Part shown: positions 1-64,000 of the stretch, piece after piece | Position numbering within the stretch: the stretch's first letter is position 1 | Layout of the letters: every line of letters starts with the position of its first letter | The notes under the pieces: generated by a model | Database searches by the model: none | Seen by the model: the letters and a program-made list of their open reading frames with translations, nothing else | Told to the model about the DNA's origin: nothing | From: Desulforamulus ferrireducens | GTDB lineage: Bacteria > Bacillota > Desulfotomaculia > Desulfotomaculales > Desulfotomaculaceae | Reading direction: 5' to 3' | Length of the DNA: 64,000 bases | NCBI RefSeq assembly: GCF_002005145.1 | Contig: NZ_CP019698.1 | Coordinates: 310,001 to 374,000 of the forward strand | Position numbers and translations under genes: made by a program

Positions 1-2
1 CC

Positions 3-572
3 TTTGCCAAAGAAGGCAGCGACATCTTCCTAACCGACCTGGGAGAAACCTACTTCATCGAAGGCATTAGCGACAAAGGCAAAGAACTGCTGGCCAAACT
101 TGGCCTAAGTGCAGCCAGCGAAGAACAAAAGGCCGCAGCGGCCAAACTGCAAACAGAAACCAAAGCAGACGGCAGCATCAACATAGAAGGCCTGGCAGAA
201 AAACTAGGCGGCATGTTCGAACACCCCTTCTGGGACAGCCTGCACGAAAAATGCCTGGGCTGCGCAGCCTGCACCTACCTGTGCCCCACCTGCCACTGCT
301 TTGACATAGCGGACGAAGCCAAAGACTGCGAAGGCTGCCGGGTAAGGAACTGGGATGCCTGCATGTTCCCGCTGTTTACCCTGCACGGCTCGGGACACAA
401 CCCGAGACCAGGCGGCAAAGCCCGCTGGAGACAAAGACTTATGCATAAATTCAACTACTTTGTAGAACGATACAACGCCACCGCCTGCGTAGGCTGCGGT
501 AGGTGCATCAAAAACTGTCCTGTAAACCTGGATATTCGCCAAGCCTTGGCCGAAGTCCGGGCATTGGACTAG
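3..572 (+). CDS. 4Fe-4S dicluster electron-transfer protein (FlxB/AsrA-like), 5' end outside window
   Basis: The frame is open from the window edge, so this is the C-terminal 189 residues of a longer protein. Two cysteine clusters are visible: CLGCAACTYLCPTC with a following CEGC, and CVGCGRCIKNCPV near the end. This is the arrangement of 4Fe-4S dicluster subunits of anaerobic sulfite reductase (AsrA) and of the Flx proteins that partner heterodisulfide-reductase-like complexes. It probably passes electrons between the flavoprotein encoded 20 bp downstream and an Hdr-type or reductase partner outside the window. Cytoplasmic; no signal or membrane segment is seen. The family is clear, but the exact complex cannot be decided without the upstream genes. 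Confidence 0.75.
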   Translation, partial: FAKEGSDIFLTDLGETYFIEGISDKGKELLAKLGLSAASEEQKAAAAKLQTETKADGSINIEGLAEKLGGMFEHPFWDSLHEKCLGCAACTYLCPTCHCFDIADEAKDCEGCRVRNWDACMFPLFTLHGSGHNPRPGGKARWRQRLMHKFNYFVERYNATACVGCGRCIKNCPVNLDIRQALAEVRALD

Positions 573-591
573 CGGAAGCGAGGTAAAAGAG

Positions 592-1425
592 ATGAGAAAC
601 CCCTATCTACCGCTGCCGATGAAACTGGTGAAAAACTTCACCGAGACATCAGACAAACTCATACACACCTTTACCCTGGAATTTCTAAGCCAAGAAGATG
701 CCGAAAACTTTAAGTATGCGCCGGGGCAATTTGCGGAAGTAATGGTCTATGGCAAAGGGGAAGCCCCCTTTGGAATAGCCTCCTCCCCCACCGAGAAAGG
801 GATCTTGAAATTCTCCGTGGCTAAAGTGGGAGTAGTCTCCACCGCCCTGCACATGCTGGAAGAAGGCACCATTGTAGGAGTAAGAGGACCCTTAGGAAAC
901 AGCTACCCGCTGGAGCAACTAAAAGGAAAAAGCCTGACCATCATCGGCGGCGGCTTTGCCTTCACCACCCTGCGTTCCACCATCCAATATATCTTGGATC
1001 CAGCCAATCGTGGGGACTATGGAGACTTGACCGTTATCTACGGTGCCCGTAACCCTGGATTGCTGCTGTACAAAGATGAACTGGCGGCCTGGGATGCGCG
1101 GCCTGACATCAACCTAATCACCACCATAGACCGGGAAGTAGAAGGATGGACCGGTCGGGTTGGCTTTATACCCACCGTGACCAAAGAAGTGGCCCCCAAG
1201 AGTGACTATGCCATTATCTGCGGACCGCCGGTAATGATCAAATTCACCCTGCCGGTACTGGTGGAATGCGGCTTTACCCCGGACCGTATCATCATGAGCT
1301 TAGAAAACAGAATGAAGTGCGGCATTGGTATGTGCGGTCGCTGCAATGTAGGCAGCAAATATGTCTGCAAGGACGGCCCTGTGTTTACCAAGGAGCAGTT
1401 GGATAAGCTGCCCAACGAATATTAA
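592..1425 (+). CDS. FAD/NAD(P)-binding oxidoreductase subunit (FlxA/AsrB/PyrK-like)
   Basis: 277 residues. The N-terminal half is a ferredoxin-reductase-type FAD domain (PFGIASSP motif), followed by an NAD(P)-binding domain (GGGFAFTTLRS). Near the C-terminus four cysteines at about residues 243, 248, 251 and 259 (CGIGMCGRC...C) match the [2Fe-2S] site of PyrK/AsrB/FlxA proteins. It likely takes hydride from NAD(P)H and hands electrons to the Fe-S subunit encoded just upstream. ATG start preceded by GAGG; the two genes are 19 bp apart and surely co-transcribed, ending at the inverted repeat at 1439. FlxA, AsrB and hydrogenase gamma subunits share this architecture, so the precise partner is open. 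Confidence 0.75.
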   Translation: MRNPYLPLPMKLVKNFTETSDKLIHTFTLEFLSQEDAENFKYAPGQFAEVMVYGKGEAPFGIASSPTEKGILKFSVAKVGVVSTALHMLEEGTIVGVRGPLGNSYPLEQLKGKSLTIIGGGFAFTTLRSTIQYILDPANRGDYGDLTVIYGARNPGLLLYKDELAAWDARPDINLITTIDREVEGWTGRVGFIPTVTKEVAPKSDYAIICGPPVMIKFTLPVLVECGFTPDRIIMSLENRMKCGIGMCGRCNVGSKYVCKDGPVFTKEQLDKLPNEY

Positions 1426-1438
1426 AAGTTAATGATAG

Positions 1439-1486
1439 GACAAAGGACCTGGATTTTCCGTAAAAAGACAGGTCCTTTGTCTCATT
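1439..1486 (+). terminator. Hairpin terminator after the redox gene pair
   Basis: A perfect 13-bp inverted repeat (1439-1451 and 1469-1481) lies 14 bp after the stop codon. The T-tract is weak, so it may be an RNA-stabilising hairpin as well as a terminator. Confidence 0.6.
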
Positions 1487-1590
1487 ATAAAAAAGTAAAA
1501 GATTATATATAAATTAAAGCAGAAGAAAAATTTACCGAAATATAAAATATGATCAATGGTTTACATAAGGGTACGAGGGGGCTGGTGTAA

Positions 1591-2205
1591 GTGCAGTTCG
1601 GGGCGTTATATGCCAGGGGAAATAAAAAGATCTGGCTGAGGGTGCCGGGTAAGGATGCGGTGGAGACGGAAATTTCCGCGGTGGAAAATGGTATTATTTG
1701 GCTAAACCTCCCCCGCAAGGACGGGCAGATCTTAGTACTGGAAAAGGACGAAGTTGTTGATATAGGCTTTTCCTACAACGACGGTTTTTATAGCGCAGAA
1801 ACCAGGGTGGTGGAGATTGGCACCGCCCATGGCAGGGTATACGGCTTGCTGATACCCCAGGATTTTGTGCGGGAGCAAAGGAGATACTATGTCAGGAGTA
1901 AATACTCAACTAAGGTCCTGTTCACCAGCCAAAGTAAATATAAAATAACCACAGAACTGTATAACTTTTCAGCCGGTGGTTTGCGGGTTTATGTTACACC
2001 GGAATTTGATGTAATTCTACAAAATGAAAGGTTCTTTTGGGTTGATTTTGCCATAGAGGATAAAACCTTTTCTCTGCCTGTAGAGCTAGTTTGGAAGGAG
2101 TACATGGATAATATTTTAAATGCGGGTTTCAAATTTATCCAGATCCGAGAAAGGGATCAGGAAATATTAATGGCTTTAGCCATAAAGTACTCAAAGAACC
2201 TGTAG
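1591..2205 (+). CDS. PilZ domain protein, YcgR/flagellar-brake type
   Basis: 204 residues. An N-terminal YcgR-like beta domain (about 1-90) is followed by a PilZ domain (about 95-200). The two c-di-GMP contact motifs are present: RRYYVR at residues 97-102 (RRxxxR) and NFSAGG at 125-130 (D/NxSxxG). By family knowledge, such proteins bind c-di-GMP and slow flagellar rotation or act as a general c-di-GMP effector. GTG start at 1591 behind GAGGGGG. It stands alone between two terminators. No flagellar gene is nearby, so the motility role is inferred only. Confidence 0.8.
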   Translation: MQFGALYARGNKKIWLRVPGKDAVETEISAVENGIIWLNLPRKDGQILVLEKDEVVDIGFSYNDGFYSAETRVVEIGTAHGRVYGLLIPQDFVREQRRYYVRSKYSTKVLFTSQSKYKITTELYNFSAGGLRVYVTPEFDVILQNERFFWVDFAIEDKTFSLPVELVWKEYMDNILNAGFKFIQIRERDQEILMALAIKYSKNL

Positions 2206-2213
2206 TCTTAAAA

Positions 2214-2251
2214 GGGCTAGTGCACTTGCCGGTGTAGTAGGCCTTTTTTTT
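2214..2251 (+). terminator. Intrinsic terminator after the PilZ gene
   Basis: An imperfect 12-bp stem (2214-2225 with 2231-2243, two G-G mismatches) runs directly into eight T residues. Confidence 0.6.
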
Positions 2252-2410
2252 GTATAAAAATCAAAGCCTTGTTACTAATGGGGCCAGGTCCCCTCAGCTA
2301 CCAAACATTGATCGGGCTTGTTCTAGGAAATTAGTAGCAAAAAAAGTATAATAGAAGTTAATTGGCAAATCCTAGACAGATATGGTGACAGTGCTTTAGG
2401 GGGGAATATT

Positions 2411-3172
2411 TTGGGGCCACAGGAATTACAAGCTCTACTAGAGGGTGTCCAATCCGGACAAATATCAGTTAATACAGCACTGGAGCAATTAAAAAAATTG
2501 CCCTATGATGATTTGGGTTATGCCAAAATAGACCATCATCGGCATATTAGGAAAGGTTTCCCGGAAGTAATCTTTTGCCAGGGTAAAACTACCATGCAGG
2601 TGGCTGAAATTTTTCATAGGTTGGCTCAGGCCAGTGGAGCTAACATCATTGGTACCAGGGCCAATGAAGAGATGTTTCAGGCTACCCAACGCTTAGTGCC
2701 AGAAGCGCAATATCATGCCCTGGCCAGAATAATTTACCGCCAACAGCCCGACACTCCAAAACAAGGACTGGTTTGTGTTTGCAGTGCCGGCACAGCGGAT
2801 TTACCAGTGGCGGAGGAAGCGGCACTAACCTGTGAGTTGATGGGTAATCAGGTGCAAAGGATTTACGATGTGGGGGTAGCTGGCATACATCGCCTGCTAC
2901 ATCATGTGGAGCAGCTTCACCGGGCCAATGTGATCATAGTGGTGGCTGGTATGGAGGGTGCCTTGCCCAGTGTGGTGGGTGGCTTGGTGGCAAGACCCGT
3001 CATTGCCGTTCCCACCAGTGTAGGCTATGGCGCCAGCTTTCATGGCCTGGCAGCGCTGCTGGGGATGCTAAATAGCTGTGCCTCGGGTGTTACGGTGGTG
3101 AATATAGATAATGGTTTCGGTGCTGGCTACGCTGCCAGCCTAATAAATAAACTGGCAGGTGAGAAAGAGTGA
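2411..3172 (+). CDS. larB: LarB, pyridinium-3,5-biscarboxylic acid mononucleotide synthase
   Basis: 253 residues. LarB carboxylates and hydrolyses nicotinic acid adenine dinucleotide in the first step of nickel-pincer nucleotide (NPN) synthesis. The C-terminal half is a PurE-like carboxylase fold (CVCSAGTADLPVAEEA). Cys223 in NSCASG corresponds to the Cys that forms the covalent NaAD adduct in the Lactiplantibacillus plantarum enzyme (Cys221). TTG start with a GGGGGGAAT ribosome site. The stop codon overlaps the larC start by 4 bp, so larB-larC are translationally coupled. No larA (the NPN-using racemase) is present in the window, so the cofactor's client enzyme lies elsewhere. Confidence 0.92.
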   Translation: MGPQELQALLEGVQSGQISVNTALEQLKKLPYDDLGYAKIDHHRHIRKGFPEVIFCQGKTTMQVAEIFHRLAQASGANIIGTRANEEMFQATQRLVPEAQYHALARIIYRQQPDTPKQGLVCVCSAGTADLPVAEEAALTCELMGNQVQRIYDVGVAGIHRLLHHVEQLHRANVIIVVAGMEGALPSVVGGLVARPVIAVPTSVGYGASFHGLAALLGMLNSCASGVTVVNIDNGFGAGYAASLINKLAGEKE

Positions 3173-3972
3173 AGATAGCCTACTTCGATTGTTTTGCCGG
3201 GATTAGTGGCGATATGCTCTTGGGAGCCCTGGTGGATCTGGGATTATCCCCGGACACTTTAAAACAAGAACTGCAAAGTTTAGGCTTGTCCGGCTATGAG
3301 ATAACCGCCCAAAGGGTAACCCGTCGCGGCATTAGTGGTATGAAAGTGGATGTGACAGTGACCGGGGATCAACCCCACCGCCATTTAAAGGATATACTGC
3401 AGATCCTTGAGCACAGTCGGTTGTCGGAAACAGTTAAACAGGACGCCAAAAATATTTTTACTTTATTAGCCCAGGCCGAGGGGAAAATTCACAATAAGGC
3501 CCCGGAGAGTGTCCATTTCCATGAGGTGGGGGCGGTGGATTCCATTGTTGATATTGTGGGCACCTTAATTGGTTTGCAAAAATTAAAGGTGGAGCAAGTA
3601 TACTGCTCACCACTAAATGTAGGCAGTGGTACGGTGCATTGTGCCCATGGGGTAATGCCGGTACCGGCACCGGCCACCGCTGAGATACTGGTGGACACCC
3701 CCATTTACAGTGCCGGTCCGGCGGTGGAACTGGTTACTCCCACCGGGGCAGTGTTGGTCAAATATCTGGCCAAGGGCTTTGGTCCTATGCCCGGAATGCT
3801 GCTCAAGGCGGTGGGGTATGGGGCCGGGGACAGAGAAACACAAATACCCAATCTTTTGCGGGTAATGCTCGGCGAGAAGGAGCCTCACCAGCATCTCTAC
3901 AGGCCCTGGCAAGGTCAAATGACGCATCGAGAACATGGTCATTGCCATCAACATGAGCATAAGCACGCATGA
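3169..3972 (+). CDS. larC: LarC, nickel insertion protein, N-terminal (LarC1) portion only
   Basis: 267 residues, starting with the typical MKIAYFDCFAGISGDM. LarC inserts nickel into the pincer nucleotide in a CTP-dependent reaction. In the L. plantarum protein a LarC1 part is joined to a C-terminal LarC2 domain by programmed frameshifting, and many other homologues are about 400 residues in one chain. Here the protein stops in a His-rich tail (residues about 251-267, seven His), the place where LarC2 would normally follow. The next gene starts 45 bp later, so no LarC2 coding sequence exists locally in any frame. Either LarC2 is encoded elsewhere or this is a truncated form. GTG start overlapping larB. 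Confidence 0.88.
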   Translation: MKIAYFDCFAGISGDMLLGALVDLGLSPDTLKQELQSLGLSGYEITAQRVTRRGISGMKVDVTVTGDQPHRHLKDILQILEHSRLSETVKQDAKNIFTLLAQAEGKIHNKAPESVHFHEVGAVDSIVDIVGTLIGLQKLKVEQVYCSPLNVGSGTVHCAHGVMPVPAPATAEILVDTPIYSAGPAVELVTPTGAVLVKYLAKGFGPMPGMLLKAVGYGAGDRETQIPNLLRVMLGEKEPHQHLYRPWQGQMTHREHGHCHQHEHKHA

Positions 3973-4017
3973 AAAAAATGAGTACTTTAATAGCTTTAGC
4001 TTCTGGGAGGTTGCCCG

Positions 4018-4833
4018 TTGTTAGGGGAAAAATACCAAAGACTAAAAGAGATATTAAGGGATTGCCACAGCGTGCTGGTTGGTTTTTCCGGCGGTGCCGA
4101 TAGTGCCTTGCTCTTGGCGGTGGCTGCCCAGGAACTGGGTGAACGGGTATTAGCAGTTACTGCCACTTCACCCACTTCCACCCGGTTAGAAATACAAGAA
4201 GCACAGGCCCTGGCAAAACAACTGGCAGTAAAACATTTAGTTATTGAATCTAAAGAAATGCAGTTAGCGGAGTTTATTCAGAATACCCCGCAGAAGTGCT
4301 ATCATTGCAAATGGCTGAGGTATTCTGAGTTAAAAAGGATAGCCCAACAGGCCAATATACCCTGGGTACTGGACGGTTCCAATCTAGACGATCTAGGGGA
4401 TTTCCGACCGGGCAGGAAAGCCTTGCAGGAATTGGGTATTCGCAGCCCACTGCAGGAAGCAGGTTTTACCAAGGCGGAGGTGCGGGAATTATCCCGGCAA
4501 CTGGCACTGCCCACCTGGAACAAGCCGTCGTCCCCCTGCCTGGCCACCCGGATACCCTTCGGACAAATGATTACCGAGGAAAAGTTAAGACGGGTGGAGG
4601 CTGCTGAGGAGTACCTAAGAAAGCTGGGTTTTGCGCCCCTGCGGGTACGGCATTTCCCGGAGGAAGCCCGGCTGGAAATTGCCAGGGAACAATTTAACCA
4701 CCTCTTAAACCATACAGAGGATGTGTACCAAAGGCTCAAGGAGCTGGGTTTTTCCACCATAACCCTGGATTTGGCTGGTTTTCGCAGTGGTAGTATGAAC
4801 GAAACTTTATCAGAACAAGACAAGAGGAGTTAA
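4018..4833 (+). CDS. larE: LarE, ATP-dependent sacrificial sulfur transferase
   Basis: 271 residues of the PP-loop ATPase family (SGGADS at 24-29). LarE adenylates pyridinium dicarboxylate mononucleotide and transfers sulfur to it. Cys174 in SSPCLATRIP matches the single sacrificial Cys176 of L. plantarum LarE. CYHCK at 94-98 is conserved in the family. No cluster of three cysteines typical of Fe-S LarE types is seen near residue 174, suggesting the self-sacrificing type. TTG start with GGGAGG 7 bp upstream. Third gene of the larBCE set. Confidence 0.9.
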   Translation: MLGEKYQRLKEILRDCHSVLVGFSGGADSALLLAVAAQELGERVLAVTATSPTSTRLEIQEAQALAKQLAVKHLVIESKEMQLAEFIQNTPQKCYHCKWLRYSELKRIAQQANIPWVLDGSNLDDLGDFRPGRKALQELGIRSPLQEAGFTKAEVRELSRQLALPTWNKPSSPCLATRIPFGQMITEEKLRRVEAAEEYLRKLGFAPLRVRHFPEEARLEIAREQFNHLLNHTEDVYQRLKELGFSTITLDLAGFRSGSMNETLSEQDKRS

Positions 4834-4840
4834 GGCTTTG

Positions 4841-5245
4841 ATGGATACAGAAACTAAACAAATGATAGAATTTGCCGACAACAATCCCTTTGCCAAAGCA
4901 GTGGATATTAAGGTTACGGAACTGGAACTGGGCTCGGGGAGAGCCAGCGTGGAAGTTACCGTTACGGCTAAACACCTTAACCCCCATGGAACTCTGCATG
5001 GCGGTGTGTTATCCACCATGGCTGACATTGCCATGGGGCTGGCTGTGAGAACCTTAGGCAAGCTAGGAGTGACTGTTAATTTGAATCTAAACTATCTTGC
5101 CCCAGGTTACCTGGGAGAAAAAATTGTCGCCAGGGGGGAGGTTGTGCACCGGGGTAATACCCTTTTGTCCACTGAATGCACCATTGCCAGGGACGATCAG
5201 GTGTTGGCCCGGGCCACTGGTCTATGGTTTGTGGTGAAAACATGA
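4841..5245 (+). CDS. PaaI-type hotdog thioesterase
   Basis: About 134 residues with the hotdog motif HLNPHGTLHGGVLSTMADIAMG. This family hydrolyses acyl- or aryl-CoA thioesters; HGG marks the active-site helix. Start is ATG 4841 (10 bp after AGGAG) or TTG 4838, which differ by one residue. It lies 7 bp after larE, and its TGA overlaps the ATG of folP in an ATGA arrangement, so it belongs to one operon with both. The substrate is unknown. A role in clearing a CoA ester linked to the neighbouring pathways is possible but unsupported. Confidence 0.8.
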   Translation: MDTETKQMIEFADNNPFAKAVDIKVTELELGSGRASVEVTVTAKHLNPHGTLHGGVLSTMADIAMGLAVRTLGKLGVTVNLNLNYLAPGYLGEKIVARGEVVHRGNTLLSTECTIARDDQVLARATGLWFVVKT

Positions 5246-6438
5246 TAGAAATTGGTGTTAAATTTATAGATAACCTGGAACAGGCCTATGCAGAAATGCA
5301 AAGGGTGGGGGCCGATCCAGGAGGGATAGCCAGAATGGCCCCGAAGGCAGTTTTTAAAGTGCTGAAACTTTCCGGGCTCACGCCCACCCAGGCCAACATT
5401 ATTAAACAGGAAATGTTAGCCAGGGGAGGAGATGCGGCGGTAGCCCGCGGGGTGATAAATCACTCTGTGGCTACCACTGATCTGCTGCTCCTGGGAACTT
5501 TAAAACAGTACCGCGGTTTTATTAAAAAATTAAAAATGCAGCCCTTTGGTTTGGCTAAACTGGCGGAGCGGATAGAGGCAGCTTTAGCTAACCTGGCCGG
5601 CTGGCCGAGCCGCCGTATAAATTGTCGGGGTTTGACCTTAGAACTGGGAGAACGCACCCTGGTGATGGGGATTTTAAACGCCACACCGGATTCTTTCTCC
5701 GACGGTGGACGCTATTTAGACCCTGCGGCGGCCTTGGAACACGCTCTGCAAATGGTGGAGGACGGAGCGGATATTATTGATTTAGGGGGCATCTCCACCC
5801 GCCCTGGCCATAGCGAGATCAGTGAGGCAGAGGAGCAGCGTCGTATCTTGCCGGTACTGGACAAGCTGGTGCAGGAAGTCAAGGTACCCATTAGCATTGA
5901 TACCTGGCGGGCGGCAGTGGCCAGGGAAGCCCTGGCCAGGGGGGCACACATGATCAATGACCAATGGGCTTTACGGGGTGACCCGGAACTGGCCCAGGTG
6001 GTGGCAGAGTACCAGGCGCCCATCATGTTAATGCATAACGGTCATAGTACGGAATATCGGGATATCATGCTGGAGCTAACGGCCTTCCTGCGGCAAAGTA
6101 TAGACATGGCCCAGCAGACGGGTATTTCCCGGGGGAATATTATTGTCGATCCCGGTATTGGTTTTGCCAAGACCTATGAACAAAACCTGGAGGTACTGCG
6201 CCGTTTAAAGGAACTGACAGTACTGGGTTGTCCCATTCTCCTGGGTACCTCCCGTAAATCAGTTATTGCCAAAACCCTTAATTTGCCGGTGGATCAGAGG
6301 GTGGAGGGCACCGCTGCCACCGTGGCCCTGGGTATTGCCGCCGGAGCGGACATCGTAAGGGTGCACGATGTAAAAGAAATGGTTCGGGTGGCCCGTATGA
6401 CCGATGCCATCCTAAGGGGGCCGCAGCATGAAGGATAA
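5242..6438 (+). CDS. folP: Dihydropteroate synthase with N-terminal extension
   Basis: 398 residues from ATG 5242, which overlaps the thioesterase stop. The frame is open further upstream, but that part lies over the thioesterase gene. The DHPS barrel begins near residue 138 with MGILNATPDSFSDGG; later motifs include DLGGISTRPG, IDTWRAAVAREAL and LLGTSRKS. The enzyme joins p-aminobenzoate to dihydropterin pyrophosphate. The first about 130 residues are extra relative to the usual 270-280-residue enzyme and contain a small helical domain (GLTPTQANIIKQEMLARGGD). Extensions of this type occur in DHPS of several Clostridia. folB overlaps its end by 11 bp. Confidence 0.9.
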   Translation: MIEIGVKFIDNLEQAYAEMQRVGADPGGIARMAPKAVFKVLKLSGLTPTQANIIKQEMLARGGDAAVARGVINHSVATTDLLLLGTLKQYRGFIKKLKMQPFGLAKLAERIEAALANLAGWPSRRINCRGLTLELGERTLVMGILNATPDSFSDGGRYLDPAAALEHALQMVEDGADIIDLGGISTRPGHSEISEAEEQRRILPVLDKLVQEVKVPISIDTWRAAVAREALARGAHMINDQWALRGDPELAQVVAEYQAPIMLMHNGHSTEYRDIMLELTAFLRQSIDMAQQTGISRGNIIVDPGIGFAKTYEQNLEVLRRLKELTVLGCPILLGTSRKSVIAKTLNLPVDQRVEGTAATVALGIAAGADIVRVHDVKEMVRVARMTDAILRGPQHEG

Positions 6439-6802
6439 GATCATTTTGAAAGGTATGCAGTTTTTTGGTTACCATGGTGTGTTGGAGGAAGAGCGCCGCC
6501 TGGGACAAAAATTTATCGTGGATATGGAACTGAGGTTGGATTTACAACCGGCCGGGCGGCAGGACGATTTGGACCTGAGCATTAGCTATGCCGAGGTTTT
6601 TCAAACGGTGGAAGCTGTGGTCACCGGCCGGTCCTTTCGTTTGCTGGAGGCATTGGCCGAGAGCATTAGCCAGAGGGTATTGGAACAATATCCGCCTGTG
6701 ACGGAAGTGCTGGTGCGGGTGGAAAAACCCGGTGCCCCCATCCCGGGCAATTTTGCCTACATGGCTGTAGAAATTACCCGGCGAAAGGAAGAACTGCCAT
6801 GA
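6428..6802 (+). CDS. folB: Dihydroneopterin aldolase
   Basis: 124 residues with the FolB signature DKIILKGMQFFGYHGVLEEER and the conserved SYAEVF and EKPGAP segments. It cleaves 7,8-dihydroneopterin to 6-hydroxymethyl-dihydropterin, the step before FolK. It starts inside folP (11-bp overlap) and overlaps folK by 4 bp (ATGA), so the three folate enzymes are translationally coupled. Confidence 0.93.
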   Translation: MKDKIILKGMQFFGYHGVLEEERRLGQKFIVDMELRLDLQPAGRQDDLDLSISYAEVFQTVEAVVTGRSFRLLEALAESISQRVLEQYPPVTEVLVRVEKPGAPIPGNFAYMAVEITRRKEELP

Positions 6803-7281
6803 CCCGTGCCTACATTGGTTTGGGCAGCAACCTGGGTAATAGGGAGGAGAATTTATGCCAGGCCTTGCAGCGGCTAACCGCCCATCCCGGCATTCAAGCC
6901 TGCCGCTGTGCCTCCCTTTACGAAACAGCCCCCTGGGGTAATACCCAGCAGGACTGGTTTCTCAACACAGTGGCCGAGGTAGAAACCACCCTGACCCCGG
7001 GGGAATTGCTGCAGGTATTGCAGGAAATAGAAAAGGCCCTGGGCCGTACCCGTACCGTCAAATGGGGGCCCAGAACCTTAGATTTAGATATTTTACTCTA
7101 TGGCGAGGAGAAAATCGACCTGCCGGATTTACAAATACCCCACCCCCGACTGACGGAAAGGGCCTTTGTGCTGGCTCCCCTGGCAGAACTCCAACCGGAC
7201 ATGACCTTACCCCAGGGTAGCATACAAGATTTGCTAGCCCAGGTATTACCTGAGCAAGAGATACGTTTATATCAAAGGTAG
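6799..7281 (+). CDS. folK: 6-hydroxymethyl-7,8-dihydropterin pyrophosphokinase
   Basis: 160 residues with the HPPK hallmarks IGLGSNLGNREENL, ALGRTRTVKWGPRTLDLDILLYG and PHPRLTERAFVLAPL. It transfers pyrophosphate from ATP to hydroxymethyl-dihydropterin, supplying the FolP substrate. Last gene of the larB-larC-larE-thioesterase-folP-folB-folK run. A hairpin at 7383 separates it from the convergent regulator gene. folE and folC are not in the window. Confidence 0.94.
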   Translation: MTRAYIGLGSNLGNREENLCQALQRLTAHPGIQACRCASLYETAPWGNTQQDWFLNTVAEVETTLTPGELLQVLQEIEKALGRTRTVKWGPRTLDLDILLYGEEKIDLPDLQIPHPRLTERAFVLAPLAELQPDMTLPQGSIQDLLAQVLPEQEIRLYQR

Positions 7282-7382
7282 TGAACCAACGATAGCAGAC
7301 TGGCCCTTTTGTGCCAGCCGTGCCAAACACCTACCCCCTTAATTAAAGGGTACCTGATAGTGGTAAAAGGAAGGTGTCAAGA

Positions 7383-7412
7383 AACAGTCCCCTCGACATC
7401 AAGGGGACTGTT
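7383..7412. terminator. Bidirectional hairpin between folK and the convergent regulator
   Basis: Perfect 11-bp inverted repeat 7383-7393 / 7402-7412 with an 8-nt loop. Its right arm lies inside the last codons of the minus-strand regulator gene, whose stop codon is in the loop. Confidence 0.6.
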
Positions 7413-10400
7413 CATAGCGATGACCGTAGTAGCTCAGGGATTTGCAGCGACGCAGCAACACCTGGGCTTTGGTTTTTTCGCCCGTGATGCGATAGTTTGT
7501 CAACAAAACCTCAGCCGCTTCGAGAAAGCTTTCCTCATACTTCAAGCGGGAATTCTCCGCCCACAGTGCTTCCAAATTATCCAGATAGCGTCCGGTATAA
7601 AGATTCACTACCGTTTCAGCATTCTCCGGTGTGTCTGATTGGCGAAATTCTTCCACCGCCTGCCAGAAGAGATCGTGGTCGCAAGATATTTCCTCCCTGT
7701 TCAGATAGTATCTTTCATTTTCATACAGGATAGGATTGCTTGCCCCCAGGGCCTCGAAGGACTGTCGGATTTCTCCCCTGCGGGTATGAAACAGATTGGG
7801 CACATCAGCGTCGCTGTCTGCCCATAAATCGGTAGTAATCTGCGCCCGGGTGACGCCTTTGGGGTGTTCCAGCAGATAGGCCAGTAGTTCACGGGCTTTC
7901 ATGGTGCGAATTCTAACAGGGGTATCTTTGTCGTGGGCAGGGGCGACATAAAAGTTCCCCAATGTGTTGATATAGACCTGTTTGGTTACATAGTCGCCAT
8001 AGGATAGCAAGTCACGGGTGAAACCGGGGCAGATATTGGACTCTACGGCCAGCTTCATGACAGGCTCAAAAAGTGTTTGAAAGCGGATGTAATAACGGTG
8101 GTTGTACTTACGGGAAAGCTCCAAAAAGCACCGAGTATATTCTTTGGCTTTAGCCAGATCCCCCTCCCGCAGATAAACGGCCGCCAGTCTTCCGTAAGCA
8201 ACGGTGGCATAGGCGTAGCTGCCGATTTTTTCCCCAATTTGGATGGATTGATGAAAAAGGCGCTTGCATTGTTCCATGTCCAGCCCCAGGATATCCAGAG
8301 CGTTGGCCATACGACCGCAGGCCAGGGATTGGATAAAAGGCGTGGTGTTTTCCAGAAAGGAAAGAGCTTCCTCAATGTACTGACCTACTTTTTCCGGCTG
8401 TGCCAGCAGGACTGAACTTAGTCGCCATATCTGAACAAACAAATGGTGATCTCGGGTACTGCGGTTTAAAAGGGCATATTCCTCCGCCAGACTCAGATAA
8501 TGATTAATGATTGAAAAGCGGGCGGGCTTTCCCTGGTAATACTTTAATAGTTCTATGGCATGCAGAACCTCTGCCTGTAGCAGGTAATTTATGCTGTATT
8601 CTTCATAGAGACCCAATTCCTTCAGGCGTCTAATCTCAGCCTCCAGCAGAGGTAGTGCTTTCTCTTCCTGGCCGGTTATCTGGTAAGCTTTGGCTGCATA
8701 GGCACCGACGCTGTGACGCATTAGCCATTCCTGTTCCTCCCGGGGGATGGACAGAGACTTTTCATAGGCTTTGACACAATTGCCATAATCGCCCATGAAG
8801 AAATAAACCGCCGTCAAATATCGCTCGAACCAGGCTTTGACACCAAGTTCGCCGCAGGCCAGACATTTTTCCATCATTTTTTCAATTAGTTCCAAGGCTT
8901 CGGTGAGGTGGGAGGTGAGAGTGAGGTTGTGAATTTTCTCGATCATCACTCCGTACCACTCCTGCATGGGCGCTTCATTAAGTAAGGGTAGCAGGGTATC
9001 GAGACAGCGGTTACTCTCCTCGAAGGAAACTCTGTTGCGCAGCACTCTGGCCATATGGGTCATGGCGTGCAGGTAAAGGTGCTGCTCGTTGCTGTTTAAC
9101 TGAGGAATGGCCTTACGCAAACATTTTTCTGCCTGATAAAAATTGCCTTGGTCGGACAAGACCATACCCTTTGCCAGCATTGTTCGGGGGAATAACTCCA
9201 CAGATTGCTGGTCCAGAAAGTCAAGATACTTTTTCAGGCTGTGGGTTCTGTTCCAGGTAAAGGGTTGAGCAAGCAGGGCACCGATACAGTCCTGGACAGT
9301 ATCGGTATCCCGCAGCAGCAGGGCATAATCGGCGGCCTGGGTGTATTCCGTATTAGTGTAATAATATTTCATGGCCTGGCGCAAAACTATAGTGCCCAGG
9401 CCTTCATCGTTTTGCTGTAAAAAAGCACGGAAGAGGGCGTGGTAGCGATAAGAACCGGCGGTAACTCGCACCGTGAAAAGGTTATGGTGAACCAGGCTCT
9501 CTAATATCCTCTGTGCATTTTCGATATTGAGCAGAGTGTTGCATAACCGGGGTTCCAGTACGGGCAGACCTGATGTTGCTTTCAGAAAATGCTGTGTTTC
9601 CACCGGCAACTGCTGCAGAATTTCCTTTAACAGATAACGATAAAGCTCCTGGTCTGCCTGCAGCCGCGATGTGGGAAGCATTCTACCGTCTTTGGTTGCC
9701 AGACGGTAGGATTGGATGGCCAAAATCCAGCCTTCGGTAGCAGCGTAGATAGCCTCATCGAAGAACCCCCAGAGTTGTTTAGTCTCCTCCCGGCTGAAAC
9801 ATAGATCCTGTCTGGTGAGTTCGGTGACTCCGCCGGCCATTTTTAAGGGCAGTAGACTGCTCCAAAGTTCATGGCGGCTGGCCATCAGCAATGAAAGATT
9901 GGAGGGACAGGCCACAGCCAGTGCGGTAAGCAGTTTAATCACGGTATCGTTATGAATCACCTGGAGGTCATCCATTAAAATAGAGAGCTTCCTTTTACCA
10001 ATTGCTTTCAGCAGGGCAGAGGAAACGCTGGGAACAAAAGTGGCGCTTTCGACAAAGGGGATATAGTCAGTTGTATAAAAATTAAGCTCTTTTAAGCTTT
10101 GGCGAATGGCAGCTTCCAGACGGGGCAAGAAAAACAGGGGATCGTTATCCCTTTCATCCAAAGTAAGCCAGACTACATTCCTACGACCTTTAGCGTATTG
10201 GGTCAAAAGGGTGGTTTTCCCATGCCCGGCATCTGCATGGATGTAAGTGAGCTTGCTGTGAGGCGGACAAAGCTTTTTCACCAGATGTGGGCGGGGCAGC
10301 ATAGCCGTGTCCCCACCCAAGGGGACGGGATAACCTTGACCGGCGGTGTTCCCATTGTCCTGGGCCTGTCTGGACTTGCTCCGGGCATCCGCCGGCTTGG

Positions 10401-10548
10401 GGGATGTATCAGGGATCAGCCAGGTCCAGCCATGGCGTTCCGCCCCCTTGATTCGTCCCTCCAGGCAGAGGGTATGTACTCGGCGCCGAGAAATCCCCCA
10501 TTTTTCTGCAGCTTCTTTGGGCAGCCCTTGGCGGGTGCCCTCTAACAG
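7399..10548 (-). CDS. MalT/SARP-like STAND ATPase-TPR transcriptional regulator with N-terminal HTH
   Basis: The undisputed part (TTG at 10320 to 7399, 973 residues) has a STAND NTPase (Walker A ADAGHGKTTLL at 30-40, ILMDDLQVI Walker B), a long TPR region, a PhoB-like winged helix (about 790-870) and the start of a bacterial transcriptional activator (BTAD) domain. The same frame stays open for a further 76 codons upstream and encodes a clear helix-turn-helix (EAAEKWGISRRRVHTL and WTWLIPDTSPKPADAR), so the real protein must begin near 10548. No ATG, GTG or TTG exists there; a CTG at 10548, right after the glycerate kinase stop, is the best candidate. The BTAD domain ends early (RCKSLSYYGHRYEQSP). 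Both ends are irregular, so the gene may be decaying. Likely controls the adjacent glycerate kinase; this is inferred from position only. Confidence 0.72.
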   Translation of the reverse strand: MLEGTRQGLPKEAAEKWGISRRRVHTLCLEGRIKGAERHGWTWLIPDTSPKPADARSKSRQAQDNGNTAGQGYPVPLGGDTAMLPRPHLVKKLCPPHSKLTYIHADAGHGKTTLLTQYAKGRRNVVWLTLDERDNDPLFFLPRLEAAIRQSLKELNFYTTDYIPFVESATFVPSVSSALLKAIGKRKLSILMDDLQVIHNDTVIKLLTALAVACPSNLSLLMASRHELWSSLLPLKMAGGVTELTRQDLCFSREETKQLWGFFDEAIYAATEGWILAIQSYRLATKDGRMLPTSRLQADQELYRYLLKEILQQLPVETQHFLKATSGLPVLEPRLCNTLLNIENAQRILESLVHHNLFTVRVTAGSYRYHALFRAFLQQNDEGLGTIVLRQAMKYYYTNTEYTQAADYALLLRDTDTVQDCIGALLAQPFTWNRTHSLKKYLDFLDQQSVELFPRTMLAKGMVLSDQGNFYQAEKCLRKAIPQLNSNEQHLYLHAMTHMARVLRNRVSFEESNRCLDTLLPLLNEAPMQEWYGVMIEKIHNLTLTSHLTEALELIEKMMEKCLACGELGVKAWFERYLTAVYFFMGDYGNCVKAYEKSLSIPREEQEWLMRHSVGAYAAKAYQITGQEEKALPLLEAEIRRLKELGLYEEYSINYLLQAEVLHAIELLKYYQGKPARFSIINHYLSLAEEYALLNRSTRDHHLFVQIWRLSSVLLAQPEKVGQYIEEALSFLENTTPFIQSLACGRMANALDILGLDMEQCKRLFHQSIQIGEKIGSYAYATVAYGRLAAVYLREGDLAKAKEYTRCFLELSRKYNHRYYIRFQTLFEPVMKLAVESNICPGFTRDLLSYGDYVTKQVYINTLGNFYVAPAHDKDTPVRIRTMKARELLAYLLEHPKGVTRAQITTDLWADSDADVPNLFHTRRGEIRQSFEALGASNPILYENERYYLNREEISCDHDLFWQAVEEFRQSDTPENAETVVNLYTGRYLDNLEALWAENSRLKYEESFLEAAEVLLTNYRITGEKTKAQVLLRRCKSLSYYGHRYEQSP

Positions 10549-10549
10549 C

Positions 10550-11707
10550 CTATTTTTCTAAGTTACATCTCAACTGCCAGCCAACCGACAGTAATCGGCA
10601 GAGCCGAGCTGTTGCTGCTTGGAGAAGTTCAGGGGCGGTGGCCAGGCACTCCTCCAGGCTCATGGGTTGAGGTACGATGCTCATTAATCCCTTAACCCCG
10701 TGCTGCAGAATATCCTCACAGCCCTGGCCCAATCCACCGGATAGACAGACCACCGGTACCTGGTACTTGGCAGCGATTCTGGCCACACCCACCGGGGCTT
10801 TGCCGAAGGCGGTTTGATAGTCTGTTGCCCCTTCGCCGGTAATCACCAGATCGGCCTGTTGCACCAGTCGCTCAAAACCGGTGGTTTCCAAAACAATTTG
10901 CACACCTGGTTTAAGTTGGGCCCTGGTAAACAGCAGTAAGCCTGCCCCTAAACCACCGGCGGCGCCGGCACCGGGATGGGTGGCAACAGCTTTACCGAGG
11001 GTGGCTTCGGCCACTGTGGCGTATCTTTGCAGGGCCAAATCCAATTCCTCCACCATCTGGGCAGTGGCACCCTTTTGCGGGCCATATACCGCCGAGGCCC
11101 CCTGGGGACCACAGAGGGGGTTGGTGACATCACAGGCCACTAAAATGCTGGCCTCTGCCAAACGGGGATCTAACCCGGTTATGTCTATACTTGCCAACTT
11201 AGCCAGGGCAGCACCCCCCAGGGGTAACTCATTTCCAGCCCCGTCCAGAAACCGGGCGCCCAGGGCTTGGGCCATGCCTGCTCCGCCATCGTTGGTGGCA
11301 CTGCCGCCGATGCCGATGATTAGCTTGCGGAGGCCAAAATCCAGGGCGGTTTTAATCAATTGGCCGGTTCCGTAGGTGGTGGTCAGGCGGGGGTTACGTT
11401 TTTCTATTGGTACCAGAGGAAGTCCCGAAGCGGCGGCCATTTCAATTACAGCGGTTTCCCCATCACCCAGGATACCCCACTGGGCCTCCACCGGGTCTCC
11501 CAGGGGACCCATGACACTGGTTTGCATGATGCGCCCCCCGGTAGCTGTCACCAGGGCAGCCACAGTCCCTTCCCCGCCATCGGCGATGGGGACTTTTTTT
11601 ATTTTTGCCTCGGGCCACACACTGAGAATACCCTGTTCCATGGCCGTGGCCACAGCCACCGCCGATAAACTGCCTTTATAGGAATCAGGGGCAAGGATGA
11701 TACGCAT
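10550..11707 (-). CDS. Glycerate kinase (GlxK/GarK family)
   Basis: 385 residues, normal length for the family. It starts MRIILAPDSYKGSLSA and contains IGIGGSATNDGGAGMAQALGA and TGEGATDYQTAFGKAP, signatures of glycerate kinases that phosphorylate D-glycerate with ATP. The product would be 2- or 3-phosphoglycerate; the family members differ in position. ATG preceded by AAGGAGG. A plausible minus-strand -10 (TATAAT, about 11742-11747) lies upstream. The regulator gene follows directly on the same strand. Confidence 0.92.
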   Translation of the reverse strand: MRIILAPDSYKGSLSAVAVATAMEQGILSVWPEAKIKKVPIADGGEGTVAALVTATGGRIMQTSVMGPLGDPVEAQWGILGDGETAVIEMAAASGLPLVPIEKRNPRLTTTYGTGQLIKTALDFGLRKLIIGIGGSATNDGGAGMAQALGARFLDGAGNELPLGGAALAKLASIDITGLDPRLAEASILVACDVTNPLCGPQGASAVYGPQKGATAQMVEELDLALQRYATVAEATLGKAVATHPGAGAAGGLGAGLLLFTRAQLKPGVQIVLETTGFERLVQQADLVITGEGATDYQTAFGKAPVGVARIAAKYQVPVVCLSGGLGQGCEDILQHGVKGLMSIVPQPMSLEECLATAPELLQAATARLCRLLSVGWQLRCNLEK

Positions 11708-12074
11708 AGTGAGCCTCCTTGATTAGTAATTCTTTGTTAGCAAAATTATACACTAGGAGGATTGTATATTTTATCGATGGTTTACCCCAGTAAAGGAATA
11801 GTTACATAATTTCGGTAATGTGACACTTCCTTATTATTCCATAAGCGAAGTGGAGCGTTCGGATGCGTTGCTTAGCCCGAACAGGACCACAAAGGAATGC
11901 AGTCTGAGGGCGTAACCATTGGTTTGGCTGTTATTTAGCGCGGTAACAAGTCCCCAGGCTGCAGACCGGCAGTAAAGTCGCGAGAACGTAGCGTTGGAAT
12001 TGCCAGGCTGCCAGCGTGCACTTTCTCAACAGAAGACTCCTGCACATCATCCCTACTGAGCACAGGCCTTATGC
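11708..12074. other. 367-bp non-coding region with unidentified, possibly structured sequence
   Basis: The first part (to about 11800) holds the promoter side of the glycerate kinase gene. From about 11830 to 12060 the sequence is GC-richer and has repeated CCAGGCTGC segments (11957 and 12002 regions) and several short complementary stretches, including a GTGCA/TGCAC-closed hairpin near 12016-12046. I could not match it to tmRNA, RNase P RNA, SRP RNA or a riboswitch class I know, and no coding frame is convincing. Confidence 0.4.
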
Positions 12075-13499
12075 CTATGTCCTGGTTTTTAGGTACTGAT
12101 CTAGCCATCTTTGGGCCGAAGGCAGATCTTTAATCTCACCGGTAATCTCGGCCTCGGCCAGTTTTTCCAATAATTCTCCCACCAGCGGTCCCGCAGGCAC
12201 GCCCCTTTTAATAAGGTCTGCACCGGTAAAGAACTTACTTGGCTGCCAATCCCTATAGTGAGCAAAATATTGTTGGAGCAGGTTACGAATAAAACTCCTG
12301 TAGGGGGCAAGCTCACTGAGTCTTTCCCCTGCTGTAAAGGTGGCTGTTAGGTCTGCCAGGGATAGCAGCAGTAGATCCACAGCTTCCTGACCCAGGGTTC
12401 GGAAGAGGCGATAGGTTGCCAGTACGGAATGATCCCTGTTGGTGTAGTGGTGCAGCGGCTGCATGTGTTGACGCACCAGATGCAACAGGTAATCCCGTTC
12501 CGGGTTAGATAGTTTCAAACGGTCTGCCAGGGCACTGGCATAGGGCAGGCCGGCCGCGGAATGTCCGTGAAAGGAGATGCGTCCCCCTGGTTGGGTTTTG
12601 GCAGTATCCGGTTTCCCCACATCGTGGATGAGAGCAGCCAGTTTTAAGACCGGCAGTCTTGCTTTACTTCCCCCCAGAGGTTGCTGTAAGGCCTTTAACA
12701 CCAGGTGGCCTTCCGCCAGGGTGGGCAGCTCCTGCAGAATAGCCTCCAGACAACGGTAGGTGCGTAGGCAGTGGTGCCAGACATTTTCCACATGGTAGTA
12801 GTTTTGTTTGGTTTCCTCCATACGTAGCCGCCCGGGTATGAGTTGGTGCCACAATTGGAATTCCCGATCCATTAACTCCACCCAGGGGTAGGCCACAGGA
12901 AGGGACAGCAATCTCGCCAACTCCTGCCAAATACGTTCCCCGGCTATGTCAGCCAGGCGGCGTCCGCCCTGGCGTAACAAGACACCGGTTTCCGGTACCA
13001 GGGTTAAATGATACTCAGCCGCTAAACGAATACCCCGCAGCACCCGCAGAGGATCGTCCAGCATGGCTTGGTGGCTGGTGGCCCGCAGCAGGCCGTAGGA
13101 GAGATCCGCATAGCCCCCGGTGGGATCAATTAGTTTGTCAGGCCAGGAAGTTTCCTCGGGCAGGTGGGGATGCAAGGGCAGAGCCAGGGAATTAATGGTA
13201 AAGTCCCGTGCCCACAGGTCTTCCTCCAGGGTAGCCCCCTTAAAAAGGCAGAAATCCAGGTGAAGGCCATCTTTTAGGACCACCCGGAGGGTTTCTCTTT
13301 CTTCATCTAATAAAACAACCTTGGCTTGGTGTTCCTGGGCAACCCGCTGGGCCAGCAGTGAAGCACCACTGGCCACCACAAAATCTAAATCCTGAGGAGT
13401 AATTCCCCTGATTTGATCTCGTAGGGAACCACCCACTAAATAAACATCCAGACCTAAATGAGCCGCGTTGTGAGCGATTCTCCTCAACAGAGTCCACAT
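12075..13499 (-). CDS. CCA-adding/poly(A) polymerase family tRNA nucleotidyltransferase with HD domain
   Basis: 474 residues. Class II nucleotidyltransferase head: YLVGGSLRDQIRG, then QDLDFVV (metal-binding DxD-type), RDFTINSLA and DDPLRVLRGIRLAA. The C-terminal part has an HD phosphohydrolase motif (ALIHDVGKP) as in HD-containing CCA enzymes. It completes or repairs tRNA 3' CCA ends. ATG start behind GGGGTGAT. Whether it adds all of CCA or only A or CC cannot be read from these motifs alone. The DUF1648 gene is 15 bp upstream on the same strand. Confidence 0.85.
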   Translation of the reverse strand: MWTLLRRIAHNAAHLGLDVYLVGGSLRDQIRGITPQDLDFVVASGASLLAQRVAQEHQAKVVLLDEERETLRVVLKDGLHLDFCLFKGATLEEDLWARDFTINSLALPLHPHLPEETSWPDKLIDPTGGYADLSYGLLRATSHQAMLDDPLRVLRGIRLAAEYHLTLVPETGVLLRQGGRRLADIAGERIWQELARLLSLPVAYPWVELMDREFQLWHQLIPGRLRMEETKQNYYHVENVWHHCLRTYRCLEAILQELPTLAEGHLVLKALQQPLGGSKARLPVLKLAALIHDVGKPDTAKTQPGGRISFHGHSAAGLPYASALADRLKLSNPERDYLLHLVRQHMQPLHHYTNRDHSVLATYRLFRTLGQEAVDLLLLSLADLTATFTAGERLSELAPYRSFIRNLLQQYFAHYRDWQPSKFFTGADLIKRGVPAGPLVGELLEKLAEAEITGEIKDLPSAQRWLDQYLKTRT

Positions 13500-13514
13500 T
13501 AAATCACCCCAAAA

Positions 13515-14018
13515 TTATTTGCGCAGGATGAACAATTGGTAAAGCATCCAACCGGCAGTACCCACAATTAGCAAAGTAAACAGCCAAACAAAGGAGCCTA
13601 ATCCAGACCAATGCCCTTTGACCACCTGAAAGGTGCCAAACTGAATATAAAAAAGCATCAGGCAGGTTACTAAATTAAGACCGGACATACCATTGACAAT
13701 GATCCGTCGAATGCGTTCCACTTGCTCGGTGGTTAGCTGATCCCGGTTGGGTAAGTTAATCATCGGACGAATATCCTGTCGGGTGGAAAATAGGTACAGC
13801 AGACCCGAAAAAATACCATACAAGGTTAGCTGCAACAGGGGCAGACTAAATATGCTGCTAAAGGATGTTTTACCCCAACCATCCGGTTCGCCACTGGCAT
13901 TAAAGTGAGTGGGAATTTGTTCGGGTAGAGTGGGGTAATTGGTAATGGCCAGATAAAGGGTAACCACTACGATCACACCAGGGAGCAACAACCGATGTTT
14001 TAAATTCAGCTCGGACAT
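13515..14018 (-). CDS. DUF1648 domain membrane protein
   Basis: 167 residues with four likely membrane helices and the DUF1648 signature LPEQIPTHFNASGEPDGWG between helices one and two. The same module is found at the N-terminus of SdpI-type immunity proteins, but the rest of SdpI is not here. ATG with AAGGAAGG upstream. Function unknown. Sits just upstream of the CCA-adding enzyme gene on the same strand. Confidence 0.8.
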   Translation of the reverse strand: MSELNLKHRLLLPGVIVVVTLYLAITNYPTLPEQIPTHFNASGEPDGWGKTSFSSIFSLPLLQLTLYGIFSGLLYLFSTRQDIRPMINLPNRDQLTTEQVERIRRIIVNGMSGLNLVTCLMLFYIQFGTFQVVKGHWSGLGSFVWLFTLLIVGTAGWMLYQLFILRK

Positions 14019-14087
14019 ATGAACCTTCCTTTGTCATTAATTTATCCCATTATATCATTTGTCATTATTTTCTGTCTTGCCAGAGAC

Positions 14088-14115
14088 TTACGAAAAAAAG
14101 AACTATCTATATAAT
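14088..14115 (+). promoter_or_regulatory. Candidate promoter of the pan operon leader
   Basis: TATAAT at 14110-14115, with a weak -35 (TTACGA, 14088-14093) 16 bp upstream. Transcription from here would give a leader of about 220 nt before the DUF2520 start codon. Confidence 0.45.
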
Positions 14116-14224
14116 GGTTGTTAGCCAGCCCAAACAGTGTTATTATTTGTTACGGGTAGTATCCCGCTGGGAACTGCACCTGGATAAACCTCATAACAAA
14201 AAAATACGATGAATGCCGCTTGGA

Positions 14225-14300
14225 GCCGGATGGACCGAGACGGGGGGTGTTGCGATGATAAAACCTTTCGAATACTCGGGGGGTTTTTTGTGTTTTTTTA
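14225..14300 (+). promoter_or_regulatory. Terminator-containing leader (attenuator) upstream of the pan operon
   Basis: A 12-bp hairpin (14260-14271 / 14276-14287, loop ATAC, three G-U pairs) runs into T-rich sequence only 50 bp before the start of the operon. CCGAG at 14234-14238 can pair with CTCGG at 14275-14279 and so could break the hairpin as an antiterminator. This arrangement suggests control by attenuation. 'pan' RNA motifs are known upstream of pantothenate genes, but I cannot confirm a match by eye. Confidence 0.55.
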
Positions 14301-14341
14301 GACGGTATTGACTATTTTTCTAAAGGAACGGAGGAGGCTCG

Positions 14342-15373
14342 ATGGAGCAGAAATCTTCCTTTGCTATTATAGGGGCAGGTAAAGTGGGTAGTGCCCTGGG
14401 AATTTTATTAAAGGAGCAGGGCTACCGACCGGTGGGGGTAGCCAGCCGAACCTTTACATCTGCCCGCAGTTTGGCAGAACAACTGCAAACCAACCCTTAC
14501 AGGGAGATAACTAAAGCAGCAGAGGCTGCCGATTTGGTATTTATTACCACCACCGACAGGGAGATTGAACCGGTGGCCAATCTGTTGGCCCGTAAAGGAG
14601 CTTGCCGCCCGGGACAAATGATCATTCATACCAGTGGTGCTTTAAGCAGCGAAATTATGGCAGCGGTGCGCCAAGCAGGGGCGATGGTCGCTTCCATGCA
14701 CCCATTGCAGTCCTTTGCCGATGTAGCCAGTGCCAAGGAGAATCTCCCTGGTTCCTGTTTTGCCCTGGAGGGAGACGAACAGGCTTTGCCCGGGATTATC
14801 GAAGTGGTTAATGCCTTACAGGGACGCTATTTTGTGATTAAGGCAGAGGATAAACCCCTCTACCATGCTGCGGCGGTGGTCGCCTCAAACTACTTAGTTT
14901 CCTTAATTCATTTAAGTTCAACCATTTATCAAAGTTTAGGTTTAAATGAAGAACAGGCCATGGATGCGTTGTTTCCTTTAATCCAGGGTACACTAAACAA
15001 TATTGCCAAATCCGGTCCCGCAGCGGCCCTCACAGGCCCCGTGGCCCGGGGTGATGGCACTACACTAAAGGGTCATATGCAAGCCCTCCAGAAGTTGGAC
15101 TGGCGTGTCCGGGAAGCCTATCGCTCCCTGGGGCTATATACGGTAGGTCTGGCAGTGGAGAATGGCAGTATAACTAACAATGAAGGGGCAGCCCTCAGTA
15201 CTATATTCTTGGAGGAAGATAAACATGAACAAACGGGTAACTACTGCCGACTTTCGGCGCATGAAACAGGAAGGACAGTCCATAGCCATGTTAACAGCTT
15301 ACGATTATCCCATGGCTACGTTGGTCGACGCTTCCGGTATAGACGCTATCCTGGTGGGGGATTCCCTCGGTAA
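14342..15373 (+). CDS. Rossmann-like/DUF2520 protein with out-of-frame extension into panB
   Basis: An N-terminal NAD(P)-binding Rossmann fold ([13 protein letters not shown]) is followed by a DUF2520 helical domain ([26 protein letters not shown]). Homologues are about 290 residues and commonly precede panB/panC in Clostridia; a reductase role in the pantothenate pathway has been suggested but is not shown by sequence. The recognisable protein ends near residue 292 (STIFLEED). The reading frame then runs 149 bp into panB in a different frame, adding about 50 unrelated residues. A TAA at 15220-15222 in another frame suggests a one- or two-base frameshift near the end. ATG with GGAGG upstream. 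Confidence 0.82.
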
Positions 15374-16058
15374 TGTAATGCTGGGTTACGATTCCACCGT
15401 GCCGGTGACCATGGATGATATGATTCATCATCTACGGGCTGTGGTCCGGGGCACCAAAAGGGCCATGGTGGTAGGAGATATGCCCTTTCTTTCCTATCAT
15501 ATCTCCCGGGAGGAAGCTGTACGCAATGCCGGCAGATTAATGCAGGAAGGTTTAGCCCAGGCTGTTAAGCTGGAGGGCGGCATTGAGGTGGCGGAGACTG
15601 TGAGGGCCATTACCAATGCCGGTATTCCGGTAATGGGGCATTTGGGCTTAACACCCCAATCGGTTTATCAAATGGGGGGTTTTAAAGTACAGGGTAAAGG
15701 TGAAGAAGCGGCCCGCAAGCTAATCTCAGACGCTAAATGTCTGGAGGAGGCAGGGGTGTTTGCCATTGTCCTGGAGTGTATTCCTCAACAATTAGCCAAG
15801 CTCATCACTGAAAGTCTCTCGGTACCTACCATAGGTATCGGTGCCGGCGTCCATTGCGACGGGCAAGTTTTGGTAATTCATGATTTACTGGGTTTCCACT
15901 CAGATTTTAAACCCAAATTTGTTAAACAGTATGCTAATTTAAAGGAACAAATCATAGAGGCTTGCCGGCAATACACTAAAGAGGTAAAGGACAAGTCCTT
16001 CCCCGGGCAGGAGCATGTTTTTAATATGGCCGAGGAAGAATTAAAAAAGTTATATTAG
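15225..16058 (+). CDS. panB: 3-methyl-2-oxobutanoate hydroxymethyltransferase
   Basis: 277 residues from ATG 15225, which has GGAGGA 8 bp upstream. The frame is open to 15180 but those codons lie in the upstream gene. Signatures: [39 protein letters not shown] and [20 protein letters not shown]. It makes ketopantoate from 2-oxoisovalerate and methylene-tetrahydrofolate. First dedicated enzyme of the panBCD operon, which is also tied to the folate genes by its cofactor need. Confidence 0.95.
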
Positions 16059-16068
16059 GGGAGTGTCC

Positions 16069-16914
16069 ATGAGACTTTGTAAAACCATCAATGAAATGCG
16101 CAGTTTTATCAAGGCTGTACGGGCCGAAGGGAAAATAGTGGGTTTAGTACCAACCATGGGATATTTACACCAGGGGCATATGAGCCTGGTGCGTGAGGCC
16201 AAGAGCAGATGCGATGTGGTTGTGGTAAGTATTTTTGTCAATCCTACCCAGTTTGGCCCCAATGAGGATTATCACAGCTATCCCCGGGATTTGCAGAAGG
16301 ACGCGGCCTTAGTGGCTGAGGCCGGAGTAGATGTCATTTTTGCCCCGGAAGTGGCAGAAATGTATCCCGCCGGTTTCAGCAGTTATGTGGAGGTAACCGG
16401 GGTTAGTGAATGCCTGTGTGGTGCCTCTCGGCCGGGGCATTTCCGCGGGGTTGCCACGGTGGTGAGCAAGCTCTTTCATATCGTGCAGCCGGATTTAGCT
16501 TTTTTTGGTCAGAAGGATTTTCAACAGGTACTGGTCATTAAAAGAATGGTGGCCGATTTAAATATGACGGTGCAAATTGTGGAAGTTCCCATCGTACGAG
16601 AAGCGGACGGCTTGGCCATGAGTTCCCGCAATGTTTATCTTTCACCGGAGGAACGGCAAGCTGCCCTGGTGCTCTCCCGCAGTTTAAAACTGGCCCAGGA
16701 GCTGGTGGCCCAGGGTGAACGGGATATTGCCACCCTGCGGGACAGGGTTTGCCAGGAAATTAACAAGGAGACCCTGGCTAATATTGATTATGTAGAAATC
16801 CGTTCCCTGCCCAATTTGCAGACCATTGATAAATTGGAAGGGCAGGCGCTGTTAGCCCTGGCGGTAAGGTTTGGCAAAACCCGCTTGATTGACAATACCA
16901 TATTGGAGGCTTAA
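16069..16914 (+). CDS. panC: Pantothenate synthetase
   Basis: 281 residues from ATG 16069, 6 bp after AGGGGAG; the GTG at 16063 abuts the ribosome site and is unlikely. Motifs: LVPTMGYLHQGHMSLV, FVNPTQFGPNEDYHSYPR, FFGQKDFQQ and READGLAMSSRN. It condenses pantoate and beta-alanine with ATP. 10 bp after panB and 3 bp before panD. Confidence 0.95.
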   Translation: MRLCKTINEMRSFIKAVRAEGKIVGLVPTMGYLHQGHMSLVREAKSRCDVVVVSIFVNPTQFGPNEDYHSYPRDLQKDAALVAEAGVDVIFAPEVAEMYPAGFSSYVEVTGVSECLCGASRPGHFRGVATVVSKLFHIVQPDLAFFGQKDFQQVLVIKRMVADLNMTVQIVEVPIVREADGLAMSSRNVYLSPEERQAALVLSRSLKLAQELVAQGERDIATLRDRVCQEINKETLANIDYVEIRSLPNLQTIDKLEGQALLALAVRFGKTRLIDNTILEA

Positions 16915-16917
16915 ATC

Positions 16918-17301
16918 GTGCTGCTATATATGTTTAAATCCAAGATCCACCGGGCCACAGTAACAGAAGCCAATTTAAATTACATGGGCAGTATTACCAT
17001 CGATAAAGAATTAATGGATGCCGCAGGTATTTTGCCCAATGAAAAGGTACAAGTGGTGAACAACAATAATGGCGCTCGCTTAGAAACCTATGTCATCGAG
17101 GGGGAACCGGGTTCCGGTGTCATCTGCCTCAACGGAGCAGCAGCCCGCCAAGCACAACCCGGAGATACTGTGATTATTATTGCCTACACCATGCTGGATG
17201 AGCGGGAAGCCAGAAGCTTTAAGCCCAAGGTGGTCATGGTGGATGAACATAATAAGATCATCCAGGTAATGAATAAGGAGTGCCACGGGGTTTGCGGTTA
17301 G
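16918..17301 (+). CDS. panD: Aspartate 1-decarboxylase proenzyme
   Basis: 127 residues. The self-cleavage site Gly24-Ser25 in NYMGSITI falls exactly at the usual position when GTG 16918 (9 bp after GGAGG) is taken as start, which supports that start. Ser25 becomes the pyruvoyl cofactor. It supplies beta-alanine to PanC. The C-terminus has an unusual Cys-containing tail (ECHGVCG). Confidence 0.94.
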
Positions 17302-17311
17302 GTCCATCATA

Positions 17312-17340
17312 TTGACAATTTCTATAGGGGTAGATAGAAT
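17312..17340 (+). promoter_or_regulatory. Sigma-A-type promoter of the nad operon
   Basis: TTGACA (17312-17317), 17-bp spacer, TAGAAT (17335-17340). It lies 61 bp before the nadA start; the spacing leaves room for an operator, but no NiaR-type site is certain. Confidence 0.75.
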
Positions 17341-17401
17341 TGCTACAAGAGTGAAACTATTCTAAACAGTTCTGGCTTGTTTGAGACAAGGAGTGGATCG
17401 A

Positions 17402-18325
17402 ATGAACGTTGAGGAAAAAATCAGCCAGCTAACGGAAGAAATTAAGAGGCTGAAGCAGGAACGTAATGCTCTCATTCTAGCACACGTTTATCAACGACCA
17501 GAGGTACAGGAAGTGGCAGATATTTTTGGGGACTCCTTAGAGTTATCCCGCAGAGCTGCCGCCACCGATGCAGATGTTATCATATTCTGTGGAGTTCATT
17601 TTATGGCCGAGAGTGCAGCAATTTTATCTCCTGATAAAATTGTTTTGCTGCCGGAGGAAAATGCAGGCTGCCCCATGGCAGATATGGTTACCGCTGAGGA
17701 ACTGCGTGCTAAAAAACGGGAGATGCCCGGAGCGGTGGTGGTGGCCTATGTCAACACCTCAGCAGAGGTGAAAGCAGAAAGTGATATCTGCTGTACATCG
17801 GCTAATGCGGTAAAAATTGTCCAATCCATTCCTGAGGACAAGCCAATCATTTTTATCCCAGATAAAAATTTGGGCTCCTACGTGGCAAACAAAACCGGCC
17901 GGGCCATGACCCTGTGGGAAGGCTGGTGTAATACCCATGACTGGGTTACCCCGGAGGAGGTTCTCAAAGCTAAAGAGGAACATCCCGATGCCCTGGTGCT
18001 CATTCACCCGGAATGCCGCCCGGAGGTGGTGGCTTTGGCGGACTATGTTTCCAGCACCACTGGGCTTATTAGATATGCCAAAGAAAGTGATGCCAAGGAG
18101 TTTATAATTGGCACGGAAGCGGGTATTATGCACCAATTATACAAACAGTGCCCCGGCAAAAATTTTTACCTGGCCACCCGCAGGTTGGTCTGTCCCAATA
18201 TGAAGGCTACCACACTGGACAAGGTGAAACAAGCACTGGAAACCATGCAACCCCAGATAACAGTGCCTCCAGACATCCGTGAAAAAGCATTGGCCTCTTT
18301 AGAGAAAATGTTAGCAATTAAGTAA
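17402..18325 (+). CDS. nadA: Quinolinate synthase
   Basis: 307 residues from ATG 17402 with AAGGAG 8 bp upstream; an in-frame TTG at 17381 is not needed. It condenses iminoaspartate with dihydroxyacetone phosphate. The [4Fe-4S] ligands are recognisable: [17 protein letters not shown] and QCPGKNF. First gene of nadA-nadB-nadC for de novo NAD synthesis, which also feeds the NaAD used by LarB. Confidence 0.95.
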
Positions 18326-18397
18326 GACATGATCCTTGGCAGTGACTTGGTCAAGGAGATTTTCAAATGATAAATTGAGGGGCTAGGAGTTATTTAA

Positions 18398-18423
18398 GGT
18401 TAGAGGTGTTCTTACCTCTAACC
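18398..18423 (+). other. Perfect 10-bp hairpin between nadA and nadB
   Basis: Arms 18398-18407 and 18414-18423 with a 6-nt loop, no T-tract. It sits 25 bp before nadB and could be a processing or operator site. Confidence 0.4.
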
Positions 18424-18448
18424 CACTTCTCACTTCTCAAATAGGGAG

Positions 18449-20041
18449 ATGTTTCAGTTGCCAAACCGCTACCTGGTTAACTTTGATTCCAGGGAATTGC
18501 CCCAACATGAGGCGGAGTATTTGATTATTGGCGGAGGAATAGCCGGTCTTTTTACGGCTTGGGCTGCGGCCAAGACTGGGGCAAGGGTAACCCTATTAAC
18601 CAAGCGAACAATGGCCGAAAGTAATACCGACCGGGCTCAGGGAGGTATTGCCGTTGCCCTGGGTGTTCAGGACTCCCCCGAATTACATATGCAGGACACA
18701 CTCATTGCCGGGGCAGGGCTCTGTGATGAGGATGCTGTACGAATTTTGGTTAATGAAGGTCCTGCAAGAGTTAAAGAACTAATTGATATGGGTGCGTGCT
18801 TTGACCGTACCGGCGAGGATCTTTGCTTTACCCGGGAGGGTTGCCACAGTCAGCATCGAATTTTGCATGCCCAGGGTGATGCCACCGGAGCAGAGATACT
18901 GCGTGCCCTCAGTCAAAACGTAGCGGCCCTGTCCAGTGTAGAAATTTTGGAAAACCAATATGTTGTTGATCTTTTGGTCAAGGACAACGTTTGCTACGGT
19001 GTGTTAGCCCTTGACCAGATCAGCGGTAAATTTAGTATTTTCCGTGGTCGCGTGGTGGTTTTAGCCACCGGAGGTTCGGGCAGACTTTATAACTATACCA
19101 CTAACCCCGAGGTGGCCACTGCCGACGGCATTGCTCTGGCTTACCGGGCTGGTGCCGCAGTGATGGATATGGAATTTATCCAGTTCCATCCCACTTCCCT
19201 GGTACTTCCCGATGCACCACGCTTTCTTATTTCCGAGGCGGTCAGGGGAGAGGGTGCCATTCTGCGTAATTCCCGCGGTGAAAGGTTTATGCCGCAATAC
19301 CATGGTATGGCTGAGCTAGCACCCCGGGATATTGTTTCCCGTGCCATCCTCAGTGAAATGGCTAAAACCGGCTCTAACTCGGTGAGCTTGGATTTAACTC
19401 ACCTGGATCCGGATAGAATAAAAGAAAGATTTCCCACCATTACCCTGACCTGTGCCAAGTATGGTTTAGATATTACTAAGGATCTCATCCCTGTGGCACC
19501 GGCAGCCCACTATATGATGGGTGGTGTCAAAACAGACCTTTGGGGAGAGACAACCATCGAGCGGTTATATTCCTGCGGTGAAGCCAGTTGTATGGCAGTG
19601 CACGGAGCCAACCGGCTGGCCAGCAACTCGTTACTGGACGGTCTGGTTTGGGGTGGCCGCATTGTTCAGGCAGCTTCCCGGGTGTTAGAAAACCCGATAC
19701 CGCAACGGGTGGAATTTTCTAATTCCGACTTGCTACCTACCCCGGATATTAACTTTTTAGAGCTGCGTAAACAATTGCAACAAATTATGGGCGAGAAAGT
19801 GGGCCCATTGCGTACTGCGCAGCGGTTAGCGGAAGCACTGGCTTTCTTTGAGCGCTGGTCATATTTAAGTATGTACGAGGTAAGGGACACCTTCCAGATG
19901 GAAGTACGTAACATGCTGGAGGTAGGTGGACTGATTACCGAAGCAGCCATGATGCGCACGGAAAGCAGGGGCGGACATTTCCGGTTGGATTATCCGGAAA
20001 CCGCTGAACGCTGGAGAAGACACATATTATTAAAGAGGTAG
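18449..20041 (+). CDS. nadB: L-aspartate oxidase
   Basis: 530 residues. FAD-binding GxGxxG (IIGGGIAGLFTAWAA), AQGGIAVAL, HAQGDATGAEI and GGSGRLYNYTTNP are all present. It oxidises L-aspartate to iminoaspartate, used by NadA. ATG at 18449 directly abuts the GGGAG ribosome site; TTG at 18458 has better spacing (9 bp), so translation may begin three codons later. Ends 43 bp before nadC. Confidence 0.95.
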   Translation: MFQLPNRYLVNFDSRELPQHEAEYLIIGGGIAGLFTAWAAAKTGARVTLLTKRTMAESNTDRAQGGIAVALGVQDSPELHMQDTLIAGAGLCDEDAVRILVNEGPARVKELIDMGACFDRTGEDLCFTREGCHSQHRILHAQGDATGAEILRALSQNVAALSSVEILENQYVVDLLVKDNVCYGVLALDQISGKFSIFRGRVVVLATGGSGRLYNYTTNPEVATADGIALAYRAGAAVMDMEFIQFHPTSLVLPDAPRFLISEAVRGEGAILRNSRGERFMPQYHGMAELAPRDIVSRAILSEMAKTGSNSVSLDLTHLDPDRIKERFPTITLTCAKYGLDITKDLIPVAPAAHYMMGGVKTDLWGETTIERLYSCGEASCMAVHGANRLASNSLLDGLVWGGRIVQAASRVLENPIPQRVEFSNSDLLPTPDINFLELRKQLQQIMGEKVGPLRTAQRLAEALAFFERWSYLSMYEVRDTFQMEVRNMLEVGGLITEAAMMRTESRGGHFRLDYPETAERWRRHILLKR

Positions 20042-20084
20042 ACAGACCCCAGAAAAAATGTCGAAGCAACAACGGAGGGTTCCT

Positions 20085-20942
20085 ATGGAACTAAATATGA
20101 TTGAGCTGAGGCGGTTAATTGAGCAAGCTCTTATAGAAGATATTGGTACAGGAGATATCACCACCAACAGTATTGTGCCCGCGGATGCAGTGACCAAAGG
20201 AATTATTTTTACCAAAGAACCTGGCATAATAGCCGGTATTCCTGTGGCAGAAGCAGTATTCCGTTTCCTTTCCCCGGGGATTAAATTTTCGGCTAAGGTG
20301 AAAGATGGTGATAGTGTCCAACAGGGCACTGTCATTGCCGAGGTGGAGGGGAATGCCAGAACTATCCTCACCGGTGAACGACTGGCCCTTAATTTTCTGC
20401 AGCGTATGAGTGGTATTGCCACCAGTACGGCGGCGTTGGTGGAAAAGGTTAAGCTCTATGCCGTGCGGGTAGTGGATACCAGAAAAACCACCCCGGGTTT
20501 AAGGATGCTGGAGAAATACGCTGTCCGGGTGGGCGGTGGTTTCAACCATCGCTACGGGCTTTATGACGCTGTTCTTATTAAGGATAATCACATCAAGGTG
20601 GCGGGAGGTATTACCCAGGCCATTTTGGCGGCCCGGCAGAATGTACCCCATACCGTGAAAATTGAAGTGGAAGTGGAAAGCTTAGCGGGAGTTGCCGAGG
20701 CACTGGAGGCCCGGGCAGATGTGATAATGTTGGACAATATGGACCACTGCACCATGAAAGAAGCAGTGAAAATGGTGGATGGCCGGGCACTGGTGGAAGC
20801 CTCCGGAGGTATCAACGAGGACACCATTGTTAATGTTGCCAAGACAGGGGTAAACCTGATTTCCGTGGGAGCCCTGACCCATAGCATTAAATCCCTGGAT
20901 ATCAGTCTCGATATTGGGGAGATCAAGCAACGAGACCATTGA
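20085..20942 (+). CDS. nadC: Nicotinate-nucleotide pyrophosphorylase (carboxylating)
   Basis: 285 residues from ATG 20085 with GGAGGG 5 bp upstream; upstream in-frame ATG 20058 has no ribosome site. Motifs: EDIGTGDITT, ERLALNFLQRMSGIAT, DTRKTTPGLR, HRYGLYDAVLIKDNH and EASGGI. It turns quinolinate and PRPP into nicotinate mononucleotide. Last gene of the nad operon. Confidence 0.95.
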   Translation: MELNMIELRRLIEQALIEDIGTGDITTNSIVPADAVTKGIIFTKEPGIIAGIPVAEAVFRFLSPGIKFSAKVKDGDSVQQGTVIAEVEGNARTILTGERLALNFLQRMSGIATSTAALVEKVKLYAVRVVDTRKTTPGLRMLEKYAVRVGGGFNHRYGLYDAVLIKDNHIKVAGGITQAILAARQNVPHTVKIEVEVESLAGVAEALEARADVIMLDNMDHCTMKEAVKMVDGRALVEASGGINEDTIVNVAKTGVNLISVGALTHSIKSLDISLDIGEIKQRDH

Positions 20943-20951
20943 TAAAATTTT

Positions 20952-20980
20952 TAGCGCCCTCTCGCAGGGGTGCTTTTTAT
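20952..20980 (+). terminator. Intrinsic terminator of the nad operon
   Basis: AGCGCCCT / AGGGGTGCT stem with CTCGC loop followed by TTTTTAT, 10 bp after the nadC stop. Confidence 0.7.
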
Positions 20981-20987
20981 ATGCCTA

Positions 20988-21019
20988 ATGTTAACCAATG
21001 TTGTATCTTGGGTTGACAA
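20988..21019 (+). promoter_or_regulatory. BirA operator upstream of birA
   Basis: ATGTTAACC-N14-GGTTGACAA (20988-20996 and 21011-21019), one mismatch per half from the Firmicute BirA consensus TTGTTAACC-N14-GGTTAACAA. Implies that birA represses itself when biotin is plentiful. Confidence 0.75.
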
Positions 21020-21059
21020 AAAGGGGAATAATGGATTAAAATGCCAAAGGGTGGTAAAC

Positions 21060-22028
21060 TTGTCAACCAAGCAAAAAATTATAGATTTACTCCAAACAGA
21101 AGAAGGCTACCTGTCTGGTGAGTACATCTGTCAGCAACTGCAGGTGTCTAGAACAGCAGTTTGGAAGGTTATCGAGGGCCTACGTAAGGATGGTTATGAA
21201 ATTGAAGCCCGCCCCAGGTTAGGTTACCGTTTGTTGAGCTCACCGGATTTGCTGGATCCGGCAGTGTGGATGACTAATTTGCAGGTTAAATGTATTGGCC
21301 GGAACAGCCACTATCAAAGGGTTTTGGGATCTACAAACAGTGTGGCCAAGGAATTGGCCAGACAAGGGACTCCGGAAGGTACTGTTGTTATTACCGAAGA
21401 ACAGACCCAGGGCAGAGGAAGGTTGGGCCGCCAGTGGCAGTGTCCGCCTCAGGCGGGGCTTTGTTTTTCGGTGGTCCTTTATCCCCCGGTTAATCCCATG
21501 GAAGTGGCACAGTTTACCCTGCTGGCGGCAGTGGCAGTGGCCAATGCCCTGGGCAGGGTGCTGGGAGTAGCGGCCAGGGTAAAATGGCCCAACGATGTTT
21601 ACCTGGGCGGTTTAAAGGTTTGTGGTATACTGGCTGAGATGACAGCGGAGGCAGACCGGGTTAAGTACTTGGTGCTGGGCATTGGCATTAACATCAATCA
21701 GACCCAGGCAGACTTTTCTAATATGTCGGCAACCTCCCTGCAGATTCAATTGGGCCGCCCGGTTAGCCGGGTTAAAGTACTAAGGGGAGTGTTGGAGGAA
21801 CTGGATGACCTGTATCTCCAGTGGCAGCAAGGAGGCTTTGCACCCTTGAAGGAGATGTGGAAGCAATCTGCCCTCTGGCTGGGGGAGCCTGTGCTTGTAA
21901 GCGGCCTGCAGAGAACCTGGGAAGGTATTATGGAGGATATTGATGACAGTGGGGCATTAATCCTGAGACTACCCGAAGGTGACAGAAAGACCTTTTATTC
22001 AGGGGAAGTCTCCCTTAGATTAAAATAA
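21060..22028 (+). CDS. birA: Bifunctional biotin operon repressor / biotin-[acetyl-CoA carboxylase] ligase
   Basis: 322 residues from TTG 21060 (AAGGGTGG 8 bp upstream); the longer open frame to 20970 would cover the operator. An N-terminal winged helix (residues about 1-60, EYICQQLQVSRTAVWKVIEGLR) is followed by the ligase domain with QGRGRLGRQW and KWPNDVYL, and a C-terminal SH3-like domain. It biotinylates carrier proteins and, as biotinoyl-AMP complex, binds operators. Both operator sites in this window are 91 bp or less from a start codon. Confidence 0.93.
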   Translation: MSTKQKIIDLLQTEEGYLSGEYICQQLQVSRTAVWKVIEGLRKDGYEIEARPRLGYRLLSSPDLLDPAVWMTNLQVKCIGRNSHYQRVLGSTNSVAKELARQGTPEGTVVITEEQTQGRGRLGRQWQCPPQAGLCFSVVLYPPVNPMEVAQFTLLAAVAVANALGRVLGVAARVKWPNDVYLGGLKVCGILAEMTAEADRVKYLVLGIGININQTQADFSNMSATSLQIQLGRPVSRVKVLRGVLEELDDLYLQWQQGGFAPLKEMWKQSALWLGEPVLVSGLQRTWEGIMEDIDDSGALILRLPEGDRKTFYSGEVSLRLK

Positions 22029-22083
22029 ACGGGCGGCAGCTGCCTTGGCAAGGGTGGTTACCAGACCCATTTTTTTAGTCTAT

Positions 22084-22115
22084 TTGTCAACCAAGAACGG
22101 TATTATGGTTAACAA
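22084..22115 (+). promoter_or_regulatory. BirA operator upstream of bioY
   Basis: TTGTCAACC-N14-GGTTAACAA (22084-22092 and 22107-22115), a near-perfect BirA site ending just before the bioY ribosome site AGGAGGAG. Confidence 0.85.
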
Positions 22116-22129
22116 AAGGAGGAGTAAAG

Positions 22130-22702
22130 ATGAAATTGTCAACCAGAGAGATCACTTTGGCTGGCCTAATGGCAGCCTTGATTATAGTTGTAGTGGTGAT
22201 TACCCGCATTCCCTTTGTCAGTGCGGTGGTACCCTTTAGTCTTCAGCCTTTGCTGGCACTACTGGCGGGGGCTGTCCTAGGGCCTAAGGTGGGCGCCCTG
22301 AGTATGGTGATTTATATTTTACTGGGCCTCATGGGTTTGCCGGTTTTCTCGGCAGAACCCTTCGGCGGCTTGGCCTATGTTTTAAAACCATCCTTTGGTT
22401 TCCTGCTGGGCCAACTGCTGGCAGCCTACTTAACGGGTAAAATTTTACAGGGTAAAGATCCGCGGCAAATTACCTCCTACCTGCTGGCTGCTTTGGCCGG
22501 TATGGTCGCCATCTATGGTCTAGGCCTGCCTTATTTGTATGTCATTTTAAATTTCTATCTGGGAAAAGCTATTTCTGTGGGCGGGGTAATTGGGACTTTC
22601 TTTCTGCCTTTTGCCCTGTGGGATTTGTTTAAAGTGGTCATTGCTGCCAGCCTGGCCCGGGCCATACATCTTCGGCTGCCTAAAACAATGTTAAACCGAT
22701 AA
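22130..22702 (+). CDS. bioY: Biotin transporter BioY (ECF S component)
   Basis: 190 residues with about six hydrophobic helices and BioY features (FSLQPLLALLAGAVLGPKVG, GLPVFSAEPFGGLAYVLKPSFGFLLG). It binds biotin in the membrane and works with a shared energy-coupling module or alone. ATG with AGGAGGAG. Expression is expected to be shut off by BirA via the operator at 22084. No biotin synthesis gene is nearby, so uptake may matter here. Confidence 0.93.
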   Translation: MKLSTREITLAGLMAALIIVVVVITRIPFVSAVVPFSLQPLLALLAGAVLGPKVGALSMVIYILLGLMGLPVFSAEPFGGLAYVLKPSFGFLLGQLLAAYLTGKILQGKDPRQITSYLLAALAGMVAIYGLGLPYLYVILNFYLGKAISVGGVIGTFFLPFALWDLFKVVIAASLARAIHLRLPKTMLNR

Positions 22703-22803
22703 ATTAATATTGCTAAGGATGGTAGCAGAAATCTTGTACTTGTAAGGGGTTTTTTGATAGAATTGCTGGGGATATATTGAAATTTAGGAAGGCAGGGACT
22801 TAG

Positions 22804-23595
22804 TTGATACTGGCAATTGATATCGGGAATACCAACATTGTCTTAGGTGTTTTTGAGGATAAAAAGCTACTGGCCAATTGGCGTTTAGCCACTGACCGTA
22901 ATCGCACCCAGGATGAATACGGGGTTCTCTTAAAAGAACTGTTTAGCCTTTCCAATATTAGCATGCAGTCCATTGAGGGAGTTATGATGTCCTCGGTGGT
23001 ACCACCGGTCAATGGTTTACTGGAAGCCATGGTCAAGAAATACTTCGGTTTAAATCCCTTAATCGTTGGACCTGGCATTAAGACCGGCATTTCCATTAAA
23101 ACAGACAATCCCCGGGAAGTGGGGGCTGATCGCATTGTCAATGCTGTGGCCGCCTATTCCCTCTTTGGAGGGCCATTAATTATTGTGGACTTTGGTACCG
23201 CCACCACCTTTTGTTGTGTCACAGCCAAGGGGGAATATCTGGGCGGAGCCATTGCCCCCGGTATTGGCATTTCCACCGAGGCCTTGTTTGCCCGGGCGGC
23301 CAAGCTGCCCCGGGTGGAACTGATGAAGCCTCCCTCGGTTATTGGCAAAAATACCATTGCCTCCATGCAATCGGGCATTATCTATGGCTTTGCCGGGCAG
23401 GTAGAAATGTTGGTTAAAAAGATTAAACAGGAAATGGGCACTGATGCCAAGGTAATTGCCACCGGTGGACTGGCCGAGATTATAGCACGGGAAACAACGG
23501 TGATAGACAAAATTGTTCCGTCTCTCACCCTGACCGGCTTGCGCATTATTTATGAACGGAACCAGGGACCCGGAGGAGCATATTCATGCAGATAG
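22804..23595 (+). CDS. coaX: Type III pantothenate kinase
   Basis: 263 residues, ASKHA fold: [26 protein letters not shown] and [10 protein letters not shown]. It phosphorylates pantothenate in the first step of CoA synthesis, directly following on from the panBCD product. TTG start with GGAAGGCAGGG upstream. Overlaps dusB by 10 bp. Confidence 0.94.
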
Positions 23596-24542
23596 GACCT
23601 ATTAAGCTAAGTAATCCAGTAATTGCGGCACCTATGGCGGGGGTTACGGATAGAGCCTTTCGTATCATTGCCAGGGAACAGGGCTGTGCTTTGGCTGTGA
23701 CCGAAATGGTGAGTGACCTGGCGTTGCTCTATGCCAATCCAAGAACCTACCGGATGCTGGACTTTCGGGACGAAAAATATCCCCTCAGTGTACAAATATT
23801 TGGTTCAAACCCCGAGACCATGGCCAAGGCGGCGGCCATTGTGGTGGAGCGGGGAGCGCATATTGTGGATATTAACATGGGTTGCCCCACCCCCAAGATT
23901 GTGAAAAACGGCGAGGGCAGCGCCCTGATGAAAAACCCTGAGCTAGCCGGTAAAATTGTTGAAGCGGTGGTGAAGGCTGTGCCAGGCACACCGGTAACGG
24001 TGAAATTCCGTAAAGGCTGGGACGAGGAATCAGTCAATGCGGTGGAATTTGCCCGTACGGTGGTGGCAGCGGGAGCGTCGGCCATTGCTATACACGGACG
24101 TACCCGTAGCCAATTCTACAGTGGCAAAGCCGATTGGCAGATCATTGGCCAGGTCAAAGCAGCCGTTACAGTACCGGTAATTGGTAACGGAGATGTCTGG
24201 ACGCCCCAGGATGCGGCAAGACTTTTGGAGACTACCGGCTGTGATGGAGTCATGGTGGGACGGGGTGCCCTGGGTAACCCCTGGATTTTTCGTCAGATCC
24301 TGCACTACCTGGCCTATGGGGAGGAACTACCACCCCCCACAACCCAAGAAAGGATTGCCACCGCCATCAGGCACCTGGAGTTAATGGTGGAATCCAAGGG
24401 TGAGCAGGTGGCAGTATTTGAGATGCGCAAACACGCCGCCTGGTATACCAAAGGAATTCGGGGAGCGGCCCGGATTCGGGAAGTAATTAACCAATCGCGC
24501 ACCCAGCAGGAGATTGTGGATGTGTTAAAAAGTTTGTTGTAA
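23586..24542 (+). CDS. dusB: tRNA-dihydrouridine synthase (DusB type)
   Basis: 318 residues. FMN-dependent barrel with [45 protein letters not shown] and [11 protein letters not shown], the last marking the catalytic family. It reduces uridines in the D-loop of tRNA. Starts within coaX with GGAGGAG upstream, hence co-translated. Confidence 0.93.
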
Positions 24543-24619
24543 TAGAGACATAAACTGAGAAAAGCATCTTCCCACTGACATTGGTAGTAAAAGAAAGTGC
24601 CTATGTAGCAGGGTTGGCC

Positions 24620-24870
24620 AGCAAGGGGCACAAGTTTATCCAGAGCTCCACTCCATGCTCCGCGTCGATAGCACTATGGTTCACTCCAGGCGAAATGGGG
24701 GTCGCCTCAATTCAACCTCCTGTTTCAGTTCGGCTAGCGCGCACGTCCTGTGCGCGCTCCCCCCATTTCGCCTTATGTTCACCAAGTGCTATTAGCGACG
24801 CTTCACAAGTCGTTCGCTCCGGATAAACTTGTACCCAGTAGGTACCTGTGCCCTGTGTGTGTGCCCCTCG
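24620..24870. repeat. Palindromic foldback repeat, copy A
   Basis: A long imperfect palindrome: the outer arms at about 24661-24700 and 24762-24802 are complementary, and an inner hairpin GCGCGCAC/GTGCGCGC lies at about 24737-24757. The reverse complement of 24652-24836 is closely similar to 47919-48102 by eye. Flanking GGGGCACAAGTTTATCC and GGATAAACTTGTACCC extend the palindrome. No transposase is present. The rest of 24543-25008 holds only a GC-rich hairpin near 24901-24916 and the start region of the next gene. Confidence 0.8.
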
Positions 24871-25008
24871 CTAGCCCTACACAAATAAACCTTGTACCTC
24901 GCCCCCCCCGGCGGGGTTATATTTTTCCCCACAAAACAATAATTAAACCTTGGCCACAAGCATATGATGGTAAAGGAATACCCAATAACAGGGAACGGGG
25001 GAGAAGCT

Positions 25009-26079
25009 ATGAATCCTTTTGCCTTTATTATCCATCCTTTAGACTGCAGCGATGTGGCCAGAAAATTCCCCTTTACAAAATACATGCCTGACACCTTGAT
25101 CGAGCAAACCATAAAACTACTCCCCCCCATTAAGATTTCTCCCATTACAGGGGTACGTTCGTCCACAGCGGAAACAACAGGACACTTTGTCTCCTGTCTT
25201 TTAACAACCAGGCAAATGGCCACTCTCCCTAAACCCTTTGTTATTAATAAAATAATACAGGCAGGACGGCTGGCAGAAAAATTAGGTGCCAAGGTGATTG
25301 GGTTAGGGGCTTTTACCAAGGTGGTTGGTGATGCAGGTATCACAGTGGCAAAAAATTTAAGAGTACCGGTCACAACCGGTAACAGCTACACTGTGGCCAT
25401 GGCGCTGGAAGGAGCCAAGAAAGCGGCACAACTTATGGGACATGACCTCAAAAAAATTCGGGTAACCGTAGTTGGCGCCACTGGAGCCATCGGAAGTGTT
25501 TGCGCTTTGTTTTTAGCCAGGGATGTTAGACACCTTACCCTGGTGGGGCGTAACGAAGCCAAGCTGCATTTGCTGGCAGACCGTATTCTTTATGAAACCG
25601 GTTTAGCGGCTGAGGTTACTGCCAATATAAAAGCTGCCCTAAAAAGATCGGACCTGGTGGTAACGGTAACCAGTTCCCTGGACACCATCATTCAGCCGGA
25701 AGATTTAAAACCAGGGGCAGTAATTTGTGATGTGGCCAGACCGCGGGATGTTTCCCGGCGGGTGGTAGAGGAACGCAAGGATGTTCTGGTGATAGAAGGT
25801 GGCATCGTAGAAGTACCGGGGGATGTTAACTTTAATTTTAATTTTGGCTTCCCGCCCAAAACTGCTTATGCATGTATGGCAGAGACCATGATTTTAGCTC
25901 TGGAAGGGAGGTTGGAGAGTTACACCCTGGGACGAGAGTTAACCATTAAACAAGTGGAAGAAATCTATCGTTTAGGCCAAAAACATGGCTTTAAACTGGC
26001 GGGTTTTCGTAGCTTTGAAAAACCCATTTCGGAAGAAGAAATAAATTTAATCAAGCAGCGGATAAACAGGGTGTCATGA
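25009..26079 (+). CDS. Acyl-[ACP] reductase (AAR)-like oxidoreductase
   Basis: 356 residues from ATG 25009 (GGGGGAGAAG upstream). A Rossmann domain with VVGATGAIGSVCALFLARD at about 154-172 is preceded by LGAFTKVVGDAG and VTTGNSYTVAMALEG and followed by YACMAETMILALEG. These segments line up with cyanobacterial long-chain acyl-ACP reductase (TTGNTHTAY, VVGATGDIGS, FACFAEAML), and Cys289 falls at the place of its catalytic cysteine. The expected reaction is NADPH-dependent reduction of an acyl thioester to aldehyde, but databases often label such proteins as shikimate or amino-acid dehydrogenase-like. No aldehyde-deformylating oxygenase or acyltransferase is adjacent. Confidence 0.7.
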   Translation: MNPFAFIIHPLDCSDVARKFPFTKYMPDTLIEQTIKLLPPIKISPITGVRSSTAETTGHFVSCLLTTRQMATLPKPFVINKIIQAGRLAEKLGAKVIGLGAFTKVVGDAGITVAKNLRVPVTTGNSYTVAMALEGAKKAAQLMGHDLKKIRVTVVGATGAIGSVCALFLARDVRHLTLVGRNEAKLHLLADRILYETGLAAEVTANIKAALKRSDLVVTVTSSLDTIIQPEDLKPGAVICDVARPRDVSRRVVEERKDVLVIEGGIVEVPGDVNFNFNFGFPPKTAYACMAETMILALEGRLESYTLGRELTIKQVEEIYRLGQKHGFKLAGFRSFEKPISEEEINLIKQRINRVS

Positions 26080-26108
26080 GAACACAATAGGTAATACCAA
26101 AACCCGTC

Positions 26109-26138
26109 TTGACAAATAATGAATGGTGTTTTTATAAT
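26109..26138 (+). promoter_or_regulatory. Sigma-A-type promoter of greA-lysS
   Basis: TTGACA (26109-26114), 18-bp spacer, TATAAT (26133-26138). Confidence 0.75.
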
Positions 26139-26275
26139 GTACAGGAACAATCACCCTGAATAGGGAAGCACTGCATTTGGTAGTCACCTTTTGCAGTGCT
26201 TTAAATGTACTTAGACGGTTTGTGACAATTATCAAGAAAAAGAAAATATTAGAGGTAGAGATAAGGAGAAGCAAA

Positions 26276-26752
26276 ATGAAAGAAAAAGAGGTAATGATTA
26301 CAGTTTCTGGTTTAAAACAATTGGAGGAAGAACTGGAAACACTAAAGACGGTGAAAAGACGCCAAGTGGCGGAGAGAATTAAGCAAGCTATCGAGTTTGG
26401 TGATATTAGTGAAAACTCAGAATATGAAGATGCAAAAAACGAACAGGCCTTTATCGAGGGTAGAATTTTGACCCTGGAAAAGATGCTGCGCAATGCCAAA
26501 ATTATAGATGATGAAAACTTGGATATGGATACTGTATCCCTGGGTTCGAAAATCATTTTAAAGGATCTGGAGTTTGGCGATGAACTGGAATATACTCTGG
26601 TTGGTTCCGTGGAGGCAGATCCGGATGCCAATAAAATTTCCAATGAGTCGCCAGTAGGTAAGGCAGTGTTAGGCCAGAAAAAGGGAAGCATTGTTGAAGT
26701 AACTGTACCCGCCGGTGTGCTGAAGTATGAAATCCTGGATATTTTGAAGTAG
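26276..26752 (+). CDS. greA: Transcription elongation factor GreA
   Basis: 158 residues from ATG 26276 with AAGGAGAAG upstream; the open frame to 26177 includes the untranslated leader. N-terminal coiled coil with the acidic tip ([25 protein letters not shown]) and a C-terminal FKBP-like domain ([13 protein letters not shown]). It rescues backtracked RNA polymerase by transcript cleavage. Lies 22 bp upstream of lysS. Confidence 0.95.
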
Positions 26753-26774
26753 ACGTTTGGAGGTTTTTACTTAG

Positions 26775-28304
<1,530 letters not shown>

Positions 28305-28312
28305 AAAACCAG

Positions 28313-28357
28313 GGCTTCCGCCTCGTCTTTAGGGGGTTGGGCGCAAGCCAAGTTTTT
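28313..28357 (+). terminator. lysS terminator, member of a repeated hairpin family
   Basis: GGCTTCCGCC (28313-28322) pairs with GGCGCAAGCC (28340-28349), followed by AAGTTTTT. A near-identical hairpin, arms and flanks included, occurs at 63912-63957. Confidence 0.7.
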
Positions 28358-28371
28358 CCAAAAATTTTTCT

Positions 28372-28472
28372 TTGACAATAGCCGCCGATGGTGGTAAGAT
28401 AATTCTTGCCGCTGCGGCGGTTGTTAATAAAAACAAATAAACCTTGACACACTTTTTGTGATGTGGTAACAT
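28372..28472 (+). promoter_or_regulatory. Tandem rrn promoters P1 and P2
   Basis: P1: TTGACA 28372-28377, 17 bp, TAAGAT 28395-28400. P2: TTGACA 28444-28449, 17 bp, TAACAT 28467-28472. Both precede the rRNA leader. Confidence 0.75.
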
Positions 28473-28506
28473 TTCAAATCGAGGACAGCAAAAACCCTTG
28501 CTAAAT

Positions 28507-28543
28507 TGGTCTTTGAAAACTAAACAGAAGATGATGGATGAAC
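28507..28543 (+). other. 16S processing stem, 5' strand, with boxA-like sequence
   Basis: TGGTCTTTGAAAACTAAACAG followed by an AGATGATG segment is complementary, with few mismatches, to 30345-30382 downstream of 16S. Such stems are RNase III substrates. The TCTTTGAAAA core also resembles the antitermination boxA of Firmicute rrn leaders. Confidence 0.7.
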
Positions 28544-28679
28544 AACAGGTCAAGCAAAAGTCAAGCGGTGACGCTTGAAACTATGATGACCACAAACATC
28601 CTCGTCAAGCGTTATGTAACGCTAGCGAGTAATTCCAAGAAGTAAATAAGAGCTAATCAAGCTCCTGAAATATTTAAAT

Positions 28680-30302
<1,623 letters not shown>

Positions 30303-30303
30303 A

Positions 30304-30327
30304 GATTCTCGAAGTTCGAGATTCGAA
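30304..30327 (+). repeat. TTCGANN heptamer array in the 16S-23S spacer
   Basis: A single array (TTCTCGAAG TTCGAGA TTCGAAC type) 7 bp after the 16S 3' end, with the same units as in the 16S and 23S insertions. Confidence 0.8.
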
Positions 30328-30344
30328 CAGAGAAATCCAAGGTC

Positions 30345-30382
30345 GATCATTCATCATCTACCTGTTTAGTTTTGAGAGACCA
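30345..30382 (+). other. 16S processing stem, 3' strand
   Basis: Complementary to 28507-28543, ending one base before tRNA-Ile. Confidence 0.7.
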
Positions 30383-30383
30383 A

Positions 30384-30460
<77 letters not shown>

Positions 30461-30474
30461 TCTCGATACAATAT

Positions 30475-30550
30475 GGGGGCATAGCTCAGCTGGGAGAGCA
30501 CCTGCCTTGCAAGCAGGGGGTCAGCGGTTCGATTCCGCTTGTCTCCACCA
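30475..30550 (+). tRNA. tRNA-Ala (TGC)
   Basis: 76 nt including CCA. Acceptor GGGGGCA/TGTCTCC, anticodon loop CTTGCAA (TGC), T-loop GGTTCGATTCC. Follows tRNA-Ile in the spacer. Confidence 0.96.
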
Positions 30551-30582
30551 TTTACCCTTAAGGGGTAACACCCTTTAGGGTT

Positions 30583-30605
30583 TGTTCCTTGAAAACTGAA
30601 CAGCG
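30583..30605 (+). other. 23S processing stem, 5' strand, with boxA-like sequence
   Basis: TGTTCCTTGAAAACTGAACAG is complementary to 34179-34202 after 23S. Confidence 0.7.
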
Positions 30606-30694
30606 AACAAGTAAAGCGTCGTAAATTACAATTTTGCAGGAAACTCAAACATGAGTAACCGAGCAAGGGTAAGGCAGAAAGGAAAGACCAAAAA

Positions 30695-30725
30695 GCTGAA
30701 GGCCGATGGCTGACGGCTGATGGCC
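30695..30725 (+). repeat. GCYGANG heptamer array upstream of 23S
   Basis: Four tandem heptamers (GCTGAAG, GCCGATG, GCTGACG, GCTGATG) plus GCC. A matching four-unit array follows 23S at 34234-34264. Confidence 0.8.
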
Positions 30726-31238
30726 TGACCCGAAAGCAGTACCCATAAGCAAGAATTGGTCAAGAAGAAAAGGGCATACGGTGGATGCCTTGGCGCTATG
30801 GGCCGAAGAAGGGCGCGGTAAGCTGCGAAAAGCTACGGGGAGCTGCAAGCAAGCCTTGATCCGTAGATACCCGAATGGGGCAACCCGGCGGAGCAAACCT
30901 CCGTCACCCTATGCTGAACACATAGGCATAGAGGAGGGCACCCGGGGAACTGAAACATCTAAGTACCCGGAGGAAAAGAAAGAAACATCGAACCCCTCAG
31001 TAGCGGCGAGCGAACAGGGGCGAGCCTAAACCAGATTTCTTCGGAAATCTGGGGTTGCGGGACCCTCATCACGTGAAGACTAGACCTAGTCGAAGACACC
31101 TGGAAAGGTGCTGCACAGAAGGTAACACACCTGTAGGCGAAAGGTCGAAATTTGCAGAGGGGATCCCAAGTACCGCAGGACACGTGAAACCCTGTGGGAA
31201 TCCGGGGGGACCACCCCCCAAGGCTAAATACCCATAGC

Positions 31239-31278
<40 letters not shown>

Positions 31279-31764
31279 CACCCCGGGAGGGGAGTGAAAA
31301 AGAACCTGAAACCGTATGCTTACAAGCTGTCAGAGCACGGTTAAAGTGTGATGGCGTACTTTTTGTAGAACGGACCGGCGAGTTACATCTAACGTGCAGG
31401 TTAAGTTGTGAGAGACGGAGCCATAGCGAAAGCGAGTCTTAATAGGGCGCAATGTACGTTGGAGTAGACCCGAAACCTGGTGATCTACCCATGTCCAGAG
31501 TGAAGCTTTAGTAAAATAAAGTGGAGGCTCGAACCGACCTTCGTTGAAAAGGAGGCGGATGAGGTGTGGGTAGGGGTGAAATGCCAATCGAACCAGGAGA
31601 TAGCTGGTTCTCCCCGAAATAGCTTTAGGGCTAGCCTCGGTTTGAGGTATACGGAGGTAGAGCACTGAATGGGCTAGGGGCCTTCACGGGTTACCGAACC
31701 CAATCAAACTCCGAATGCCGTAATACCATGACCGGGAGTCAGACTGCGGGTGCTAAGATTCGTA

Positions 31765-31806
<42 letters not shown>

Positions 31807-31958
31807 GACATGCTAAGTGGAAAAGGATGTGGGGTTGCAGAGACAACCAGGATGTTGGCTTAGAAGCAGCCACCATTTAAAGAGTGCGTAATAGCTCACT
31901 GGTCAAGTGGCCCTGCGCCGAAAATGAAACGGGGCTAAGCATGACACCGAAGCTTTGG

Positions 31959-32397
31959 ATTCTCGAGGTTCGATGTTCGAGATTCGATGTTCGAAAGGAG
32001 AACTCACATGATAAAAGATTATCATGACCTAGAAGTGTATAAAAGAGGATATAAACTGGCTCTTGAAATACACAAATCAACAAAGAGTTTTCCACAGCAT
32101 GAGATGTATGAGATAGGGAGCCAATTAAGACGTGCAGCTGTATCAATACCTCTGAATATTGCTGAGGGATATGGCAGAAAGAACTATGTAGACGATTTTA
32201 AAAGGTTCTTAATAAATGCACTTGGTTCTTGTAATGAAGTTGCAGTGCTATTAGATATGATTAAGGATTTAGGATATATCTCTGAAGAGTACGAGGTACT
32301 AAAAGAGGAATACGATCATCTAGGCAGGCAGCTTAACAGATTAATACAAACATGGAAATAATCGAATTTCGAACTTCGAATATCGAACTTCGAGAAT
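31959..32397 (+). repeat. 23S rRNA intervening sequence with heptamer-array stem
   Basis: It lies between GCACCGAAGCT-like (GACACCGAAGCTTTGG) and GGTAGGGGAGCGTTC, the position of E. coli helix 45, one of the two classical IVS sites. Left arm 31959-31995 and right arm 32361-32397 are complementary over about 37 bp with mostly G-U type differences. Both are TTCGANN heptamer arrays. RNase III is expected to excise it and leave fragmented 23S. The loop carries the S23 ORF. Confidence 0.88.
32008..32361 (+). CDS. Four-helix-bundle protein (S23, 23S rRNA intervening-sequence protein)
   Basis: 117 residues from ATG 32008, with AAAGGAG 7 bp upstream. Typical S23/IVP family sequence: DLEVYKRGYKLALEIHKSTKSFP, YEIGSQLRRAAVSIPLNIAEGYGR and FLINALGSCNEVAVLLDMIKDLGYI. 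The family forms a pentameric four-helix bundle with a basic surface and is found inside 23S intervening sequences of Leptospira, Coxiella and others; its function is not settled. The codon use is AT-rich compared with neighbouring genes, which fits a separate origin. The stop codon touches the right heptamer arm. Confidence 0.9.
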   Translation: MIKDYHDLEVYKRGYKLALEIHKSTKSFPQHEMYEIGSQLRRAAVSIPLNIAEGYGRKNYVDDFKRFLINALGSCNEVAVLLDMIKDLGYISEEYEVLKEEYDHLGRQLNRLIQTWK

Positions 32398-32856
32398 GGT
32401 AGGGGAGCGTTCCTAGTTCGTAGAAGTCGTACCGAAAGGAGCGGTGGAGGACTAGGAAGTGAGAATGCCGGTATGAGTAAGCGAAAAGGCAGGTGAGAAT
32501 CCTGCCCGCCGAAAACCTAAGGTTTTCTGGGGAAGGTTCGTCCGCCCAGAGTAAGTCGGGACCTAAGCCGAGGCCGCAAGGCGTAGGCGATGGACAATCG
32601 GTTGAGAATCCGATACCACCAATAACCGTTTGAGGATGGAGTGACGCAGGAGGGTAGGTTAAGCCAGCGGATGGAAAAGCTGGTCCAAGCCGGTAGGGAG
32701 TGTGGTAGGCAAATCCGCCACACATAATCCTGAGAGGTGACGGGGAGCGAAAAATAGTAGCGAAGTAACTGATCCCAAACTGCCAAGAAAAGCTTCTAAC
32801 GAGGTAAATTGGTGCCCGTACCGTAAACCGACACAGGTAGGTGGGGTGAAAATCCT

Positions 32857-32888
<32 letters not shown>

Positions 32889-33111
32889 CGGCAAAATGAC
32901 CCCGTAACTTCGGGAGAAGGGGTGCCTCGTTATCGTGAAAGAAAAACTTCTGGAGCGAGAAGAGGCCGCAGAGAAAAGGCCCAAGCGACTGTTTACCAAA
33001 AACACAGGTCCCTGCTAAAGCGAAAGCTGACGTATAGGGGCTGACGCCTGCCCGGTGCTGGAAGGTTAAGGGGAAATGTTAGCGCAAGCGAAGCATAGAA
33101 CCGAAGCCCCA

Positions 33112-33162
<51 letters not shown>

Positions 33163-33447
33163 AGGTAAGTTCTGACCCGCACGAAAGGCGTAACGATTTG
33201 GGCACTGTCTCAACGAGGGGCTCGGTGAAATTGTAATGACGGTGAAGATGCCGTCTACCTGCGACAGGACAGAAAGACCCCGTGGAGCTTTACTGTAGCT
33301 TGACATTGGGTTTTGGTATTTGATGTACAGGATAGGTGGGAGACTTGGAAGTCGGGACGTCAGTTTCGATGGAGTCGCCGTTGGGATACCACCCTTTAGA
33401 TATTGAAATTCTAACTTAATGCCTTGAAGCAGGTATAAGGACAGTGT

Positions 33448-33480
<33 letters not shown>

Positions 33481-33486
33481 CAAAAG

Positions 33487-33533
<47 letters not shown>

Positions 33534-33637
33534 GTTAGAGTGCAAAGGCAAAAGGGAGCTTGACAGCGAGACCAACAAGTCGAGCTGGTACGAAAGTAGG
33601 GCTTAGTGATCCGGCGGTTCTGAGTGGAAGGGCCGTC

Positions 33638-33690
<53 letters not shown>

Positions 33691-33691
33691 C

Positions 33692-33787
<96 letters not shown>

Positions 33788-33792
33788 TACGT

Positions 33793-33835
<43 letters not shown>

Positions 33836-33862
33836 TCGCAGGCGCAGGAAACTTGAGAAGAG

Positions 33863-33894
<32 letters not shown>

Positions 33895-34115
33895 GATCAC
33901 TGGAGTACCAGCTATCGTGCCAACGGTAGCGCTGGGTAACTATATCCGGACGGGATAAGTGCTGAAAGCATCTAAGCACGAAGCCCCCTTCAAGATGAGG
34001 TTTCCCACTACGCAAGTAGGTAAGATCCCATGCAGACTACGTGGTAGATAGGCCGGGTGTGTAAGCACAGTAATGTGTTGAGCTGACCGGTACTAATAGA
34101 TCGAGGTCTTGACCA

Positions 34116-34152
34116 AATTCGAAGTTCGAAGTTCGAGATTCGAAGTTCGAAC
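34116..34152 (+). repeat. TTCGANN heptamer array directly after 23S
   Basis: Five tandem units from 34118: TTCGAAG, TTCGAAG, TTCGAGA, TTCGAAG, TTCGAAC. Confidence 0.85.
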
Positions 34153-34178
34153 TGCTAAAACGACGAGATTACTTAAAA

Positions 34179-34264
34179 GCTGTTCAGTTTTCAGGGAATG
34201 CGTAATTTTTGAATGAAGATAAGACCCCAAAAAGCCGACGGCCGATGGCTGAAGGCCGATGGCC
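34179..34264 (+). other. 23S processing stem 3' strand and second GCYGANG heptamer array
   Basis: 34179-34202 is complementary to 30583-30605. 34234-34264 holds GCCGACG, GCCGATG, GCTGAAG, GCCGATG plus GCC. The array can pair imperfectly with the one upstream of 23S, so both may belong to the processing stalk. Confidence 0.7.
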
Positions 34265-34340
34265 AATCAAGAAAGTTAAAGAACCGCAATTTAAGGCAAC
34301 TTGCCTAGAAAACACCACACTATCACAACAGCACAAGATT

Positions 34341-34457
34341 TCTGGTGGCGATACCGGAGGGGGTACACCTGTTCCCATCCCGAACACAGCAGTTAAGTCC
34401 TCCAGGGCCGATGGTACTTGGGGCGCAAGCCCCTGGGAGAGTAGGTCGTCGCCAGAA
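34341..34457 (+). rRNA. rrf: 5S ribosomal RNA, copy 1
   Basis: Starts TCTGGTGGCGATACCGG, contains CCCATCCCGAACAC and ends GTCGTCGCCAGA. About 117 nt, helix I closed by TCTGGTGGCG/CGTCGCCAGA. Confidence 0.95.
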
Positions 34458-34467
34458 TATTATATAT

Positions 34468-34542
34468 TCCTCGATAGCTCAACGGTAGAGCAACCGGCTG
34501 TTAACCGGTAGGTTGCTGGTTCGAATCCAGCTCGGGGAGCCA
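34468..34542 (+). tRNA. tRNA-Asn (GTT), copy 1
   Basis: 75 nt with CCA; acceptor TCCTCGA/TCGGGGA, anticodon loop CTGTTAA (GTT). Confidence 0.95.
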
Positions 34543-34599
34543 GTAAAAAATGGCCAGCGGCATTTAGCCGTTGGCCTGTAAAAACCTAAAAGACAATTT

Positions 34600-34716
34600 T
34601 CTGGTGGCGATACCGGAGGGGGTACACCTGTTCCCATCCCGAACACAGCAGTTAAGTCCTCCAGGGCCGATGGTACTTGGGGCGCGAGCCCCTGGGAGAG
34701 TAGGTCGTCGCCAGAA
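34600..34716 (+). rRNA. rrf: 5S ribosomal RNA, copy 2
   Basis: Same as copy 1 except GGGGCGCGAGCCCC in place of GGGGCGCAAGCCCC. Confidence 0.95.
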
Positions 34717-34724
34717 TATTATAT

Positions 34725-34799
34725 TCCTCGATAGCTCAACGGTAGAGCAACCGGCTGTTAACCGGTAGGTTGCTGGTTCGAATCCAGCTCGGGGAGCCA
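34725..34799 (+). tRNA. tRNA-Asn (GTT), copy 2
   Basis: Identical to copy 1 by inspection; second half of the duplicated 5S-tRNA-Asn unit. Confidence 0.95.
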
Positions 34800-34802
34800 C
34801 TA

Positions 34803-34850
34803 ACAAGGGGTGTCGTAAAACTACTGTATGCGACACCCCTTGTTTATTTT
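34803..34850 (+). terminator. rrn operon terminator
   Basis: Perfect 13-bp stem (34803-34815 / 34831-34843) followed by TTTATTTT, 4 bp after tRNA-Asn. Confidence 0.85.
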
Positions 34851-34987
34851 AAAAATGAATGCAGCCAGGGGCGTACCTTGTACAAAAGCCGTATGTTTTT
34901 TTAAAACTATTAAAAGCTGAGAAATATCTAGTAATTATTTATAAATTAGTAAAAAACAAAGTAAAAAGATAAAACTGACCAATGCTG

Positions 34988-35130
34988 ACCATTGCTAGAT
35001 AAAAGCAATGGTTTTAAACTAAAGTCAAGGTCAGACAATGTCAAAGTCAGGATAAGTCAAAAGGTTTTGACAGGTTTATCAGTCAAGGTTCAGTGAAATA
35101 ATATAGCTAAGGTTAGATAAGGTCAAAAGG
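34988..35130 (+). promoter_or_regulatory. ctsR operon control region with CtsR heptad repeats
   Basis: GTCA-headed heptads occur at 35024, 35030, 35040, 35046, 35056, 35082 and 35122 on the plus strand. The pairs 35030/35040 and 35046/35056 have the 10-bp step of CtsR boxes (GTCAGACAATGTCAAAG, GTCAGGATAAGTCAAAAG). A perfect 9-bp inverted repeat with a 7-nt loop (34988-34996 / 35004-35012) precedes them. The remaining 34851-34987 stretch is AT-rich with no gene. Confidence 0.65.
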
Positions 35131-35153
35131 ATAGTGAGGTGATAATACCATCC

Positions 35154-35618
35154 ATGGCCAATATTTCGGAGCTGATTGAACGTTATATTAAAGGGCTACT
35201 GCAAGAGAGTCAAAAGGACTATGTAGAACTACAAAGAAATGAATTGGCGGCCCAGTTTAATTGTGTTCCATCCCAAATTAATTATGTACTGTCCACCCGC
35301 TTCAATGTTGAAAATGGGTTTATTGTGGAAAGTCGCCGGGGAGGCGGCGGTTATATTCGTATTGTTAGGGTCCCCTTAGAGCAGCATGGGGACACGGCAG
35401 CCCAAATATATCGTTTAGTGGGAGATGAAATAAGTCAATCCCAGGCAGAAAAAATAATAAAACGCTTAGCCGAGGAAGAAATCATTACCCTGAGGGAGGC
35501 CCGAATTTTTAAAGCGGTGGTGGATCGCAATTCACTACGTTTAGATTTACCTTGGCGTGATAATTTGCGAGCGCAATTACTGCGGGTTATGCTAGCCGCG
35601 GTATTGAGGGAAAGTTGA
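35154..35618 (+). CDS. ctsR: CtsR, class III heat-shock repressor
   Basis: 154 residues from ATG 35154 (homologues begin M-x-NISELIE); GTG 35139 is an alternative. N-terminal winged HTH with the conserved glycine-rich wing SRRGGGGYIRIVR that senses heat, and a C-terminal dimer/McsB contact domain. It represses its own operon and clp genes. First gene of ctsR-mcsA-mcsB-clpC. Confidence 0.93.
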   Translation: MANISELIERYIKGLLQESQKDYVELQRNELAAQFNCVPSQINYVLSTRFNVENGFIVESRRGGGGYIRIVRVPLEQHGDTAAQIYRLVGDEISQSQAEKIIKRLAEEEIITLREARIFKAVVDRNSLRLDLPWRDNLRAQLLRVMLAAVLRES

Positions 35619-35633
35619 GGAAGGGGGATTTTT

Positions 35634-36146
35634 ATGCTCTGTGACCGTTGTCAAAAACGACCGGCCCAGGTTCATTTCACCCAGGTTATTAATAACACCA
35701 AGAAACAAATGAGCTTGTGCACTGTCTGCGCTGCTGAAATGCAGGCAGAAAGTATGGCGGCATTTCCGCAGCTTAATTTACATGACTTTTTAGCCGGATT
35801 AATTAATCATCACTTTACAGGTAATCAACTGCAAACCAAAGCCATACCACAAGTGAGTTGTGAAAAATGTGGTGCCACAGAAGCCCAGGTAGCCAAGAGT
35901 GGATTGTTTGGTTGCAGTGAATGCTACAGTCAATTTGGTCAACGGGTGAAGCCTTTATTAAAGCGTATTCATGGCAGCAGCCGACATACGGGCAAGGTAC
36001 CCCGGAGAACCGGCGGTAAGGCTATTATAACCAAGGAAATACGCATTTTGAAAGGTCAGCTGCAGGAGGCTATCAATCAGGAAGAATTTGAAAAGGCAGC
36101 CAGGTTGCGAGATCGCATTAAAGAGCTTGAGCAGCAACTTCAATAG
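35634..36146 (+). CDS. mcsA: McsA, zinc-binding activator of the arginine kinase
   Basis: 170 residues. CxxC motifs CDRCQ, CTVC, CEKC and CSEC form the zinc sites, and a C-terminal UVR motif (NQEEFEKAARLRDRIKELEQQL) is present. In Bacillus, McsA stimulates McsB and helps relieve CtsR repression. ATG with GAGGAAGGGGG upstream. Confidence 0.93.
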   Translation: MLCDRCQKRPAQVHFTQVINNTKKQMSLCTVCAAEMQAESMAAFPQLNLHDFLAGLINHHFTGNQLQTKAIPQVSCEKCGATEAQVAKSGLFGCSECYSQFGQRVKPLLKRIHGSSRHTGKVPRRTGGKAIITKEIRILKGQLQEAINQEEFEKAARLRDRIKELEQQLQ

Positions 36147-36157
36147 GGGGGAGAAAA

Positions 36158-37228
36158 ATGTCCTTGAAAGAGACGGTGAGTAATCCCTATAGTAAGTGGC
36201 TGGATGCTTCCGGTCCGGAAAGTGATGTTATTATCAGTAGTCGGGTAAGAATAGCCAGGAATTTGGTAGGGTACCCCTTTCCGCACTTACTGGGATATGA
36301 TAATGCAGATAAAATTATCTATGCTGTGCAATCAGCCATATTAAGTTCAACCATCCAGAAAGCCGTTGGTGAGTTAGAGTTGTCCCGGATGACAGAATTA
36401 TCACCTACGGAAAGACAAATACTAGTGGAGAAACATTTAATCAGCCCGGATATGTTAGAGCATCCGGAAAAAAGGGCTGTGGTACTTAGCACTAATGAAG
36501 TTGTGGGCATTATGGTCAATGAAGAGGATCATCTGCGCATCCAGTGTTTGTTACCAGGGTTGCAATTAAAGGAATGCTGGGAACTGGCCAATTCTGTAGA
36601 TGATGGTTTGGAGCAAATCTTAGATTTTGCCTTTACCGAAGAAATGGGTTATCTGACCTCTTGTCCAACTAATGTAGGCACAGGATTACGAGCCTCGGTT
36701 ATGCTTCATTTACCTGCCCTGGTCATGACCCAGCAGATTAACTCAATTTTGACAACCTTATCTAAACTGGGTCTAACTGTCAGAGGGCTATATGGTGAAG
36801 GGACCCAGGCCACAGGTAATCTATTTCAAGTATCCAATCAGGTGACCCTGGGACTTACCGAGGATGAAATAATTGATAATTTAATCATGGTGGCTATGCA
36901 GTTGGTTACTCAGGAAAGGGCAGCTCGCAGAGCTTTGTACAAGGAACAGAAATATCAGATTGAAGATCGGGTGTGGCGGGCCTATGGTCTATTAAAATAT
37001 GCCAGAACCATCACCTCCATGGACGCCATGAATCTGTTATCTGATTTGCGCCTGGGGGTAGATTTGAACATTATCCCCAATATTCCCCGGGGCTTAGTGA
37101 TGGAATTAATTGTTATGACCCGGCCGGCTTTTCTCAATAAATTAAAGGGCGAGGAACTTAATCCCGCGCAAAGGGATATTTATCGGGCCACCCTGATCAG
37201 GGAAAAATTAAATTCTTTATCATCCTAA
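36158..37228 (+). CDS. mcsB: McsB, protein arginine kinase
   Basis: 356 residues of the phosphagen-kinase-like family: IISSRVRIARNLVGYPF, NEEDHLRIQ, SCPTNVGTGLRAS (catalytic Cys in TSCPTN) and LYGEGTQATGNLFQVSNQ. It phosphorylates arginines, marking proteins for ClpCP. ATG with GGGGGGAG upstream, 11 bp after mcsA. Confidence 0.94.
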   Translation: MSLKETVSNPYSKWLDASGPESDVIISSRVRIARNLVGYPFPHLLGYDNADKIIYAVQSAILSSTIQKAVGELELSRMTELSPTERQILVEKHLISPDMLEHPEKRAVVLSTNEVVGIMVNEEDHLRIQCLLPGLQLKECWELANSVDDGLEQILDFAFTEEMGYLTSCPTNVGTGLRASVMLHLPALVMTQQINSILTTLSKLGLTVRGLYGEGTQATGNLFQVSNQVTLGLTEDEIIDNLIMVAMQLVTQERAARRALYKEQKYQIEDRVWRAYGLLKYARTITSMDAMNLLSDLRLGVDLNIIPNIPRGLVMELIVMTRPAFLNKLKGEELNPAQRDIYRATLIREKLNSLSS

Positions 37229-37247
37229 ATGTTAGGAGGTAATACTT

Positions 37248-39698
37248 ATGTTTCAAAGATTTACGGAAAGGGCACAAAAGGTTTTGATTCTGGCCCAAGA
37301 GGAAGCTCGCAGGCTTAGATATCCCTATATTGGCACCGAGCATATCCTGCTGGGTTTAATCAAAGAGGGCGAAGGCATTGCTGCCAAAGCTCTGGAGCAA
37401 ATGAATATTAGTGGGGAAAAAGTTAGAGCCGCAGTGGAGCAAATGGTTGAAACAGGGGACCAGGCAGTACTGGGAGATATTCCGCCAACTCCCAGGGCTA
37501 AAAAAGTTCTGGAATTGGCGGTGGAAGAATCCCGTCGCATGGGTCACAATTATGTTGGCACCGAGCACCTCTTGCTAGGTTTAGTGCGGGAGGGCGAGGG
37601 AGTAGCTGCCCAAGTATTGGTTTCCCTGGGTGCCGATTTAGAGAGAGTCCGTCAACAGGTGCTGAACATGTTGGGAGGCGCATCGGGAGGGGGGCAGCCT
37701 GGTGGACATGGTCAAGGTTGTCCTGCCGGTGGGTGCAAAACAGCAAGCCTGGATCAATATAGCAAGGATCTAACCAGTTATGCCAAAGAGGATAAACTGG
37801 ATCCGGTGGTTGGTCGGGCTAAGGAGATTGAACGTGTTATTCAAGTTCTGTCCCGACGTACCAAAAACAACCCGGTATTGATTGGGGAACCGGGAGTGGG
37901 TAAAACTGCCATTGCCGAAGGACTGGCTCAGCGCATTGTGAGCGGCAATGTTCCGGAGATTCTCCTCAACCGTCGAGTGGTTACCCTTGATTTAGCTGGT
38001 ATGGTAGCCGGGACAAAGTATCGGGGAGAATTTGAAGACCGCCTGAAAAAAGTAATAGAGGAAATTAAACAAGCCGGCAATATTATTGTGTTCATTGACG
38101 AACTCCATACTTTAATTGGTGCCGGTGCTGCTGAAGGAGCCATTGATGCCGCCAACATTTTAAAGCCCTCTTTAGCCCGGGGCGAAATTCAGACCATTGG
38201 GGCTACCACCCTGGACGAATATCGTAAATATATTGAAAAAGACCCTGCTTTGGAAAGACGTTTTCAACCTATTCAGGTGGATGAACCTACCGTAGAAGAA
38301 ACCATAGAAATATTAAAGGGTATTCGCGATAAGTATGAGGCACACCACCGGGTAAGTATTACTGATGAAGCTTTGGAAGCGGCGGCTAAACTTTCGGATC
38401 GTTATATTACCGACCGCTTTTTACCGGACAAAGCCATTGATTTAATAGATGAAGCTGCATCCCGGGTGCGGATTAAGGCCTTTACCGCTCCACCGGACCT
38501 AAAGGATAAAGAAAAGTTGTTGGAAGAAATTCGTAAGGAAAAGGAAGCAGCCATTAATAATCAGGAATTTGAAAAAGCAGCAGAATTACGGGATAGAGAA
38601 CAGGCTATCGTAGCTGAACTGAACCAGGTCAGGGAGAATTGGAACCAAACCAAGGGTGGCGACAATCTGGTGGTTAGTGAAGAAGATATCGCCCATATTG
38701 TGGCCAGCTGGACCGGTGTCCCCGTGAAAAAATTGGCCCAGGAAGAATCGGAAAGACTCCTAAATCTAGAAGAAATACTGCATAAGAGAGTGGTTGGTCA
38801 GGATGATGCCGTGAAAGCAGTATCCCGGGCGGTACGCCGCGCCAGGGCAGGCTTAAAGGACCCCAAACGTCCGGTTGGTTCCTTTATCTTCCTTGGCCCC
38901 ACCGGGGTGGGTAAGACAGAACTGGCCAAAGCCCTGGCTGAGGCACTGTTTGATGATGAAGAAGCCATGGTAAGAATTGATATGTCCGAATACATGGAAA
39001 AACATGCTGTTTCCCGCTTAGTGGGCGCCCCTCCTGGTTATGTGGGCTACGATGAAGGCGGACAGTTGACCGAGTATGTGCGGCGTAAGCCCTACTCTGT
39101 GGTGCTGCTGGATGAAATAGAAAAGGCGCATCCGGATGTCTTTAACATCCTGTTGCAGGTGCTGGAGGATGGACGATTAACCGACACTAAAGGTCGTGTG
39201 GTAGATTTCCGCAACACCGTTATCATTATGACCTCTAATGTTGGCTCAACCAATCTTAAGACTGTTGGAAGAGTAGGGTTTGCCACCAATGCCGGTAACG
39301 CTGAAGAGGAATACAAAAAAATGAAGGAACGTTCCGAGGAAGCCCTCAGACGTACCTTCCGTCCGGAATTCCTTAACCGCATTGATGAAACCATCGTTTT
39401 CCATGCCTTAACCCGTGACCACATTAAACAAATTGTTGATTTAATGCTGCGGGAAGTTGCTAAGCGGATGGAAGAACACGAAGTATACCTGCAATTCTCG
39501 GAGGCAGCTAAAGAAAAATTAGCTGAAGTGGGCTTTAGTGAAGAGTTTGGCGCACGTCCGCTGCGCCGGGAAATTCAACGGCGGGTTGAGGATCGCCTAT
39601 CCGAAGAGCTAATTAAAGGAACCTTTAAAAAAGGAGATCAAGTACTTGTGGATGCTCAGGATGGCGAGATAGTGGTGAGAGCAGCAGCGATGGCGTAG
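37248..39698 (+). CDS. clpC: ATP-dependent Clp protease ATP-binding subunit ClpC
   Basis: 816 residues. Two Clp N repeats (about 1-145), AAA1 with GEPGVGKT near 212, a UVR/middle-domain segment near 426-460, and AAA2 with [12 protein letters not shown] near 550. It unfolds arginine-phosphorylated or adaptor-bound substrates for ClpP. GGAGG 8 bp before ATG. A hairpin terminator follows at 39709. Confidence 0.96.
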
Positions 39699-39708
39699 TT
39701 TTCAGTAT

Positions 39709-39740
39709 AAGGCAGCCCTTTGGGGTTGCCTTTCCCCTTT
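39709..39740 (+). terminator. Terminator of the ctsR operon
   Basis: AAGGCAGCCC (39709-39718) / GGGTTGCCTT (39723-39732) stem, then a pyrimidine-rich tract. Confidence 0.7.
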
Positions 39741-39796
39741 GTTCACAAACCGTAAGCTTAAAGGCCAGTGGCGTCAGCCGCTGGTCCAAAGGCTTT

Positions 39797-41684
39797 GTGC
39801 GCCTGGCATGGGCGTTATCTATAGGGTGAAAGTCCCGAATGGCGAAGGTAGCAGTAGCTATAGCTTAAGACAAGGGTGTCTATCGCGAGGTAGAATCTGA
39901 AGGAAGTCGGCGGCAAACCTCTGGCCCGAGGACCACGAACTCCAGGTGAGGCTAGCGACAGTTGGATGAATCTGCAAAGCAAGATAAAGTCCATGCTACC
40001 AAAGGCTGTCGAGAGTAAATGGAGCGGGTAGATGGAGGGAAAGATAACGTTCTTACCCGGGGAGGCCTGCCGGAAACGCCAATTAAATTGGTAACCCATG
40101 CAGAGATGTATGACTGAACCGGCAGGAGTCAGCAGAGGCCATAGTACCTGCAAAGAGACGTCTGAGCAGGGAAGGGCTGAACATGATTGTGAGGGAAGTT
40201 CATGGGGAGTTCGAGAGGTAAGCAAAGACAGCAGAAAATCCCAAAAGGGAACTACCTTCAGGAGGAAGCGGTGAATACGCAGGGGACTGGAGGAGGGCCG
40301 AGTTTATCACCGGCACGAACCAAAGAAACGACCCGCGAAGAAAGTTGTAACAACCTGATGGAACGGGTGGTAGCAAGGGACAATATGCTATATGCGCTAT
40401 ACCGGGTGGAGACTAACAAAGGAGCAGCTGGAATAGATGGAATGACGATAGAATCCCTTCGTCCATTCCTCAAAGACCAGTGGCCCGTAATTAGAGAACA
40501 ACTCCTAAAAGGAACCTACCAACCAAAACCAGTACGTCGAGTCGAAATCCCGAAACCAGACGGAGGAACAAGGTTGTTGGGAATACCAACGGTAATAGAC
40601 CGCCTAATCCAACAGGCCCTTCTACAGAAAATGAACGACATCTTTGAACCAACCTTTGTCCCATTTAGCTTCGGCTTTCGCCCCCACAAAAGAGCACATT
40701 CGGCAGTAGAACTGGCAAGAGAATACATCAAGGAAGGATACAGGTGGGTAGTGGACATGGACTTGGAGAAATTCTTCGACAAGGTCAACCACGACATACT
40801 TATGTCAAAGGTGGCCAGAAGAATCCAAGACAAAAGGGTGTTACTGCTCATTCGGAGATACCTCCAAGCCGGGGTAATGGTAAACGGATGCTGCATAGCA
40901 ACCGGAGAAGGAACCCCTCAAGGAGGACCGTTAAGTCCACTCTTAGCCAACATCATGCTGAATGAACTGGATTTAGAACTCTGCAGGAGAGGGCACAGAT
41001 TCGTCAGATATGCAGATGACTGCAACATTTACGTAAAGAGCCGAAGAGCCGGGGAAAGAGTCATGGCGAGTGTCAAAAAGTTTGTAGAAGAGAGACTAAA
41101 ACTTAAAGTCAATATGCAAAAGAGTGCAGTAGACAGGCCGTGGAAGAGGAAATTTCTAGGATTTTCATTTACGTGGGACAAAGAACCCAAAATCAGAATA
41201 GCCCCAAAGACGAAAAAGCGATTCATGGACAAAATACGGGAGCTAACCAACCGAAGCAAAAGCCAGTCAATGAACAAAAGAATCAAGGCAATCAACACCT
41301 ATATAGTCGGGTGGATTGGCTACTACAGGTTAGCTGATACGAGAAGCGTATTTCAATCCCTTGATGAATGGCTAAGACGGCGACTACGAATGTGCTACTT
41401 AAAACAATGGAAGAAACCAAAGACCAAAAGAAAGAAATTAGTAGCGCTGGGGATACCGCCAGAATGGGCAATGCTGATAAGTGCGTCACGTAAGGGATAC
41501 TGGAGATTATCAAACACGCCACAAGTAAACAAAGCCCTCGGTCTCGCCTTTTGGCAAGAACAAGGGCTTAAAAGTTTAGTTGAAAGATACAACGAACTTC
41601 GTTCCACAACATGAACCGCCGTATACCGAACGGTACGTACGGTGGTGTGAGAGGACGGGAGTTAATCGCTCCCTCCTACTCGAT
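39797..41684 (+). mobile_element. Group II intron (group IIC-like) with encoded maturase
   Basis: 5' end GTGCG (39797-39801). Domain I-like leader includes the common AGGGTGAAAGTCCCG box. The maturase ORF occupies domain IV. Domain V is at about 41610-41645 (CCGTATACCGAACGGTACGTACGG), followed by a short domain VI, ending at CTCGAT 41684. The 5' exon has a stem-loop (39765-39784) 12 bp upstream of the insertion, as expected for group IIC introns, which target terminator-like hairpins. Boundaries are by consensus and may be off by a base or two. Confidence 0.85.
40271..41614 (+). CDS. ltrA: Group II intron reverse transcriptase/maturase
   Basis: 447 residues from GTG 40271 (AGGAGG 5 bp upstream); an in-frame ATG at 40202 would add 23 residues. 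RT domain with GTPQGGPLSPLLANI and the catalytic FVRYADDCNIY, then the maturase (X) and GIIM region (YIVGWIGYYRLADT). No HNH endonuclease is seen at the C-terminus, consistent with group IIC elements. It supports splicing and retrohoming of the intron. The frame and all motifs are intact. Confidence 0.93.
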   Translation: MNTQGTGGGPSLSPARTKETTREESCNNLMERVVARDNMLYALYRVETNKGAAGIDGMTIESLRPFLKDQWPVIREQLLKGTYQPKPVRRVEIPKPDGGTRLLGIPTVIDRLIQQALLQKMNDIFEPTFVPFSFGFRPHKRAHSAVELAREYIKEGYRWVVDMDLEKFFDKVNHDILMSKVARRIQDKRVLLLIRRYLQAGVMVNGCCIATGEGTPQGGPLSPLLANIMLNELDLELCRRGHRFVRYADDCNIYVKSRRAGERVMASVKKFVEERLKLKVNMQKSAVDRPWKRKFLGFSFTWDKEPKIRIAPKTKKRFMDKIRELTNRSKSQSMNKRIKAINTYIVGWIGYYRLADTRSVFQSLDEWLRRRLRMCYLKQWKKPKTKRKKLVALGIPPEWAMLISASRKGYWRLSNTPQVNKALGLAFWQEQGLKSLVERYNELRSTT

Positions 41685-41861
41685 TATCGCGGTTTAAGGT
41701 TAAGACCTGGGTCCTAGGACAAAAGCCCTTCTTTTACATTTTGTGGAATAATTTGCTACACAGGGAGGAATTTACTAAATTACAGCGAATGTCAAAACTT
41801 GGAGAAAAATCTACAAAGAAAAACAGTAATTAAATAGCAATAATAAATGGGGGTTACTTAT

Positions 41862-43208
41862 TTGCGCAAGAAAACCACCTATGCTTGTCAGGCTTGTGGC
41901 CACCAGTCTGCCAGGTGGTTGGGGCGTTGCCCCGGCTGTGGCCAGTGGAATACCATGGTGGAGGAAAGGACCGAAGCACCTGTTAAAACGGTGCGTGGTC
42001 TTAGTGGTAGCGGTCCCGTACCTGTGACCGATATCGTCACCACCAGCGAGGAACGGTATCCCACCGGTCTAAGTGAGTTAGATCGGGTGCTGGGAGGGGG
42101 AGTGGTACCAGGTTCCTTGGTTTTGGTAGGGGGAGACCCCGGTATTGGCAAATCCACCCTGCTACTGCAAGTAGCTGCTGCTCTGGCGGCAAGGATAGGT
42201 AAGGTGCTTTATGTATCCGGAGAAGAATCTGCCCAACAAATTAAAATGCGAGCTGAACGCATTGGGGCTTTACATAGCCATTTACTATTAATGTCTGAAA
42301 CAGATATGTCCGGCATAGAGAAAGTGATTCAGGAAAGTAAACCCAGTGCGGTTATACTAGACTCTATCCAGACGGTATATTACCCTGAGGTATCCTCCGC
42401 TCCGGGCAGTGTGGCCCAGGTTCGGGAGTGTACGGCTATTCTCATGCGCCTGGCCAAGGGGACGGGTATTCCTGTGTTTGTGGTGGGGCATGTAACCAAA
42501 GAGGGTACTTTGGCTGGACCCAGGGTTTTAGAACATATGGTAGATACGGTACTTTATTTTGAGGGGGAGCGTCATCAAGCCTACCGCATTCTGCGCACGG
42601 TAAAAAATCGCTTTGGCTCCACCAATGAATTGGGTATCTTTGAAATGAGGGGACAAGGACTGGTGGAAATCCTTAATCCCTCGGAACTATTTATGAACCA
42701 GCGACCGGAGGCTGTACCTGGCTCGGCAATTATTCCCAGTTTAGAAGGTAGTCGACCTCTCTTAGTTGAAATTCAAGCCTTGGTTTGTCCCACCGCCTTT
42801 GGCACTCCCCGCAGGATGACCTCGGGGCTGGATTACAACCGGGTGGCCTTAATTATGGCGGTGTTGGAGCGACGAGTAGGGCTAAGGCTATCTAACTATG
42901 ACGCCTATGTCAGCGCTGTGGGTGGTGTCAAGCTGGACGAACCGGCGGCGGATCTGGCGGTGGCTCTGGCCATTGCCTCCAGCTTCAAGGAGAGACCTTT
43001 GCAGAATCATCTGGTGCTGGTGGGTGAAGTGGGTTTAACCGGGGAAATCAGACCGGTGTCAGGTATGGATAAAAGATTGCATGAGGCAGCTAAATTGGGT
43101 TTTAAGCTTTGTATTGGTCCAGCTAGAGAAAGGCAAAGTTTGGACATAATAGAGTATAGCGGTGTGCAATCCATTCAAGAGGCAGTGGAGGCCGCCATGG
43201 GGCGGTAA
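41862..43208 (+). CDS. radA: DNA repair protein RadA (Sms)
   Basis: 448 residues from TTG 41862, 8 bp after GGGGG; the ATG at 41847 is part of that ribosome site. N-terminal zinc finger (CQACG...CPGCG), RecA-like core with GGDPGIGKSTLLLQ, the RadA-specific KNRFGSTNE, and a Lon-protease-like C-terminus. It promotes branch migration in recombination. 12 bp before disA. Confidence 0.95.
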   Translation: MRKKTTYACQACGHQSARWLGRCPGCGQWNTMVEERTEAPVKTVRGLSGSGPVPVTDIVTTSEERYPTGLSELDRVLGGGVVPGSLVLVGGDPGIGKSTLLLQVAAALAARIGKVLYVSGEESAQQIKMRAERIGALHSHLLLMSETDMSGIEKVIQESKPSAVILDSIQTVYYPEVSSAPGSVAQVRECTAILMRLAKGTGIPVFVVGHVTKEGTLAGPRVLEHMVDTVLYFEGERHQAYRILRTVKNRFGSTNELGIFEMRGQGLVEILNPSELFMNQRPEAVPGSAIIPSLEGSRPLLVEIQALVCPTAFGTPRRMTSGLDYNRVALIMAVLERRVGLRLSNYDAYVSAVGGVKLDEPAADLAVALAIASSFKERPLQNHLVLVGEVGLTGEIRPVSGMDKRLHEAAKLGFKLCIGPARERQSLDIIEYSGVQSIQEAVEAAMGR

Positions 43209-43220
43209 GGGGTGTAAAGA

Positions 43221-44306
43221 TTGGTGAAGGACGAAAAAATTGAGGACAAGTTACTAAAACTATTACGGTTGGTGGCACCGGGAACACCACTGAGGGAAGG
43301 ACTGGAGAATATCCTGCGGGCCAAAACCGGTGCTTTAATTGTGGTGGGAGACAGCCCGGAGGTAATGGAATTAGCCGAGGGAGGCTTTGCCATTAATGCC
43401 GAGTTTACGCCGGCGGGGTTATATGAGTTGGCTAAAATGGATGGCGCCATTATTCTTAGTGATGATGCCAAAAGAATTATTGCGGCGAATACCCAGCTCA
43501 TTCCCGATCTTATTATTCCCTCCAGTGAAACAGGCATACGCCATCGCACTGCCGAAAGGGTGGCCAAGCAATGCGATAAACCGGTGATCTCCATATCCCA
43601 AAGGAGAAGTGTTATTACCATTTATAAAGGACCCATTAAATATTTTCTCAGGGATATTGGGGTAATTTTGGCCAAGGCCAATCAGGCGGTGCAAACCCTG
43701 GAAAAATATCGTTCGGTTTCTGATAAAGTAATTAATGAACTTTCAATGATGGAACTACAAGAGGTAGTAACCCTCTACGATGTGACCCGTGGTATTCAGA
43801 GAATTGAAATGGTGCTGCGGGTAAAAAAGGAACTTGATCGTTATATCAGTGAGTTAGGTACAGAAGGGCGCCTCATCGCCATGCAGATGGAGGAGCTGGT
43901 GGCCAATGTGGAGGAAGAAGGTCTCCTGATTATCCAGGACTATGCCACCACCTTAGGGGAAAAGACACCGGAGAGTATCATGAAGGTAATTGGCAGTTGG
44001 CCCGCCGAAGACCTGCTGGATTTGGTGCTAATCGCCAGGGCTTTGGGCTACCCCGGCAGTGCCAGTGTACTGGATCAGAGCGTATCCCCCCGGGGTTATA
44101 GAGCTTTGCGCAAAATACCGCGACTTCCCCTGCCTGTGATTGAAAATCTGGTAGCAACCTTTAAAAATTTAAGAACCATCCTAACTGCAAGTATAGAGGA
44201 ACTGGACGAAGTGGAAGGTATCGGTGAAGTAAGAGCCAGATCTATTAAAGAAGGCCTCACCCGCTATGGGGAGATGTTGTTGCAGGATCGCTATAAGATA
44301 CAATAA
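43221..44306 (+). CDS. disA: DNA integrity scanning diadenylate cyclase DisA
   Basis: 361 residues. DAC domain motifs MDGAIILSDD and TGIRHRTAERVAKQ that bind ATP and make c-di-AMP. A long helical linker and C-terminal HhH DNA-binding motif (ELDEVEGIGEVRARSIKEGL) follow. TTG start, GTG next codon. Co-transcribed with radA, as usual. Confidence 0.95.
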   Translation: MVKDEKIEDKLLKLLRLVAPGTPLREGLENILRAKTGALIVVGDSPEVMELAEGGFAINAEFTPAGLYELAKMDGAIILSDDAKRIIAANTQLIPDLIIPSSETGIRHRTAERVAKQCDKPVISISQRRSVITIYKGPIKYFLRDIGVILAKANQAVQTLEKYRSVSDKVINELSMMELQEVVTLYDVTRGIQRIEMVLRVKKELDRYISELGTEGRLIAMQMEELVANVEEEGLLIIQDYATTLGEKTPESIMKVIGSWPAEDLLDLVLIARALGYPGSASVLDQSVSPRGYRALRKIPRLPLPVIENLVATFKNLRTILTASIEELDEVEGIGEVRARSIKEGLTRYGEMLLQDRYKIQ

Positions 44307-44336
44307 AGGAGGCGTGGCTAAATAACCACGCCTCCT
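44307..44336. terminator. Bidirectional terminator between disA and the convergent gene
   Basis: Perfect 11-bp stem 44307-44317 / 44326-44336, 8-nt loop. Confidence 0.75.
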
Positions 44337-44348
44337 AGGTGTTTCATT

Positions 44349-44744
44349 TTAGGTGAGACTGTATTCTCTTAAAAGCTCCAACTGTTTTTGTTCTTTGATA
44401 AAAATGTCATAGAGATTAAGATCCAGCAAATTACATAATGCTGCCATATAAAATAAGGAACGGCCAATTTCACGCTCAATGTTCTCGCGACAATTTGGAC
44501 AGAGGTTTCCGGAAAGATGGGAATCCAATAATACTTTTAAATCAAAAAAGGTTGCATCCTCAGGCAGGGGTTTTTTATCGGCCACGATCTTTTGACAGCC
44601 GCAGGATGTTACAGACTGAACCACTGATCGCTGAACGCGTACGCCGGATTCCTGCATCTTGGACATTATTTCTAAAATGCTCCTATGGCAAAGCAGCATC
44701 TCGGAAACTGTATTCTGAAACTGATCGCAAAGCAAGTCTTTCAT
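44349..44744 (-). CDS. Conserved protein of unknown function with Cys pairs and MazG-like helix
   Basis: 131 residues from ATG 44744, which has GGAG 11 bp upstream; GTG 44756 is too close to that site. Cysteine motifs CGCQ and CPNC, with LKVLLDSHLSG between them. The segment EREIGRSLFYMAALCNLLDLNLYDI resembles the helical core of MazG-type nucleotide pyrophosphohydrolases, but the usual metal-binding acidic pattern is not clear. The gene faces disA and shares its terminator. Function unknown. Confidence 0.7.
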   Translation of the reverse strand: MKDLLCDQFQNTVSEMLLCHRSILEIMSKMQESGVRVQRSVVQSVTSCGCQKIVADKKPLPEDATFFDLKVLLDSHLSGNLCPNCRENIEREIGRSLFYMAALCNLLDLNLYDIFIKEQKQLELLREYSLT

Positions 44745-44836
44745 CTGCCCGACCACTCCTTTAACTCTCCGTTATAGCAATTATAGCTAGCTCAAAGGGG
44801 CTTTGTCAAACGGACCATTATGTCACAAAATGGTTA

Positions 44837-44903
44837 TTGACACTGATGTTGCCCTATGCTAAAATATATGGTTTTTGACATAAGAGGTATTTTGTGCTAT
44901 AAT
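44837..44903 (+). promoter_or_regulatory. Two consensus promoters upstream of carD
   Basis: First: TTGACA 44837-44842, 17 bp, TAAAAT 44860-44865. Second: TTGACA 44875-44880, 17 bp, TATAAT 44898-44903, a perfect sigma-A promoter 31 bp before the start codon. Confidence 0.8.
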
Positions 44904-44933
44904 TGTGATAATATATTTTGGGAGGGATTGGCC

Positions 44934-45410
44934 TTGTTTAAAATTGGCGACAAAGTCGTATATCCAATGCATGGAGCAGGAGTCATCGAGGCCATTGAGG
45001 AAAAAGAGGTTTTGGGCGAAAAGCGCCAGTACTACATTCTGCGACTTCCCATCGGTGATATGAAGGTTATGATTCCTATTAACAACTCCGACGATGTTGG
45101 GCTAAGGGGAGTTATTGATCCTAAAGAGGTACCCACAGTAATGAGTGTGCTGAAGGGACAGACCTCAATGATGTCAACCAATTGGAACCGCCGCTATCGT
45201 GCCAATCTAGAGAAAATTAAAAGTGGTGATATCTACGAGGTGGCTGAAGTGGTGCGCAACCTCTTGACCAGGGATAAGGAAAAAGGACTGTCCTCCGGAG
45301 AACGTAAGATGTTAGAGAATGCCCGGCAAATTCTTATTAGTGAACTGGTTTTGGCCGGTGAATTGGAGGAGGACAGCGCCCGTTCTCTCATTGATGGAGT
45401 CTTTGCCTAG
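44934..45410 (+). CDS. carD: CarD-family transcription regulator
   Basis: 158 residues from TTG 44934, 7 bp after GGAGGG; the frame is open upstream but covers the promoter. N-terminal RNA polymerase-interacting Tudor-like domain (FKIGDKVVYPMHGAGVIEAIEEKE) and a helical C-terminal DNA-binding domain (SSGERKMLENARQILISEL). By family, it stabilises open promoter complexes, notably at rRNA promoters. Upstream of the PIN-TRAM gene, as is common in Clostridia. Confidence 0.93.
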   Translation: MFKIGDKVVYPMHGAGVIEAIEEKEVLGEKRQYYILRLPIGDMKVMIPINNSDDVGLRGVIDPKEVPTVMSVLKGQTSMMSTNWNRRYRANLEKIKSGDIYEVAEVVRNLLTRDKEKGLSSGERKMLENARQILISELVLAGELEEDSARSLIDGVFA

Positions 45411-45503
45411 GGAGGTTGTCATTATTCGCCCTTTTTTGTTGTTGAACCAAATTAACTACTACCTTTATAATAATCAACAGCACCAATATTCTAATAAGAA
45501 ACT

Positions 45504-46664
45504 ATGAAAGGGGGTGTAACGGAGATTATTCGAAAAACTATATATGGCCTAATTATTTTGCTTTTTGCCAGCCTAGGGTTTTGGGTGGGATTATACACCG
45601 TCTCCAATAACCTGGTAAGCATACCAACCACCCTGCCGCAATTGGAGTTAGGCATTATTGCCCTAGGGACACTATTGGGTTTGCTGGTGGGGGTTATCAG
45701 TGCACCCTGGATTATTAAAGGGGGACTTCGGCTTACTGTGGTGGTTGATCAGTATCTGGTGAAAACTCCTACCCAAGATTTAATCATGGGTTCCCTTGGA
45801 CTTATTTTTGGACTTATTATAGCTAATTTATTAGGTGCCATTCTATCAACTATGGGCGCCATCGGAAAAATAATCTGGCTTTTAAGTACAGTATTTATGG
45901 GGTACTTGGGCCTGACGGTGGCTGTAAAGAAAAGAGAGGATATTGTTTCCCTATTCTCTAACTTGCCCCGCTTTGGTAAGGAAAAACTAATGAAAGCCGA
46001 TGGTAAAACGGGGCAGACCAAGATTTTGGACACCAGTGTAATTATTGATGGCCGGATTGCTGAGCTTTGTCAAAGTGGCTTTATTGAGGGTGTTTTGATA
46101 GTCCCGGTGTTTGTGGTGGATGAATTGAGACATATTGCCGATTCAGCGGATCTGCTAAAAAGAAACAGAGGGCGCCGGGGACTGGATATCCTAAATACCA
46201 TGAAAAAATCACCGGACATCAAAGTTCAGATATATGAAAACACCAAAGGATTGGATGATATAGCTGAAGTAGATGCTAAATTGGTTAAGTTGGGCCAGAA
46301 GTTAGGAGCCAAGATTATAACCAACGACTACAACTTGAACAAAGTGGCTGAACTTCAGGGTGTTAAAGTCCTAAATATTAATGAGCTGGCCAATGCCATT
46401 AAACCAGTGGTACTACCCGGTGAAGAAATGACGGTAATGGTGGTTAAAGATGGTAAAGAATCGGGCCAGGGTGTTGCCTACCTGGATGATGGTACAATGA
46501 TTGTGGTTGATGGCGGCAAACGTTATATCGGTCAAACCATTAGTGTTTTAGTAACCAGTGTATTACAAACAGCGGCTGGTCGGATGATTTTTGCCAAACC
46601 AAAGAATACAGATAAACGCGAGCCAGCCGGGCAAGTTGTGGGTGGAGTGAATGCCATTGGGTAA
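45504..46664 (+). CDS. PIN/TRAM domain membrane protein (YacL type)
   Basis: 386 residues. Four hydrophobic helices (about 10-140), then a PIN nuclease domain (KILDTSVIIDGRIAELCQSGF, acidic residues DTS, D in VVDELR, TNDYNL) and a C-terminal TRAM domain (GEEMTVMVVKDGKESGQGVAYLDDG). Likely a membrane-anchored RNase, of unknown target. ATG start with a poor ribosome site. Overlaps ispD by 14 bp. Confidence 0.9.
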   Translation: MKGGVTEIIRKTIYGLIILLFASLGFWVGLYTVSNNLVSIPTTLPQLELGIIALGTLLGLLVGVISAPWIIKGGLRLTVVVDQYLVKTPTQDLIMGSLGLIFGLIIANLLGAILSTMGAIGKIIWLLSTVFMGYLGLTVAVKKREDIVSLFSNLPRFGKEKLMKADGKTGQTKILDTSVIIDGRIAELCQSGFIEGVLIVPVFVVDELRHIADSADLLKRNRGRRGLDILNTMKKSPDIKVQIYENTKGLDDIAEVDAKLVKLGQKLGAKIITNDYNLNKVAELQGVKVLNINELANAIKPVVLPGEEMTVMVVKDGKESGQGVAYLDDGTMIVVDGGKRYIGQTISVLVTSVLQTAAGRMIFAKPKNTDKREPAGQVVGGVNAIG

Positions 46665-47352
46665 AGTAATTGCAGTTATTCCTGCGGCAGGTCAAGGCAG
46701 CAGGATGGGTTCCGCAGTAAAGAAACAGTATCTGCGTTTGGTAGATAAGCCGGTGCTCAGGCATACGCTGGATGTTATTGAGCAGTGCTCGGTAATAGAC
46801 GGTATTATCCTGGTGGTGGCACCGGGTGAAGAAGCTATTTGCCAAGATATGATTAACCAGGGCCATGCACTCAGTAAAATTATGGCGGTGGTGCCAGGAG
46901 GCAACCACCGCCAAACTTCTGTTTATTACGGTCTCTGTGCTTTGCCTGAGGACACCGAATTGGCTTTGATCCATGATGGGGCCAGGCCCTTGGTACGGCC
47001 CCAGGAAATTACCAGCGTTATCGAAGTAGCCAGAGATATGGGGGCGGCGGCCTTAGCCGTACAGGTTAAAGACACCATTAAGGTGGTAAATCAAGAAAAC
47101 ATTATCGTGGCAACCCCCCAGCGGGAAACTCTATGGGCAGTACAAACCCCACAGGTTTTTCGTTATCCCTTAATTATGCAGGCACACCGACAGGCCTTGG
47201 ACAGGGGTTATTATGCCACTGATGATTGCGCCCTGGTGGAAGCCTTAGGGGTGCCGGTGAAGTTGGTGCCAGGGAGCTATGAAAACCTCAAAATAACAAC
47301 TCCTGAAGATTTGGTGCTGGCCGAGGCATTTCTAAAAAGGAGGATGCAGTAA
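46651..47352 (+). CDS. ispD: 2-C-methyl-D-erythritol 4-phosphate cytidylyltransferase
   Basis: 233 residues with [19 protein letters not shown] (CTP site), [23 protein letters not shown] and [25 protein letters not shown] in separate places. Third step of the MEP isoprenoid pathway. Stop overlaps the ispF start by one base. Confidence 0.95.
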
Positions 47353-47834
47353 TGCGTATTGGCATCGGCTATGATGTACATAAATTGGTAAAGGATCGAC
47401 CGTTGATTCTGGGTGGGATTACTATTCCCTATTCCTTGGGGCTGTTAGGGCATTCAGATGCCGATGTATTAACCCATGCTATTATGGATGCGCTGCTGGG
47501 CGCCGCCGCCCTGGGGGATATTGGCCAACACTTTCCGGACAGTGACCCCCGCTATAAGGGGATTTCCAGCCTGGAACTGCTCAAAGAAGTGAGGGCAAAA
47601 CTTGCCGATAAGCATTATGCCGTCAACAACCTGGATGCCGTGATCGTGGCCCAGGCCCCTAAATTAGCCCCCTATATACCAGCCATGCGGGACAATTTGG
47701 CAGAGATATTGGGCCTTTCCCCGGAGGACATTAACGTTAAAGCTACCACCACCGAGCATCTGGGATTTGCCGGTAGAGGCGAAGGCATTGGTGCCTATGC
47801 GGTGTGTACAATACATAGGACCGGACAAAATTAG
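47352..47834 (+). CDS. ispF: 2-C-methyl-D-erythritol 2,4-cyclodiphosphate synthase
   Basis: 160 residues: [10 protein letters not shown] (metal Asp/His), [30 protein letters not shown] and [17 protein letters not shown]. Cyclises the IspE product; ispE itself is not here. Overlaps ispD. Confidence 0.96.
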
Positions 47835-47859
47835 CAACCACAAAAAATATAAGGATGCA

Positions 47860-48182
47860 GGGTATGGTATGCCCACAGGGCACGAGATACCCGCAAGGGG
47901 CACAAGTACACGGTAAGGGGTACAAGATTATCCCTGGCGAACGACTTGCGTAGCGTCGTTAATAACACTTGGCGAACGCAAGGCGAAATGAGGGGAGCGC
48001 GCACAGGACGTGCGCGCTAGCCGAACTGAAACAGGAAGTTGAATTGAGGCGACCCTCATTTCGCCTGGAGTGAGCCTTAGTGTTATCGACGCAAAGCACG
48101 GAGTAAGCAAGGGATATCTTGTACCCCGTGGGATATCTTGTACCCTGTGGGTATCTCGTGCCCTGCGGGTACACCATACCCA
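47860..48182. repeat. Palindromic foldback repeat, copy B
   Basis: Inverted copy of the element at 24620-24870. Core 47919-48102 has complementary arms, and both sides carry 18-19-bp units of the type GGGTATCTYGTRCCC, which are inverted relative to each other (47860-47930 versus 48110-48182). The whole 320 bp can fold into one long hairpin. It fills the ispF-glnS gap; 48183-48323 is otherwise only the AT-rich glnS upstream region. Confidence 0.8.
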
Positions 48183-48323
48183 AACCAACCTTTCAGTTGA
48201 GCTTTTTAGTTATGCTTATGAATACCACCTATTAGTTGCTTATAGAAAAAAGGATTTTTGGATAAGATGTGGAAAAATGACATTTTATGACCAAAATTTC
48301 TAAATAGAGGGAGCCGGAGTTTA

Positions 48324-50003
48324 ATGGACAATAAACTAACAAGCTTTATTCACGATATAATTGACGACGACCTGCGGCAAGGGAAAAACAACCGTACAGT
48401 ACATACCCGTTTCCCGCCCGAACCAAACGGTTACTTGCATATTGGACATGCTAAGTCCATTTGCTTGAACTTTGGTATTGCTAAGGAATACAATGGCCTT
48501 TGCAATCTAAGGTTTGATGATACCAACCCAAGCAAAGAAGATGTTGAGTATGTAGATTCCATTCAGGAAGACGTCAAGTGGCTGGGCTACAGTTGGGATG
48601 ACAGGTTGTTTTACGCCTCGGATTATTTTGACAAGTTATATGAATGTGCAGTGAACTTAATTAAGGCTGGCAAAGCCTACGTGGACGATTTAAGCGCCGA
48701 GGAAATTAGGGAATACCGTGGCACCTTAACCAAACCCGGTAAAGAAAGCCCCTATCGCAATCGTTCCATTGAAGAAAACCTTGATCTTTTCCAACGCATG
48801 AAAGACGGTGAATTTCCCGATGGTTCCCGTGTGCTGCGGGCCATCATTGATATGAGTTCACCTAACATCAATATGAGAGACCCGGTGCTTTATCGTATTC
48901 AGAGGGCTAAACATCACCGCACGGGAGATAAGTGGTGCATCTATCCCATGTATGACTTTGCCCACCCGCTTTCTGATGCCCTGGAGGGAATTACCCATTC
49001 TATCTGCACCTGTGAATTTGAGGATCACCGTCCACTATACGACTGGGTTATTCAAAATGTTGGTGTGTCTTTCAAAACACAGCCGCAACAAATCGAGTTT
49101 GCTCGGTTAAATTTAAGCCATACAGTGATGAGTAAAAGGAAATTAAAGAAACTGGTGGATGAGGGCTATGTGCGGGGCTGGGATGATCCCCGGATGCCCA
49201 CTATATCCGGCCTCAGGCGGCGGGGTTATACACCTGAGTCCATTCGTGATTTTTGTGAGCGAATTGGCGTAGCCAAGGCTGTGAGCACGGTGGACATTGC
49301 CCTGCTGGAACACTGCATTCGGGAAGACCTAAATCCCAAGGCTCCCCGGGTGATGGCAGTGCTGCGTCCCCTTAAGTTAGTCATTGATAACTACCCCGAA
49401 GGCCAGGTGGAATGGCTGGAGGCGGAATATCATCCGGAAAACCCCGCTTTAGGTGTGAGGAAAATTCCTTTCTCCAAGGTGGTTTATATTGAGCAGGAAG
49501 ACTTTATGGAAGACCCACCGAAAAAATTCTTCCGTCTGTCCCCCGGCAAGGAGGTCCGCTTAAAATACGCTTATATTATTAAATGTGAGTATGTGGTAAA
49601 GGATGAGCAAACGGGGGAAATCATTGAGGTTCACTGTACCTACGATCCAGCAACCAAGAGTGGCTCCGGTACAGAAACCCGCAAGGTCAAGGGAACACTG
49701 CATTGGGTAGCTGAGGCCCATGCTTTAAAGGCCGAAGTGAGGCTTTATGACCACCTCTTTACCAAGGAAAATCCCGACGACGTAAAAGAGGGAGATTTTA
49801 CCCAATGTATTAATCCCCATTCCCTTGAGGTATTAAAGGATTGTTTAATTGAGCCCAACCTGCCCACTGGCGATGCTGGACAAAGATTTCAATTTCTAAG
49901 ACAGGGTTACTATACCCTGGATCCCGATACTACCGAGGAACTCCTGGTATTTAACCGGATTGTGTCCCTTAAGGATTCTTGGGCTAAAATGCAGAAAAAA
50001 TAA
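48324..50003 (+). CDS. glnS: Glutamine--tRNA ligase
   Basis: 559 residues. Class I synthetase with [18 protein letters not shown] (HIGH) and VMSKRKL (KMSKS-like), plus the two beta-barrel anticodon-binding domains of GlnRS ([25 protein letters not shown]). It charges tRNA-Gln directly. Most Firmicutes instead use GluRS plus GatCAB, so this is a minority arrangement. ATG with AGGGAGCCGGAG upstream. Confidence 0.95.
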
Positions 50004-50007
50004 GCAA

Positions 50008-50084
50008 AGGCCACTGAAAAAGTAACATAGATGTCATGGAAAATTTTCTTTCCCATGACATCTATGGCAGCATTTCAGTGGCCT
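50008..50084 (+). terminator. Large nested hairpin after glnS
   Basis: Outer arms AGGCCACTGAAA (50008-) and TTTCAGTGGCCT (-50084), with an inner perfect 14-bp stem around CATAGATGTCATGG / CCATGACATCTATG, then CGTTTC. Confidence 0.7.
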
Positions 50085-50159
50085 CGTTTCTAATATAAAA
50101 GTAATTTACGGCCCTATGCAAAAGCCGCTCAACCTCCATGAACTACCAGCCCAGACGTT

Positions 50160-50498
50160 TTACAAGGCAAAGGCATCACAGCAACCGGTGGTATAATCCC
50201 AACGAACTTCACAGAAATCCGGCCCCCAATAAAGGTGCAGACAGGAATCGTGAACCGGTTGGAAGGTATTGAAGTCTAATTTTGATTGATGTATTTTTTC
50301 CCCTACTTTGTGGGTGAAAATTATCTCAAAGTCTTGGTTGCGTATCAAAGAAAAATGTGACTTACCCACTTTTTTATCACATAAAACAACAGTCTCTAGA
50401 TTCTTATCGCAAAGCCTTTTGTAATCGGGTTTAAAGCTAAGAGTACCTTTTATTTCGTTGTACTCGTCAATTAAGTCGGCAATTTTAATTGTTGCCAT
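50160..50498 (-). CDS. Hypothetical protein
   Basis: 112 residues, ATG with GGGAGGT 11 bp upstream. No family recognised. The sequence is mixed alpha/beta in character with a Cys-rich end (CLHLYWGPDFCEVRWDYTTGCC in part), with no signal peptide or membrane helix. The ribosome site, isolated position between two operons and normal amino-acid composition support a real gene. The 150-bp gap on its left holds only the glnS terminator. Confidence 0.6.
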   Translation of the reverse strand: MATIKIADLIDEYNEIKGTLSFKPDYKRLCDKNLETVVLCDKKVGKSHFSLIRNQDFEIIFTHKVGEKIHQSKLDFNTFQPVHDSCLHLYWGPDFCEVRWDYTTGCCDAFAL

Positions 50499-50665
50499 AG
50501 GGGTTAATACCTCCCTGGTTTTTAGTTGTTATAATTTTTAAAATTCTCCAAAACTCTCAATTATCCTGCCAGCTTTGAAACTAAATTCACAATGTATACT
50601 TTATACTATGCTGTTTGCTAAGGGAAATTGCGCTCTGTTAACAAATTTGCAAAAAATGCAAAAAG

Positions 50666-50695
50666 TTGTGTCCCTTTACACAAAAATGATATAAT
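50666..50695 (+). promoter_or_regulatory. Promoter of the gltX-cysE-cysS operon
   Basis: TTGTGT (50666-50671), 18 bp, TATAAT (50690-50695). TTGTGT...ACACAA forms a short inverted repeat over the -35 region. Confidence 0.6.
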
Positions 50696-50741
50696 ATCCA
50701 TCTGAGAGCTGAACTAAAAAATTTACGGAGGAGGAAATCTT

Positions 50742-52190
50742 TTGTCTGTCAGGGTACGGTTTGCCCCCAGTCCGACGGGGCCTTTACATATTGGAGGAGC
50801 TAGATCGGCACTTTTTAACTGGCTGTATGCCCGGCATCACGGCGGTCAGTTTATTGTAAGGATTGAAGATACTGACCTGGAGAGATCCTCCAGAGAATCG
50901 GAAGAAAATATCTTAAATGCTCTGCGTTGGCTGGGCATTGATTGGGATGAGGGTATTGCCGTAGGAGGGCCCAATGCACCCTATCGGCAAACAGAACGTT
51001 TAGAGATGTACCGTCAGTTGGCTAAAGAGCTTCAGGAACGGGGCTATGCCTATGAGTGCTACTGCAGCGAAGAAGAATTGGCAGCCGAACGGGAAGCCCT
51101 GATGGCCAAGGGGGAATTACCGCGCTACCTGGGGCGCTGCCGTAATCTTTCTGCCGAAGATAAGGCTAAGTATGAGGCGGCAGGTCGTCGACCGGTGATT
51201 CGTTTTAAGGTGCCTGAAAACCAAATTATAACCATTAATGACCATGTCAGGGGTCAGGTTGAGTTTGAAAGTAATGGCATTGGCGACTTTGTTATTATGA
51301 AGTCCGATAACATTCCTACCTATAATTTTGCCGTGGTGGTGGATGACCATGATATGGCCATCACCCATGTGATTCGGGCAGAGGAGCACTTATCCAATAC
51401 CCCCCGGCAAATATTAATTTATGACGCCCTGGGCTGGACTAAGCCGGAGTTTGCCCACATCTCTTTAATTTTAGGTAAAGACCGCAGTAAGATGAGTAAG
51501 CGCCACGGCGCCACTTCCATTGAACAGTATGAAAAATTAGGGTATCTGCCAGAGGCGTTGGTCAACTTTTTAGCCCTACTGGGTTGGTCTCCCCAGGGTG
51601 AGGAAGAGATTCTCTCCCTGGAGGAAATAACTGAGCAGTTTTCTCTGGACCGCGTAGCCAAAAACCCGGCAGTATTTGATATTGATAAATTAAATTGGCT
51701 TAACGGACAATATATTCGCAATTACCCAGTGCCTAAACTGACTAAGTTAGCCATACCCTATCTACAGGAGGCTGGCTATCTGACTGAAGAAGTGACCGAG
51801 GAAAAACTGGCCTGGTTAGAGCAAGTGGTGGCCATTGCCAGAAACTATATTTCCTATCTGCAAGAAATTCCCCAGCATGTGGCTATCTTTTTCCAAGACC
51901 AGGTGAAGGTGGAGGATGAGGATGCCAAAGAGGTGCTAACCTGGGAACAAATGCCGGTGGTGATGCAAACTGCTGCAACCCTGTTTGCTGAAGCGGAGGA
52001 ACTAACCGAAGACTCGGTTAAAGCCATCATCAAAGCCATTGGCAAGCAGTCCGGTTTGAAGGGTAAATTTATTTTCCAACCCCTGCGGGTGGCCATAACC
52101 GGCCGAACCCACGGGCCGGAGTTGCATCAGATAATTCCGGTTATTGGCAAAGAGCGGACTCTTGCCAGGATATACGCTGCCATGCAGTAA
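50742..52190 (+). CDS. gltX: Glutamate--tRNA ligase
   Basis: 482 residues from TTG 50742 with GGAGGAGG upstream. Class I motifs [19 protein letters not shown] and [10 protein letters not shown]. It charges tRNA-Glu (and tRNA-Gln if non-discriminating; the presence of glnS makes a discriminating form likely). First gene before cysE-cysS. Confidence 0.95.
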
Positions 52191-52298
52191 AGGTGCCGGC
52201 AGCCCTTGGCTAAAAAGCGACGGGCTGAAGTTAGCCGTAAAAGCGCTGAGAAAGCTAACTTGGTTTAAATAAGTGCTTGAATAAAGAGGTGATCCCCC

Positions 52299-52988
52299 GT
52301 GTTTGGCCGGATAAAAAAAGAGATAAATGCCATATTTGAACGGGACCCGGCGGCAAAAAGCGTGTTGGAGGTCTTGCTATGTTATCCCGGTCTGCACGCC
52401 ATACTCATGCACCGGGTGGCCCACGCTTTACATCGCAAGGGATTTATTGTGCTGGCGCGTTTTATCTCCCAGGTTTCCCGGTTTTTGACCGGCATTGAAA
52501 TACACCCGGGGGCTAAAATTGGCGAGGGTCTTTTTATTGACCACGGTTCGGGAGTGGTTATTGGCGAAACGGCAGAGATTGGGGACAATGTAACCATTTA
52601 TCAGGGGGTTACCTTGGGAGGGACAGGCAAAGAAAAGGGTAAACGCCATCCCACCATTGGGAATAACGTGGTAATTAGTTCCGGGGCCAAGGTTTTGGGT
52701 TCCTTTTCTGTAGGCGATAATGTCAAGATTGGTGCAGGCTCGGTGGTGCTCAAGCCGGTGCCGCCTAATTGTACCGTGGTGGGTGTGCCCGGGCGTATTG
52801 TGATACAGGACGGACAAAAGGTCGGGTCGGCCTATCCTCCGGATTTACGACACGACCAACTACCCGACCCCATTGCTGATATGTTAGGCCAGATGCAGAA
52901 TGAAATCGATCGGTTAAAACAGAAGGTAAATGAATTGGAACGGGAATGCTGTCAATTGAAAGCTAAGGCAGAGGGGGCCAAGGAATAA
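52299..52988 (+). CDS. cysE: Serine O-acetyltransferase
   Basis: 229 residues. Left-handed beta-helix hexapeptide repeats with [30 protein letters not shown] and [21 protein letters not shown] in separate stretches; a coiled-coil tail follows (about 185-225). It makes O-acetylserine for cysteine synthesis. GTG start with GAGGTGATC upstream. The gene ends exactly before the cysS ATG, linking cysteine supply with its tRNA charging. Confidence 0.94.
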
Positions 52989-54446
52989 ATGCAAATTTAC
53001 AACACCCTAACCAGAAGTAAAGAGGAGTTTATCCCAAGAGAACCAGGCAAGGTCAGTATGTATGTGTGTGGGCCAACCACCTATAACTTTATCCACCTGG
53101 GCAATGCCAGGCCGCTGGTTTTTTTTGATACTGTCAGACGCTATTTTATCTACAAAGGTTACCAGGTAAATTATGTACAAAATTTTACCGATGTGGATGA
53201 TAAGATTATCAAGCGAGCCCAGGAAGAAAAGATGGATCCTTTGGCATTAGCCCAAAAATATATCCGCGAGTACTTTGTGGATGCAGAGGCTCTTAACGTT
53301 ATGCATGCCGATACACACCCGAAGGTTTCCGAGCACATCACAGAAATTATTAATTTGATTAAAAAATTAGAAGACAACGGTAACGCCTATGCTGTGGATG
53401 GGGACGTTTACTTTGCAGTGCGCAGTTTTCCTGAGTATGGTAAATTATCCGGTCGCAGCCTGGAGGATATGCAGGCTGGGGCCAGGGTAGAGATAGACCC
53501 GCGCAAAAAAGACCCCATGGACTTTGCCCTTTGGAAAGCAGCTAAACCGGGGGAACCCAGTTGGGAAAGCCCTTGGGGGGCAGGGCGTCCGGGCTGGCAT
53601 ATTGAATGTTCGGCCATGGCAGAAAAATACTTGGGGGCAGGTTTCGATATCCACGGCGGTGGTTTTGACCTGATTTTTCCCCACCATGAAAACGAAATAG
53701 CCCAGTCCGAAGCCGCTTGTCAACAGCCCTTTGCCCGCTATTGGATGCATAATGGCTTTATTACCGTTAACCAAGAGAAAATGTCCAAGTCTCTGGGTAA
53801 TTTCTTTTTGGTACGGGAGATCTTAGCCAAGTTTGCGCCGGATGTTGTACGCTGGTACCTACTATCCACCCACTACCGCAGCCCCTTGGATTTTGATGAT
53901 GAGAAACTGGTTATGGCAGGCAAAGGGTTAGAACGGATTAAGACAGCCATTCGCCTGTTATACGAGGTTCTGGCACGGCCTGTTTCTCCGGGAGAGACGG
54001 CCCAGGGCGGCTCTTTAGAGGAAAAGCTGCCTTCCCTAAGATTGGAATTTGAAAAAGCTATGGACGATGATTTTAATACCGCCCTGGCTGTATCGGTATT
54101 TTTTGAGTTGGCCAAAGAGGTTAATATTTATGTGGGCAAACTGGGCACCCAGCTAACCCAGCGGGAGAAAGAGATTTTAGACCAAGCCCACAGTTTAATT
54201 AAAGATTTTAATGGGGTTTTGGGTATCCTAAAAGAGGATCAAAAAACCGGGCAATTAATCCTGGAAGAGGCCGGCCAGGATGATCAATTGACTGAAGGTT
54301 TGTTGCAGTTAATTATCAAGATTAGGCAAGAAGCAAGAAGTAAAAAGGATTGGGCCACAGCCGACACCATCAGAGATGGCTTGAAGGAATTGGGTATTAT
54401 TTTGGAGGATACACCCCAGGGTGTGCGTTGGAAAAAGCAGGGATAA
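52989..54446 (+). CDS. cysS: Cysteine--tRNA ligase
   Basis: 485 residues. [16 protein letters not shown] (zinc Cys and HIGH-like HLGN), [21 protein letters not shown] and KMSKSLGN. Class I synthetase for Cys. Starts on the base after the cysE stop codon, so they are coupled. Confidence 0.96.
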
Positions 54447-54447
54447 C

Positions 54448-54840
54448 ATGAAAGAACAAAGGCCAGAGGAATTGCCCAGCCTGGTGCTGGCTTATGTTGG
54501 TGATGCTGTTTATGAACTGGCCATCCGTGAGATTTTAGTTAAACAGGGCTATACCAAAGTTAATCTTCTGCATAAAGAAGCTGTACGCTATGTCAAGGCA
54601 GCAGCTCAAGCCAAAGCATTATTTGCTATGGAAGAAATGTTAACGGCAGAGGAACAGGCGGTGGTGCGTAGGGGACGCAATGCGAAAATTGTCTCACTCC
54701 CTAAAAATGCCGATTACATGGACTATCGTCATGCCACTGCCTTGGAGGCTCTAATTGGCTATCTCTATTTACAGGGTAAACAGGAGCGAGTACAGGAAAT
54801 TGTTGGCTTCGCTCTGGAGGCTATTGTCCTGGAAAAATAA
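54448..54840 (+). CDS. mrnC: Mini-ribonuclease 3
   Basis: 130 residues from ATG 54448; an earlier in-frame start would sit inside cysS. RNase III catalytic signature LAYVGDAVYELAIRE and a second acidic site ALEALIGYLYL, with no dsRNA-binding domain. In Bacillus it matures the 3' and 5' ends of 23S rRNA. Relevant here because the 23S gene of this genome carries an intervening sequence. Confidence 0.94.
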   Translation: MKEQRPEELPSLVLAYVGDAVYELAIREILVKQGYTKVNLLHKEAVRYVKAAAQAKALFAMEEMLTAEEQAVVRRGRNAKIVSLPKNADYMDYRHATALEALIGYLYLQGKQERVQEIVGFALEAIVLEK

Positions 54841-54921
54841 CTCCCACGGCAGGTAATAAACTAAGACAAGCCTGGTGGGTTGAAAAATGTAGGCCAATCG
54901 GCCAGCTGGGGAGAGAAGAAA

Positions 54922-55677
54922 GTGGGTAAAACAACTGTTAAGGTGCGGTTACTGGAGCATACTCCAAACCCTGAAAAAATTATTGCCATGGCTGCCAGAT
55001 TGTGTTACTCGGCAGCTGATATTGACGGGTTGGAAGCTAACGTAGCCGCCTCAGATCAACGGGCCTTTGTAGAAAAATTACTGGATTTGGGGCATCATAG
55101 TACCATCGAGCATGTTTCCTTTACCTTTGGTATTGAAGGAGTATCCCGCAGTCTGTTGGCCCAAATTACCCGACACCGTATTGCCAGTTTTAGCGTGCAG
55201 TCCCAGCGCTATGTGGGGGAAACTAAGAAACAAAATCAAAATGACACCTTTGAATATATCATACCGGATTCCATCATCGCTCTGGGTCCGGAGGCTGAGG
55301 CGGAATTTGCCGAGCAAATGGCGCAGGTGCAAAGGTGGTATGATGGTTGGGTGGAAAAATTGGGCGGTGGTAGAGGCGCCTATGAAGATGCCAGATTTGT
55401 ACTGCCCAATGCTGCCGAAACTAAAATTATGGTGACTATGAATGCCCGTGAATTAAGGCATTTCTTTAAATTGCGCTGCTGTAGAAGGGCTCAATGGGAA
55501 ATACGTCGGGTAGCCGAACAAATGTTGGCCCTGGTCAAGGAAGTTGCTCCCACGCTTTTTGCCAATGCCGGTCCCCAGTGCTTGGTAGGTCCCTGTCCGG
55601 AGGGAAAATTAAGTTGTGGCAGTCGGGCAGAAGTGCGTAAGCAATACGGGCTTAATTCCGCAGGGGAAGTGAATTAA
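54922..55677 (+). CDS. thyX: Flavin-dependent thymidylate synthase
   Basis: 251 residues from GTG 54922 behind GGGGAGAGAAG. The ThyX motif RHRIASFSVQSQRY (RHRx7S) is present. It methylates dUMP using methylene-THF and FADH2, drawing on the folate pathway encoded earlier in the window. The C-terminus has a small Cys group (CCRRAQWE, CLVGPCPEGKLSCG) typical of this subgroup. Confidence 0.95.
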   Translation: MGKTTVKVRLLEHTPNPEKIIAMAARLCYSAADIDGLEANVAASDQRAFVEKLLDLGHHSTIEHVSFTFGIEGVSRSLLAQITRHRIASFSVQSQRYVGETKKQNQNDTFEYIIPDSIIALGPEAEAEFAEQMAQVQRWYDGWVEKLGGGRGAYEDARFVLPNAAETKIMVTMNARELRHFFKLRCCRRAQWEIRRVAEQMLALVKEVAPTLFANAGPQCLVGPCPEGKLSCGSRAEVRKQYGLNSAGEVN

Positions 55678-55678
55678 A

Positions 55679-55846
55679 ATGAAAGCAATCCCTTTTATTA
55701 TCCTTGTTCTTTGGCTTATTGCCCTAACACTGGGTGTGTTGGGCGTGGTAACCCGTCGTAAGAAATTAATTCTTTGGGGTGGGGTTGCGGCATTGGGTGG
55801 CGTGGCAGCTACCTACTATCTTAAGTGGCTGCTGCAAAACATGTAA
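55679..55846 (+). CDS. Small two-helix membrane protein (55 aa)
   Basis: ATG 55679 to TAA 55846, 1 bp after the thyX stop, with GGGGAAG about 10 bp upstream. It encodes 55 residues with two hydrophobic stretches (IPFIILVLWLIALTLGVLGV and WGGVAALGGVAATYYL) separated by a TRRKK basic loop, so probably a membrane hairpin. Unknown function. Placement and ribosome site suggest it is translated with thyX. Confidence 0.6.
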   Translation: MKAIPFIILVLWLIALTLGVLGVVTRRKKLILWGGVAALGGVAATYYLKWLLQNM

Positions 55847-55877
55847 TTATTAGCTAAAGTAACCTGGAGGGGAAATT

Positions 55878-56609
55878 GTGAGTGAAATAATTGCCGGCAG
55901 AAATCCGGTGCGGGAAGCGTTGCGTGCAGGACGTCCTATTAACAAAATAGTGATAGCCAAGGGAGCCAATACCGGCCCTATGGGGGAAATAGCTAAATTA
56001 GCCCGGGAAGCCAGTATTCCCATACAAACCCTGGAACGTTCCCGGCTGGATAAGCTGGCGGCTACCACCACCCATCAGGGCGTGATAGCCTATGCCGCGG
56101 CTAAAGAATATGTTGAAGTGGAAGATATTCTCAAGCTAGCCAGGTCAAAGGGAGAAGATCCCTTTATTGTTATGCTGGACGAGATTAACGATCCCCATAA
56201 TTTGGGTGCCATTCTGCGTACAGTGGATGCTGCCGGTGCCCATGGTGTAATCATTCCTCAACGCAGATCGGTGGCTTTGACCGCCACAGTGGCCAAAGCC
56301 TCGGCCGGGGCGGTGGAATATGTGCCGGTGGCCAGGGTAACCAATCTGGACCAGACTCTGAGAATGTTAAAGGAGGAAGGTCTCTGGGTTGTGGGTGCTG
56401 ACATGGAAGGGTCGGAAGTTTTTTGGCAAGCTAATCTCACCGGGCCACTTTTGTTAGTTATTGGCGGCGAAGGAAAGGGCCTGGGCAGATTAATACGAGA
56501 GAGATGCGACCTGCTGGTGCGGTTACCCATGGCGGGGCGTGTAGGGTCACTGAATGCCTCGGTGGCAGCAGCCTTATTGATTTATGAGGTTGTACGCCAG
56601 AGGGGGTAG
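55878..56609 (+). CDS. rlmB: 23S rRNA (guanosine-2'-O-)-methyltransferase RlmB
   Basis: 243 residues, SpoU/TrmH family. N-terminal L30-like substrate domain (EIIAGRNPVREALRAGRPINK), then the knotted methyltransferase with DEINDPHNLGAILRTVDAAG, IGGEGKGLGRLIRERCD and LPMAGRVGSLNASVAAALL. GTG start with GGAGGGG upstream. Confidence 0.93.
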   Translation: MSEIIAGRNPVREALRAGRPINKIVIAKGANTGPMGEIAKLAREASIPIQTLERSRLDKLAATTTHQGVIAYAAAKEYVEVEDILKLARSKGEDPFIVMLDEINDPHNLGAILRTVDAAGAHGVIIPQRRSVALTATVAKASAGAVEYVPVARVTNLDQTLRMLKEEGLWVVGADMEGSEVFWQANLTGPLLLVIGGEGKGLGRLIRERCDLLVRLPMAGRVGSLNASVAAALLIYEVVRQRG

Positions 56610-56620
56610 GTTTACTTGAC

Positions 56621-56644
56621 ACCCCGGGATTTTACACCCGGGGT
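56621..56644 (+). terminator. Hairpin after rlmB
   Basis: ACCCCGGG / CCCGGGGT stem with an 8-nt loop, then TTGAGG. The rest of 56645-56957 contains the sigH promoter and no gene I can see. Confidence 0.6.
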
Positions 56645-56789
56645 TTGAGGCCAACATGGTGGGTTGAGAAGGCTTGCCTCAAGCCCTATGGGTGATATTT
56701 AATCAATAGGCCGTTCTATAATAGGATAATACTGGAAAAATGGCAATATAAGAGGAACTAAAGTGCGCCATCAATGGATTTATTTTGCC

Positions 56790-56819
56790 TTGACGAGCCT
56801 TTTTAAGATGGGCTATAAT
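56790..56819 (+). promoter_or_regulatory. Sigma-A-type promoter of sigH
   Basis: TTGACG (56790-56795), 18 bp, TATAAT (56814-56819). Leader of about 130 nt. Confidence 0.65.
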
Positions 56820-56957
56820 GAATCTTGTAATTACTACTCTTTGGTTTTGTTTTTTAACTGCTTAGTCAATGGGTGTATCAGACCCCGGATACCGGCATAT
56901 TAGATCTGGCAGTATTTTTGTTTTGGGTTAGAGAGATAAGAAAGCGGGGCGATCAAT

Positions 56958-57602
56958 TTGAATTCACAAGCACAAAGAGAGATTTCCGGCGGCTATAATG
57001 TGATGGTAGATGAGGATGTTGTGGAGTTTGCGCGTGAAGGCGATGACGCCGCGCTGGAGTACTTAATTAATAAGTACAAAAACTTTGTGCGTGCAAAGGC
57101 TCGCTCGTACTTCCTTATTGGGGCGGATCGTGAGGATATTATCCAAGAAGGCATGATTGGGCTGTATAAGGCCATCAGGGACTTTAGAATGGACAAGCTA
57201 TCCTCCTTCCGTGCTTTTGCGGAATTATGTATTACACGGCAAATCATTACCGCTATTAAAACTGCCACCAGGCAAAAACATATACCCTTAAATTCTTATG
57301 TGTCCCTCAATAAACCCATTTACGATGAAGACTCTGATCGTACACTGCTGGATGTTATTTCTGGTTCTAAAATTACCGACCCCGAGGAGCTTATCATCAG
57401 CAGGGAAGAGTTTGATGACATTGAAGAAAAAATGGGCGAAATTCTTAGCTCCCTCGAGTGGAAGGTACTGATGTCTTATCTTGAGGGTAAGTCCTATCAA
57501 GAAATAGCCGAAGACCTAAACCGTCACGTAAAGTCCATTGATAATGCCCTGCAAAGGGTGAAGCGTAAGTTAGAGAGATATCTGGAAAAACGGGAAGCGT
57601 AA
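56958..57602 (+). CDS. sigH: RNA polymerase sporulation sigma factor SigH
   Basis: 214 residues. Sigma-70 region 2 (YLINKYKNFVRAKARSYFLIGADREDIIQEGMIGLYKAIRDF in parts, with KARSYFLIGADREDIIQEGM typical of SigH) and region 4 (YQEIAEDLNRHVKSIDNALQRVKRKLERYL). It switches on early sporulation genes, pointing to a spore-forming host. TTG start with GGGGCGATCAA upstream, a weak ribosome site. Confidence 0.95.
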   Translation: MNSQAQREISGGYNVMVDEDVVEFAREGDDAALEYLINKYKNFVRAKARSYFLIGADREDIIQEGMIGLYKAIRDFRMDKLSSFRAFAELCITRQIITAIKTATRQKHIPLNSYVSLNKPIYDEDSDRTLLDVISGSKITDPEELIISREEFDDIEEKMGEILSSLEWKVLMSYLEGKSYQEIAEDLNRHVKSIDNALQRVKRKLERYLEKREA

Positions 57603-57727
57603 AGCAACCAGTTAGTTAATTTATAATAGATAAATACTACATGATTATACATTTTACCTCTATTTAAAACGAAAAAAATTTGCTTAAAAAAGATCTAATA
57701 ATACCAAATAATACATTGGTCAAAGTA

Positions 57728-57756
57728 TTGACACTGCAAGTTACTTTTGCTATTAT
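57728..57756 (+). promoter_or_regulatory. Promoter of the tRNA cluster
   Basis: TTGACA (57728-57733), 17 bp, TATTAT (57751-57756), 15 bp before the first tRNA. Confidence 0.7.
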
Positions 57757-57770
57757 AATCAATGTTCGGT

Positions 57771-57846
57771 GCCGGCGTAGCTCAATTGGTAGAGCAGCTG
57801 ACTTGTAATCAGCAGGTTGCGGGTTCGAGTCCCATCGTCGGCTCCA
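57771..57846 (+). tRNA. tRNA-Thr (TGT)
   Basis: Acceptor GCCGGCG/CGTCGGC, anticodon loop CTTGTAA, encoded CCA. Confidence 0.95.
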
Positions 57847-57859
57847 CCTTTTATATTCT

Positions 57860-57945
<86 letters not shown>

Positions 57946-58024
57946 GAAAATCACAACAAACGACATATTCTCAAAACAGTACTTGCATTATATGTCGTGG
58001 CTGTGATACAATATAATTCGCTGA

Positions 58025-58100
<76 letters not shown>

Positions 58101-58103
58101 AAT

Positions 58104-58179
58104 GCTGCTATAGCTCAGTAGGTAGAGCGTATCCTTGGTAAGGATAAGGTCACCGGTTCAATCCCGGTTAGCAGCTCCA
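58104..58179 (+). tRNA. tRNA-Thr (GGT)
   Basis: Acceptor GCTGCTA/TAGCAGC, anticodon loop TTGGTAA, encoded CCA. Confidence 0.94.
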
Positions 58180-58184
58180 GTTTT

Positions 58185-58261
58185 GGCGGCGTAGCTCAGC
58201 TGGTCAGAGCACTCGGTTCATACCCGTGGGGTCACTGGTTCGAATCCAGTCGCCGCTACCA
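58185..58261 (+). tRNA. tRNA-Met (CAT), elongator type
   Basis: Acceptor GGCGGCG/CGCCGCT, anticodon loop TTCATAC, encoded CCA. The anticodon stem has one T-T mismatch. A lysidine-modified tRNA-Ile2 cannot be fully excluded by eye. Confidence 0.88.
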
Positions 58262-58265
58262 AACC

Positions 58266-58296
58266 AAAAGCCGGTCCTTGTGGACTGGCTTTTTTG
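58266..58296 (+). terminator. Terminator of the tRNA cluster
   Basis: AAAAGCCGGTCC / GGACTGGCTTTT stem with TTGT loop and T run. Confidence 0.85.
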
Positions 58297-58537
58297 TTTG
58301 GTCAGAAAGTGGCATCCCGTTACTTGTTTAGGATTTTAAAGTTTAAACTTAGCCTTATTAGGTCTAAAAAGTTTTCTCTAAACAGAAGGATTTTGCTTCT
58401 TTGTGACGAATTTAGCAAAGGATTTGCCAAGGAATTCACCTGTTAACGTATAAAGGAAACTAAATTGTGGAAATAATTTAAGGATGAAAGAATTCCTGGC
58501 TGGATTCCTTAATTAATAGAGGAGGAGAATCGAACTT

Positions 58538-59740
58538 ATGGCTAAGGCTAAATTTGAACGTACCAAACCCCACGTTAACATTGGTACCATTGGTCACGTA
58601 GACCATGGCAAAACCACTCTGACCGCAGCTATTACCATTGTTCTGTCAACCATTGGCGGTGCTGCTGTAAAACGTTACGATGAAATTGACAACGCTCCTG
58701 AAGAGCGTGAACGTGGTATTACCATTAACACCTCCCACGTTGAATATGAAACCGCTAACCGTCACTATGCCCACGTTGACTGCCCCGGTCACGCTGACTA
58801 TGTTAAGAACATGATCACCGGTGCTGCTCAAATGGACGGTGCCATCCTGGTTGTATCTGCCGCTGACGGCCCCATGCCTCAAACCCGTGAGCACATCCTG
58901 CTCTCCCGTCAGGTAGGCGTACCCTATATTGTAGTATTCTTAAATAAAGCCGATATGGTTGACGATCCTGAACTGCTTGAACTGGTAGACATGGAAGTTC
59001 GTGAACTGCTCAACTCCTATGAATTCCCTGGCGATGACACCCCCATCGTAGCCGGCTCCGGCCTAAAAGCTCTGGAATGTGGCTGCGGTAAGCGCGAGTG
59101 CGAATGGTGTGGCAAGATTTGGGAACTGATGGACAATGTAGACAAGTACATTCCTACTCCCGAACGTGCAGTAGATAAGCCCTTCCTGATGCCCGTAGAA
59201 GACGTGTTCTCCATTACCGGTCGTGGTACTGTAGCCACCGGTCGTGTAGAGCGTGGTCAAGTAAAAGTACAAGATGAAGTAGAAATCGTAGGTCTCAATG
59301 ACAAGCCTCGTAAGACCGTAGTAACCGGCGTAGAAATGTTCCGCAAACTGCTGGACTATGCCCAAGCTGGTGATAACATTGGTACTCTGCTGCGCGGTGT
59401 AGACCGTAAAGAAATTGAACGTGGTCAAGTACTGGCTAAGCCTGGCAGCATTAAGCCTCACACCAAATACTCTGCGGAAGTATATGTACTGACCAAAGAA
59501 GAAGGTGGCCGTCACACCCCATTCTTTAACGGCTATCGTCCTCAATTCTACTTCCGTACCACCGACGTAACTGGCGTTATTCAACTGCCTGAGGGTGTAG
59601 AAATGGTTATGCCCGGTGACAACATTAAAGTAGACGTTGACCTGATTACCCCCATCGCTATCGAAGAAGGTCTGCGCTTTGCTATTCGTGAAGGCGGCCG
59701 TACCGTAGGCGCTGGTGTAGTAACCGGTATTCGTGAATAA
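58538..59740 (+). CDS. tuf: Elongation factor Tu with a four-cysteine insertion
   Basis: 400 residues. G-domain motifs [13 protein letters not shown] and NKAD are intact, as are domains 2 and 3. At residues 181-191 the stretch [11 protein letters not shown] (C181, C183, C188, C191) adds about five residues relative to Bacillus EF-Tu at the end of the G domain. Codon use is strongly biased, as for highly expressed genes. ATG with GAGGAGG upstream. Located apart from fusA, after a tRNA cluster. The 240-bp upstream region has no gene. Confidence 0.97.
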
Positions 59741-59747
59741 GTTATTG

Positions 59748-59779
59748 AAGGGAGTAGGTAAAACCCTACTCCCTTTTAT
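59748..59779 (+). terminator. tuf terminator
   Basis: AAGGGAGTAGG / CCTACTCCCTT stem, then TTATT. Confidence 0.85.
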
Positions 59780-59905
59780 TAGCCGATGTTGCGGAGGCGA
59801 AAAATATTAGGGGTATGACTCTTACCCCTCGCCTTTGGAACGGTGGTATATTAATCCGAATTTTGTGACACAATACTATTATGGATTGTTGCCACAGGAT
59901 AAGTA

Positions 59906-59934
59906 TTGACATCCAACAACACATATGATAAATT
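59906..59934 (+). promoter_or_regulatory. Promoter of rpmG-secE-nusG operon
   Basis: TTGACA (59906-59911), 17 bp, TAAATT (59929-59934). A separate hairpin (AGGGGTA/TACCCCT, outer AGGCG/CGCCT) at 59795-59834 lies between it and the tuf terminator. Confidence 0.6.
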
Positions 59935-59998
59935 TGTTAAGGTATATTACTAGACAACATCGGTCCAAGTCTTTTTTCGTTTTAGGGAGGTGGCAACA

Positions 59999-60148
59999 GT
60001 GCGAGTAGGCGTAACTCTGGCTTGCACCGAATGCAAACGGCGCAACTACACCACTAACAAGAACAAGAAAAACGATCCTAACCGGATTGAACTGAAAAAA
60101 TATTGCAAGTGGTGTCATACCCATACGATTCACAAAGAAACCAGATAG
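59999..60148 (+). CDS. rpmG: 50S ribosomal protein L33
   Basis: 49 residues from GTG 59999 with GGGAGGTGG upstream. Zinc-ribbon form with CTEC and CKWC pairs; sequence [20 protein letters not shown] is typical. It precedes secE, the conserved order. Confidence 0.92.
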
Positions 60149-60260
60149 TCCGTATTATTTCTAACCCTGGCTTGTAATAAGAGCTACATTCCTTAGGGGA
60201 GGATTGTATTCGAGGCGCTCTGGTTGGAAAAGTAGAAAGAATAAGGATGTGGCGTTTTCA

Positions 60261-60614
60261 ATGGCTGTGCAAAAGAAAACACTAAAAAAGGCAAGCGCTG
60301 CCAAGGAAATAGCGGCAACCAAAGAAACCAGCGGGGCCGAGAATAAAAAAGATGTGGCCCCCAAGGACACTGCCAAAGCTGTGGCCAAGAAAGAACCGAC
60401 AAAAGCACAAAAGCCATCTGTTTCGGAACGCGCCGGTAGCGTCAGCAGATATTTGCGTGGTGTGCAAAGCGAGCTTAAGAAAGTACATTGGCCCACACGT
60501 AAGGAAGTCGTTACCTATACTGCGGTGGTGCTTGTTTCCGTGGTAATAGTTGCTGCTGCCATCTGGGTAGTTGATTCACTTCTGAGCTTGGGTATTGGTG
60601 CCATTATTTCCTAA
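60261..60614 (+). CDS. secE: Preprotein translocase subunit SecE
   Basis: 117 residues from ATG 60261. A long Lys/Ala-rich N-terminal tail (about 1-50), the SecE amphipathic segment (RYLRGVQSELKKVHWPTRKEV) and one membrane helix. TTG at 60204 would add 19 residues but abuts its ribosome site; the start is not certain. Confidence 0.88.
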   Translation: MAVQKKTLKKASAAKEIAATKETSGAENKKDVAPKDTAKAVAKKEPTKAQKPSVSERAGSVSRYLRGVQSELKKVHWPTRKEVVTYTAVVLVSVVIVAAAIWVVDSLLSLGIGAIIS

Positions 60615-60670
60615 TTGTTAAATGAGGGGGTGGGGAACCCGTACCTGCATTGGGAGGGTTCCTTCTGTTG

Positions 60671-61198
60671 ATGAGTAAACAGTGGTATGTTGTTCATACT
60701 TACTCCGGGTACGAGAACAAGGTTAAGGCCAACTTGGAGCGAAGAATTGAATCTATGAATATGGAAGACAAGATCTTCCGTATTCTTGTGCCCATGGAAG
60801 ATGAAATAGAAATAAAAAATGGCAAAAAGAAGGTCTCGAAGAAAAAAGTTTTCCCCGGCTATGTCCTGGTGGAAATGATTATGACTGACGACTCTTGGTA
60901 TGTTGTGCGCAACACGCCGGGTGTTACCGGTTTTGTTGGCAGTGGTTCTAAACCCATTCCTCTTAATGAAGAAGAGGCGAAATTGATTATTAAGCAAATG
61001 GGTATTGAGGAGCCTAAGGCCAGGATTGATGTCAGTGTTGGGGAAAACGTTAAGGTTGCAGAGGGACCCTTTGAGAATTTTGTTGGTGTGATAGAAAAGA
61101 TTTACCCTGATAAGGGTAAAGTTAAAGTTATGGTATCCATGTTTGGACGTGAAACTCCCATCGAACTTGATTTTACACAGATTGAAAAACTTGATTAA
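60671..61198 (+). CDS. nusG: Transcription termination/antitermination protein NusG
   Basis: 175 residues. NGN domain (KQWYVVHTYSGYENKVKANLERRI, KKVFPGYVLVEM, VRNTPGVTGFVG) and a KOW domain (GENVKVAEGPFENFVGVI). ATG 60671; TTG 60668 is the neighbouring alternative and better placed relative to GGAGGG. Confidence 0.95.
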   Translation: MSKQWYVVHTYSGYENKVKANLERRIESMNMEDKIFRILVPMEDEIEIKNGKKKVSKKKVFPGYVLVEMIMTDDSWYVVRNTPGVTGFVGSGSKPIPLNEEEAKLIIKQMGIEEPKARIDVSVGENVKVAEGPFENFVGVIEKIYPDKGKVKVMVSMFGRETPIELDFTQIEKLD

Positions 61199-61228
61199 GC
61201 TTGTAGTTTGTAAGGAGGTGGACTGAGT

Positions 61229-61657
61229 ATGGCCAAAAAGGTAGCTGCCGTTATTAAATTACAAATTCCGGCCGGTAAAGCCACCCCAGCACCCCCGGTA
61301 GGTCCTGCGCTGGGTCAACACGGGGTTAATATTATGGGGTTTGTTAAACAATATAATGAAGTCACTGCTGCACAAGCAGGACTTATTATCCCGGTTGAAA
61401 TTACTGTTTATGAAGATCGGTCCTTTACCTTTGTTACCAAAACTCCTCCAGCAGCAGTATTGCTGAAGAAGGCACTGGGAATTGAGACCGCTTCCGGCGA
61501 GCCTAACAAAAAGAAAGTGGGCAAACTACCCCTTTCTAAAGTTAGAGAAATTGCCGAATTAAAAATGCCCGATCTTAACGCGGCCAGCGTTGAAGCTGCT
61601 ATGCGTATGGTAGAAGGCACCGCCCGTAGCATGGGTATTGAAATAGTAGAAGGATAA
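61229..61657 (+). CDS. rplK: 50S ribosomal protein L11
   Basis: 142 residues, with [22 protein letters not shown] and the C-terminal RNA-binding domain ([31 protein letters not shown] in parts). ATG with AAGGAGGTGG upstream. Confidence 0.96.
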
Positions 61658-61709
61658 CTTCATCCGGTGGGAGGATGTAGTCCGCTAGTACCACAAAGGA
61701 GGAAAAAAC

Positions 61710-62399
61710 ATGCCGAAAATTGGCAAAAAGCTCCAAGAAGCTAGGAAGCAAATTGATAAAAACACTTTATACGAGCCCTTGGAAGCCTTTGAGCTGGTTA
61801 AGAAAGTAGCGCCTGGCAAGTTTGATGAAACAGTCGAAGTGGCTTTTCGTTTGGGTGTAGACCCCCGTCATGCGGACCAGCAACTGAGGGGTGCGGTAGT
61901 ACTGCCCCACGGCACTGGTAAAACCAAAACAGTTTTGGTTTTTGCCAAGGGTGACAAGGCCAAAGAAGCAGAGGCTGCAGGAGCAGACTTTGTAGGCGCC
62001 GAAGATCTGGTAGAAAAAATCCAAGGTGGTTGGACCGGCTTTGATGTAGCCATTGCCACACCTGATCTCATGGGCCTGGTTGGTAGACTGGGTCGTATCC
62101 TGGGACCCCGTGGCTTAATGCCCAACCCCAAGACTGGTACTGTAACCTTTGATGTAGGCCCCGCAGTCAGGGATGCTAAGGGCGGTAAGATTACTTATCG
62201 TACCGATAAAATTGGTATTATCCACGCTCCCATTGGTAAGGTTTCCTTTGAGGCCCAGAAGCTGGCTGAAAACTTTAAAACCCTGGCAGATACATTGATT
62301 CGCATTAAGCCTGCCTCCGCTAAAGGTCAGTATATGAAGACCATTACAGTTTCTTCAACCATGGGGCCTGGGGTAAGAATTAACCCGAACAAAATCTAG
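61710..62399 (+). CDS. rplA: 50S ribosomal protein L1
   Basis: 229 residues with [34 protein letters not shown] and the C-terminal [15 protein letters not shown] with AAAGGAGGA upstream. Binds the L1 stalk of 23S and, in other bacteria, its own mRNA. Confidence 0.96.
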
Positions 62400-62435
62400 T
62401 TTTAGCAACTCCGGTTAATTACAACTGAATAGTTT

Positions 62436-62561
62436 CCAGTCGTAGACAGTTGGTGTTGATACTTAATGGCTTTGCCGCCAACCGAGACCGGGGTGTAACT
62501 GCAAGCTGAAAACGATTGCGGGGATTTCTGGTGCTGTCTGCGATAGGAATCCCCGTTTTAG
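62436..62561 (+). promoter_or_regulatory. L10 leader RNA with terminator hairpin
   Basis: The region between rplA and rplJ has the typical L10-leader segments (CAGTTGGTG..., TAATGGCTTTGCCGCC, AACCGAGACC) and ends with a hairpin 62519-62526 / 62548-62555 and TTTT. It is the binding site through which L10(L12)4 limits rplJL expression. Confidence 0.8.
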
Positions 62562-62590
62562 TTTTTATATTACGGAAGGAGGTGCATCTC

Positions 62591-63127
62591 TTGCCGACTA
62601 CTAAAGCTCAAAAGCAGGTAATGCTTAACGAACTTAAAGAAAAAATGGCTAACTCTCAAGTAACCATTTTGGCAGATCTTCGTGGCATTCCTGTAGCTAA
62701 AATTACCGACCTGCGCGCCCGTCTGCGTAAAGCAGGCAGTGAAATGAAGGTGGCTAAAAACACCATCGCCGGTCTTGCAGCCAAAGAAGCCGGTGTTGAG
62801 GGATTAGATCAATATCTGGTAGGACCTACCGTGTTTACCTTTGGTATTGAGGATCCTGTGGCCCCGGCCAAGATTCTTTCTGACTTTGCTAGAGAAGTTA
62901 AGCAAGGACTGGATATCAAGGCTGGTATCCTGGAAGGGAAAGTTATTGATGCTAATGGTGTTAAAGCCTTAGCTGATCTGCCTTCCAGAGAAGTCCTGCT
63001 GGCCAAAGTGCTGGGTGGCATGCAAGCTCCCATGTACGGTTTTGCCAGTGTCCTGGCAGCCAACCTGCGCAACCTGGTCTATGTATTGGATCAAGTGCGT
63101 CAACAAAAAGAAAGTCAAGCTTCTTAA
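62591..63127 (+). CDS. rplJ: 50S ribosomal protein L10
   Basis: 178 residues from TTG 62591 with GGAAGGAGGTG upstream; the frame is open upstream only through the leader. ADLRGIPVAKITDLRARLRKAGSE and KNTIAGLA mark the rRNA-binding domain; the C-terminal helix (ANLRNLVYVLDQVRQQK) binds L7/L12. Confidence 0.96.
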   Translation: MPTTKAQKQVMLNELKEKMANSQVTILADLRGIPVAKITDLRARLRKAGSEMKVAKNTIAGLAAKEAGVEGLDQYLVGPTVFTFGIEDPVAPAKILSDFAREVKQGLDIKAGILEGKVIDANGVKALADLPSREVLLAKVLGGMQAPMYGFASVLAANLRNLVYVLDQVRQQKESQAS

Positions 63128-63183
63128 TTTCCTTCGCAGCTTAAAATTAAAAATTATTTACCTTGAGGAGGTTATTTATTACT

Positions 63184-63564
63184 ATGTCTAAAGTTAATGA
63201 AGTATTAGAAATCGTGAAAGGCCTTACCGTACTGGAACTGGCTGAATTAGTTAAAGCTTTTGAAGAAGAATTTGGCGTATCTGCTGCTGCTCCTGTAGCT
63301 GTTGCCGCTGCTCCTGTAGCTGGTGCTGGCGCTGCTGCCGCTGAAGAAGAAAAAACCGAATTTGATGTTATCTTAGCCAATGCTGGCGACAAAAAGATCA
63401 ACGTTATCAAAGTTGTTCGCGAAATTACCGGCTTAGGTCTGAAAGAAGCTAAAGAACTGGTTGATGGCGCTCCCAAGCCTATCAAAGAAAAAACCAGCAA
63501 AGAAGATGCTGAAGCTATCAAAGCTAAGCTTACCGAAGCTGGCGCCACTGTTGAAATTAAGTAA
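63184..63564 (+). CDS. rplL: 50S ribosomal protein L7/L12
   Basis: 126 residues from ATG 63184. N-terminal dimerisation helix, Ala-rich hinge (about 38-58), and the factor-binding C-terminal domain ([27 protein letters not shown]). GAGGAGG lies 12 bp upstream. Confidence 0.97.
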
Positions 63565-63596
63565 TAAGCTTCAATATTTATCTATATATATTGAAA

Positions 63597-63636
63597 GCAA
63601 AAACGCTGCCATGTGTGGTGGCGTTTTTGCTTTTTC
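63597..63636 (+). terminator. Terminator after rplL
   Basis: 15-bp stem with two G-U pairs (63597-63611 / 63616-63630), loop TGTG, followed by TTTTT. Confidence 0.85.
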
Positions 63637-63670
63637 AAGAGAAAATCGACACTGCTTTATAAAATATACC

Positions 63671-63699
63671 TTGACAAAAAACAGCAACTGTGCTAACAT
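63671..63699 (+). promoter_or_regulatory. Sigma-A-type promoter of the next operon
   Basis: TTGACA (63671-63676), 17 bp, TAACAT (63694-63699). By synteny the next gene should be rpoB, beyond the window. No convincing gene in 63700-64000. Confidence 0.65.
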
Positions 63700-63911
63700 T
63701 ACAAAATGTCATTCTATGGTTATTTTGTAAATGATTTAAGCCAAGTGGCAAAAATTATGCATAATAAAATGTGTAATTGGCAAGAATATCATGGATAGGT
63801 GCATAATGTTAAGAAGGCGAGGTATTGTTGGAAAAGGGCAAGACCTTGCTTTTCGTTGCACATTTTAGGAAGTATAAGATTTTTATTGATGAAAGTATCA
63901 GAAAAAATTAA

Positions 63912-63957
63912 GGCTTCCGCCTGCCTCCTCAAGGACTTGGGCGTAAGCCAAGTTTTT
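63912..63957 (+). terminator. Second copy of the GGCTTCCGCC hairpin
   Basis: GGCTTCCGCC (63912-63921) pairs with GGCGTAAGCC (63940-63949), then AAGTTTTT. It is nearly the same as the lysS terminator at 28313-28357, including flanks. Here it lies downstream of a promoter, so it could attenuate the following operon. Confidence 0.6.
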
Positions 63958-64000
63958 CTAATCTGTGTTTTTGGTGAGTGAAGGATTACAAATTTCTTGG

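Follow-up and report, generated by a model that had tools for sequence, protein, structure and literature searches.

An acyl-ACP-reductase-like gene of Desulforamulus ferrireducens sits in a widespread Bacillota cassette and may supply aldehyde for alkylamine lipids

Introduction

Acyl-ACP reductase (AAR) is known chiefly as a cyanobacterial alkane enzyme. In the structural account of the Synechococcus elongatus protein (SeAAR), Cys294 is the acyl-enzyme residue, the loop reads GATGDIG, Arg189, Arg193 and Arg314 hold the NADPH phosphate, and Tyr247 lies in the acyl tunnel (PMC7089970). PigE, an enzyme of the prodigiosin pathway, reduces a thioester to an aldehyde and then transaminates it (PMC8341465). 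TamH, from the tambjamine pathway, is likewise described as carrying out thioester reduction followed by transamination, with a fatty amine as the product (PMC9594044).

We have followed up a gene of Desulforamulus ferrireducens, whose genome is a single contig of 3.24 Mb. The analysis centered on a 64-kb stretch of this contig (the window, to whose positions our coordinates refer unless another locus is named). A preliminary description had taken the gene for an acyl-ACP-reductase-like one of a Firmicute and, as no deformylating oxygenase (ADO) gene is adjacent, had considered a product other than alkane possible: fatty aldehyde, alcohol or an ether lipid precursor was suggested. A literature search turned up no publication that deals with Bacillota homologues of AAR, which does not prove that none exists. 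We report here that the gene is no isolated oddity. It belongs to a widespread and newly described Bacillota cassette with the order dusB, HTH regulator, 300-aa partner, AAR, greA and lysS. Many anaerobic Bacillota have the AAR fold among their core genes, in a set arrangement that also includes a regulator and another, putative AAR-fold protein.

Results

The gene occupies 25009-26079 on the forward strand and translates into 356 aa plus a stop, with zero internal stops; open-reading-frame, profile, fold and dN/dS evidence support it. The start is probably ATG 25009, which has a good ribosome-binding-site-like GGGGGAG 5 nt upstream (24997-25003, forward strand), within a region conserved in congeners. 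A longer start at ATG 24964 is unsupported because its frame hits a stop before the gene in four related genomes of the alignment. Against two congeners, dN/dS is 0.047/1.10 and 0.050/1.17, and the gene is under strong purifying selection. A single search of the genome found one true copy, with the runner-up match at E = 0.14. Among the matches listed, the closest named relatives are Desulforamulus aeronauticus, with 92% identity at the protein level, and D. putei, with 87%.

Profile searches place the protein near AAR and near PigE, but inside neither curated family. The sole Pfam match above threshold is PF01488 (Shikimate_DH, an NAD-binding domain; 49.3 bits), and Pfam finds no fused class III aminotransferase. 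The first NCBIfam model is PigE, with 200.7 bits against a cut-off of 850 and over the reductase half only; the acyl-ACP reductase model TIGR04058 is second, at 118.3 bits against the 449.7 needed for membership. In the PDB, phmmer retrieved PigE (4ppm, 4.6e-29) and AAR (6jzq, 2e-26, residues 13-329), and a 46-row profile gave 1.5e-45 for PigE and about 3.9e-38 for AAR. Identity to SeAAR is 29% (88 of 307 aligned residues). By these scores the likeness to AAR exceeds chance by far, and the PigE thioester-reductase domain, the best PDB sequence match, is at least as close.

The predicted structure points to an AAR fold along the whole chain. An AlphaFold model built from 46 rows has a mean pLDDT of 89.9, and in a Foldseek search of the PDB six AAR chains lead, with TM 0.75-0.79 (query) and 0.79-0.82 (target). 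The best of them, 6jzy, aligns with the predicted model at TM 0.79/0.82 over 352 columns. After AAR comes the carmabin TAD reductase; shikimate and quinate dehydrogenases follow far lower, at TM 0.34-0.44. The carmabin TAD domain (9E4U/9E50/9E56) differs in that it has 18-19% identity to the AAR-like protein and belongs to a large assembly-line protein.

The preliminary description had named Cys289 (codon 25873-25875, forward strand) as the catalytic residue, and sequence-profile alignment pairs it with Cys294 of SeAAR, a placement with which the predicted fold agrees. It is kept in 128 of 131 rows; the alignment holds duplicates, and the count is 116 of 119 for distinct homologues. The dinucleotide loop GATGAIG (residues 156-162; 25474-25494, forward strand) corresponds to SeAAR 162-168, and its glycines are nearly invariant among the 119 distinct sequences (Gly156 in 119, Gly159 in 118, Gly162 in 119). 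The codons for Arg181 to Lys185 (25549-25563, forward strand) hold the equivalents of SeAAR Arg189 and Arg193, and Arg309 (25933-25935, forward strand) is the equivalent of Arg314. The NADPH loop and the basic phosphate pocket are preserved in the alignment, with Lys replacing one Arg.

The protein and SeAAR (PDB 6JZQ/6JZU/6JZY/6JZZ) have in common a predicted full-length fold with TM about 0.8, the catalytic Cys, a GxxGxxG loop and three basic NADPH-phosphate residues. They differ in gene context, in the TIGR04058 score and in the absence of ADO. Of the SeAAR residues that contact ADO, Arg73 and Arg79 are Pro74 and Asn80 here, whereas Lys80 is retained. The tunnel residue Tyr247 is replaced by Arg244 in all 119 distinct homologues. 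The tunnel-end Tyr23 and Tyr26 align with Phe22 and Tyr25; the conservation of these two is only partial, with Phe in 30 and Tyr in 14 of 46 rows. The protein shares with PigE the Cys, the CMAET motif and the LGR stretch that follows it; PigE differs in its loop (GYPGSIC) and in its fused aminotransferase, the reductase coming first, whereas the D. ferrireducens protein stands alone. The preliminary assignment to AAR thus stands for a thioester reductase with AAR-like fold and residues, and the protein appears functionally AAR-like; family membership in the strict sense does not follow, with 118 bits against 449.7 and the PigE domain at least as close.

Three homologues lack the Cys. L154 (4001-5089, forward strand) is a stand-alone homologue with Ser in its place (YASMAETM). 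The other two, L052 (2972-4033, reverse strand) and L054 (3044-4102, reverse strand), come from genomes of a single family; they occupy the dusB-greA slot and are strongly diverged, and an intact aminotransferase-AAR fusion lies elsewhere in the genome.

The gene is bordered upstream by dusB (23586-24542), which we take to encode a tRNA-dihydrouridine synthase, and downstream by what are presumably greA (26177-26752, start codon uncertain) and lysS (26775-28304); all three were assigned from open reading frames and synteny and lie on the forward strand. Homologues of the AAR-like protein were found in 39 of 41 relatives (36 of the 36 of good quality). Across the phylum, at E <= 1e-10 and with aminotransferase-AAR fusions included, 194 of 299 genomes have one, or 191 when the count is limited to the 296 of good quality. 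From 596 candidate stretches we took the best 80 of 563 relatives as named loci, some of which end at contig borders. Among these 80, 66 have greA no more than 500 nt downstream, 63 have an HTH gene upstream and 55 have dusB upstream; the partner lies <=400 nt upstream in 49, with a median gap of 14 nt. Carriers among the matches listed include Moorella, Carboxydothermus, Thermoanaerobacter, Sporomusa, Pelosinus and Desulfofundulus, and Moorella thermoacetica DSM 21394 (L182) has the full cassette.

In many relatives, the HTH regulator and partner genes fill the interval between dusB and AAR. The regulator profile has weak HTH matches in the PDB (best E 3e-4), and no convincing homologue of it was found in the D. 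ferrireducens genome (best E 0.07). In the window the interval contains extra sequence at approximately 24545-24880 (no strand assigned), of which ~250 bp or more has no counterpart in four congeners. With its three nested inverted repeats, this sequence looks like a small inserted element. The stretch 24930-25008 is well conserved in five Desulforamulus-type genomes and seemingly non-coding; it is possibly an operator or leader. An Rfam search of 22000-28600 gave zero RNA element matches. Upstream of greA there is a perfect sigma-70 consensus promoter at 26109-26138 (TTGACA, 18 nt, TATAAT), and greA-lysS may therefore have its own transcription.

Of the 299 genomes, 225 have the partner. It accompanies AAR in 190; 4 have AAR only, 35 the partner only and 70 neither, and Fisher tests on such co-occurrence counts ignore phylogeny. 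In D. ferrireducens the partner lies away from the AAR locus (G000:C1:2816117-2817019). Three members had no Pfam match and two no NCBIfam match, and we found no partner homologues on plasmids. The AlphaFold model of a Moorella protein (38 rows, mean pLDDT 88.7) retrieved AAR first in Foldseek (E 5.8e-6, TM 0.46/0.45, rmsd 8.1) and a sugar-binding protein second (E 1.3e-5, TM 0.35/0.38). VIA-align gave AAR a Z of 14.4 (250 residues, 4.1 A), followed by TAD, again next after AAR, at 13.6, and by glutamate dehydrogenase, the first match that is neither AAR nor TAD, at 11.2. Kinship of the two proteins by sequence was not significant (hhalign probability 0.8%, E 0.07). The link to AAR comes from the fold searches, which suggest it without deciding it.

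The partner has neither the Cys nor GxxGxxG, and DRFG stands in the place of the loop. Asn261 is present in 38 of 38 rows and, if the motifs GTNVMEG and ACMAET are taken as equivalent, may occupy the position of the AAR Cys. We read the partner as a distant AAR-fold protein that would have lost AAR chemistry; we can only guess that it serves as a subunit that receives the aldehyde or regulates the enzyme. Small genes of ~130 aa that are similar by eye (L127 6293-6685 and L231 6183-6572, both on the reverse strand) lie beside the D. ferrireducens partner and near the HTH-fusion pair in genome G028; there is no NCBIfam match.

The order dusB-HTH-partner-greA-lysS also occurs without AAR, in 12 of the 25 partner-only loci read and, up to the contig end, in a 13th. 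Genes of 289-308 aa directly follow the partner, in the slot that AAR takes elsewhere, in L103 (2384-3310), L106 (2408-3316) and L108 (2432-3301), all on the forward strand; they have zero Pfam matches. Several lineages have a conserved gene of ~320 aa that separates dusB from the HTH gene, as in L218 (11656-12618, reverse strand), L133 (1496-2461, forward strand) and L155 (1471-2433, forward strand); a Pfam scan of the latter two gave no match.

Bacillota also contain fusions of a class III aminotransferase with AAR, 879-913 aa long. All nine fusions read keep YACM(A/S)ETM. Directly upstream of these nine there is an HTH gene in five, an HTH gene with the partner in one and neither in one (L055); two were unreadable. 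In our tree the fusions cluster together, and the two Cys-less copies form a second group beside Desulfofundulus; the placement of SeAAR and PigE, both on very long branches, is unsure. TamH combines aminotransferase and thioester reductase in the domain order of these fusions. It is likened here by description, not by sequence, and it differs from the AAR-like protein in having the aminotransferase and in serving a secondary-metabolite cluster.

Within the Desulfotomaculales, seven genomes have a fusion. Four of these have no stand-alone match (one of them, G018, is 86% complete), two have a Cys-less stand-alone gene, and one (G028) has an intact one. All 32 fusion-less genomes carry a stand-alone gene with the Cys; in G008, fusion-less and 72% complete, the gene is frame-broken with the Cys present. 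The association of fusion with stand-alone loss has a Fisher value of 2e-6, or 1.5e-5 with G008 taken as lost, phylogeny being ignored. Reading of the stand-alone genes of G008, G028 and G036 and of the fusion genes of G018, G033 and G038 agrees with this pattern. The fusion therefore seems able to replace the stand-alone enzyme, and apparently does so. Among plasmid records with homologues, 13 of 17 are annotated as class III aminotransferase; the plasmid match H1 carries no annotation. We found no fusion-type aminotransferase beside stand-alone genes in the nine stretches of 12-20 kb read, and none among the open reading frames of the window.

The ADO model PF11266 had no match above cut-off in any of the 299 Bacillota genomes and none in D. 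ferrireducens; one genome, G225, had a weak match (E 6.5e-6). Alkanes are therefore an unlikely product, and we rejected them, in line with the other product that the preliminary description had considered possible.

Discussion

Homology, predicted fold, active-site residues, the conserved cassette and the apparent replacement by aminotransferase fusions are the ground of our proposal. We consider it likely that the gene encodes an NADPH-dependent acyl-thioester reductase with the corresponding chemistry. Cys289 would take the acyl group from acyl-ACP or acyl-CoA, and the carrier would then leave. NADPH, bound by the GATGAIG loop and by the pocket of Arg181, Lys185 and Arg309, would donate a hydride, and a fatty aldehyde would be released. 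In these anaerobes the aldehyde would not go on to alkane. The most likely fate is transamination by a class III aminotransferase to a long-chain alkylamine for membrane lipids, with N-glyceroyl alkylamine phosphoglycolipids as the best candidate. What we infer is the chain length, the use of NADPH, the release of an aldehyde, the step to the amine and the identity of the lipid. Taken as a whole, the path from acyl-thioester reductase through aldehyde to long-chain alkylamine lipid has, in our judgment, an even chance of being right. The amine destination, judged separately, is a plausible hypothesis to which we give somewhat less than even weight.

Three lines point to amines: the Bacillota fusions, the pattern of fusion and stand-alone genes, and PigE and TamH together with the plasmid aminotransferase annotations. 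The comparative evidence points to amines rather than to the products first suggested for this gene (aldehyde, alcohol or ether lipid). A 2026 account of Bacillota lipids tabulates N-glyceroyl alkylamines for Moorella thermoacetica DSM 12797; for Thermoanaerobacter wiegelii it lists iso-diabolic acid only, in a column given to diabolic-acid-type compounds only (PMC13274423). Of the cassette carriers, one (Moorella) thus has amines in that table, and T. wiegelii is a carrier as well. When 14 control genomes were searched, the AAR model matched in Synechococcus, Thermus and Deinobacterium only, the latter two below cut-off. Deinococcus radiodurans was the first organism from which N-glyceroyl alkylamine lipids were described, followed by Thermus and Meiothermus, and the groups of Thermus and Deinobacterium are known for them. 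The control pattern fits amine lipids but proves nothing. Against an amine destination, the fusion pattern comes from seven related genomes with phylogeny ignored, and one of the seven keeps both genes; the HTH and partner genes also persist in genomes that lack AAR. The score below the AAR cut-off and the failure to find a fusion-type aminotransferase near the stand-alone genes in the nine stretches read likewise speak against our proposal.

We know of no described genes for N-glyceroyl alkylamine phosphoglycolipids. Tentatively, the HTH-partner-AAR cassette and the fusion that replaces it could be the genes for the long-chain alkylamine portion of these lipids, with the partner, as a Cys-less sister fold, taking or guarding the aldehyde or the amine. 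A role in alkylamine supply would give a genetic handle on a class of membrane lipids known mainly from chemistry, and on fatty aldehyde handling in obligate anaerobes.

Alternatively, the enzyme could reduce acyl thioesters that are not long-chain (short, branched, hydroxy or dicarboxylic) and deliver the aldehyde to a small-molecule pathway. The PigE domain, with its C8-type substrate, is at least as close as AAR, and the exchange of Tyr247 for Arg244 throughout the homologues would suit such a substrate. We nevertheless consider this unlikely: tunnel-end aromatics are present as Phe22 and Tyr25, though partly conserved, we saw no biosynthetic cluster around the gene, and its location beside dusB, greA and lysS suggests a housekeeping role.

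A role in ether lipid synthesis, with the fatty aldehyde going into plasmalogens or similar lipids, or in the recycling of related acyl chains, seems to us just as improbable, if not slightly more so. Desulforamulus species are reported to contain dimethyl acetals, which are plasmalogen markers, and D. putei has 1.1% C16:0 aldehyde (PMC3339622). Older work, as reviewed, has bacteria using long-chain aldehydes, not alcohols, for plasmalogens (PMC9702350). Across the 299 genomes, AAR and PlsA-type proteins occur together in 37; 157 have AAR only, 54 PlsA only and 51 neither (41/153/54/51 with four weak PlsA matches included). An alternative route would predict this anti-correlation, but it may be plain phylogeny. 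One congener (G004) has the AAR-like gene and no PlsA match at 1e-100, with 2 of 7 candidates scored. The ether-lipid reading is weakened because the D. ferrireducens genome already encodes a 1440-aa PlsA-type protein. Its two activase domains and DUF2229 are the architecture of PlsA/Ger-type ester reductases (PMC13274423, PMC12838417), and proteins of the PlsA type are described as making vinyl or alkyl ethers directly from esters (PMC13274423). This reading would also leave the association with aminotransferase fusions unexplained.

We are very doubtful of an oxygen-free route to hydrocarbon or alcohol in which the putative AAR-fold partner replaces ADO, receiving the aldehyde and converting it. 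AAR and GluTR are described as handing aldehydes to a bound partner (PMC8341465, PMC7089970). The partner's position close upstream in 49 of the best 80 of 563 loci, its presence in 190 of 194 AAR genomes and the best PDB match of its model, AAR, would all be in keeping with such a transfer. However, the partner lacks both the Cys and a GxxGxxG loop, it occurs in 35 genomes that have no AAR match, it lies away from AAR in D. ferrireducens, and no metal site was recognised in it by eye. Finally, a relative of shikimate/quinate dehydrogenase or glutamyl-tRNA reductase acting on small polar substrates is highly improbable: although PF01488 is the only Pfam match over cut-off, the specific models score far below theirs (shikimate dehydrogenase at best 19.3 against 295 bits among the best 25 rows, glutamyl-tRNA reductase TIGR01035 46.1 against 209.55), and AAR structures reach TM about 0.8 against 0.34-0.44 for shikimate/quinate dehydrogenases.

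We also considered a role in sporulation and set it aside. AAR goes together with the spore marker SpoIIR (181 genomes with both, 13 with AAR only, 70 with the spore gene only and 35 with neither), but the marker is missing from 13 carriers and the association may be phylogeny. In one lineage, genes of another enigmatic system come after the cassette: L219 (7176-9608, reverse strand) has an AmmeMemoRadiSam A+B fusion and the AmmeMemoRadiSam radical SAM enzyme, named by NCBIfam in this locus only, and similar genes occur in L218, L220, L221 and L222. A contig labelled Armatimonadetes (L137) shows the Bacillota-type order dusB-AAR-greA at 65% identity, with other genes in between, and is perhaps a misassigned bin.
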